In this document: piece by piece, positions 1 through 54,145 of the stretch | Position numbering within the stretch: position 1 is the stretch's first letter | How the letters are laid out: each line of letters opens with the position of its first letter | DNA from: Ectocarpus siliculosus | Taxonomy: Eukaryota; Sar; Phaeophyceae; Ectocarpales; Ectocarpaceae | Length of the DNA stretch: 54,145 nt | NCBI GenBank assembly: GCA_000310025.1 | Contig: FN649741.1 | Span: 3,528,927 to 3,583,071 of the forward strand | Reading direction: 5' to 3' | Program-made: the position numbers and the translations under genes | The notes under the pieces: model-generated | What the model was told of the DNA's origin: nothing | Databases searched by the model: none | The model's input: only the letters and a program-made list of their open reading frames with translations

Positions 1-696
1 GCCCCCCCCCCCCCCCCCGCCCCCCCCCCTACCCTGCCTCGTACCAGTCGCTCGTCGCATCGCCCAAAACACATCTCCTTCGCCTGTTTCCCCCTACCGC
101 CTCCATCCCACCCCTGCGCCCGGCCGTGCGGTTACGGCCCCCCAAGCGCCGGCCGCACTCGCCGTACGTACCCAGGACACCCACCCCCAAAACACGGTCT
201 ACAAGCCCTTTCTCGATGACGCAAACAAGAACCGCTCCCCACGGCAAGATTATTGCTCCGTCCTCTCGAGGACGATGGTCTAGCCGCTCAGGCATAAAAA
301 AACATGAGTACGTACGCCCCCCTCCGCCGTCGAGGACGCGTGTTCAACATGGTCTACAGGGCTAAGGCAGGCAAAAACACAGGTATGCCCCACGACCACT
401 ACTGCGGCATGCACGGCTATGAGAATCGTAGGTTGCATAATATATCACACACCCCTGGACCGATTTTCAAAGCTCGACTACTCCCACGACGAAAGAAGAT
501 GCCGAAATTGAAGCATACGTTTTCGGAAGGCTCTCGGCGAGACGGTTTCCAACGACGCCATTTTCAGCATCGTCCGTCACTGCTTTCATTGCCGAGATAT
601 GTATCGAGCTTCGAACATCGCTCCAGGGGGTGTGACCTCTTGTGCAACCCACGGTACCCCCCCCCCCCCCCCCGCAAGAGCTAGCCTAGCCCTCAC
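1..696. other. Left edge: probable intron of the USP32-like gene
   Basis: No exon is recognisable here. The window opens with a run of about 28 C (one G inside), and a 15-nt C run lies near 659-673. A 26-nt segment at 452-477 recurs almost exactly at 20684-20709. The stretch is probably the intron after the exon ending at 697, whose next exon was not found. Short open frames on both strands show no family resemblance. Confidence 0.4.
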
Positions 697-3600
697 CTTG
701 CTCAGGTCCCTCTCCGGGTTGTACCGCTGCTCCAGCGCCACCACCGCCGGGTGCGGCTCCTCCAGGATACGGGTGCACAGGACGCGGAACCACTGCAGAA
801 GGGGCTCGGCCTGCGCGGCCGCCGCCGTGCCCCGGAAGTCGACGACAGGGGTGAGCCGCGCGATGAACTCGTCCGCATCCATCTCGTCCTCGCGGCTGTG
901 TTTTGTGGTGGTAGGTTAGCGGCGATAAAAAGAAAAGGCAATCGCGACAATGAGAAACACCGAGATAATCGTGCCGCAAAACAACGGGTATTTATTTTGT
1001 CTAGCACACGCTCGTGCTGCATTGTAAGAACTTGGGTCAAGTTCTAGCAAAAAGTAAGCTTAACAAGGATTCTTGCACGAGCGCTACGCCAGCAAACAAA
1101 CAAAGAGAAAGAACGGAAAGACACCGCTCCTCCGTTTCCCCGGTCTCCGCCTCCACCAAACAAAAACACCACCACAAGACACCCTTCCGCTACTTTCAAG
1201 CCAGTACGAGGCCTGACACTTCCCCTCCCTCCCTCCCGCCCCCCCACGGTCATCCCCGCCCTGCTGCTGACCTCGACACGCGGAAGAGCCAGGCCAGCGC
1301 CTGGTCGACGGTTTCGGAGTGCGCCGAGCCGTAGATATGGTCCAGCAGGCGCCGGACGTGGTCGATCTCGATGAACGTGGCCCGTCGGATGTCGTACACC
1401 TGGTCGGTACGGTACGGTACGGTACACAGAGCGAGCAAGCGAGCGAGCGCGAACAACCCGCGAACGACAACAGCGGCAGCGTACGTGCACACAACACAAT
1501 CCCGTCACTTGGGGGGCACGACTGATGCATACTACTATCGGATCTGCGGCTGCTGCTGTACAAGGTGTGCAGTAGCGGTGCGACGCAATCGGTGACAATA
1601 TTTGCCCCGCGGTCGTTCTCTCGCCACGCCACGAGCCGGCCGGTGGCAGAATGACGGCTCTGCATTCGTCTCTCGAGGGCACCCCCACAGCCCCACAGGG
1701 AGCCAACCGAGTCATACCATATATCGCACTGCACCCTCTAGCCTCGATATCAAGTGTCGAGGCGAGAGCCTTCTCGACCCCCCCCCCCCTACCCCCCCCC
1801 GCCTGCAATGTTCGCACCTCAAAGAGCATGCGCAGTTGTTCGGGGGCGGTGCCCCTGTGCATCACCGCCACCGCACACACGAACTCCTCGAGCGACACGG
1901 CTCCACGCCGGGCGGCTCCGAAGGCATCGAAAAGCGACTCCACCAAAATCTTTGGCTGCAGACAAAAAAAGAAAAGAAAAGAAAGCAGTGGGGGGGATCG
2001 ACATGACCACGCGTGAGGTGTGTGGGCGGGAGGCACAGCAGAGACTGAGACGAGGCGATTCATCTGCGCGACCAACTGCTGCCTGCGGGCTTTTCGGACA
2101 AGATTGTGTTGCAGTCTACAAGGAGTGCGTGTGTGTTTGCCAAATGAATGACATACACACAACGAGTAGTGTCGGTGGGTTCGAAGACTGCCTGCGTCAT
2201 CTGTGTCATTGGGCGGGGTCAGCTGATGCTCACCAGGTGCTGTAGATTTTCTTCTCTCGTTTTAAGGTGCTGATCTTTATCCGCTGCCTCTGGGTCCCCA
2301 TTCTTCAGAGACAATTAGTCACGGCGAATTTCCGTCGTTACAAGCTGTATCTTACTTACCTTGTCATGAATTCAATGAGCACCACAACGCCCGACCCACT
2401 CAAGATGTCTTAAAAATTAAAAATTAACAAGCAACATCGGACGTATTGTATCCGTACGCGTGTTGTAGAACGACCAAAACAGCAACTTTTGCTTACAGCG
2501 GACGACCGAAACCCGGGGAACGTCAACACAAAACGAGCACGTGCGAACACCAACTGCAGCAACAGCAGCAGCAGCAGCAACGCACCATCATTGGAAAGGC
2601 CTCCAGAAAGTTTCTCTGGAACGCCTTAACGTCGAGAAGCCTCGCCTCGCCGATGCCGCTCTCCGTGATGCGGTGGTACGCCTGGCGGGGGGGGTGCCGA
2701 GCAGAAGCAGCAGGGGGGGGGGGTCGGTGACGAGGGCGACGAGAAAAAAAGGAAGGCGGAAAGGCGGAAAAACTACCATACCATACATATGACCAAGTGG
2801 GAACAGCAACCTGACGCTCCTGCTGTTGGACCAGCCATTGCCGCGTGTGCAACCCCGGCAGCCTCCGCCCTCCGCCGGGGATTGCACCGGTAGTGCAACA
2901 CGAACATGTGCACGGTTAGACTCATCTGTAAACTTTTGAGTGCCTTGTGCACGACTACAATACTGCTGTAGTGCTAATGTGCTAATGGCAGCACGGGATT
3001 GCTTCCTGCCCACGGGCAAAGACCTATCTGGTCTCGGAATCCTCCCAGAGTTAACCAGAGGCACTGCAGCACGCTACACGCACAAGGAGGGACAGATTGG
3101 GCGGGCACAGCTTAATTGGGATACACACCTGTCTAGCTAGGGAGATGGGGGGTGTGATGCCCCCGGCGGGCAAAAGCGCGGAGAGATACTGATTTCCAGC
3201 CTGCCGGGGTCTCTAACAGCGGCCGTCTCATCCAAAGACATTGCCTCCAGCACGGTGCGCCGCAGAAGCTGCGCTGAACTTTTTGAGTGTGGAGTCAGGG
3301 TCGGGATGCTGCGCTGTGTTGGAGGTGTATTTTCCCAAATGGTAGGGGCGCTATGTCCCCACTTCAACGACGGGAAGTCGCTGCTCTCGTCGTTGCTACA
3401 TACCGCCGTTTACGAGAGAACAATCGACGGCGGGGGCGGTGGAACGTATGGTGCCGCAGAACTCGAGCGCAAACAGACCAAGGGTCGGTAGACTGAGCAG
3501 AAGCGCCGCAACAAGCAACAGCGTCCTATGCACCTACTCCTGTAGATGCAACTGAATTGCCTCGGCTGTGCTGTAGCTGCTGCTGCTGATGCTGCTTGTA

Positions 3601-3843
3601 GTCTCCAACTCACGTTTCCAGCAGGATGATGCCGTAAGGAGGAGGGTAGAAAGTGTGTTCAACGGGGAGCAAGCAATAATTAACAGGGCCAACGGAGGAC
3701 GATGCACACCTCAATGCAAGCTCACAGCAGAGGAAGAGTTACCACATGCCCCATACCTTGTCCATCTCTATCCGCAGGCTTGCCCCGAGCTTTGCATCGG
3801 CCTCCTTGATGGGAATAATCGTCTTCGAACCGGCGAGCCCCAT
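697..3843 (-). CDS. USP32-like N-terminal EF-hand protein, 5' part (gene continues off left edge)
   Basis: Six exons join in frame to give the first 233 residues: 3843-3757, 3268-3218, 2681-2586, 1955-1818, 1399-1272 and 895-697 (phases 0,0,0,0,2,0). The start ATG at 3843 opens with MGLAGSK, which fits the N-myristoylation consensus (Gly2, Ser6). Residues about 79-165 look like a paired EF-hand module, but both loops (around FDAFGAARRGAVSLEEF and YDIRRATFIEIDH) lack the acidic calcium ligands. A segment around ALEQRYNPERDLSK follows. The order (myristoyl-type start, helical stretch, degenerate EF-hands, then an LEQRY-like helix) resembles the N-terminus of the membrane-associated deubiquitinase USP32. 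That match is from memory, and no DUSP or protease domain is inside the window. It could instead be another recoverin-like EF-hand protein. The last donor (AAG/GTGAGG after 697) shows that more exons lie to the left. Exon 2 is the weakest. The gene lies head to head with DRC11. Confidence 0.6.
1404..1430. repeat. GGTAC-type short tandem repeat
   Basis: Several tandem copies of a GGTAC/GGTACGGTAC unit lie just upstream, in transcript sense, of the acceptor of the minus-strand exon at 1399-1272. The repeat is self-complementary and lies wholly in the intron. Confidence 0.7.
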
Positions 3844-4325
3844 GCTGCTGCTGTCAACACGCACACGTTTCGTGCGCCTGCCTTCCAGCTATCGCGTACA
3901 TGCATGCAAGCCCAGGCCTGACAGCTGAGCAGAGACAGCGATTGGAGCAGCAAATGACCGCTAGACCAATTTGTCGGCCACGATGCACCCTCTCGTGTCC
4001 GCGATGCTAACTTGTAGCACGCCCTTCTCAGTTCTCTCACTCACTACTCACGCCGTGCGCTATTTGTTCCCCTCCCCACCCCCTTCGCACTTCCAACCAT
4101 TGAGCCCCCACGACGCCTCGCTCGCTGTGAAAACTCTGTGAAACCGTAACCGTCGATCTCGTCCTCTTTGGCGATGGGCGACAAGGTTCTGCGTCCTCTC
4201 CGCCGCCACAAAAGAAGTATACCTCCGTGAAATCATTCCTACAGGGCTAGGCACTGCTGCGAAGATCCAACTAGGACAGAAACAAATCGGTTTTGCCCGG
4301 CTTGGGGCACCGCACGGGCAGCAAC
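3844..4325. promoter_or_regulatory. 482-bp intergenic gap between divergent genes (possible bidirectional promoter)
   Basis: This is the space between the start codon of the minus-strand USP32-like gene (3843) and that of plus-strand DRC11 (4326). Both 5' UTRs and both core promoters must lie here or in unseen non-coding exons. I see no clear TATA box or other named element, so the call rests only on gene arrangement. Confidence 0.4.
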
Positions 4326-7300
4326 ATGTCGAACGCGTGAGTGTTCGTCCCATGCAGTACCTACATGTACAGCAGTCGCCACTACATATAGTCAAACAGG
4401 TTTATTGGCAAACTGAGCTGCTTGGCTGTGCTGCTGCCGCTGGTGCTTGGACTCAGCAGTAGGATGTTACGAGCATTTGCATTCCTCTCCTTTAGGTTCT
4501 TCTTTCGTCAATCCCGTGAGTCGGCCCGCCGGTTGGTTCGTCGTTCGTTGGTGTAGCGAGGGGGAACGGCAAGGGCTGACAGGACCGACGACGCAAGGAT
4601 TCAATTCAAATATTGCATGGCATACAATAATAATATTGTAATATCAAACATCTGCAGAGCACATGTTGCTGGCGTCACTAAACCTTCGCTGCAAGGACTT
4701 CAACGCCCCCCCCCCCCCCCCTTGAGGCCTTATTCTGTGGGCACTCTTGTAAGTGAGTTCCTTCCTCGATGTGACGCTGTATATCGTCATCGTACCCACA
4801 CAACGACCTGCAGGACGTATGACTTGGTGTGGCGAGAGACGATGGCCGAGCTGAACGAGCAGGTATGATTATGATGTTGACATTTGTGTCCAGATACAAA
4901 TGCGATACGTGTGAGCTGCTTCGCTATATCGGGCTGATTTGCCCACCGACGGTAAACAATGTCCTGTTACTGCTGAAACCCGCGTGTTCGCTGAGCTCTC
5001 CGAGGAAGTCCCGTCACGCTGGGACCTGCTCCCTACTTTCGGCGTACATGTGCACCCCGCTCTGTGTGTAGAGGGCTAAGCCGACCATGGTGTGCATCCT
5101 TTCAAATACGTGGCCATCTTTCTCGGGAAGATAAACTCGTACAAGGACAGCATCTCGTAGACTGTTGGGCCCTACTGCTGTGTGGTTTTTAAAACCTCAG
5201 CGCTGCGGATCGATCTGCTGAGATTCTATCCTCTTCGCCTCACCTCTGTCCCTAGGTAAAGGCCCAGACGAGGCCCCCCGAAGTGAGCTCTATTGAGTAG
5301 GTGTACCTCAGCACTCAAGACGTCTGCGATACAAGTAGCCCCTCTGTTCGCCCTTTCCGAACCATACCCCCGCAGACCACTTCACGAAGGGATAAGCGTG
5401 CCGTACGCACACTTTGCGGCCCACGACAGGAGAACATAACGACGAAAACATGTTCTAATTTCTCACTCCCAAAATGCTGAGGACGTCCCACCGATAAGTT
5501 GCCGTCTGTCAATCTATATAGAGTTTCGATCTACAACAGTAGAGGTTGAAGCGAGAAAAGTGACAACAAATTGTCAACCCAGAATGATTGGGCCGTGTGA
5601 TACGTGAAACGTCTTTGTAGTGTTCACTTCCTCCCAAGGACAGAAAATAATAACATTTCAAACGTGCGGGACTGCATAAAAGGTGCACATCGAGGACAAC
5701 ACGTTAAACGTGGCCGAGGGCGACGAGCCACCGCCGCCTCCCCCGCAAGCCACTATCATGGAAGCCTTCCAGCACTTCGCCTGCCTGTACATCAAGTATG
5801 TGCAGATCTTCAAGCGCCTGGAGATGTGCTACGACGCCATGGTGCACCCGCAGAAGCGAATAGACGTCAAGGTGAAGACACGCTGTTTCTTCTAGAACAT
5901 TACAGAGAAGCTACCCTGGCGAGATCAGCAGGCAAGCTTGCAGGCGTGAGAATCCCAAAGTTTCACCATGGATGATTATTCATTCTCAGGGACATTCTGA
6001 ACATACGGAAGTGTGATGTAGGGGTAGATTTGCGCCAAGAACAGATGGGACGAACAGTCAATAGAGTAAAGGCATCTCCCAAAATGTTCTCCTTTGAGCC
6101 CAAAAATTATCTGCCGTGCGCTCGCGAGAAATTCGTGTCAGAGAACTCAACGTTGGGGCATCCGTGAAGCACCGTCCTGTTCCGACCCGGACAGCGGAAA
6201 CCCAAGCGCCAAAAACACAAACCTTCTCCAGCAGAGTACAGCTGTAGCACCCCATTTCTCACCGAATGCGATGCGATCAGTACCATGTGGTTTTGCCCTC
6301 GCGCCACCCGCGTCGGCCACCGGTCGGCAAACCCTATCTCTCCCCCAGATGGTCCTCGAGCTGGTGATCCGGCGCGTGCTGGAGCTCAAGCACGAGCTCG
6401 TCAAGTGGAACCCGCCCAACGCGGACATGCGCTTCCCGCCGCCAGCCCCAGAGCAGGCGTTTCCTTGGGACTATGTCAACCTCGACGACATCCTCGTCGA
6501 CCTGAAGCTCTCGCCAGACACGCTCGACGTCGCTGTGCCCAGGCAAGAGCTCAGGGGAGAGGGGGGGGAGGCAGATAGGCGGGGACAGAGGGTGCTAAGG
6601 TTTTGGGGGTGGGTGACCACGCAATCTCAGGCACTTTGAATGGCTGTACATTGTCGACCACGGACCTTCGTATTGCTAGAAATCCGGGACGGAATTCGTC
6701 GGGTTTCAACAACGAGGCAGGTGGAGAGGAAGGGAGGGTAGAGGGACGCCAACAAACGGAGGGGACCGAGCAGACAGGTAGGCCAACACATAGCAAGGAA
6801 ATTAAGGAAGGAAGTTGTCTTGGGTTCTTTGGTTCTTTCATCGCGGAGGGGCTGACACAACAACTCAAGACGTGAGTCCTTTCATCTTTCATGGCGAATA
6901 TCTCGGCAGGTACTTCAAGCAGGACGTCGCGGTCGAGATCACCGCTCGGGACACGCTCGTCAAGGGCTACATAAAGCTCAAGCTTAACACCGCCGATGGG
7001 TTACCGCTGGACGACAAAGAGGACCCCGACTCGGCCGCAGGAGAAATGACACTAGATAAGGTGCGGATTGGGGAGGGGGGAGGGGTACTCGTTGTTGTTC
7101 GCTGAAGTTTAGTACTTCGTTTTCTCTTGGACGGGAGAGGGGGAGAGCACACCGTGACTCAAACAGCGTAAAACAATGGATTTCACCGCTTTCAACCGCC
7201 TGACTTCGAATTTGGCGGACTTTGACTTCAGTTCTTTGTGGTACGTGTATCCTTTCGGTTTTTAACTCCTACAGAACCTGCATGGCAGTTCAAAATTGAC

Positions 7301-8756
7301 AGACTCCTAGTGGTCGTGATGCGACCTTACTGTATTGTGCAAGTCACCATTCACGAATAAAGCCAGCCCTCTCGTTCGCCCAATAAATCGCTACGGTGTT
7401 GATATTGGCGCAGGCACTCGAGATTATTCAACGGAACGAGCGAGGCCGGCAGGGAAAGCAGAGGGCCCTGCTGTTGAAGGAGCTCAGGGAAGAGGAAAAG
7501 AAGAGGCGCATTTACGACGCGACGGACCAGTTGGAAATGGACCCGGAGATCGCCGCCGCAAACATCCAGGTAAAGTGGGGGGGCGTCAATACCGCCGGTG
7601 GATTAGAGCCTGGTTGCCCTAAATAGCGCCGGTGAAATTACTGGGCACAGACCGAATCACCACTTCATGCTGTACATTGAATAGCGCCCGTCCCTCTGAG
7701 TAGCGCCGGTCGATGCACCGGGAACATTCCGGCGTTATTGAGGGCCCTCCACTATTCTAACCCGAATCGCAACTTTCGTCTTGTTGGATGTTTGAAGCGG
7801 GATACGCTGAGTACAACAACAGTCTTGTCGAAACTGCACGTGCCGTTAAGCATGCCCCCCAAACCAGCCTCTATATCCCCGTAGGGCGTTGTGTTAGGTG
7901 CTTCGCCTGCTAAGTGCGCCTTCGTCGCTTCGTCGGCCACCTTTTGAGGATCAGGGCTTGTGTTTTGAAGGTGGCTTTACAAATGTTGCCGGTAATACTA
8001 CAGTTGTGTGCGGGAGGGTAGGAGGGGAATGAGGAGGGAGTCTACGTGGAGAGTCGAACCTTCCAGGAACAGAGGAAGAGGCACTTCGGGCGTTTCGTAG
8101 AAAGAAGGGCCACGGATGCTGTACGTCGTAACGCCGACGTGCTGAGCAGTAACGTTAGTCTTCCTCCACCAGCTACAGACTATTGCTTGAGCTCTGTAAT
8201 GTGCCCGCAGTTTCTTTGCATGTACTGTCGACGAGAAGACCTTCTGAAGACATGAGTGTTTTTCAGCATTTTGGCCGATGAGCTTGTGTTCACGGTTTCT
8301 ACCAGAGCATGTGCGGATCGGCATTGACATACTCCGAAAATTCCTTTTCTCTGTCTTCCCACTACATCCGCCCTGCGATCCTGCTTCCCACGTACCCCCC
8401 CTCCCTCTCTCGCATCCACCACCCGGTGCCCCCCCAATATGTACGCGACAGCGACTTTTTCGTGGGTCGGCAGCCCGAAGGCGTGCGAGACAAGAGCGCG
8501 AGGACGAGATGATCTATATCGGGATGAAGCCCGCGGAGAGCACTCTGGACGAGTTGCAGAGGGAGCTGGACATTGCGTATCAAAAGCGGAAACAGGAGCA
8601 GGCGAGGGCCAAACCGAGAGGATACGTAGTTGTTTCTCGCGAGATAGGGTAGACGACTCTCGCTGAAGAAATTGCCCGTGGAGTGTAGCAGATATCCCTC
8701 CTCTCGATTACCTGGAGCACAGAGCGAATTTCTTGACAGAGAGAAAGAGCTAGTGA

Positions 8757-8797
<41 letters not shown>

Positions 8798-11700
8798 GGG
8801 GGACAGTTTTAGAAAACTGTCGTATCACAAGCAATAGATAGGCCAGGAGAAGGGTCGTCTGTCTGATGTTCTTGCTCCCAAAAGGCCTACGAGACCGACG
8901 ACCCGTTCTTTAAGAACTTCAGTCAGCCGGTGTTGCCTCCAGAACACCGTGGGGATGTCAGATGATGCCAACGAAAAAAAACCCGTTGTTACGCACGGTT
9001 TGCGGACAGACGGACAATAGAGACGCGTACGAGGAGGCTCTGGAGGATCTTAAGGACGTCGTGCTCGAAGAGGTGAGATAATATAATTATTCATGTTCTC
9101 GGAGACTTCTGTTCCGCTTTCCCTCTGATATCCTCCGTAGGCAAAATGTGTGATGTTACGAGCGGTCCCTTCTCTCGGCTGTGATTTCACTTTGACAGTA
9201 CGAACGTACTTGGCCATGCGATCCATGCAAAACCCTCCCAGCCAGCAGAACACACGTCAAACATGCTCCCACGCACGTCGTACCTCAACGAACAAGCTCC
9301 CGTTTCTCGGGGTAGACTGGGTCTTTCGTCGCTGGTTGCTTGTGAACCATGGCAACCGCGCGGGAAACAAGGGGGGGCTGCTTCCGTGCTTCCCCACCGA
9401 TCGCAGAAATTTGTGACGTTCCGCACTCTGGCGGCGTGGGTCTGCAGGAGGGTCCAGAGATGCGAGAGAGCCTTCGGGAGGAGCGAACGCTGTGGGTAAC
9501 GGATCAGATCGCGCAGGACAAGTTCCCGGAGGACCTCGAGGCGTTCTACCTTCTCAAGAACCCACCATCCGAAGAGAAACCTCCGACGGAGGAGGAGGGC
9601 GGCGGCAAGAAGGGGAAGGTCAGTGATGGGTGACACGTCGGGCAACAACCCCTCCTCGGCGTACGCGCAGACGGCCTGTGCTCGAGACCTCACGAAGATT
9701 GGATAAAGAGGAACTTGTCTTCCTCACGTTGCGCACCGTAACCAGCTATACGACGTCCTTCGGCCAATATATGGACGTCATGTTCCCTAAGCACGTTAGA
9801 TTGTTGGCGCAGGCGAGCGCCCGATTGTTCCTACAGCTGGCGTGTGAGGGCTTCATTCATTTTACAACATGCTCAAGACGTGGGTTACAGACAAGCGTCG
9901 CATGATTGACGTCCCTCGGACCTGAGCCCCCTCCCTTAACGCGCTCTTTGGTTTCATCCCCTGCCCAACATATTCACGTGGTTGTGCATTGCTTGTGACC
10001 CCCTGCTCGCTCCAATCCGCGTCAAGCACAGGGGAAAGACGCGAAAGGGAAGGGCGACAAAGAGGACAAGGGAAAGGGGAAGGGGAAGGGGGGAAAAGGC
10101 GGGAAAGGAGGCAAGGGGAAAAAGGGGGGCAAGGGAGGCGGGGGGGATCCGGATGAGCCACCGGAGCTGCCGCCTCCTCTGCAGGGGAAATCCGAGCTCG
10201 CCGAGAAAATCTTCGCCGAAGTCAAGTAAGGAAGCGACGAGACTCTTGCTTATTTGTTTGCGCTCCGTATCACCAAGCTGCGCCAGCACAGCTGGACGAG
10301 GTCTAAGCCCGTGCTAGGAGTCTTCGGACAGTACAACTGTAGTGCGTATGAAAGACTTCTGGTCTGTGTGGCGTTAATTTATTACATATTATGAGGTTAT
10401 GGACCACGCCGGGTATGGCGTGGACATGCTCCGTCGGGAGATCGCCATGGGGTGCTATTGTCTGTGCTTATCGCAAGTTTAAGATAAGGAGTTTGATGCA
10501 TCAGCGAGCGTATCGTTCGACGATGCTCTGGGGTGTTGCCCGCTCGCGGTCCCGCTGGCGTGCTACGGCTAAAGGACATGCTATTCGACCACCCCTACAT
10601 CGTCGCCACCCCTTGACACGTAGTGCCACACCTTTTGCTTTCGACGCCAAGCGAGTGACAAAGAGCACGACGCTAGATGTACCTACAGTAGTCAAGGCGC
10701 GATGGAGATGTCACTATACCTTTTCGCATCTGGCGCTGACTGATCGCCACAGAAGACGATAACAGCAGATGCCATGACATCGCCCCTGATTCATTTCGAA
10801 AGCTCATTTCTGCGATCTGCGATCTCGCTATCGCGGCATAGAACGAAAATGTTGAGGCAAGCGCGAGACGCTGCTTCATCGTGCGTCTGTTCCTTGCGAA
10901 CTAGCTGCTGCGGTAAGCCCTTTGTCGGCGATGTTGGGACGGCAAGAACTATCCTCGCATCCGTCTCACATTGTTTGCTGCGATTGTCGTGCAAATCGTT
11001 GTCGCGTCCGCGCTCGGTAGGCACTTCTCTGGCGTATGGGAGGATCGCGATGAGAGCGATAACTTCGCTCAGAAGCACGACGTTTCCCTCGCGAAGGACA
11101 AGATCCGACCGAGCGTCATTGAAGAGATTCGCAAGCAGGTGTGCTTCACTTTGAGAGAGCATATCCCAACATGTACGACTTGGACGGCTTCCCTCGCTCC
11201 CGCCGTAGCACCCTCGCTTTGTGCTATACGAAACCTCGTTGTCCTATCGTAGAGATATGGAAAGGTAAAATGAGTCGCCCCTACCCGTTTCTATGGAGAC
11301 ACACTTTCACTCTCTGACATTCCTAGTGCGAAGGCAGAAATAAGCCGCTATACACTTGCCGAGTTGAGAGAGAATCGCGATGAACCATTCATAGGCGAAC
11401 ACACTTAGGGTGTCGACAATGCGAGTGTGGGAGCAAGAGCCAACACGTGTTGTCGCCTTTGATTGAGAGGCGGGAGAGTCAGGACCCTCCCTCCCTTGCC
11501 CATCCGCCGTTCATCCCTCGTCTGATCCCACTACCCCCCCATTCCACCACTCCCTTCCTCCTTCCTTCCCTCCGTTCCACCTACCCGACTTGTCTTACCT
11601 ATCCCTCGATTTTTCCCCACGCCACGCTCATCCTTCAACCAACCAAAAACAAAACACAACAATACCAACGGAATGAATGCCATCGCGCCGAACCCATAGG

Positions 11701-14700
11701 TAGACGAGATGCTGCTGATGAACCTTCAGAAGATCAAGATGCAGGTGGCGAAGCAGGCCGAAAAGAAGGGCGGCAAGAAAGGGGGCAAGGGCGGGGGAAA
11801 GAAGGGAGGGAAGGGCGGGAAGAAGGGGGGCAAGAAGGGGAAAGGGGACAAGAAGGGGAAGAAAAAAGGTGAGGTGGGGGCGAGGTGGGTTGGTGGTTGT
11901 TGTTATACAGCTAAGCCCTGAGGCAGGAAACGGGGGCTGGAAGAGGACGGGAGTGTCTAGCACGGCAATGAACGAGAGGTAGTGATGACGATATGCACAG
12001 AAGATGTAAGAGTTTCAAGTGCGTTTGGATTCCCACGCCATGAGGCGTAATACTGACACTAGCCCGCCATGGTGGGAACCCACTTGTGCTTGCAAGCACA
12101 CAACGTGATCACTAATCGTACTCACGCGCATCCATGCATTCACTTAGCCCAGCAGGTACTGACGGTGTGCACTCACCGATATCCTCCGTCGAGTCACTAC
12201 TATGGAGGCCATACGTATGCCGGCCAACACTTTGCCTCGTTAACCCAGCTTTTGGTGTGAATCTCGCTCGCCCAACTTGACATTCTCGCGTACGAAAAAG
12301 GTTTGCCCGGGGACAAGATCAGTGAGCTTAAGAACATGGACACGGACCAGATGCTCTCGTTGTTAGTGGAGAACCGGCTGATCAGCACCGCGGCGCCTCG
12401 GCGGGTGTCGGACTTCGTCGGGGACTTCAACTACCTCGGGTACGTCCTTTTTTCTCGGCATGTCGCAGTTTCAGTCTGCTGGTAGTTTCCGTTGTGGCAG
12501 CTACGAACAGGACTGCTGCAAGCGCGGTAGTCTCCGACACTAGCATAAGTCGCCAGAAAAGGCCAGTCAAATCTCATGAAGGAGGATACAATCACACATA
12601 GCGTTTGCTGTCGACGTAGGGTACGCTGCCGTTGGTCCCGGCAGCAAACCCTGGGAACGGGACCATTTTCGTTCGTTCACAAGGGAAAACAGGTGTTTTA
12701 GCTGGGTTCGAAGTTCGCGAAATAGCACGTGGGCGGTTTTAGCTCCCTTCGTTGAGAACGTCGTGTATTGTCCCTGTGGGGATCGATATATATCATTCAC
12801 GACGTGAGTTTGTAGCAGAAGGAATCGTTTTAGTAGCAATATAGAGTCCCCATTCTCTGGCGTCTTACAACCCTCGTACTCTCTGCTTCTCTTGCCTCCT
12901 GTGCCTCGCAAAAATTCAGGATGATCCACCAGCACACAGAACGACGGGAAGGCCAGTGGATACCGCAGGACCCGTCCATGGCCCAGCTGAGGCAGCTCGT
13001 CACCGAGTACTGCATCCTTCCGGTCGGCTCGAAGCAGGTGGCCACACCGTGAGGCTGCCAGCACGGATCTCTGATGTCCGGATGAGTTCTCGCCGAACGT
13101 AAAGCCACGTTACAATCGGCTTTATCGACACCACCTCCGCCCTCGAGGTCGATTCTAGGGATATCCTTGTGCCCCTCGTACATATCAGATGCTTTCCAGA
13201 ACCACAAATTTTGTCAATGTGGAGACAATAACAACAACAAACACAACACCGAAAACAACAACATCCAATAAAACAAGTGTACGAGTAATAAGATTCGCCG
13301 CTGCTGGCGTTAAATTCACGCATCGTCTCGCAACACCTGCACACAAGAAAAACGGACGCGTGGCAGGCACAAACGAATCGTGAAGCATCGGCCCAACTAT
13401 TTCGCAACTGTCGGCCCTCGTTTCCACCTGCGTCGCAACTATTGTCGTGCCGCCGTGGGAGGCGCTGGAGCACTAGCGCGCGATCAACTCGGAACCTTCG
13501 TTTTCTTTTCCAGGGCAGCTCAAGGCCCGCTAGGGGCCAGAGCATGGCTGATCTCCACCCCATGATTGAACATGTCCCCGAGCCATACCCTCAGATATAA
13601 GCCTCTGTTTCAGGTATATACTTAGACGTCCATGAAGACGATGGCCAACCTGTCGATCCCCGCGCACACCCTCAAGCCTGCCGCTCTCTCTCTCTCTCTC
13701 TCTCGATCTATCTCTCTCTGCGCGTGTGTTTTTCAGCTCAAGGCTTCTTTGAAGCCGGAGCACAACCTGAAAGCGGTCATGCTGTACGGTCCGGGCGGCG
13801 CGGGGAAGACCATGATGGTCGAGGCCATTGCGTCCGAGGTACGGTATCGGTGAATGAGGTCTGGGTGCGGGGTGGGGTAAGAACAGATTAGAACGGCCAG
13901 GTGTCAGCCGGACACCACGATCAGAAAGAAGTGGGACGATGTTGAGAAGCTAAAAGCTCAGCCAAGGCAAAGTTGTGGAATACTCGGGATCGGACAATGG
14001 CAATCGGCATCGTTGGCATGAGGAGCCAACTGACTATCACACTGCGAAGGGTTGGGTACAGGGGTACGTGAGAAAACAAGGTGCTCTCGGTTTCTCATTT
14101 TGTCGCTGACCAAGGAAAATCCCCAGGTTTTCTACGTAGGTGTAGGGGGGTCTGCAGGACTTCGCCACGGTAGGTGCGAAAAAGTCGCTCCGCAAGTCCT
14201 CCTTTGCTGATACGTGAATCTACAACAAGGGCTTCGGAGACGGTGCGTGTTGTGCCCGCTGAGTTGAGATGAGTCGCCCAATGACCACAAAACACTGCAT
14301 GCATGAACAAAACGCGCCCGCCTCCGGGAGAAAAAACATCGAGTGTACCCTCTCCCCGCCCCCGTTCGTCCTGACAATACGTCATTCCCTCAGCTGGGTG
14401 CCCTGGTCATCAACCTCTCCCCGAGCAGGCTGAAGGGGCTATTCCCGGGGAAAACCGGCCCTACAAAGGCTGTGCACATGGCCTTCGAGGTCGCGAGGGA
14501 CGTGTCCATGGCTCCAGTCGTGATCTACGTCGACGAGTGCGAACAGGTGAGGCTTTCAAATCGGACGTGAAGTTCGTGAGTTATTCTTCAAGACCTGCCG
14601 ATAGTATCACCTTTGATTCTTTTACTGCACAGTAGTCGTCCCGCTCTGCATGTACTATTAACCCTGGGTCACCACCGCCCACTTCAGCGCCTTACGGGGG

Positions 14701-17638
14701 TCTCTTCACTCCACTCACCCTTTTTTCACCCGTCTGATACTTGGTACTACACTGTGCACCAGACCTGCAGCACAACAGAGTTAACGCTTAATAATATACA
14801 AGTGATGCTCCCCGTCTATTGGCGGTTTTCTCTGGATATTCACAAGCTGCGCCCGTGAACCACGGAAGAGAAACGAGGGACTCGTTCCTCGTACCATATG
14901 CCCCCAGATAGTTGCCTCGTTGGTGTGGTTTCAATGTCTGACCTGAAGTCGGACCCGTTCCGATCAGGCAACAACTTTTTCACATGTGTAATGTGATACA
15001 AGCATGTTTCTTCTTTGCTCCTTCCCTCCCTCCCTGCTCCTCCGCAGATGTTTGCGGCGGGGGGCAAGAAGGGGAAAGGGGCGGACAAGGAAGGGGCAGC
15101 CCGATTCAAGAAGGATATTATCACCTACAAGAACCAGGCGTTACAACCGGTAGGGGAACAACAGCGGCATGCGGGTGCATGTTTTCAGCCAGCACCGAAT
15201 AAATAACCTGACGACCAAGTAAAATAAATCAGCGCCGCCGGATAAAATTGAGGCTGCATGATCCTTTCGATCTATCCCCTCGCGCGTATCGATTGCACGT
15301 TGTCCGTACTTCTTGAAGTAACATCGACAACGTCAATTGGCTGGCCAATGTGAGGGCTTTTCAGTGCATCGATATCGCTGTTTGCTTCGTTCTTTGAAAG
15401 TCGTTTCTTAACGTGTTCGTGTTGATTTCGTCGTAGCGTACCGTGTCGGCGATGGTTGCTGCTGTCTGGTTGCTTGCTGTTATAACGTCTCCCCAAACCT
15501 TTTGTGCTCAGACTGGTGTTGTTCCAATATACCTAACTGCTGTACGAAGGAGGATAGTAATCATCAAGCCAGTTTTGGTCGAGAGGAACCCAAACCCTCT
15601 TAAGTTCACGAGGAGCCACAAACATCGAGTCTCATTTCGGACCCTGGTTATTTCCCAAGATACAACCTCCCTCTCTTCCACACCACATTCCCTCCTCCGA
15701 AGGAGATGACCTGTATTCGATTTTTTCCTCTTACACAACCACCACAACGACGTTCTGTCTCTCAGGAAGGGCTTCAAAAGAATGTATGCACGAAAACGCG
15801 GGGGCCACATCAAGATCCTTCCGTCTTGTCATTTTCCCGTTGCACAAACAGGAAGACCGCGTGATCATCGTGGGGTGCACCTCCAAGCCGGAAGCCGGGG
15901 ATGCCAAGGAGTTCAAAAACTTCTTCCAGAAGTTCCTCTACGTGCCCGCGCCGGACTATGCCAGCCGGCTCATGCTGTGGCACCACTTCATTCGAGAGCG
16001 GTTAGAGCAGGTCAGGTGTCTTAGGTCGGCCGGCCGGCCCGCAAGCGGGGGTCGAGCTCGTTAAGTGCTCGTTCATCATCGCACACACACAAACACTCGC
16101 CGACAAACTTGGAAAACAACCAGGCCAAAGTTGGCGAGCAATCAGACAACATTTGGCTAGGCTCCGACAGACCAAGCTCGTTTCATCGTAAGCGTTTTAT
16201 CTCCTTCTGTGGTCGTTGCTTCTTCATTGATTATCCTCTCTCTTCTGTGCAGAGTCTACCCGCACGCCAAGCAACATGCTGCTATTTCAATATGTGCACG
16301 CCAAGCCAACGCAGGAGCCTTCGCGATCTTCAGTGGCGAGTAGCAGACCTCCCCGCGCAGACGTTAACCACACATTTGTACTTCGTTTTAGGTTTTATTC
16401 CAGGCGAAGGGTACTTATGCACACCGACCAAGCTTGAAGAAAAAGCAATGATAATGCGCACACACCATGACCCCCGCCGCCTACAACAGGGGTCCCAGGG
16501 TCACAGCGTCCAGATCGGTAGCACGGTCGACCTCAGCACCCTGGCACACGTGTCGGAGGGCTACACGGCCGGGTCCATCTATCGGTCGGTCAAGACCACG
16601 CTCACGCCGCGACGGGTGCACCGCATCGCCAAGAGGCCTCTCCTCAGCTCCGAGTTTCTGGGGGTGCTAGCCCAGCAGCAGCAGCTCCTCGTGAAAAACG
16701 TGCAGGCAAGGACGTTGCCATGATATTGTGGTCGCTACGATGACCGACCGCAGAAACACGAAAACGGGGCGAGATGGGCGGGGTTCAATCGACTGATTTG
16801 AAAAAAAGGAAAATGACATTTTTATTTTTGCCGAAGCTATCTTCGATACTGGTGTTTTGCACGGGTGCGTTCTATTCAAAGATCTCTGACCTGGCGGAGC
16901 TGTGCTTTCACGTGCACCCGCTTGACAATACTCTTGATTGCTCTATGTGGCTGCTTTGTGTTCGCTCCCACAGGTATACCAAGACTTTACCGCGAAGATT
17001 ACCGGGCTTGAAGAACGGCGGAAGTTGATCAAGGATGCCAAGGCCTCAGAGGTAAACATACAGAGTTTGGATAAAGAGGTGTTTTTGTAGTTGTCTCCGC
17101 TGCCGCCGTCGTCGCCGCTGTTGATGATGATGCTTGTATTGTCGCCGCCGTCGTCACAATGGTCGCCGACTGTTGCGACGAGCGTTTAAGGCTACAGAAA
17201 GCGCCTAGAACATCTATTTTTGGCCCGAGGCTGGGATTCTTCAAGTCTCCTGGGGCAAGCTACGAATTCCCGATACAAAGGTTTTAGTTTAGAGGCTCTT
17301 AACCGAGCTCCCAATGGTGCTCGAGTTTGTTGGTTGTGAGATTATTTTGGCTCAATTATTTCTCTATTGTCAAGTTCCTAAGTGCGGGCGTGTTCTGTAT
17401 TGTTTGCAAAAGGCTATATGTTTGATTGATTCGGTACTGGCGTGAAGGGAGTGCAACGCCGTAATTGAGGAAGAGGTATATTGTGGGCGTTGCCCTTTGT
17501 CCGACTCCAATCGTGTGTGCGTGCACATATTTGCCGACCGCCTGTCTGTGTGGTCTTGTTCACAGGGCGGCGCGGACGTAGAAAGGCGGGAAGGGGAAGG
17601 CCAAGAAAGGCGGCGGCGGAAAGAAGAAGAAAAAGTGA
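4326..17638 (+). CDS. DRC11: DRC11/IQCA1: IQ and AAA-domain protein of the nexin-dynein regulatory complex
   Basis: DRC11 is a subunit of the axonemal nexin-dynein regulatory complex, which links doublet microtubules and tunes dynein, so this gene implies flagellated cells. Exons: 4326-4336, 4814-4862, 5683-5871, 6349-6542, 6910-7060, 7414-7569, 8452-8625, 8885-8956, 9010-9072, 9448-9618, 10032-10225, 11021-11138, 11700-11868, 12301-12439, 12920-13037, 13737-13838, 14394-14546, 15048-15149, 15852-16010, 16490-16705, 16974-17051, 17582-17638. They total 2835 nt, or 944 residues; phases close at every junction. Family landmarks are [12 protein letters not shown] at the start, [11 protein letters not shown] (residue ~70), an IQ motif [13 protein letters not shown] (249-261, split by an intron), FVGDFNYLG, Walker A GPGGAGKT (674-681) and Walker [10 protein letters not shown] (732-740). 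Lys/Gly-rich tracts lie in exons 10, 11, 13 and 18 and at the C-terminus. Human IQCA1 is somewhat shorter (about 820 residues, from memory). Exons 1 and 8 and the start of exon 16 are the least certain. Confidence 0.9.
6543..6909 (+). other. GC-AG intron in DRC11
   Basis: The exon before this intron ends CCCAG and the intron begins GCAAGA; the acceptor is CGGCAG at 6904-6909. Joining the halves gives AG+G, an Arg codon, and the continuous family sequence [14 protein letters not shown]. No GT site nearby keeps both the frame and the conserved residues. The strong match around the GC (AG/GCAAGA) is typical of GC-AG introns. Confidence 0.75.
7620..7745. repeat. Repeated TAGCGCCGGT-type motif inside a DRC11 intron
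   Basis: A 10-12 nt motif resembling AATAGCGCCGGT occurs at about 7622, 7679 and 7699, and a related inverted form (CCGGCGTTATTG) at about 7730. The spacing of tens of bases and the mixed orientation suggest the remains of a transposon terminus or a protein-binding cluster. No transposase reading frame is present. Confidence 0.5.
8760..8796 (+). repeat. GA dinucleotide microsatellite
   Basis: About 18 GA units lie in a DRC11 intron, followed by a short G run. Confidence 0.9.
13626..13838 (+). other. Walker A exon of DRC11 with possible upstream acceptor
   Basis: The accepted exon begins at 13737 after a long CT tract ending TTTTTCAG, and encodes [10 protein letters not shown] through the P-loop GPGGAGKT to IASE. 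The frame stays open upstream to another AG at 13624-13625, exactly 111 nt before, through the CT tract itself. Use of that site would insert 37 residues, including a Ser/Leu run. The shorter exon fits the family length better; the longer form could be a splice variant. Confidence 0.55.
16490..16973 (+). other. Penultimate AAA-lid exon of DRC11 and probable second GC-AG intron
   Basis: The exon encodes the C-terminal helical lid of the AAA domain ([20 protein letters not shown] and what follows). It ends most naturally at CAG/GCAAGG (16705/16706). The only near GT alternative is AAC/GTGCAG, two codons earlier and a weak site. Both keep phase 0 into the next exon ([11 protein letters not shown]). 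The acceptor may be at 16490 or, nine bases later, 16499. Confidence 0.55.
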
Positions 17639-19095
17639 CTTCTTTCTTGTCATAGCCAGGTTCCGGCGTCGTGGTGTTGTTTCGTTGCACCTCGTCCTTT
17701 GCGCTTTTTCACGGCTTGTTGTTGTTCAAAGCGGTTCTCTCTCCCCCCCCCCCCCCCCAGTTTACTGTACTCGATACGAAATGCTTGTTGCTTGTTTGAT
17801 GTTGAAAAAAAATCCGTCGCACCGCGACGATTTCTCCATTTTTTTACGATTAGGAGTACGAGGTATAGTCAACGGCACTACTCCTGCGTGCCCGACCTGC
17901 AGGTGCAACGTGGCGTGATCTGGTTTGATTGAAATCATGAATTTACAGTTCTGTTGACGATGATCCTCGGAGACCGCGAGGAAGTGATACTGTTTTGATG
18001 GTTGGTTTTCGGCGTTTGGCGGACTTCTTGTTGCCCCCAAAGCCCCTGCGTGATTGGAGATTCGGCGAGATGTTGTTTGTGTGTTGTTTGTGTGAAGCTG
18101 CGAGTACGCAACGCATCTGCTAGGGATTAGCGATGTCTGAACCCTCACATAGCTGCTTCGAATTCATGTAATGTGTGTCGGGGGAGGGCGCTAACACGAA
18201 ACGGCCATGACGAGAATGCAACCTCCCTTGGGCGAGATTATTGTATGGCGTCCGTTGATTGTTGTTAGAACACACGGACATACATACGCATGCCACCACA
18301 AAGAAGGAATACAGAACGGGCACATAAACTTTTACCAAGCTTTGTGTCGAGACTCAGTTTTGCTTTCTTCGTCGCAACCGTCGTCGGTGCCGGTTATTAT
18401 ATAGAGTTTAGTTTAGGATCCAGCGCTGAGTCGTTGAAACATTGAGCCTCTACTTCAATACATCCTCGAGAGCTCAGTCCAGCGGTGCGATATTTTCTAC
18501 GGGGCTTGATTTTGGCAGCCTGAACCGACCGCTTGTTCACCTTTACAACTACCAACCCAAGCACCTCTGCCGCCCCTCAATTGGTTCATCATCAATGACA
18601 GAGTTTGAAGGAAGTGTGGACGTTAGATAGACTATCAAATACTTTGGAACAGACGCACAGCGCGGATATCGCGCGGTGGCGTGCTTTCTCGCTGCCCCCG
18701 CGACTCTCATGTCATACGCTTCGTCCGGACTGGCTGTGCTGATCGAAGCCTGTGTAGCCAGTAGCCAGGATATATCCGCCTCCTGCCTCCTCAGCAACGA
18801 AACGCAACATAAATGGCGACTAATAGCCCGGTTCTGGTTGCAGTTGCCGTTTTCACGTTTTCACGTTTTCACACATGCGCGAATTATCGAGAAAACACAC
18901 ACAACACGCACATCTCTCAACACTCAACACAGACAGGGCAAGAACAAATTTCCGTACACAAGCAGCGCGAGCAAACACAACAGAGGGCCGTGTGTGTGCT
19001 CGGCGAGCCACCCCCTACCCTAACCACCGGGGCAGAGTACAACAAGCTCTCTGTGTTCGCTGCGAGAATCGAAAGAGGCAGCAACCTTTGTCTTC

Positions 19096-20075
19096 ATGAA
19101 ATCTTCCGTCCTCCTCGCCGCCGGGATTGTTGTGGGCTCGGTACAGGCTTCGCCCTCCGCCCCGATGCGGTTCATGGAGCACCTTCACGGCTCAGGGGTG
19201 GACTCACAGTCGCCAGACCGAGGAGGGGAGGGGCTGCAGCTTTACGGTGAGCAAAGGGAGAGAGTTTGGCGAACTTGGGTGTGGGCCTCTCTTGAAAATC
19301 GAGACCAAAACAACAGCAGCAGCAGCAATCGTTCGATTTGTCCGCCAAAGTTGTTTTCTACAACCGCCACCCACCCGGGCAGGCCCAAACTGTGGGCGAT
19401 TTCTGCGTGCTTCTGTCCGAGCGATGAAACCACCCGTGTCCTGAGCGTGTTGCATTTGCTTGGGGGTTGACCTGTGTTTTCTTGCCCACGAGAGAGAGAG
19501 AGAACTCGCTTCCACAAGAGACCCGAATCGGGTGTGTTCCGTGGAGGGCACAGTACCTATGCATACCTTACCAACGCGGCGATCACCCGGTGTGGCGTTT
19601 AGGACGCCTCCCTCCCCCCCCCCCCCTCGAGACTCTCTGACCTTGCCAGAGTCTCTACGTCTGACTCGTTCAAAGGCAGAGACAGCGACACACACAGGTC
19701 CGGGTTCCTTCCCCATATCCCCCGTGCGCGGGTCAGAGTGTACTTGCTGCTGTACACAAGTGCCGTTTCCCTTCCGATATCTAATAAGCGAACTTGTGCG
19801 GAACCTACGCCCTAAAACGAGTCGCTCGGGATGTTGGGTTGCGGCAGAAATGGACGCTATGAGCGCGATCACCTCCATGTACTTGTCATCTCGTGCGTGT
19901 CTCCGTGCGTATGGGAGACACGCTGCTTGCTGTGTACAGAAGCTGTAAAGGAGCAGGCACCGCGATGACCTTCTCTTTGTTCCCCCTTGTAGACGCAAGG
20001 CGGTCGAAAATTGAAACGCGGCACCACTTACATATGCATACCTTCGAACAAGTGTGCGCACGTTCCCAGAACTGA
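19096..20075 (+). CDS. Candidate small secreted protein (two exons)
   Basis: I do not recognise this gene. An ATG at 19096 opens a signal-peptide-like sequence: a Lys, the hydrophobic core VLLAAGIVVG, and a plausible cleavage site after SVQA. The frame reaches a donor TTTACG/GTGAGC at 19246. A strong acceptor (a pyrimidine tract ending TTGTAG at 19992) joins in phase 1 to a short second exon ending in TGA at 20073-20075, giving 77 residues with a basic, His-rich C-terminus. There is no homology to support it, so chance is quite possible. Confidence 0.25.
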
Positions 20076-20683
20076 CGTATACTGTACCACAAGAGACAAG
20101 TATGCAAGCTGTTCGTTGGGAGGATTCAACTTCGAGTTGTGGAGGTTCAAGTTGGAGTCATGATATCGCTAGGGGGGGAAAGTGTCTTGATCCGTTCACA
20201 CGGCACAGTCGGGTTTGGGTGTAGTGGATTGATTTGCCTGTACGGAGGAGGGTACCATCGGTAGGTAGTCTAGCCGGCTGCTTAAATTTCCCACATGGTA
20301 GCGTGCGTAATGGATGTGTACGCCTTTTGCAGGCTCCGACCGGTTTCGTTGAAAACCTGCTGTCCATTCAAATTCAATGCAGCTGTTGATTTCCGAACAT
20401 TCGAAGCAACACTTGTCGGCATTCGTACGAGAGTGCCATGGCGAGTAGACGCGCGGCCCTTGATGTTCAACTGCAGTTCAACAACGGCTACACAAAGTTA
20501 GTAGATCCGTTGTATGTTCACGATACAAGCAGGGCGTCTCCCGGATTTGAGATGGCATCGCTACGCAGGTATCTTCTCTACATATGCATACCATGTGTAT
20601 GTCCTGCCAAAACCAGGAAAATAATAAATACCCAAAAACAAAAACAAAACCCACACATACCGTAAATGACACAAGATAACACC

Positions 20684-20709
20684 CCCCTGGACCGATTTTC
20701 AAATCTCGA
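20684..20709 (+). repeat. Second copy of a dispersed 26-nt segment
   Basis: CCCCTGGACCGATTTTCAAA followed by TCTCGA matches positions 452-477, with one difference (T for G). Nothing else around the two copies aligns obviously. It may be a fragment of an older mobile element. Confidence 0.7.
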
Positions 20710-23700
20710 TTGACTATTGTCGATTCCGGCCCCCCAGGCTGCATAGTCAGTGTTACGCTTGTCAGCAGAAGCATAACGACACTAGACGATAGCACAGCAA
20801 AGAATGGTACTTCAAACTTTGAGGGGACACCAACTTACCTTGTCCGGCGCGGACGAACATTCAGCCCCACACTCTCCCCTCTCTGTGATCCTTACCCTCC
20901 CCCCCCCCCCCTGCGGCGCCCCCACTTCCCCTTGAAACCTTCCAGTGTCTAAGAGAGCTTGGGTAGAGGACCGCGCCTGCACGCGTCTCTCCCGCACGCC
21001 CCACCTCATCACGACGAGCCAATCAACCTGGTTTCCCACCGCGGTGGAAATGGCAGAGGGCTTTTATTCTGCGGACGTGGCCGCCCTCGCATGCTGAGCA
21101 ACAATAAGAGCTCATCGCGAGGGCCCGTCATTTTGGTACGAAGCGTTGTTGTGGTGGTGCATGGGATTTTCCGATGTGACGGAGCTCGGTGGCACAACAG
21201 CCGGGGTCAAGACGCGTCGGGATTTTGCTGTTTGGCGCGCCTCACGTCGATGCCGTCTGTTGACAGAAGTTATTTGATCTTCCGTCTCTTTCGGATTTGG
21301 TGGGAGATCGGAGGGGGGCGCCGCCACGGCAGATGGAAGGAAGGGAGGGGCGGGAGAGTCGTCTCTGCGTATCTGGTTTTCAGCTGGAGTATCTTGGTTA
21401 CCGATATCACAGCACATATCGGCCTACGAATTATTTCTCGCCGGTTCCGGTCGTGGGAACTACAGTATATGTTACGAAAGAGGCATTTGTACAGATGTGA
21501 AGAAGAAAAGGCGGGGATTCCGCGCAAGAAGTTTGCCTGTTTCTTCGGCGATGTATAATTTGTCGATATTCTGGCCATGCCAGTGTTTTATCTTGAACAA
21601 CCTTTGCTCCGCATGAGTGTGTTAAGCGGGCAAGGAAGGTGTGTGGCCACAACCGCTGTTTGCTCAATCATCTATGGTTTCGTTGTTGGTGACGTTTTTT
21701 GTTTGTGATTGGATCATGATCCTCTTCGACTCTATATTTTGTGTGTTTTTTCACGTGCTTTTTAGTATAGACTTTTGATGTCTGTGACTAGCCAGCTGTC
21801 GGAAAGGCTGCTGCTGCTGCGTGTCTAGTCTAGTGCCTCTCCTCGCGGGGTCACCTAGCTCGGCGAGGTCACCTCGCTCGCGTTCCGAGCAAGCCCTATG
21901 GCTTGTGTTCGTCCGAACGGAACAAGGCCTCGGGTAAAATGGTTGGCGTGCGGCCTAGTTGCCCTGTAGTGGTGTAAGAGAGTTCCCATCTAGCGACGCG
22001 ACGGGTGTGAAGCTGCGCATGATGTCCTCTGTTTTTTGCTTGTTGATATCGAAAGCACGGAAGGTTTCCGGGGACCATGTTGCTAGGGAGGCGGGCAGAC
22101 TGGAGGAAATACGTGTGTTTTGGGTCATGATGATGATTTGGATTCGAAGATGGCCACCGATCAATTAACGGCAAGGCCAGGGGGGGATACAGTCGGGGGG
22201 AAGAACCGGAGTACGAGGGGGCTGACCCTGCCTCTGTTGTGTAAAGAAAAGACCTCCGAAAACGAAGTCGGCGTGGCCTGGCGGTTGGGCGATCTACGAG
22301 TTTTTAGAAATGGGCAGTTAGTCCAGTGAACACCACAGCACCTATCGGCACGCGGGCCCTTCCTTTCCCCGTCCGGCCCGGATTTGTTGTGATCGTCGAG
22401 TCACGAATTGGGCTGAATTGGATTATGACCGTTTTCGTACACGACGAATGGGAGGGGAGGGGGGTATCGACATGTACAGAGAGTGGAAAAAGGACAGCAG
22501 CGGGGGGATGGAGTTTTGTTCCACACGGCGCCACAGGCCCGGGGGCCCTTGCGTGCAGAGAAAATGTAGACTCAAAGTTTCCCAGGGAGAAAAACGTCGT
22601 TTTGTGTGGGTTTCGCGTGTGGCGCGCCGTGTAGGTTGATGTATCGCCCGGTTTACCTGTGTGCGGGCATGTTTAATGTTGAACGGCCCAGAAACGCCGC
22701 CGTAGCCACCCTCGCAAACAATCTGACGGGGCGAGAATTGGCGGGGGTTTCAGCACAGTTCTGAGCACTCCGCATAATGTGGACAGGGGGGAGGGAGAGG
22801 CCCGAGCATCCGGCGACGGCCGAGATGCAGATTACTTCTGCAAGACGCAAGACAACAAATCTGAAGAAATATGTAAGTTGTTTTTTCCGACTTGTTGGTG
22901 GAGACTCTGTACCGTATCCACATGAAAGAGGAACATGATTTGTGGGCGACTGGCCACTCGAGAGGGTTCGAACCTGGATACGGTCTTGCCTCTATCTCGA
23001 GGCTTCGTTGTGGCAGCACGAGTTTGCCTGTTGTTATTGCGCGCACATACATGCATTGCAGGGAAATCCGTCCCGCTCGAGGAGACAGATTCGATTCCCA
23101 AAACGGTTGTCGCCCGGCCGCCTGCGTGTGACACTCGGCCGGATAAGGCGACCCTTGTATCTTGGTGCAAATATCTCCAAAGGTAGATGCCCCCCGGACT
23201 TGGCGGGTGTGCCCGAATGTAGAGCTGGTGCATGCACTGAAGCGGAGGAAATTATGGCTCCATCGGAAATTCTTGACCAATTTTTCACCGTCGTGTAATC
23301 TGCTCTCTATTGATTGCCAATGAGGACCCTACAAATCGTTGCACAATCGCGGTGCCTGTGCCCTTCAGCAATAGGTTACCTCCCCAGAGAGCCGGACATA
23401 ACACCAATTGTTCACGATTTGGGGCCGGCACAGAATGGATTATATTGCCCTGCCCCCGTCAGGGGATGGAGTGTATGCTAGAAACCTTGATGTAGCGCGG
23501 GTGGAGGATACCTCCTACTTCCGACTCCCAAATGTATAGACTAGGGAATCCCCCCGGCTTCGATCACGTATGTCGAAGGCATTGCTTTGGAATCAAAGGT
23601 GCTGCTGCTGAAATCTAACCATCACATTCACTGGTACCGTGCCTACAGGAGAAACCCATACGCATCGATTGCCCGATTGCCCACTCTCGACGCCCTCCCC

Positions 23701-24636
23701 CCTCTCCCTCCCCACACCCTACACCGTACTGCCGCTCTGACCATGCGGAGACACGGCGGGTTGTCCGCGACCGATCATAAAAAAAAACACAACAATGCTG
23801 CGCAAACAACTAAGTAGTCTACCTTCCGTGACTTGACGTGGCTGTCTTAACCATCACATAACTCTTTGGTTTCTGGTGGGAGTATCCTCCGTTGATGCTT
23901 GTCGCCCCCCGCCTCAAACTCAACTACCATCATCCAGGGCACACACACGCACACTCTCTGCTCAGGAACAACACACCCCGCACAACCAGGTGGGGACGAT
24001 CGCAGTACGTGCTACGTAAGAGACTAGTGTGTATCCCGCGGCTAGCTTTCTCACGCAGTCGCCACGACCGAGAGTGATGGTCGAGAATTTGGCATGGATC
24101 GTCCACATCAACAAATAGGCAAGACGTCCGGGACCGGAGGTCTTGATGCGTCTATTATACTGCTATGCGTATCTCTCCTTACAACTCGCTAGACATTTGA
24201 AGGTCGAATTGTACCTCATTCGGTCCCGCACACTCTCACCTACGTTCGCTGAATACCACTACCCTCGCTCCAATGGTTTTCTTTTCGACAGGAACAAGAA
24301 GACTGAGGTCATTACTCCCCACGGTCTTGGCCCTGGGCGCTCTCTCATGGCTTCCTCACGGTGTGTTCCTACCACTAATTCTGACATAGACCTCCCGTAC
24401 GAGGCTAGTGTCCCTGGCAATGGGTGCCCCGGTGTTGTGCGCCGTTTGCCTCTTCTTTCTAGCCCGCGCCTCGCCATGCCATCCCCCGTCGCGGGAACAC
24501 GTTGTCCTCTGCCATCATCCTGCGACACCAGCTGTGGCGTCGAAAAGCCGCAACATCTAAAACAAGCGCAACACCAGCTGTGCATTCGATGTGTCAAGAT
24601 CGTTCTACACGAAAAAGCTGCTCCTTACGCCCGACT

Positions 24637-25070
24637 TCATGAAGCTTCGTCTTCCTCTTCCTGGTTGTTTATTCCGTTCACCGTGCTTGCAGCATTCGTT
24701 AGCCAACTCAAACCTCCACCGCCTCCGGCACCATCACCGGCGCCGGCAGCAGGAGGAGGGGTCGCGGCTGGTGTGCCATTGCTAACGCCCTGGCGCTCAT
24801 CCGCACCACCGTAGCCTGCTGCGGAATACTCGTACCCATATCCATCGCCATAGTACCCCTCGTACCCCTCGTACCCCTCGTACCCCTCGTATCCTTCGTA
24901 GCCCTCGTACCCTTGGCCGTAGTAGCCGTCGTCGTAGCCACCGGCGGCCGCGTTGGCGTCTCCGGCTGCGTTAGCCCCTGCCGAGCCAGCGACGTCGGCG
25001 AGCCAGTCCGGTACCCCCGCGCTGGCCTCGGCGCCACCACCCCCGCCACCACCACCGCCACCATCGTCTC
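24637..25070 (-). other. Last exon: Gly-rich and YEG-repeat cytosolic tail
   Basis: This exon encodes 143 residues plus TGA. It opens with a run of about ten Gly, then AGVPDWLADVAG, an Ala/Gly stretch, about six tandem YEG units (RC of TACCCCTCG, 24842-24905), a Tyr/Gly segment, Pro/Ala/Gly linkers and an acidic end (NNQEEEDEAS). The preceding exon has a related motif, GTPDWIQGLGG. The tail looks disordered and Tyr-rich. No kinase, GFFKR or FERM-binding motif can be named with confidence. Confidence 0.7.
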
Positions 25071-28000
25071 CTTCAGAAGATCAACAAGCGACAGCAGGAT
25101 CTTGTCAGTCTCGAGGGGGCGGTGTGTTAACCAACCAGAGCGCATAGCGTACGAATCGGTTTGGGCGGAAAACGCCCGGGCATTGTGTCGTCGGTGTGTT
25201 AGACCCCACCAAAGAGTTGTACAACCCCTTTCACACTTCTCAGCCACGACAAACGAGCGCGCTCGAACTTGTCTATGCTCTCGTTGCGCGATCCCCCTTC
25301 CCCACCCCCCCTGTCTACCCACACCGTCTCTATCCTCCTCACTCCCACCCCAAGCTCACCGCCTAGACCCTGGATCCAGTCCGGAGTACCGGCCGCCGCC
25401 CCGCCGCTAGAGCAAGGCGCCGCTGTTGCCGCGGTGCCGCCGCCCCTGTCGTCTGCCGTACCCGCGGTGGCGTGGTTTGCTACGGAAGAAGAGCCTTTTC
25501 TCCGCCAGCGGACCCTCCGGGTGTACCTCTGTCCACCTGGCGTCGCGGTTGCCTGCTACGATTTGATAATTTGTTTTGGGCTGGTCGGTCGTTTGAAGAG
25601 CGCTTGAAACCATTGTAACTCAGACGTAAGACGAATGGTGCGTTTAGGAGGTTTGGCGGTCGAAACTCGGTGCATGGTGGCCTCGTGCACGCACGAACAG
25701 CAGGCAAGCACGCCGGCATCCTGGCAGGCTAAGCGGAGGGAAGTCGGCGAGTAGATTGCTTCAATGGAACCTACCTACCGTAGCGTTCAGCGTGCAGGTT
25801 GGCTTAGATAGTGCGCTGCGGACTTGCAACGTTGTGGCGCGTAGGAGCTAGGTGGCTCGTGGGCCTCGAATCCGGCACGAAATCTTCCGAGTGGACCCGT
25901 TCGCGGTGCGAGAGTCGTCTCTCACCTGCTCCACACCGGTGCGGCTGTTCTTGATCCGCATGAAGGGGGGCATCCTCGCCAGGACACGGCCACCTGGTCG
26001 CCGTCCGCCTGGCCGAGTGCCGTTACCGTCCCCGGGGTCCATGGCGGGGGCAACGGCCTCGAACCCAGGGGACACCTTGTCCTTTTCCGCTCGCCGATGG
26101 CGGCGGAAGGCGCAGCCTAGCAGGCAGACGACAATCTTTCACAGTTACAGATACCGGTACCCCAGGTGAGACAGAGACGCCGAGGAGAGCCGGGAAAGGA
26201 AAAAAAAGTACGTGAAGGGGTCGGGGGGGGGGAGGGTGGCGTAAGTTGCTCGTTACTGGGTGGGTTGCGTTTAGTTGCTGCGATTGGGTAAGAGCGACTT
26301 CGTTGTTGTTGGGCGTAAGACCAGGGGAGCTGAAGCAAGTACTCTGAGTGCGGGCGGGCGCGCGAGGGGGGGGGCGGGGATGCACGGCGCGGCCTTGAGA
26401 AATACTTTGCAATGTTCTTGGAGTTCCATTCTCCGCCCTAATGCTTATTCGATGTTGATGCCCGCAACAACGAACATCGAACCGATTACTCCCAAAGCCT
26501 TCTCCATCTCACCAACGCCCCGAGCGATGAGGCCGTCCACGCGAACCAAGGATGTCTCCAGAATTCGACATCGTCAGGGTCGACGAGGGACAGCTCCAGG
26601 GTCGGGTCGTAGAGAAGGGTGCCGGAGGATGCCGGGAACCTCACGGTGAAGCTAGTGCCCGACAAGGAGACCTCGTCCGACTGCTCAGCGTTTGATTCGT
26701 CGCACGGTTCAATACGTGCACACACGTCGAGTGGTGTACGTTGGGAGGTGTTACTGTAGCGACTGAGTTTAATTTCGGTCTCGTTCCGAATTTGGACGGA
26801 AAGGGAACGTGCAGAGGAGGTGGTGGGGGTAGTGCGTGGATTGTTTCGCTGTTTGGCTATGTGCGCCCGAAAAATTTCGTGGACACGGACTACTTCCGCT
26901 AGTACGAGCCATTGTGGACAAGATGGCGAAGGTTCGTGCCTGTTCTGACCTACAGGACATCTATCCCAACAACGCTCACCGACCACACGAATCTCGTCGG
27001 CAATACGAACAGAAAAAACCCGTGCACTAACACGCATTCCTCGTACACAGGTAGGCCATATCGTCGTATGCATAACCGACCTTGGTCCACCCGGTGTCGT
27101 CGGTGCTGATCCACTCCGACATCACCAGCGTTGCCTCGGCACTTTCGCCGGTCATGGTGTACTCCACCCCTCCGTTTCTATCCGCATCCTCCAGAGCAGG
27201 TGTCGACAGGACCGGGGTCGACGAAGATGGGCCCAGCACCGCAATCTTGACGTCCAGAAAAGCTCCGGTTTCGAGGGTCGAGGACGACGCCGTCCCCGCC
27301 GGGCACACCGTGAGGGGCGTGTCATCGGTGCTACGGCGGGGCTCCGTGGATGGGTCGCAGAACGGCCAGTCGGACACCTCGAGCGAGATTTTCAGAGTCC
27401 CAGCAGACACCTGGGGGATATAGGGCGGGAGCAGGAAAAGTATTTTGTGGAGGCAGACGTGTGCACAAGTTTTTGCTGGCGCGTGATCGTTGGGTAAACC
27501 CCTCAGTAGGCTACAATGACGTTGCGTAGCACCCCCGATGTTATCCGGCTGGGGTAGAGGGAGAGGAGTACTGATTTTGTTGGTCTTCTTTGCCGCACGA
27601 CCCTTGACCAACCGGTTGTTGGGGGGGGGTTGCTAGAGGCGGGAAGAAGGCTGGTTGTAACAGTTGGAGACACGCTATAGAAGTGCGACTAAGACGTTGA
27701 TGACACTGAAACAGAGAAAAAAATAGCCGGCACGGCTACATGACTCCTCAGGAGCATCCGCCGGGCGTGCAAGTGAAGTTTCGCGGCTATGTTATCTCTT
27801 GCTCACTAAACCTGACTGGATGCTGAACTCACTACCACAACTCACTTCCGTCTGCTCGTCGCCACTGGTGACGACACCATCCTCCTCGAACACTTGCATG
27901 GTGACCTGTTGGCGTGCCACGCGACGTTGTCGTTGTCGTTGTCGTCGTTGTTTTCGCAGTATTTACCCGCGGTGGCGTTATGAATGTGACGATGCCGTCG

Positions 28001-31000
28001 TGATCATGGCGATGTCGAGAGGAACATGTTATGAGCCACAACAACAGCAGCAGCGGCAGCAGCAGCACGGATTGCGAGGGTGGGCATCCAATTCATTTAA
28101 GCGTTACATAACCTTGATTGTCAAGGTACATGGGACAGGTATCTGGTTAAGCAGTGGCAATAGGCAGTGAGTCGACCCGGCGGTCAACGTCGGGTGGCAA
28201 CAACATACTTCTATTGAGCGAACGCCCGTGTCTCTGTTGGCGGCGATTGGTTCCAACTCTTGCAGACGACCAACCGTTCGAGTCAAATCTCTCTTCGCTC
28301 CCTGGTTGTCCCTGGTTCCTCCCGCTCACCGTGATCGACACCTCGCCGCCCAGGGCGGACGTGGTCATGGTGCTCTCTTGAGCGGCGACGCCTTCGACGG
28401 TGACGTTGGTCGTGGCGGTGGCCTCGTACACCAGGCCGCCTCCGTCCGCTACGTGGGGGAGCTCGGCACCCAGACCCACGAGGTCTCCCTCAGAGCTCTG
28501 CGTGTTGCCACGTGACGCACACAAGCATGCGTGTTCTCATGTGACACACACAAAGCAAAAATATACATCGGCAGTATATGACGCCCCGAACCAAGACATG
28601 GGACCAGCTCCGCGGTCTGCAGATTAAGGGTAGGTTGCGGCTTGCTTCACGTCAACAGCAATGGAGTGCAAAGAAATTGTAGGTGTTGAGCTACTGTCTA
28701 CCTTGGTACGGGCGCTTAACGTGAGGGGCGGCGCTCAGGTCGAAGGTGTCGTGTCTTCATCCTCACACGGGTTTACGTCCGAACCCTCACCTTTTCTTGC
28801 AGGCCTCCCAGGGCCATGGCAACCCTTGTGTCGTCGTCGAACCACCTGTCTGCTCCGAGCGACACCTGGACGTGTTCATTTTTTCCCGGCACGTGAGCCA
28901 GAAAACGAAAGAAGCCATGAGGAAGAGGGGTCATACACCACCCGACAGCCAGCGACATCAAAGACGGGGCAGATATAGCAAGCACAACACGTGACTTAGA
29001 TACGTAGGAGAAAGACGAAGGGAGGAGACAGAGACGGGCACGACTATACTTATCCAACTCCTTGCTCGCCGAAGGCAAAATCAAAACGAGTGACAGGAAG
29101 ACGCTACTTGATGCCCGCTGACACAATACAGCAGTCACTGTGATATTCGCTGTGATATGCGCACCTTCCTTCACCGCACCAACGCCCGAGACGCGAAACA
29201 CCAGCACTCAACATACGTTGCCGAAAACTGCTGTACCGCACCTGCCCGCCAAGCTCGTGCGCCCGCACGAACACTCCGGGGCTGTCGTGCACCGTCCCCG
29301 CTCCCACGACGCCTTCCACCAGAAAGTTGACCGTGGGCGAGGGAGTGGCCCCGGGCCCGGCGGACACCGGCGCCGGTGTGGGTGGTCCCGGCGTGGGAGA
29401 CATGGTTGGGGGCGGAGTTCCGGTGAGGCCCGGGAAGACCACGAAGGCCTCCCCGGCCGTGCCGGAGCCGTAGGCGCCCACGACTAGGTCCGGGAAGTCG
29501 TCTCCGTTCATGTCGCCTTAAGTTGGAGTTGTTTCCAGAGAAAGGGTTGGTTGGGGAAGGAGGGAACGGGGGCAGGAGGGCGAGCGAGGCGTCTTTAGGT
29601 TGGAGAGCGGAGGTATCTTGTCGTGCATGATTGGTGCATACCAGAGCTTCGAGTGACACGCCGCGCGTGAAACGGTCTGTCGTCTTCACGCCCTGTGCCA
29701 TCCTGCTCCCCCCCCCCCCCCCCCTTTTCTCGACCCTCCACTCGCAGCGACATGTTTTTTGGTCCGAGGGGACGAGCTTCTGGGCGTCCACCCTCCGGAG
29801 CACATGGACCATAAAATGTCACGCCGGAACACGTACAAACTCACACATGTGTTGATGCAGGCCAAAAAGAGACAAAAAACAAGTGGGGCATCCGGTGAAG
29901 AGTTCGCACGAAAGACTATCACACAACACGCCAAAGGAGAAGGGCGTGGGAGGAAACGTCCTGTATCATCCTCATTCATATGCTTTTCTGACCATAGTAT
30001 CCCTACCCAGCCTGGTGGGAACTGAGGCCGAGGTTTCACCAGACAGGCGGGCAGGCATTACACCGAGCGCGATGGGTTCTTCTCACCCGCCCCTGACACC
30101 GAAAAGCCTCCGAAGCCCTCGTCCGACGGGGCTGTCAGTGTGTAGCTCCCCTCGGCATCGATGGCGCCTAGGGTGTACGAGGCTTCGGAGAGGGTCTCCC
30201 CGCCGAACACGACGTAGGCCGAGCCGGCATCGCTGCCGACTCCGGGGGCACCAATCACGATGTCGTCGTAGCCGTCCTGGTTGATGTCCTAGTTGAAAAG
30301 GGTTGGTTGATTTCGACCCCAGAGGGGAGAGTCGACCGGGGGAATTCAAACGGTGGGGCATGAAGGTTGTACCAGAGTCGAAGAAGAACTTCAAGGCAAA
30401 CCTGTTACCAGTTTAGGAAAAAGGAGGCTCGGGTGCTGTTTGTTTTTTCGCTGCGCTTCGTGCTGGAAATGCCCCCTGTTTACTTCCGCTGCTTGCTTTG
30501 TCTAAGTATCGCGCAAATGCCTCTCGTTAGTTCACTGCAGTCGACCAGCCCGCACTATTTATCCCCTTCCTCTCACCCCGGCGCTGGCGACCGACGTGCC
30601 GCTGCGGTCCCCCTGAGAAGCCCCCTCGAGCACGAAACCGTTGCTGCCGTTCAGATCCGTCAGCACGTTGACAGGGGTGGAGATGTCGCCTCCGCCGAAT
30701 ATGATGTAGGTCGCCCCGGCCGAGCTGCCGCCGCCGCTCGCCGGGTCGGCGAGGGCATGCCCGATGGCGATGTCCCCGTACAAGTCGTTGTTCATGTCCT
30801 GCATGCGTGTTTACAGGGGTATTCGTGTGCCCACGTTTGGGTGATCAAATTGTCCACTCGAACTTCGTCCATGGTTTATTGGGGATGTGGTCCGTAGCAA
30901 GACGTTTGTTTTTGGTGGTACGTTGATTTCAGAGTCTCCATGTGATGTGCTCGTTGGAATTGCTTTGGCCTCCGATCCGTGCACAATCGGAAACAGGCAC

Positions 31001-31054
31001 TCAAGCTCCTGTTTGCGCCGCCACACGGCACACTGCTTTTCCCGCTCCCCCTGT

Positions 31055-31086
<32 letters not shown>

Positions 31087-34000
31087 CATCTTCTTCTTCT
31101 TCTTCTTCTTCTTCTCCGGGACTGCCAGTCCTCTGTCTTCTTCTACTCCAACAATATTGGTTCGGTTTTTACTCTTTATTGCGCGATCGTGGGTCTTACT
31201 TTCTCTCTCTCTCTGTGTCACTATCTGTCTCTCTGCCTCTCCCTTTCTCTTCTCTGCCACATACACACTGACATTTTCCTTGTGACACAGTCTGCCGGAC
31301 AACAACGACCACAAGAACAACGGCCGCGAGAAACAAATAGAGCTCACCCCTGCCCCGGTGACAACGATCTCGTCTCCGTCGTTGCCAGTAGAGATGATGA
31401 AACCGTCGTCTCCCGAGAGCGCACCAAGCGAAACGACTTCCGACGGGAACACCGCGGCTCCGTAGAACACGTACGCCTCGTTGGCACCGTGGGCAGAGAT
31501 GATCACATCCGAGTAGCCGTCGTCGTTCACGTCTAGTGGGTGTGTTGTTTGTTGGTGGCGGCGCCGCGGGGAGTTGTTGACGGGTTACGGGAGGGCGGGA
31601 AGGGAAAGGTGGGGGGAAGAGCGGAGAGGTTGTTGGGGCAAGCATGCGCTCTATCATTGTCGCAATAGGTTTCGATGAGCACCAGGCGGTGGTTCGCATG
31701 CATCGAGGCAGGCGGCGACTGTGCGCAACAGTCCCGCAAAGCCGGGCATGGAATCAGCTCTACCGGGCCGCAACGGGGCGATGAGATCAGAAGCACCCAA
31801 AGAAGGGAGACGGGGCAGGAGTGGAGTGGAGAGCGGGGTGCTGTTACGGGGGAAGCTACCCTAGAAAGTCTTTCCCAGCGAAAAACGTTGTTGGCCGACG
31901 AACCTACGAGTGTTTGGCGGGGTCTTGGAAGGACAACATTCTTTTCTACTCAAAAAATTGTTCTCGAACGCCATTTGCTATCGCTTCCCAATACCATTCT
32001 CTCTAGTGCTTTGGGGGAAAGGTGTGGTGTCAGATGTCACGGATCCGTGCGTCCTTCTCCGCCTACCAGTCTCATGATGTAGCACCCCGAGTGTCAGATA
32101 CTCTTTGCCGCCTGGGTGGAAGGTTGATGTTCATTGTTGTCCGATACTGCTACCAGAAACGCATTTGCGACTCTATGAAAAATGAGTTTAAAGCACCTGT
32201 GGTTGCCTTGGAAATTCAACAACAAGAAGGACAGCAGCAGCAGCAGCAGCAGCAACAACACCAGCACCAGCATCATCACATCAGCAGCAACATTTCATCG
32301 AAACAACGACGTCAGCCTTCCCAAAACCCAAGAATCACACATGCACACAGAGCAGCCGATCATTCCGTTTGTACAACACCACCATCACCAGACAACGAAA
32401 GCCGTCTTCTCCGCGCACCTCCGGCGCCGGCCACGCTGTGACCCACATACTCCCGTCGCTCCGCGCCCTCAAACGTCAGCCCGCGCAACCCCAGCTCTCC
32501 CAGGTCGAGTATGCTGTCGGTCCACGTCAGCGAACCGAAGACCACGTACACCTCGCCAGACATTGATCCCGCCGGGTCCGACTGGAAAGCTCCGATGATC
32601 ATGTCCGCGGCTCCGTCGTTGTTGACGTCCTGGTCGTTGTTTGTTTGATCGGTAGACGGGAGCGTGTGTAGTACAGCACGGCGAGGGCGGGAGGTGAAGA
32701 GAGGGCGGTTAATAGAAAACGTACGAAGAACAAGTGTGCTTCACTGCTGTTCTCGCCTATGCTTGGTACACTTTCCGTCAGTGTGATCTCTCCAGCAAAG
32801 ACGGTTTCGTGTCGTTTGGGAGTGCATGCGTGGTAACTTGACTCCTGTGTTCTGGAGGTGACCATATGCCATTCTCCTCTCTCTCTCCTATCTTTGCTAT
32901 CCCCGTCTCTACCTGGTGGAACGAGGAATATCACGATTTATGTTCTTTGCCTCAGCGACTGTCCAGCAGATCAAGGTTGAACGGTCTGAGATTACGAACA
33001 CTCCTAGTGTTAGCATGAATGCTCATGCCAGCGTTATCCAGCTTCACACCAAGGCCTCGATCTCGAATAGTTTTTCTACCGGGTCATCCTTCCTCCCAAT
33101 CTTGAAGTTGTCGTTGCTTCACCCATATGCGCTTGTCGCGGGTGGTTTCTATGGTCATACCAGTCGATAGTCTTTTCCCAGAAACGGACCAGAAACGGTT
33201 TTTGTTGTGTTTGTGGGAAGAGACAATTGACTGGTATACCCATACAGACCACGCGCGAAAAGGGCAAATGGGTGAAGCAACTACAACTTCAAGGTTGGAA
33301 GGAAGGATGACCCGGCAGAAAAACAATTTGTAGAATGAGGACCTGGGCGTGGAGCTGGGTAAGGGTGGCATGGGCGTTGATGCCAACGCTCTATTTAGAG
33401 CGTTCGTAACCTCAGGCCGTTTAGCCTAGAACTGCTGGACTGTCAATGAGTAAAAAGTTTTAATCGTGTACCAATATTCGTCGCCCTACAAGGTAGAGAC
33501 GGAGATAGATAAGAGAGATTTAATGTTCACCTCCTATCGTTTAGCCGCCTGGCACCGAGTCGAGGCGCCACACCGTTGCCATCAAGACAGAACGTACTTT
33601 CTTTCATCGCTCAGTAACACTCTACGTGTTAGTCAATTTGACGTGGGTAGAAATCCCCTACCTCGGTCGAACTCTCTACTGCACATTATTTTCTTTCGAT
33701 GCAACCCGTCTCTCTTCCTCCAGAACGTGCCGACATGTTGTTCCCCTGCTTTCGACAGACCAGAGGTCGGTTTTTGCCACATTTACCCAATACGCCTCAT
33801 CTCGACCGTTATGGTTCTCTCTGCTACACCCTTATCTGTACTTTCCCCAACTTGCGGTTACCGCTCTACTTTGTCTCCGATCTACTACTGTACTTTGTGC
33901 GAGTATTACTACATCACCATGACCTGCACCTTCACCGTACTTCATGAATCAGGCGCCCCTTTCGTCACCGCAAACGGCGTTTGCGCACACAAAACTTCAA

Positions 34001-35627
34001 AAATATGCACCCTTTTTTATGTATCCAAACGTTAACCAAGAAATGATCAAACGCACCCCCGCCGCCGCTAGGCTGAAGCCAGCCGCATCAGAGGTGGTTG
34101 CGCCGAGCATCACGAACCCCGCGGAGCCGTCCAGGTCGGCGACGCCAACGACGGCCGGGAAGGTAGCCGCACCAAAGACGACCAAAATTTCTCCCGCCGC
34201 AGAGGACGCGCCCCAAGCTCCAACCATCACGTCGTCGTACCCGTCCCCGTTGACGTCCTTTCGTGTCACGTTGTTGGTGGAGAGTTTAGGAGGGTCGGGA
34301 GGAGGATGAAGTTGTGCTCGGGGGAAAGATGCTCGAGCGACTCGAACGCTGTTTTCTTTTTTGAGAGGACTGATACAAGCAGCGGCAGCAGCCGCACTAA
34401 TCAACAGAGGGAACACATTTCCGCCGGTTAAGTTCTGCAACTCATGTTTCCCACTTACCCCAGCGCCGCAAACCGCGGTCCCAGCAAAATCTCCGGCGTC
34501 AGTGCCCTCTATCTTGAAGCCGTTCGTGCCGTCCAGAGCGGAGACGTCCAGGTTTAGGGCGGAAAAGGACTCCGACCCGAACACAACGTACGCCGCCCCG
34601 GCGGTAGAGGTGGAGTCGGGAGACTCGCCGAGAATGACATCATTGAAGCCGTCGTTGTTGACGTCCTGGAACAAAGGCAGGGAGAAGTGGGGTGATGTGA
34701 AATATTGCGCGTTGAACTGATTTGTACCTTCGATGCTGTGATTAGCAAGGAGATTGGGTCACAAACCCGATCGAATTTATGTTAACCGTTGGAATGGAAT
34801 TGATCAAGGGCATTGGACATGACAAGACCCAAACACTCTGTTACACAAACTGTACTCTGTAGACAAGTGTCAGAGACAGACTTTCTGGAGGTGAGAACGA
34901 AGGAGTCTGGAAGCCACGATATTCTCCACAAGTACCGAAGGCATCAGTTATATGTCAAAACGACTTCCAATTGTATATTGCATCCGATAGGAGCCGACAA
35001 TGCACCCTTCATCTCTATGTTTCAACCTAGTCCTTGACAATAGCACACTTCTCAAAGAACACCCAGAGCAACAGACGAAAGGTGTCGTCCAACACTACCA
35101 CACCGAGAGAAACCAGACGGTGAGCTTCCTCTGCATATGTACAACAATATACACCCTGGTCCGAGCAAATCATGTTGAGAGAGAACTACAACATGAGCTA
35201 TACAGCGGCTGCTTCGTAACCTACTTTGTAAGGAGCTACGAAGAGTATCTATCTATCGTCTTGACTATAGACTACATCGCGGTCTACGCACAGCAACAAC
35301 AGCAGTAGTCCGCAGTCTACCCCTTCAACCAGAGGACAAATGATAAGAGTGAAGCTGCCTATGTATTTGTGCTTCATACCATAGACTACTGCTGTAGAAG
35401 GTTGTTTTTACGTATGTGGTTATTCGTCCCGTGCTCTATGACAATCTCACCCCAACTCCAGAAACTGAGTAGCCAAGCCTGCCCGTCGAAAACTCGGCGG
35501 TCACCCGAAATCCGTCCGTGCCGTCCAGCAGACCCAAGGGATACTCTAAATGTCCAGGCCAGACGGTTGCGGCTTGGGACCCAAGCACTTGCAAGCCCGC
35601 AGCAAGCACGCGCTTGGCGAACGGCAT
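24637..35627 (-). CDS. Integrin-alpha-like FG-GAP receptor, single-pass membrane protein (5' end unresolved)
   Basis: This encodes a cell-surface adhesion or signalling receptor by family. Exons, 5' to 3': ~35627-35451 (start uncertain), 34665-34459, 34257-34057, 32629-32419, 31532-31348, 30798-30577, 30288-30087, 29516-29242, 28865-28791, 28497-28330, 27905-27846, 27410-27081 (or to 27049), 26680-26513, 26135-25926, 25479-25360, 25070-24637 (TGA 24639-24637). The first eight encode beta-propeller blades, most with a D-x-N-x-D loop at the start (DVNNDGFND, DVNGDGYDD) and a GxxV(A/S)GAG end; one has a textbook VIGAP. A Pro/Thr-rich stalk and beta-rich ectodomain follow. The transmembrane helix spans FAWTASSLGAL/IVVCLLGCAF, then RRHRR. 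The tail is Gly-rich with YEG repeats. No beta-integrin, RGD or signal peptide was found. Brown algae are reported to carry integrin-alpha-related genes. The joint between 25926 and 25479 needs either donor ACCG/GTGTGG near 25935 or an unseen exon. Confidence 0.85.
24842..24905 (-). repeat. 9-bp coding tandem repeat (YEG units)
   Basis: Tandem TACCCCTCG units on the plus strand, the last ones slightly diverged, encode Glu-Gly-Tyr repeats on the minus strand. The repeat keeps frame, so copy-number change would lengthen or shorten the tail without breaking it. Confidence 0.85.
25926..26680 (-). other. Transmembrane segment of the integrin-like protein, split by an intron
   Basis: The exon 26680-26513 ends in WFAWTASSLGAL. 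The next, 26135-25926, begins IVVCLLGCAF followed by RRHRRAEKDK. Joined in phase 0 they make about 21 uninterrupted non-polar residues and then a basic stop-transfer segment, as expected for a type I membrane protein. The acceptor is CTGTGAAAG, which lacks a good pyrimidine tract; a better-looking site (CTGCTAG, 20 nt downstream) would break the helix. Confidence 0.75.
31060..31115 (+). repeat. CT and CTT microsatellites in an integrin-like intron
   Basis: A CT dinucleotide run is followed by about eight CTT units and sits within the intron between the exons ending at 31348 and beginning at 30798. A poorer CT/CTG tract continues near 31203-31250. No coding role is seen. Confidence 0.85.
32231..32256 (+). 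repeat. CAG trinucleotide repeat in an integrin-like intron
   Basis: About seven CAG units plus flanking CAA/CAG variants lie in the intron following the exon that ends at 32419 (minus strand). Confidence 0.8.
33066..33328. repeat. 263-bp imperfect inverted repeat (foldback or MITE-like element)
   Basis: Two arms of about 131 bp face each other around a centre near 33197 with almost no loop. Matching blocks include CTACCGGGTCATCCT (33076-33090) against AGGATGACCCGGCAG (33304-33318), and TACCAGTCGATAGTC (33158-33172) against GACAATTGACTGGTA (33222-33236). All tested pairs share the same centre, so there are few or no indels. The two strands consequently translate into near-identical peptides, which is an artefact of the symmetry. 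The element lies in the 1.4-kb intron between integrin-like exons ending at 34057 and starting at 32629. No clear target-site duplication was seen. Confidence 0.85.
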
Positions 35628-35700
35628 CTATACGGGCACCCGTGTACCGCAAGTGGCTGTAGTCCGGACACCCACAGCCAAGTTCCCGCAGTCGTCGACG
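35451..35700 (-). other. 5'-most recognisable blade exon of the integrin-like gene, interrupted frame upstream
   Basis: The sequence LLDGTDGFRVTAEFSTGRLG then YSVSGVG, ending at donor GGG/GTGAGA (35451/35450), is the second half of an FG-GAP blade. Upstream the same frame meets TAG just before an ATG at about 35627, so the first half of the blade must be in another exon, or the stop is a real lesion. An internal acceptor such as TTGCAAG (near 35598) could supply the exon start. No signal peptide exon was recognised between here and 36247. Confidence 0.45.
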
Positions 35701-36247
35701 GCCGTCGGACGCCGCCCCTTTTCTCCACACGGCAGTGCCGTTGGGACCCCAAAATGGATCGATCAACTGTGAATCCTTTTTTGTCTTGCGCTCTTGGGTC
35801 AAAGGAGTGGCGCATACATGCGTTCACCTCTTCGCTCTCTGGCGTCTCGCTTCTGAACCCCGGCCCGGCCCCGCTCGGGGGAGGGGAACATCGACGGTTT
35901 CGCAAACCTCGACGAACCGGCACAGAGGGGGCTCACGTCAGTAGCACTACCCCTCCCCTGCCCCAGCTTTCAAAACCACCTCTAAGCTGCGGAGCCCCTC
36001 GGGCAGCGCTCTGTGTCTGCAAGCACAGAGAGCAGGCGCAGCGAGTGCGGAGGAAAGAGAGACAGGGAGCGTGGTGGGCTTCGAGAGAATAACCAATGAG
36101 CTCCTGCTGCTACTGCTACAGCTGATACAGGCTATGGTTTGAACCACCGTGAAGTCGGTGCTCTCTCAAAGGGCTGCAAGACTTGGCAGAGAGCGGCAGC
36201 ATCAATTTGTCAACCGCCGTTTTTGTGGACATCACAGGAGAAACCTC
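35628..36247. promoter_or_regulatory. Gap between divergent integrin-like and AMBRA1-like genes
   Basis: This stretch separates the most upstream recognised integrin-like exon (minus) from the AMBRA1-like start codon (plus). The true 5' exon and signal peptide of the integrin-like gene should lie here or be missing, but I could not identify them. No core-promoter element is evident. Confidence 0.35.
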
Positions 36248-39200
36248 ATGCAGCAGCAGCAGCATCAGCAGCAGCGCCGACCAAGGCAGTGGGGTGGGCC
36301 TAACCGCCCCGGGGGGCGGAGGAGGTCGCAGTCACTCCTGGAGACACTCAACAGTCGAAGCACCAGCGGGAGGCCTAGGGGTGTCGAGCTGTGGGCGGAG
36401 GACGAGAGCGTCTTCCGCCAGCAGCTGGAGTATCTGGACCTGGCGGCTGCCTGTGCTGGTTCGGGGCCATCGCGGTCGACCATTGCCGTGGCTTTCAGCA
36501 CCGACGGGTGAGTTTCTCCCCCAAGAGGCTTACAATTTTTCACAGCAACAGTAGTACCGCTTCTTTATCCTTACATGCAGGCAGTCGCCGGCAGCTCCGG
36601 CTCCGGAGCTTGGTTGGGACCGCGTGTGAAGTTGCTCAACTCCCCTCGACAGCAGAGGCCAGATCTTTCTGCGAAAAGTCACCGGATCTCGCCCTCCTCC
36701 GGTCGTAACACGCTACTTAATATTGCAACGTTTGGTAGCCTGGGCCACAAAGGCAGTGTGGACTGGGTCTGTTTCGTCTGTCTTCTATGCGGAACTGATG
36801 AGCAGGCCCGCCAAACTTGGCTGCCTATTCCCCCGCTTTGATGGGCACATGTTACATGTAGGTCGTGAGCCTGGCAGACACGCACTACTTGTACAGCACA
36901 TCCCGCCGTGTATCGCGGCTGTAGATATTATGCCCGCGGGGGGGAAAGCCTCGCCGACCGACCAGAAGAGCCGGCCGCCACCCCAGGCTCCGCAACCCCT
37001 CTTCGTTGGATCGATAGCGTAAAGGCTCCCGCGCGACTTCGTACATTATACACACGAAGCACCAGCCGCCACGGTTTTCACGAACAGCCACATTCTTGGC
37101 CAAATGCCAGAGCACCGTCTTTAAACTTTTTGTAAACGGTTATTTTTCCTCGTGTGCTGCGGACCCCTCTGCTGCTGACTCAACTCGGACGAACGCCTCG
37201 GACCGAGCGTTTCTGTCTCGGAACGTTAACCTTCGCTGTGACCTAACCTACAGACACCGGGAACTGCCACGCGCGAGAGCTCGCACATGTCATGTAGAAA
37301 TAGAATTTTTTAGATGCAGTTTTTTTATTTGTGTGACCTGGGATGCGTCGGTTGTTTGCTGACCGGTACAAATGTGCGAGTGGTTTTGACGACGACCTGA
37401 ACAGCCACGGTGGTCTGTAAGGTGTACGTAGAGATGTAGAGCCGGGACGGAGTTAGGGTGGTCTCGGTGGCGACACGTGTAAAACCATTTGCGGTCGTAG
37501 TCGGGCGAACGGGCGGCCAAGGCGTGGTCTGAGCCACTCGATTTCAGGAGATGCTCGACCCACAGCAGCAGCGCCATGAGCCACTTCATGCCGTAGTAGT
37601 TTCAACCGTCGTTCGATCAACTGCCGCCCGTCCGTTGGTGTAACAACAACCCTTGTGCCACGAAGAAAAGGGCGCCCACGGGTAAAGAAGCGTTTGGGTG
37701 TTTTTCTGTGCCGCCCTGCTTGCTTCAAGCGCGACACACCTCCGATACGGACGTGCATGCACGTTTTATTAGAGCCGGCCTGTGAGAAAGAGGTTACGAA
37801 GCGTGGCAAAATGAAATCCAGAGAAAACAACACTACCAACAAGAACGCCGCCAACAACAGCAACAACAACATCAACATCAACACCGACACAACACCAACA
37901 GTAACACCGCCACCAGCACCGACAGCACCAACTGCAACACGAACAACTTCAACACCAATAACCAACAACAACAACAACAACAACAACAACCACAAACACC
38001 CCAACAACAGAAAGCTGTTCGCGTCGACACACGGCGACCACACGGTGAAGATTACGGACTTTTTTCGGGGGAGGGTGGTTCAGTCCCTGCAAGGGCACCC
38101 CAGAACTCCGTGGACGGTCAAGTTCCATCCCAAGGACGCCAGGATCGTGGCCTCCGGTTGCATCGGATCCGAGGTGTGTTGTGTGTGGTCAGGGGGGGGG
38201 GGGGGGGGTGCGGGGGATCTCGGCCCTCCGGTACCCTTGATCGGTGTCTGGTGTCGTGTGTCGTATGTTTATCGTGACGACCTGATATGTATCGTCCTGC
38301 AATTTTCGCGTACATTAGCGCCGCCGAGGGTGTGGAAAGTCTATTCTTCTTTTCCGCCCCTGATACGGATACTTGTTGTCTTGCTCTGCTTTGTTCGGTT
38401 TCCCGTTGGGTTTCGGTGCTGTTGCCTTGCTGTCTTTGTTGTGGTGCGGGCGCGGCGGACGCCCTTTGTGTTGTCAGGTGAGGGTGTGGAACGCCTCGAC
38501 GGGGCGTTGCCTGCACAGCGTGACCCTGGAGGCTGCCATCATATCCTTGAGCTTTCACCCTTCCGGCAAGATGCTCGCCATAGCCAGCAGCCTCTACGTC
38601 TACCTGTGGGACTACAACGTAAGTGACCGATACCTTCGTACATGGCTTGTTTTTGCCGGCACATAACCTGTAAAGCTGAAGCAGCACCGAGGAGAAGGTA
38701 CTAGGGAGACGTCAGCAGCAGCAGCAGCAGCAGGAGCAAAACACTTCGCGACGAATTATATCCTAGACCTTGACGAGGGTCATATCCAAGAGGCATGTCG
38801 AAATAGGTGTGTCCCTAAGTATGTACGTCACATTTCAAAATCGCACGGTCCCGCAAATTGGTCATGTTACTGAAGTGCATCCCAAGGACTTGCAGATACT
38901 GCTTGGTGACATCGTTGCCGATATTGGTTCTACACGGGTGCCGTGAGAGAACCAATGCTCAACGAACCGGCGTTTCGAAACGACTTCAACATTGTGTAGA
39001 GATAGTTGGTTTGAAGACGACCAGTAAATCTACCACGTGTGCCCATGGCTCCTTTATCATGTACTTTGTCCATGCGGAACACACCGTGAATATTTGGAAC
39101 CTGTAGTCTGCAGGATTTGCCTTCAACCACAGCGAGCTGACTTGAACCTTGTTCTTTTTTGCTCTGGCCAATCAGAGCAAGGCGCGCCCGTTCATCGCAT

Positions 39201-39324
39201 GGGCCCACTCGCACACTCTGCGCTGCGTGCGTTTTACTCCCGGCGGGGACGGCATCATCGTCGGTGCTGCTAACAGCAGCTCAAGCTCCAGTTCCCCTTC
39301 GTCTCAACAAAGCCAGGTCACGGT

Positions 39325-39373
<49 letters not shown>

Positions 39374-42188
39374 ACACACAGGCAGCGCCAGAGACAGGCA
39401 GACAAATCAGTTTGTGTATGTAGGGGGGAACGAATGTAGCCAGCAGACTACAATGGACAAGGAGGGGCCACGGTGCGCAGCGGTACAACCTCGAACAACC
39501 AAGATGCCGCGGTACGCTAGGTGTGATAGAGGGCTTTATTTCGAGCGGAACCTCTCCAAAGCCATTGCCGCCCTCGAGGGACGTCGGAAGGTTGTCGTTT
39601 TGGTTGACTATACCGGATGTGCGTAAAAGCAGAGCACGGCAGTGGCAGTGGCGGCCTCGACCACACTTCTTGTTTTTGTTCTTGTGGAGCCCAACCTCCT
39701 GAGGGCGATGTGGAATCGATGTCTGGCGTGCACTTTCCCTCTCATGCGGACGATGCAATAGATCCCCGCGAGGCTTGTCTCACTCCGCCCTCTCGCTCGA
39801 CCAACCCGACCGGCGTCTGGACCAGGACGACTCCTCTGATGCCGCGGGAGGAGGAACGCGGGGTGGAGCAGCAGCTACAGCAGCAGCAGCAGCAGCAGCG
39901 GCTGGAGCAGAAATCCCACCACCATCCCGGCCCGCCGAGGTGTCTTTCCTGCTGCAGGTCTGGGACTTTAGTCTCGAGGCAGCTTTTGCGGAGGATGTCT
40001 CCGCGGCGATGACCAGGGTGAGGAGACCAATTATTTGGCCTCGTTCCGTGGGTATGGGTCGTTCTTTTCCCTTGCTGTATCTTGAACCGGTGTGAGGCTT
40101 GCTTTCTCGTATGGGAACGTTATTGCCATTTTTTTGCCTGTGAGCGCTATGGAAAGAAGGCGTCGGCGAAAACACCTGCTCAAGTACCGCTTAGTTCGCT
40201 GCCTTCCCCGCTCTGTGCTTCTCTCTCTCTTTCTCTCGCCTCCCAACCCCCGCTCCGCCTTTTGGCAACTCCCATCCACGTTTCTCGCTTCGCCCTTTCT
40301 CCCACCGCGCTCGGCCGAACCACTTTTTGTTTCCTTTTTTGCGCCGCTCGCGAAACGCGGGCGGGGGGGGTAGGAACGCGTGCTTCTGAGCCGAGCCCTG
40401 CTTTACAACGACGGGGGGTTCGATGTGTCCGAGGACGGCCTCTGGCTGTGCACGATCGCCGAGCTAGGGGAGAGGGTTGTCGCGAGCGACCGACGTTCTC
40501 TCCCTGCCGGTCCGAGCCTGGCTTCGGAGCAGTCGATCCCTTCGTTGGCATCGCCCACGGGGGCCGCGGCGACGGCGTCACCGATGTCGACGTTGACGGA
40601 GGTGGAGGAGGAGGAAGCGGGCCGTGAAGGGGAGGCCGTGGAGAAAGGTTCGGCGGCGGCGCGGGGGGGTAAGCGTAAGGGACGAGCAACGACGGAGCCT
40701 CCGGGCGGTGCGCTAGGGAGTAAGAAGGGCAGCGGCAATGGCGTAGGGGATACCGTCGCACCCAAGAACGGGTCGAACCTGGGCAGGCCGTGCCACGCGG
40801 TGCCTGCGTTGGTAACAACGACGGGCAGGGTCGCCCGCACCGAGAGCTTGACCGGGTCAACGTCTGCGGTAGCAGCACCGGCGGCCGCAGGAGCGGGGAG
40901 TGGTTCTGGCGGAGGTGAGCAGCACGCCGCGGACACGGCAGCAGCGAGAGGACGCGAAGAAGGTGCTGGTGAGCAGCACGCCGGGGGAGAGAGGGGACCC
41001 GTGCTAGCGCCGTGGCCTAGTCGAGCGCGCACAAGGCCGTATTTCAGTGCCACTCTATCGGCGGCAGCAGCAGCGGCAGCGGCGGCGGCGGCGGTGGGGG
41101 CGCAAGATGTGAGAATGGGAGGGGTTCGGAGCAATGCCGATGCCTGTGGGGTCGAATCAACGGTGGCGGAGGAGGAGGCGATTGCGTCGGCGCGGCCAGA
41201 AACCGGGGGTAACAACGAACCCCCGCCGTTCACGCCGCCCCCGTTCACGCCGTCCCCGCGAATCACTCTCAAGCGGCGCTTGAGTGGGTCTTGGCTGAGT
41301 GCGTCGGGCGGTGGCAGGAGGAGCGCGGGGGGCAGTGGCGGGTTCTGGGGCCGAGACATCCGGCGAGGGTTTTCGCCGCGAATAGGAAGCGCCGAGGAGG
41401 GGACAAGGGGCGGTGGAGCAACGCAACAAGAGGGAGATCGTCCGCCGCCCTTGCCGCCGCCGATGCCGCCGATGATGCTCGGTGTCTCCGGTCGCGGCGG
41501 CGGCTTGTTGGCGTTGTCGTCACCCCCGTCCTTTTCGACCCCTTCGCCGTCCTCGCTCTCGATGGTCGCGTCGCGTCACACGCGGCCACCTCCGCAGTCG
41601 GCCGCCGCGGCTCCCTCGTTGTCGCCGTCGTCTTCGTCTCCTTCCTTGCCGACGGGGGGGATGAGAGTGTCGCTACCGCTGCTGCTGCCGCCCCCGCGGC
41701 GGCCGTCGTCACCGGACAGGCACGGGGCCGGCGGCGCCAGCTCGACCGGAGTCGTGGGGACAACAACGGGAGGCACGTGCCGGCAAGAAGAGCGACATCA
41801 TCGTCATCATAAACAGCAAGAAGGCGGGGGGGCGGCGCAGCCTCTGTTTTTTCTCCAGGTTCCCGGGGGGGGCGCGACGGCGGCGGGGGCAAGCGTGACC
41901 GATTTAGGACGTAGGGAAGGCGGAGGGTGGAGCACGGAGTATTTACGAGGTGGCGGCGGCGGCGGCGGTGGTGGTGGCGACGCAGTGGGCGCTCCGCCGG
42001 CGGCACCTCACGGGAGGGGAGAGGGAGGGGCCGGTCGCAGATGTGTCGGCGAAGAAACACAGGGCAGGGGTGGTTATGGCAGTGAGGAGGAGCGGCATCA
42101 CGGCGATGGTGGTGACAGCGTCAGAGTAGAGGGGGGGGCGGCGGGGTGGAGACGGGATTCCCCAGACAACAACAACAACAGCAACAAT

Positions 42189-42220
<32 letters not shown>

Positions 42221-45170
42221 CAGCAGCAGCAGCAGCGGCGGGGTTCATTCTTCTTCCTTTCGTAGGCGTTGTCGCGCGTCGCCGTCGCTGGCGGTGGAGT
42301 CGCAGCCTCCCCGGAAGCTCGTGCCGCACCTCGTGATGGTGTCGCTCAACGTGGAGGGAGGGAGAGGAGGAGGAGGAGGAGGAGGAGCGGAGAGAGGGAG
42401 CGTAGCCCGGGTGGTGCGCGCGGAGCCGATGGACACCCTCAACGCCAAGCAGGTGTCCTTACGTAACCCAAGCAGTTCGCTCTTAAACGTTTTTCGGTAC
42501 AATATAGCCCGGGCATGGTGATACCTTGCGTGGCGTTTGGTATGTTGTCGTGAACCGGGAATGTGGTGTGTTCGATGACCCTTTTAATTGATCAAGAGAG
42601 TTTCCTTAGGTTTTGGGCTCACGTTTAGCCGCACAATGGTGTTTTCGCCGACGAAAGAGCGGCGATCATTTGTGGGGGTGGTGTCTTGCGTAGAATACGG
42701 AAGTTTAGTGCCTCTTCCTGCGGGGGTGTTATCTTGCGTCGAACACGGGAAAACCTTATGCCTCTACATACCTTGGGTTCTAGGTGAAAATCCGCTCTGG
42801 ATTTAGCCGTTCGCTAGAGTAGCCCCATCAAGCTTATTTTCACGCAAGTTTCCATCTGGGTACGGCAAGAGGAGCGGGGCCGCAAGCGCTGTTCTTGTTG
42901 CCTCGTTGCAATGCTCGACTGGGGGGTTGGAAATATGTACATAAAGAAGAAAATGGATGTGGCATCTTGGGACCTTCGATCTGTTATCGTTGCACGATAA
43001 AGTTCATCGTTTGACCAACCACCCTTTAAGCTCTGCGCGGGTGTCGTTCGCGAATGGGTCTCGTCTTTGCGGCCTTCGACCCGGCACGGTCGGTGCCGCA
43101 CGCACACACCTCCTGGCGGTTACATCCCATGTCAACCTCCGTGCTCTCGCGAACGGATGCTACATTCGAACAAAATCGATTTTTTGAAGGTCACGTCGGT
43201 GAAACTGTCGCCGTCTGCGCGGTACATCCTACTCGGCGTGGGGGTGCGCAACGGCGGTCTAGGGGGCGGCGGCGGCGGCGGCGGCGGTGGGAGGGCTACC
43301 CGACAAACGAGACAACAACAACAAGAACGACAGGCGGCCGCTGTTCCTGACCGGTGAGTGAGTTGGTTATGGCGTCGAGCTCCCCTACTACGGCAGTAGC
43401 AGACCTTGCCAGGGTGACAATCGTGTGTGTCCGGACTGTTTCGGGGGCTGATGTCAGAGAGACGGATGGCCGTAGGTTTCGGAGGCCTTCCTCTGTCTGT
43501 CTGCCTGTCTGTCTGTCGCTTGCGGCCGGACAGATGTTGCGACGAAACTCAAGATGTGGGGGCCATGTAGATGATGAGCGTATTTCACTTTGAACTGCTG
43601 TGGACGTGTTTATTTGGTCGTGGCAATCGTTGACGAGGAAGACAAAGCGGAGCATGTACGTGCAAAATAGAACGGGGAGGAGCTTATCCAGGCTGATGGG
43701 CTTCCGAGCACGCCGGATCGGAGCACGGCCCTGCAATGGAAGGATGTTGCTCCGCTATTCAGACACGAAGGAAATACGGTGTCTAATGGGCACGTTCGCT
43801 GTGCTTTTCTCCCTCCTGCCTGATCCGTCCCCCCGTCGTTTGTTTCTCCCCTTCTTCCCTCCGTGTGTGATTGTCGTTTCACCGCTCGTCTCTTTGTCGG
43901 GGCCCTTAGGCGAGGCAATGCGCCGGACGCCCCAGCCATCCCTCTCCCGTCGCAACGCGCTCTATCTTCCATCTACCGCTCCGTCGACCTCCAACCAGTG
44001 GTGAGATGTAGGGGGGGGGGAGCGAGATACGAAGACGACTGGCCAAAGAAACTTGACACAAGAGTAATCCCTTACGGAACAAGGTATTAAGCCGTGGTGG
44101 TATCCCAGACGACGTCAACACGAACAGCGGGAACTACTTTTTTTCACCCCTTTTTTTTTTTCCCCCGTTTGCTGCGTGTGTGTGCTGTGTGTGTGTTCGT
44201 CCGATATATTGCGGCGACAGTCCCCCAATTTTTCGTGGTGCGACGACGTGTACGACCCTTTTCAGTGTTGTATAGTACTACACTTTTCTGTTTGTTTTTT
44301 CTCGTACAACTACAACCATCCAGGTTCACACAGGAGGGGGGTAAACACAGGGGATTTTTCTTCTTTTCATTTCACTATCGCGCCCTACCTTCCTCCTGCG
44401 GTGCGTGCTGAATTTATTTTTTTATCGCGAATAGGGTCCAGCCGTCCCTTTCCCTCGTCAACGGTGCTACAGTAACGTCGAAGTTTGGTACTCACGAGAG
44501 CTTTTCAGCTTGTTTTTTTTCGCTTTCACCCGCAAAGTTGTAATTTTTCACCCATTGGTGATTCGATCTCACGGCTTTTGCCACTAGCGGTTTCGAGGTT
44601 ACCACTAGCCGACCGGGGCGACCAGTCCCTCCTTTGCGTACTCTTGGGAAATATTGCCCGTTCCTGAAGAAATATCGCTTGCTCCTACCTCGAAGAGCCT
44701 TCCCACATAGAGGGTCTTGTTGTACGGGAAGTGATATCGGAGACAATGATGAGGCCGTTTCCTCCTCTGTCCACGTCCTCTACCACCGTCATGTTACCCG
44801 TGAGAGAGGATGTTCCGACCACTTCCAGCTTTTGGGTTCTCGATGGGTTCACCCCGATGCCCCTCCCCCCGATTATCATTTATTATTGCTATTGTTTTAG
44901 TATGTTTATTATGAAGTACCAATTAATGATCATTATTGTTTCAAGCTCGATTCCTTTTTAAGCCCAATTCCTTTTCAAGCCCAATCTCCGAGTAAGGGGT
45001 AACCAGTTATACCCCCCCCACCCACGACGACCTGCTTGCAGAACTCGATGCCTATGCCCACGGGCGAGGAGGACGTGAACATCGCCTGCTTTCACCCGGA
45101 GCCGGGGATGGGGTGCGTGTACGGCACCAAGCAAGGGAGGGTCGGCCTCGTCAGGATGTCGGCCGATTGA
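36248..45170 (+). CDS. AMBRA1: AMBRA1-like split WD40 protein
   Basis: In animals AMBRA1 is a DDB1-CUL4 substrate receptor that controls cyclin D turnover and autophagy initiation through Beclin 1 and ULK1. Exons: 36248-36507, 38011-38173, 38478-38618, 39176-39316, 39958-40017, 40374-42452, 43190-43353, 43910-44000, 45042-45170; all phases close, giving about 1075 residues. The N-terminal WD40 part carries family hallmarks: FASTHGDHTVKITDF, GHPRTPWTVKFHP, IVASGCIGSEVRVWNASTG, SLSFHPSGKMLAIAS and VYLWDYN. The C-terminal part has VTSVKLSPSARYILLGVG and ACFHPEPGMGCVYGTKQGRV. Between them lies about 650 residues of Gly/Ser/Ala/Pro-rich disorder. Known AMBRA1 has the same split propeller. The ATG at 36248 (MQQQQHQQQ) is the first in frame. 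Exon 5 may start earlier than 39958. The roles of the algal protein are inferred from the family only. Confidence 0.85.
37811..38010 (+). other. Asn/Thr-rich open frame in phase with AMBRA1-like exon 2
   Basis: From ATG 37811 the plus strand stays open through a CAA/AAC-rich stretch (many Asn codons) and runs straight into exon 2 (KLFASTHGDH) without a stop. The accepted model splices over it from exon 1, which conserves the propeller (AFSTDG joined to KLFAST). The open stretch could be an alternative first exon, or simply a stop-poor repeat. Confidence 0.35.
38191..38208 (+). repeat. Poly-G run after AMBRA1-like exon 2
   Basis: A run of about 18 G lies 17 bases downstream of the donor at 38174. 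It could form a G-quadruplex near the 5' splice site, and it is also a likely place for sequencing error. Confidence 0.8.
39330..39380 (+). repeat. GA then CA microsatellite
   Basis: About 20 GA units followed by CA units lie just after the donor of AMBRA1-like exon 4 (39316). Confidence 0.9.
40374..42452 (+). other. 2.1-kb low-complexity exon of the AMBRA1-like gene
   Basis: One exon encodes 693 residues. Its start (LLSRALLYNDGGFDVSEDGL then WLCTIAELG) is a WD40 blade and its end (LVPHLVMVSLNVEG, then VVRAEPMDTLNAKQ) is the strand leading to the C-terminal blades. In between are poly-Ala (GCG/GCA), poly-Pro, poly-Gly and poly-Ser/Asn tracts: GGC/GCA repeats near 41054-41095, GGCGGT near 41952-41976, and CAGCAGCAG read as Ser near 42183-42238. 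The frame stays open for 2 kb despite these repeats, which supports it being coding. Confidence 0.8.
42674..42765 (+). repeat. Diverged tandem duplication of about 48 bp
   Basis: Copy one (42674-42715) and copy two (42722-42765) share GGGGGTG, TCTTGCGT, GAA-ACGG and TGCCTCT blocks in the same order. They lie in the intron between AMBRA1-like exons ending at 42452 and starting at 43190. Confidence 0.7.
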
Positions 45171-48100
45171 CCTCGAGCGGGCGGCGATATCGGCGGATCG
45201 ATTTCGATCCGTGCCATATTTACTGGGGGGGGGCACGCAAAAGAAGGAAGAGGGCTACGTGACGGGATGGTCGTTTTCTTGTGCAGATCGGGTCCTTGTG
45301 TCACAAGCGCTGTCCGCCAATCTGAGCGCGTGATGTTCACACGTTGCAGTTATTTTATTGCTATGCGTTCCGATTGGTTTCCTATTTTTCGTCGAAAACG
45401 CGACCCCGGGCAAACACACGACGCGGGCTTGACGTGTCCCTCACGTGTGTTTGTTTTGGCACAGGGCTTGTTGGTATCAGACGTATTATTACATCAACTT
45501 ACGGAGGGTGCCTCTAAGGGGCAGCGGTGAGTACTGGCAACATAAATGCTTTTCGACAGCTGCTGCCTTGCTTTGAGGTTGTTGTATTGTTTGACTTTTT
45601 TTTTTCTCCTCTTGCCCCTTCCCCGCCGCCCGCACGGGAAGAACCCTGTGCGATACATGCAAGTATTTGACGTGCCTTCGGGATAGACGGCATTTGTTCT
45701 GTTTCGCTCTCCGTTCGTGACGTGGGCTGTTGTTCGGCCGGCGATGTTTATCTCTGTGCGTGGGTTTCTGGTGACGTGCATTTTCTTTTGTGACTGTCTG
45801 CGCACGTTGCCCACAGGACCCCAACTGTATGGGAAACCCAAACGCGCGAGGATGTGCAAAGGGTGCGTTCTGACGGGCTGTCGTTTTGTTTTGTTACCTT
45901 TTTTCTGAGTTGAGTCGGCCCGTGGCCGCGGAGAATCGTGTGTTTGCCTCAAGTGGTACTGGAGGTGCTAGATAGAGAACAGGGCGGCTTTCCTTGTGAA
46001 GAGTAACGTCAACACCGACGAGAAATGGCGCTATTTTTTGTAGAGGTTGAGACGAAACATGTCGAAAATGGGACGGGACCGTTGTTCGTTGCCAAAGTGC
46101 TGTCCGCAGTAATATTGTACCAAAGGCTAGAACCGATCTTTTGGTTGTCTGTTGATACTTCGGAAGAGGTGTACCCGGTACAGTGTTTATTAGGCACACC
46201 GTTTTTCCCGGTCTTTTTCCGATTTTTCACGAATTCCTTACTGCTGCTGACTGGTCTATCTAAATAGCGATTTGATTTCGGTTGCTACAATTATACTGGA
46301 AATCGTGGGATCGAATCCCAGGCTCAACACATTTGAAGTGGGTTTTCCAAGGTTTTCTTCCGTAAACCCTGGGTACTCTTGGATGGAGTGGGTGATGGAA
46401 ACGCTCAACGTACCCTGGACGTTCTGAACTGAATGCGGGTGATGAGTTAGTTCAGAGGAAACGCCACGAAATAAAAGTTTGATGGACAGGCAGTAAGTAC
46501 GGTAGCGCTGGCGAAAGGGGAGCGACCGTCCTCGGAAGGAAAGCGTCGGGGTCATTCGGACCCGCCATGAACCGGCGCCAGCGCTGATTGGTCTTCTAGC
46601 GAAAGCTTGTTGTGTCGTTGTCGAACCTTCTAAACACACACACCGAGAGAGAACGAAGAAGGCGATCATCTCAACCGAGAAGACAAACAACACATGCTCT
46701 TCAGAGAGAGCGAGGATTGGTTGGGTGGATCCACCCCGCACGCAGCCTATCATCGACAGTCTCTCTCAACCAATTCTTCAGAATAAATCCGCTATTGTTG
46801 TGGAGTGTTGCAACTTGTTCCATGGTACAATCTACCCAAAAGATCCTTGTTCCCTAATATTCAACAAGACAATACACAATATAAACTCAACGTGGTCACA
46901 AGCCAGCTAAACAACTTCAGGAAATGTGTAGAAAGGTATTGTCGCATGCCTATTTCTACGACCCCGTGGAATGCCCGTGTCCGTGTCCGTCGTTCGTGTT
47001 TATTTCACGTCGACCGGACCAACCCCGCTCCAACACCCTAGAGTCTGTAAGACAACACAAGCCCTCACGTTCGACTAATCTCATGCCTCCCTACGAAAAA
47101 ATTGCACCATCTCACCTGAAATTCAACTCGAGCTCAGGAGAATTAACAGGAGCAACCCCACGAACAATTGACAACGAGATGCAATTTGACATACATGCAG
47201 ATGGACCTCGATTCGAAAATTGCAGACTGGTCAATGGAACCTCCTCTACCCGATCGTTCGACACCAACACTCGACGCCCCCTGACACAAACCGAAAATAC
47301 ATGTAGACGATACCCCGTATGATACTCAGAATTACACTACGTACAGTCTAGGCTACGGTGTCCGGCTAATCAATATGACAACCCGCTCCTGAATACTACC
47401 GCAATACTCCTGGCTGCCAAGCAAAGTACGAAAGACGGGTGACTGGGGGGGGAATGTTGACATACACTAATAACAATACAGCGCGTTGTACAGCCTGCCT
47501 GCCCATCCGTCCGTCCGTCCGGACGAACGTCTTTCTTCCATGCACACAAATTCAAAGCACCCGTACATGCTTTCCAGGCCTATCGTCTATTCTCTTTCGC
47601 CGCTCCCTCGTTGCTCAAGTCCGGCTTGTGAGGGTTACGAGGAGGCTCAAATATGTGGTACAGGTTATCCCCAGGAAGTGCGGCTCTGAGTGACCCCCGC
47701 GTACGCATGCTTTGCCCTACGCAGCAACAACGCCAGCTATGTTTCAGACTCTTTACTCCTTGGGCGCGCCATGTCGACTCCTCCTGCCGGAATCTTTTGC
47801 GGCCGCTCCCTTTGAAACATCTATCCTGTTCTTCTTCAGCCCATCAAGTTAAAAACGCTGGTTGGTGTCCACCGCGTCTCTCTCTTTCTCTCTGTCGCAC
47901 ATGCGTTGTTGCATCTTCCCAACCCCATCGACTCCTTCAAAACATCGTTTTTTTACCGCCCCCGAAAAGCGGCGAGTTGCATCTCTGGGGGTGCACTGTG
48001 TTTCAGCAAGCGACGAACGAGCGAGGGGGCGGTGGGCGGGTGAACCCTACAACCTGCTTCGAAATCATTTACCTAGTCTGTTGTGGCTGATGGTAGCTCA

Positions 48101-48321
48101 TGGACGACGCTCACTGAGGAAGACCGTCGACAAAGAAGAAGTCAGCGCCTCTCGCCAATCAGGACATTTCCAAGCTCTAACTCGAGGGTGCATGCATGTG
48201 TAAAGTCATCCCGCACACCATACTGTGCTGTTGGTTGGCTAACCGCGAGATTTCAAGGTGGTGGCATAATGTATGCATAAAGGGATAATTTCATTACGTG
48301 TCCTGACGTTGAACAAGAAGG
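45171..48321. other. 3.1-kb region between convergent AMBRA1-like and AMT genes
   Basis: No gene could be identified. Exon-like blocks with good splice sites follow the AMBRA1-like stop: acceptors before 45287, 45465 and 45817 and a donor GCAGCG/GTGAGT at 45526. They show no family sequence and may be 3' UTR exons or chance. A B-box-like GGATCGAATCC lies near 46310, possibly the relic of a tRNA-derived SINE. Nothing recognisable was seen between about 46700 and 48321. Confidence 0.45.
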
Positions 48322-51300
48322 TCAGCCGGCCGGTTCTTTTAACACTTTCCCGCCACTACAGCTAGATGCAACGTAGAAAGTAGCACCCAATGACACAAGC
48401 ACATGAAGATCAGATCGCCCACGAGCTTCGGCGGACAAAGCTCCATTATCGTATCTCAGCGGCAGTGTTTTAGATATAAGGAAGATCAGGACACCACGAG
48501 TCTCGGCCTTGGTTTCCGTGTACAACTTTCCTTCGGTTGGAGGCCGCCTTCCCTCCCCTCCCTCTCTCCCCGTCTTACACCCTGACCTGTCGGATGCGAT
48601 TGAAGGGGCCATTGAAGGGGCCATTGAGTGGACCCCGCTGGGAACACAAGATTCGCCGCCTTCCAGGGTGTCGGTGTGGCCGGCCTTTGCCGCGAGGGCT
48701 TCTATCCGAGACAGTAGGTTCTTTGCGAACTCCGGCATGTCCGAACCTCCGTGAGCGACGGAGTCCGTTCCCGCTCTCTCCACAACGTTGCTGTCGTTTG
48801 GGCGGAGAAGAATGGACGCTTTACGTAGGCAGGACGTTATTCTTTCCCTCGAGTGCGCATTTGTAGACTACGCTAGATATTGATCCGAGGACAGGAAATC
48901 GGCAAAATTTCGACCTTCGCGCCCCAGTCACCCCCTCCGATACCGACGGAAGTCAACCCCCCCCTGTAGCCCTAATAGCGGTAAACTAAGGGGCAAGGCG
49001 GGAGAATGGGCACGGGGGGAGGAGCGGGCGGGCGGCGAGACGTATGCACCACACACCTGATCCGCAGAATGCCCATGTACTTGACGCCGCGAGAGATCGC
49101 GAGAGTCGTCAGACCCACCCAAACCAAAATCGACAGAACGAACACCGTGTTGGCCATCAGCTGACGTGGTCCGCAGCCGTACAGCAACCCGCAGCACCTG
49201 AATTTCAACAGTTTGTTTGTTTGTTTGTTCGCGTCGTTCAATTCTTGCTTCACACCGACCTACACCCGTTTGGTTGTGTCCTGCTTCTGTGGCGGCAAAA
49301 ACAGCATTATTATTAACCGTGGTAAGTGTGGCGGAAACACTAGGCATTTGCAGAAACGGGTCAGACCCAACACCACGGGCAAGTACTATGCGTGAGTATG
49401 TGTTGACTAGTGTTGTGTTTGTCTTTTTCAATTCTCCTTCTTTTTTTCCGCGAAAAAAAGTTGATGCATCTGAGTGAAGTCCTTGAGTTGGCCCTCTGTT
49501 ATGCCATTCGATTAAACACAATTTCGCCCGCTAGGACGATGTTGCGGCAACGCGCAAAATCTACACACGAATGATGCGGCCTCATGGAGCTGACTCGAGA
49601 CAACAAGACTTGAACCGCTCGTCCGCGCGGGCCTGCGCGTTGTTGTGAAAAGCACACGTCACGGTAACATGCATGCACGCCCCCGTCGTTCGGCGGGGTG
49701 GGGTAGGTTTGTTGTTCTCTTCTTTGCTCGTTGTCTATTTGCACTGTTTTGACTTTCCCTCAGTTGCGCCTGCTGCACGAGTTTCTGCACTTAATAGAAA
49801 ACACTAGAAGGCTGTGCTCCTACCAACTAAACAGAACGGCCAGCACGTGCGCAAACGGAACAGACCTACTTGTCCAGTGCTTTGCGCCATCAGCCAGAAC
49901 AGAAAGCATGAACTTCGCTCAATGGCTTTGTTCGGGCTTCCTATTTGTCGAATTCGGGCGGTGTGTATCACTGCCATTGGTTAATGGTGGTGGCGTGCTG
50001 GGCGCACACATATCTATCTAGGCTCTTCAACTGGCAGGGTTTTGTGGTTCAATACAGGATGAGACTGAGTTGCCGGGCTGACAGAACAAATACTGATCGA
50101 AACAGCAAAAGAACGGGTTCTTGCCCAAAGAATTGGTGTCAAGTGACGTCAAAACGCACACACAAGCGGCTAGCGTTCAAGGTACACGACTAGGTGCGTC
50201 TAGCAATGCAGACCAAGACTAGTCGATGGCGAGAGGCAACTGGTGCCATGATATATACCACTGAACTGCTACGAGACCTGGATGAGGACAAAAACCAAAG
50301 CTAGCCGTCTGTTTGCGATCTTTGGACAGCATGTTCCGGAAACGATTTCAGCATGATGCCGGGAACGATCAATCAATGTCGCAATATTTTGTTGTCGCTG
50401 TTGGTCTACACGCGGTTTGCCTTACATTCTCCCTCTCTCGGAGTAGTAGGACGCGCTGTACCCCTCTTTGGAGGCGAAAAGACCCGCCGCAATCATACCC
50501 CACACGCCGTTGGCGAGATGAACGGGCGATGCATCCACCTTTCGATACAGCAAACGGTTGTATTATAGTCCGTCGAGTGGGGTGTAGCGACGCGCGTCAG
50601 TGCGATCAGATCGCGCCCTCTCGTTTTGGCAAGTGGTGTTGTGCGAGTTCAATCTGTCCGTCGCGGTCGGCCCGCGGCGAAAGAGCATCTGCGTGGTTGT
50701 GCGAGTTAGCTGCTGCGATGAGATAATATTTGTTGGAGATACTTTGTTGAAACGAGCACCCGAGCGAGTGTTGTTGTGGTAACCTTACATGCATTGCTGG
50801 CGTGCATGATGCCTACAGCCGTTTGTGTGACTTTCTCTGTTGTGTGCGCGCGCTATCTTCTTCGTGCTCCTTCACAACCCCCGACGTACATGGGCATGGT
50901 CGGCGCCAAAAAGATTCAGCGTTCAGCTCCCCCGCCACGGTAAGCTTAATGACGTTATTTTCTGGTGAATCTCCCGGCGGGCCACGACGAAGAACCCTCA
51001 CGTACGGGCTGCATGATACTATCGAACAGGTGGCATACCTTTAACATCTACCTCAGGGACAACAGGATACGCATGCGTTTGCTTGCGGTTCGACTGATGA
51101 AACGAAACCCGATCCCCGCACGCGCCCCGGCCATCCTACACGCGTGACTCTCTGAATGTATGAGTCACAGCGACTCGCGAGCCTGATGCGATGCCCGCCC
51201 GGTCTGTCGACCCCCCGGCGCGCCGCGATGTCCATGCCGACTTTGCAGGGATGCAAAGGGTATGTGTGGTCTGAAACCAACGAAGTGCAGTTCTTCAATG

Positions 51301-54027
51301 TTCCCCCTGCTTCACTCCGCCAACTCCTTGCATCCAAAAGTTGCTCCGCTCTCGCAATGGGCATAAATCTCTCCCTATCTCTCACCATGTCGTCTATGCG
51401 CACGAGCTCCAACAGTCGTGAGCATCCGAGGTAGTTGAGGGCCGCAATGGTGCCGATCAAGAACGCTCCTTCCACCTCCACGACAGCGCAGCCCGCTGTT
51501 AAAGAATGAAAAGAAGAAAGGGGAAACGATTGGTGGTATCTACGGCTTTGGCCGAACGATGTGAGCCAGCATCGACGACTAAGAGAGAGAGGGGGAGAGA
51601 CCATCGACCAATAGAAACCAAATACGAGCCTCTTTCACTTGATTGAACTGTTTTAGTGGCGCGATTTATGTGTGCTCTGTCGTGGGCGCGTTCGGCGACA
51701 TTGCCGGCGTTGCCGAACCACACGTTGAAAAAGAGTTGGGAACGTGGGACAGGAGACGGGTGGGTTGACAGGAGACGGGTAGGTTGACGTGGCCTTGTAG
51801 GGAGCTCATTCTCTATCTGCGTAGCATGTTTTGGGTCGTCGGAAGGAGTGTACGGGAAAGTGCTGAAAACAAGCCACAAAACACATAGGCCTACAATACG
51901 CGTACAAGACAGGGCACAGGAAACATTGCTACCCACCTGATATTGCAACAAGTCCCGAGAGCAGCTGGGCAGAGTGTTGAGCCAAGCCGTACAACGACAC
52001 GGCGTGCGTAAGGATCGGGGGGAGGGAGGGAGGGAGGGTCACGAGGGCCAAAACGACGGCCAATCAATGCGTCGAAGAGAGCAAGACGTATGATATGTTT
52101 CAGCACACAGCTCGCCTCGCATAAAATAATAGGTATCCCGTGTTGAATCATTTTACTCCAAACAAGTTACTGACAACTTGTTTCTTTCAATCTCTCCTTT
52201 GTTTTCGCGTGCTGTATCAAAAAGGTCCGGCAAAAAATGGGGCCTCCCCTTACGATGGATATTTTCAACCCTAGCTCTGTGTTTCGTCGCCATCGTTTGT
52301 TGATACACTCGCTCACGTCGACATGAGGCGTTTCTGCTGCTACGCTGGGCGCCCGCTTGTGACAAGATGCGTCGTTTCGTGCTTCGTTACACGACTATAA
52401 ACACGGTATCATCTTCGACACTCTCAAGCATCTTCTCCAACCTTGAAAGTTCAACGAAGCTGTGGCGTGTCTGAAGGCACAACCGACAACGCGACATTAC
52501 CGGTCAAGCTCGTCACTACTGCTCAGCGTATTCTTCGTGAGCAGTCATGCGCCCGTATCAACAGCCAATGTAGTGTCCGCGATCAAGAGAATGCGCGTGG
52601 AGGGTTATTCACAAGAGTACAAGTATATCGGGAAAAACATAGAGAGACTTACGCCAGCATTCAAGTGTGGATACCCAACAGGTGGAAGCTTGTCGACGCA
52701 CAACCAGGGTTAGGCGGCCTATACGACTGCGTGCGGTTCAGGTATCACTACACAAGAGTGCTGCATCAGTTTGTGCGTTTGAAGAAACACGGTTCCAGTT
52801 GAAAATGCGTAAACAAGGCAACGGGAGAAAGAGCAACACACATTGCATTTGGAAGGCGATTGTGTTCACACCCCAACGATACTGGTCTCATAGCAGCTAC
52901 TCAGTAGAGTGCGAGCGTGGACACGCTACTCGGAACGTGAACTATTGCAAGAGAAATGTTACGGTTACGTACTCTTCCGTCGACCCTCGCTCCTCACCCC
53001 GTTGATGACCTGACCAGGACCGACATGCTGAAACAGAATCAAGCTGGTGCAGGCGACCCCCAGCGAGGCCGATGCGGCAGCGATGGAGGTGCACACCATT
53101 GCCTTGGCTGCAACGTGCGAGCTGCCGGTTATGTACAGCGTGCTGTTGTTGCAGAGTGCAGTTCGTTGGGGGCAAACCGTTGGACGCAGGAGGGCGCGGA
53201 GGGGCAGGGCGGTGGGGTGCGGTGGGGTGCGGGGCGGTGCGGTGCGGGGCGGGAAGGACGATATGTTACTTTGTTCACATGGATGGAATCCGTGGACAAG
53301 AACCTATAAGGGGGTCGAGCCTCGATTTACCTCGCAATGCTTCAGCTGTTGACGGCTTACGACGCACTACAGCGGATCCCAAGTTGCGTCGTGGTGTTGT
53401 AAAGACGAACTCGTTTTTTGTTTGGAGGAGCAAGAGGCTGCTTATCAAATCTCTCATTTTCTCATTTGCGGTCGGAACTGCTGTGCGCTGAATGTTATTC
53501 CGTACGGGCGTTGTTGACCCTAGACGTCTGGCTGATGAACGCTTGCCAGTCTTAGCCGGGCTTAACAGATGTCTGTGTACGGCCAAGGCGGGGAACGATG
53601 TCACGGGGTACACCGCGTAGAGAGCAACCGATACATTGCGTGTGCGCTAGAGCTTGTGTAGCAGGAGGCAAACAAGCGTTCTCATGGACGGCACGGAGGA
53701 AGTGGAACGGCCATCTGAAAAGCTGGTCTGGTCGACAACGCCAGCCATCTGCACGCATGACGTAAGAACAACATTGCATGCTAGTATGAAAAGGTGAGGG
53801 CATTGATGGTGAAAGATCCGCGCGCTGTGCAGAAGTCGTCGACAAGTTTCCATCGTCATGGATGGCGCTGTGCAGAAGTCGTCGACAAGTGTCTATCGTC
53901 GTGGATGGCAAAAACCTTCAATGTGATCGCCATAACTTGCCGCGGGGTCATGGTGAGTAGAGAAGGGTACCCACCTGCATCCGTTGAATCCATACCACCC
54001 CACCCACAGAATGAAAGCCCCCAACGC
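48322..54027 (-). CDS. AMT: AMT-type ammonium transporter, C-terminal two thirds (5' end beyond right edge)
   Basis: AMT proteins carry ammonium across the plasma membrane. Exons: 54027-53975, 53142-52998, 51964-51937, 51495-51386, 50538-50426, 49197-49057, 48790-48322; every phase closes, giving about 352 residues. Family landmarks in order: ALGAFILWVGWYGFNGCSTL (the GWYGFN signature), a helix SSHVAAKAMVCTSIAAAS, NGLLSGLVAISAGCAVVE, RLLELVRIDDMVDASPVHLA then NGVWGMIAAGLFAS (its His matches the second pore His of the twin-His pair), GLLYGCGPRQLM, a TM ending YMGILRIS, and the C-terminal AGTDSVAHGGSDM. The first pore His lies outside the window. The last exon may be shortened by a donor at 48586 (AG/GTCAGG) leading to an unseen exon; as drawn it reads to TGA at 48324-48322. 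The tail after HGGSD contains short MAPS repeats. Confidence 0.9.
51748..51788 (+). repeat. Two-copy 19-bp tandem repeat
   Basis: GACAGGAGACGGGTGGGTT is repeated once with a G-to-A change, inside an AMT intron. Confidence 0.8.
51937..51964 (-). other. 28-nt microexon of the AMT gene
   Basis: Acceptor CTCTGCCCAG and donor TCAG/GTGGGT bound 28 nt encoding LLSGLVAIS plus one base. It joins NG upstream and AGCAVVE downstream to restore a core AMT signature. Without it the frame breaks, so it must be constitutive for a working product. Confidence 0.85.
53185..53255 (+). repeat. G-rich tract with GGGGTGC/GGTGC repeats
   Basis: Short G runs repeat as GGTGGGGTGC and GGGGCGGTGC. The tract lies in the first visible AMT intron and is a candidate G-quadruplex former (plus strand, the template for the AMT transcript). 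Confidence 0.7.
53822..53907 (+). repeat. 43-bp tandem duplication
   Basis: GCGCTGTGCAGAAGTCGTCG with its following sequence (to CGTGGATG) occurs twice head to tail, starting at 53822 and 53865, with a few substitutions. A related sequence lies around 53690-53720. All are inside an AMT intron. Confidence 0.8.
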
Positions 54028-54089
54028 CTAAGCCGCCAGCACCCCGCGTCACGGAAATGGTGGTGATGGCACAGTTTCGAGGGCAAGAA

Positions 54090-54132
54090 GAGAGAGAGAG
54101 AGAGAGGGGGGGGGGGGGGGGGGGGGGGGGGG
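54090..54132 (+). repeat. GA microsatellite running into poly-G
   Basis: About eight GA units are followed by roughly 27 consecutive G near the right edge. With the poly-C at the left edge, both window ends lie in or near homopolymer runs. Confidence 0.9.
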
Positions 54133-54145
54133 TTTGGTTGTGTTG

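Follow-up and report, generated by a model that had tools for sequence, protein, structure and literature searches.

Brown algae are already known to have genes in which each repeat occupies one exon. In the LRR candidate receptors of these organisms, as far as the cited portions of the reports describe them (Zambounis 2012, Teng 2023, as cited), each exon carries one repeat and the introns fall at the same position of the repeat, with exons of 72 bases, all in phase 2, intense shuffling and splice variants. Bacterial integrin-type FG-GAP propellers, described in part in PMC3192720 and represented here by loci L001, L002, L003 and L068, consist of an N-terminal part, six units and a C-terminal part with seven loops. 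Ectocarpus itself encodes CBN77719.1, a seven-bladed alpha-like protein of 1105 residues for which the available part of the same paper (PMC3192720) reports four calcium motifs, a C-terminal part that is Gly/Ala-rich and Ala/Pro-rich, and no KXGFFXR. In animals, alternative exons X1/X2 are known for the ITGA6 propeller (excerpt of PMC12564407), so that there is precedent for alternative exons in a propeller.

Here we describe a propeller gene in a 54,145-nucleotide stretch of Ectocarpus siliculosus DNA (the window; contig FN649741.1, positions 3,528,927 to 3,583,071). Like the LRR receptors it has one repeat per exon with introns at the same repeat position; it differs in its 185-222 base repeat exons, in having two introns out of phase, in bearing no sign of recent copying and in encoding a predicted closed ring of fixed size. 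Its arrangement of parts and loops is that of the bacterial propellers, which have no introns and whose units are usually far more alike within one ring. Compared by published description, it resembles CBN77719.1 in length (1139 residues) and in its C-terminal part, but has seven calcium motifs rather than four. With animal integrin alpha it shares the propeller fold and the head-stalk-membrane-tail order; it differs by seven calcium loops rather than three or four, and by the lack of KXGFFXR and, as far as the sequence searches reach, of recognisable stalk domains. A literature search, with most subscription journals outside its coverage, found no account of FG-GAP exon structure in brown algae or stramenopiles. 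FG-GAP propellers would join the LRR and TPR repeats, which are known as one-per-exon in brown algal candidate receptors.

Gene model and predicted protein

The splice sites of the propeller gene, inferred from sequence alone, give a 16-exon model on the minus strand of the window, in which the joined exons form an uninterrupted frame of 1,139 codons and every junction has a GT donor and an AG acceptor. An in-frame stop lies close upstream of the ATG in e0; the e11/e12 junction is uncertain. Profile positions refer to a 71-position blade profile built from bacterial units alone, with the window's rows left out.

e0, 35451..35627, minus strand: first exon, start uncertain; 35537-35451 encodes the N-terminal portion of the split unit (43-71 of the profile)
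e1, 34459..34665, minus strand: whole repeat unit, phase 0-0, symmetric; profile 1-71 of 71, 68.2 bits, match ends equal to exon ends
e2, 34057..34257, minus strand: whole repeat unit, phase 0-0, symmetric; profile 1-71, 63.6 bits
intron e2/e3, 32630..34056, minus strand: 1427 bases, enlarged by a palindromic insert of ~630 bases
e3, 32419..32629, minus strand: whole repeat unit, phase 0-1, asymmetric; profile 1-71, 64.2 bits
e4, 31348..31532, minus strand: whole repeat unit, phase 1-0, asymmetric; intron one base inside the GAC codon; bacteria-only profile 1-63 of 71, mixed profile 1-70
e5, 30577..30798, minus strand: whole repeat unit, phase 0-0, symmetric; profile 1-71, 56.6 bits
e6, 30087..30288, minus strand: whole repeat unit, phase 0-1, asymmetric; profile 1-71, 55.7 bits
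e7, 29242..29516, minus strand: C-terminal part of the split unit (29514-29434; profile 1-31), then a Pro/Thr-rich stretch; preceding intron two bases upstream of the GAC codon
e8, 28791..28865, minus strand: stalk, phase 0-0
e9, 28330..28497, minus strand: stalk, phase 0-0
e10, 27846..27905, minus strand: stalk, phase 0-0
e11, 27081..27410, minus strand: stalk, phase 0-0; weak donor gtcggt
e12, 26513..26779, minus strand: stalk and first part of the putative membrane helix, phase 0-0
e13, 25926..26135, minus strand: rest of the putative membrane helix (WTASSLGALIVVCLLGCAF, residues 852-870; hydropathy 1.96 over 19 residues), basic RRHRR and start of the cytoplasmic tail, phase 0-0
e14, 25360..25555, minus strand: cytoplasmic tail, phase 0-1
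e15, 24637..25070, minus strand: Gly/Ala/Tyr-rich tail and stop codon

A Pfam search covering 641 of the 1139 residues returned FG-GAP at 2.4e-31 and no other match above the cut-off, and the PDB sequence matches listed (60 of 61) are all integrin alpha. When thigh/calf Ig-like domains were looked for by sequence search, the single PDB match was an antibody chain at E 0.84. A hydropathy peak at residues 850-870, followed by RRHRR, points by hydropathy alone to a single membrane helix, after which the sequence reads RRHRRAEKDK in place of KXGFFXR. The gene product is a predicted single-pass membrane protein with an integrin-alpha-like head, and its role is probably that of a surface adhesion or recognition receptor. 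In its head, seven calcium-loop repeats would close into a ring; after the head would come the Pro/Thr-rich stretch, a stalk of unrecognised type, the single membrane helix and a tail rich in Gly/Tyr. Rfam and tRNA scans gave no matches.

Introns at the calcium loops

Scanned with the bacteria-only profile, exons e1-e6 each show one repeat unit, and e0 and e7 a partial unit apiece. Of the 71 profile positions, e7 covers 1-31 or 1-32 and e0 covers 43-71, so that the ring is made of six whole units and a seventh that is split; e0 and e7, the outermost propeller exons, would each supply part of this one unit and so close the ring. It should be noted that the bacterial units were cut at the loop Asp by the pattern of this analysis, so the profile ends match that cut by construction. 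Elsewhere in the window there is no extra or decayed unit, the next best profile match being 4.8 bits. D-x-N-x-D-x-x-x-D is present in all seven calcium loops, and the Asp/Asn/Asp/Asp ligand positions are kept in 7/7, as is likewise reported for bacterial rings (PMC3192720, in part). The Gly of the DxDxDG-like loop is substituted in e5 (L) and in e7 (D).

The first bases of exons e1 to e7 lie on or next to the loop Asp codon, at 34665, 34257, 32629, 31532, 30798, 30288 and 29516 (minus strand), and the seven introns are offset from this codon by 0, 0, 0, +1, 0, 0 and -2 bases. Siting as close as this is not explained by chance (about 9e-10 under the null model given below). These data bear out the preliminary description of an integrin-alpha-like propeller gene with introns at the same spot in each repeat, five of them in phase 0 and two (after 32419 and after 30087) in phase 1. 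Its statement that all seven exons start at the loop Asp holds exactly for five, and of the two phase-1 introns, both described as one-base shifts, only e3/e4 is one (+1, within GAC); e6/e7 lies two bases upstream, within the Gly codon. That each blade is its own exon is correct as one unit per exon for e1-e6, but the seventh unit is split between e7 and e0, an exon outside the interval originally given. Phase 0 is not confined to the repeats: it is found in 12/15 introns across the whole gene, 7/8 outside the repeats and 5/7 at them. Symmetric exons had also been expected to let the blade number change, which applies to e1, e2 and e5 but not to the asymmetric e3, e4 and e6; single in-frame skipping is therefore limited to the first three.

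Contrary to the preliminary description, the exon ends do not coincide with the blade boundaries. Within a blade, the DxDxDG loop links strands 1 and 2 (the 1,2-loop; PMC3192720, in part), and each inner exon therefore holds strands 2-4 of one blade together with strand 1 of the following blade, so that the boundaries lie inside exons. The strand layout was taken from a predicted model of the bacterial relative L002 (pLDDT 86.1, pTM 0.90), for which the 50 PDB fold matches listed are all integrin. By homology with this model, the seven repeats of the window are predicted to close into one ring.

Profile scans with the bacteria-only and the mixed profile detected no encoded blade sequence in the introns and no relic blade exon above noise. 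No sequence is shared among the gene's introns; two matches between them, one of 29 bases (83%, E 0.01) and one of 13 bases (E 0.05), were taken as chance.

Bacterial rings and divergence of the units

Seven loops are present in 27/67 bacterial arrays of four or more loops (57 loci). The 29 LDG-type bacterial arrays are intronless seven-loop rings of the same kind and with the same closure as the ring in the window, and one intronless seven-loop ring is located on a Nostoc plasmid. The best bacterial relative is 41% identical in its best segment, with a match that spans all 437 query residues; in one alignment, the window's protein is 39-42% identical to three of the loci L001, L002, L003 and L068. 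Among viral contigs, a scan for close relatives found none. An alignment-based scan of these contigs gave 22 loci, and in 22/22 the best open frame contained two or more loop motifs with no exon split seen; being unsplit, these loci were taken as bacterial or phage and left out of the tests. From the similarity to bacterial rings, we infer that the propeller was acquired from bacteria. It may instead belong to an old eukaryotic propeller family, as the relatives compared are bacterial.

The alignment of blade exons with each other, suggested in the preliminary description, gave a mean identity of 0.378 among the six whole units, no higher than that to bacterial units (0.39), whereas units within bacterial rings average 0.557. 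Where residues are identical between the window's units, the same codon is used in 174/373 cases (shuffle mean 169.7, sd 8.9; 318/1000 shuffles as high); the same test shows an excess, z above 2.5, in 23/29 bacterial rings. The low identity and chance-level codon sharing indicate that copying, if it followed the arrival of the introns, is old. In a blade tree of 78 rows from 12 of the 29 arrays (71 columns), which has few resolved forks and where long branches meet, the window's units do not form one clade (three label changes; one clade in 0% of bootstrap trees). An AU test did not reject one clade (p 0.217), so that the units may have been copied inside the eukaryote.

The order of the window's blades was compared with that in bacterial rings as well. 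Against 7 rings of seven units, the diagonal ranked from 213 to 2057 of 5040; with 29 rings its rank was 21 of 720, but with the 10 most varied ones it was 453, or 516 once two sisters were removed. The controls L075/L080 and L010/L033 both rank 1, but most single bacterial rings show no register against the other 28, and the comparison is not counted as support for any reading below.

Origin of the regular introns

One exon per repeat is commonly taken as proof of exon duplication. That reading does not follow here, given the intronless bacterial ring, the two introns that depart from the common base and the lack of any mark of recent copying. We consider it probable that the ring architecture is bacterial and predates the introns, that spliceosomal introns came later in the calcium loop of every blade, and that the regularity reflects how introns were sited, not how the ring grew. 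The ring design would be older than its introns, which would have arrived in each 1,2-loop through the copying, long ago, of units that already bore an intron, through insertion again and again into this one loop, or through both, and the exon pattern would be no free switch for blade number.

In the first of these routes, an intron entered one repeat of a ring that already had seven blades, and the unit carrying it was spread round the ring by unequal exchange or gene conversion between repeats, at constant blade count and with turnover ending long ago. We regard this as quite possible, if somewhat short of an even chance. Five of the seven introns are at exactly the same base, the codon excess in bacterial rings indicates that turnover of such units is normal, and one clade of the window's units was not rejected. 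However, the introns at +1 and -2 fit poorly, as one-base sliding is rare and longer sliding is without support in the available part of PMC3488318. Nor are the window's units each other's closest matches; they share codons no more than by chance, and their introns have no common sequence.

The second route, to which we give a more tentative standing, starts from a complete, intronless acquired ring in which independent introns entered the same loop because the repeated DNA (GGN|GAC) offered the same target. The +1 and -2 offsets are as expected of separate insertions, phase 0 predominates gene-wide, and of the nine GGGGAC copies in the coding sequence of e0-e7, five are intron sites. Introns have filled bacterial genes after transfer elsewhere, as in the alpha-amylase of Basidiomycetes (PMC3584928, in part). 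On the other hand, parallel gain lies behind a minority of shared positions, about 8% according to the excerpted PMC3488318, the G before an intron may result from splicing rather than cause insertion, and related intron sequences, as in young introners, are absent. Without a sharp target, the chance of all seven introns falling within -2..+1 of the loop Asp codon is about 9e-10, under a null in which each intron may fall on any base that follows a G, over a span of about one repeat length; the -2..+1 interval was chosen once the data had been seen.

In its fullest form, a complete bacterial ring entered the eukaryote and each of the seven repeats independently gained an intron in its calcium loop at -2 to +1 bases, which we think unlikely. 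If true, the gene would amount to a natural experiment in which seven targets are near-replicates, and it would show that local sequence can direct intron gain and that a one-repeat-one-exon structure can arise without any exon duplication. Together with relatives from other eukaryotes, this gene could tell whether units were copied or introns were inserted repeatedly at one site, a question long asked about intron gain.

The preliminary description had read the exons as clearly recording that the propeller grew by exon duplication. Because bacteria have the same seven-bladed ring without introns, the pattern is no clear record of this kind. Blade-by-blade growth in this lineage, with exon skipping altering blade number, would account for one unit per exon and mostly equal phases. 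We judge it very improbable in view of the same ring closure in intronless seven-loop bacterial rings, the two introns out of place, identity and codon tests that give no recent copying, the lack of an extra or decayed unit in the window, and the frame, which single skipping would break at 3/6 whole-unit exons. Least probable of all, and hardly credible, is an artefact in which exon ends were picked to fit the repeat: the junctions are predictions and the profile units were cut beforehand at the loop Asp, but the introns hold no blade sequence, GT/AG is found at each junction and the frame stays open through all 16 exons.

The gene model and its protein

By reading the sequence, we joined 16 exons (e0 to e15) into a gene on the minus strand, 35627 to 24637, which has an open frame throughout and encodes a predicted protein of 1,139 residues. 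The putative introns have GT and AG ends; the model is least certain at the beginning of e0 and where e11 joins e12 (gtcggt, acgag). Read again in the joined exons, the seven propeller introns have phases 0, 0, 0, 1, 0, 0, and 1, as the preliminary description had them.

The head of the protein contains FG-GAP repeats, and the best 60 of 61 PDB matches carry only the names of integrin alpha propellers. The best of these, human integrin alpha-V (5e-14), covers only part of the head. A Pro/Thr-rich stretch, a stalk, a hydrophobic stretch (850-870) followed by RRHRR, and a Gly/Tyr-rich tail come next. A sequence search found no recognisable relatives of the stalk, and the KXGFFXR motif is absent from the protein. 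Judged by its sequence, the protein is integrin-alpha-like, and to identify it as an integrin alpha would go beyond this evidence; it is presumably a surface receptor. Ectocarpus integrin-like genes have been published (PMC3192720, PMC8307928), and a brown algal origin, as the preliminary description suggests, would fit with both these and the intron-rich gene. Two features lie in the tail:

25360-24637, minus strand: cytoplasmic tail with three copies of a short motif (TPDWIQGLG, VPDWLADVAG, LSWLTNAAS), possibly for docking
24853-24912: 9-base tandem array encoding a GYE repeat beside these motifs

Exons, repeat units and blades

A profile of 174 bacterial units (each running from one calcium-loop Asp to the next), built without any row from the window, places a single unit in every exon from e1 to e6. 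The match covers all 71 positions in e1, e2, e3, e5, and e6, ending at most 2 bases from the exon ends; e4 matches positions 1-63, e0 positions 43-71, and e7 positions 1-31. An earlier mixed profile gives the same layout, and scanning the window with the bacterial profile revealed no further unit above 5 bits. Because the bacterial units were delimited at the loop Asp by a pattern devised in this analysis, the matching ends are partly by construction; independent of that pattern, no unit is broken at any other place.

To relate units to blades, we predicted the structure of the bacterial relative L002, using seven aligned sequences from bacteria or viral contigs (pLDDT 86.1, pTM 0.90); all 50 among the PDB fold matches listed for it are integrins. 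In the model, residue 35 ends a strand, the loop begins with Asp 36, and residues 44-49 form the following strand. Since the DxDxDG loop is described as lying between strands 1 and 2 of a blade (the 1,2-loop; PMC3192720), each exon would supply three strands (2-4) of one blade together with strand 1 of the following one, and e0 and e7 together would close the ring. The description of each blade as its own exon holds for the sequence repeat but not for the structural blade.

With the first base of the Asp codon in the loop taken as zero, the propeller introns lie at 0, 0, 0, +1, 0, 0, and -2. Therefore, the single-base shift proposed for both phase-1 introns applies to one of them only, the other being at -2. 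Were the introns placed at random at sites following a G, the chance of finding all seven within -2 to +1, an interval picked after the data were seen, would be ∼9e-10. Comparison of the gene's introns with each other gave nothing beyond chance-level matches.

Symmetric exons had been suggested to let blade number change. By phase, this is so for e1, e2, and e5, which alone can be skipped singly in frame; e3+e4 and e6+e7 could be skipped as pairs. Blade loss would further require e0 and e7 to complete a ring of six blades.

Bacterial rings and the origin of the introns

Bacterial arrays with four or more loops number 67 in 57 loci, and 27 of the 67 have seven loops, without introns, by a strict pattern that misses degenerate loops. 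In a separate count, 29 arrays are of the LDG type, to which the window's gene conforms. The best relative is from Nitrosomonas sp. JL21 (41% identity in the best segment, match across all 437 query residues), and a Nostoc plasmid ring has 40.6% identity with 99% of the query matched. The JL21 genome holds an unusual wealth of integrin-type rings, with 31 propeller matches at E 1e-20 or better.

Aligned with each other, the window's six whole units have a mean identity of 0.378, no higher than to bacterial units (0.394 in register, 0.390 out of register). Units within a bacterial ring average 0.557, and L081 (0.30) is the single ring of the 29 to fall below the window's gene. Identical residues share a codon in 174 of 373 cases in the window's units (150/337 leaving out splice-adjacent codons), which is at chance level (mean of the shuffles 169.7, with 318 of 1000 reaching the observed count). 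Codon sharing exceeds z 2.5 in 23 of the 29 bacterial rings (the others being L002, L010, L033, L067, L075, and L081). Several of the 29 share one genome or contig, and they are not independent samples. These tests indicate that unit copying is frequent in bacteria without introns and that any copying among the window's exons predates synonymous saturation. Equal phase is no sign of repeat duplication either, since 12 of the gene's 15 introns are phase 0. Taken together with the seven-loop intronless rings, these results speak against propeller growth by exon duplication.

The intron may have spread round the ring through copying of an intron-bearing unit, for which the exact coincidence of five introns speaks. 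Alternatively, introns may have been put in one by one at each repeat: the intron at -2 favours separate insertion, because intron sliding of more than one base is reported as unsupported and of one base as rare (PMC3488318), and there is a precedent for genes transferred from bacteria gaining introns quickly (PMC3584928). A poorly resolved tree of 78 units needs three label changes for the window's units; 0% of bootstrap trees unite them in a single clade, but the AU test does not reject such a clade (p 0.217). Blade order compared with bacteria was inconsistent, ranking 21 of 720 with 29 rings and 453 of 720 when only the 10 most varied were used.

Brown algal ROCO genes are an established case of one repeat per exon; their LRR exons are described as 72 bases long, phase 2, and subject to shuffling and splice variants (PMC11378527), and NB-ARC-TPR genes are a second case, as cited there. 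The window's gene likewise has one repeat per exon but is static in character, and would be a third repeat type so split. The literature searched yielded no published account of FG-GAP exon structure in such organisms.

Other features of the window

32888-33517: palindrome of ∼630 bases in intron e2/e3, 77% self-complementary, with a single base between its inner arms (131 bases, 84%); it resembles a mobile element folded back on itself that has swollen the intron
32232-32289: CAG/CTG run, ∼20 copies, in intron e3/e4
42191-42236: CAG/CTG run, ∼15 copies
37580-38626, plus strand: open frame whose matches, of WD40/THOC3 type, are weak and stay under Pfam cut-offs (best E 2.4e-6); it may be a second propeller gene, adjoining on the opposite strand
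53822-53909: two tandem copies of a 43-base unit
54106-54132: run of 27 G at the window's end
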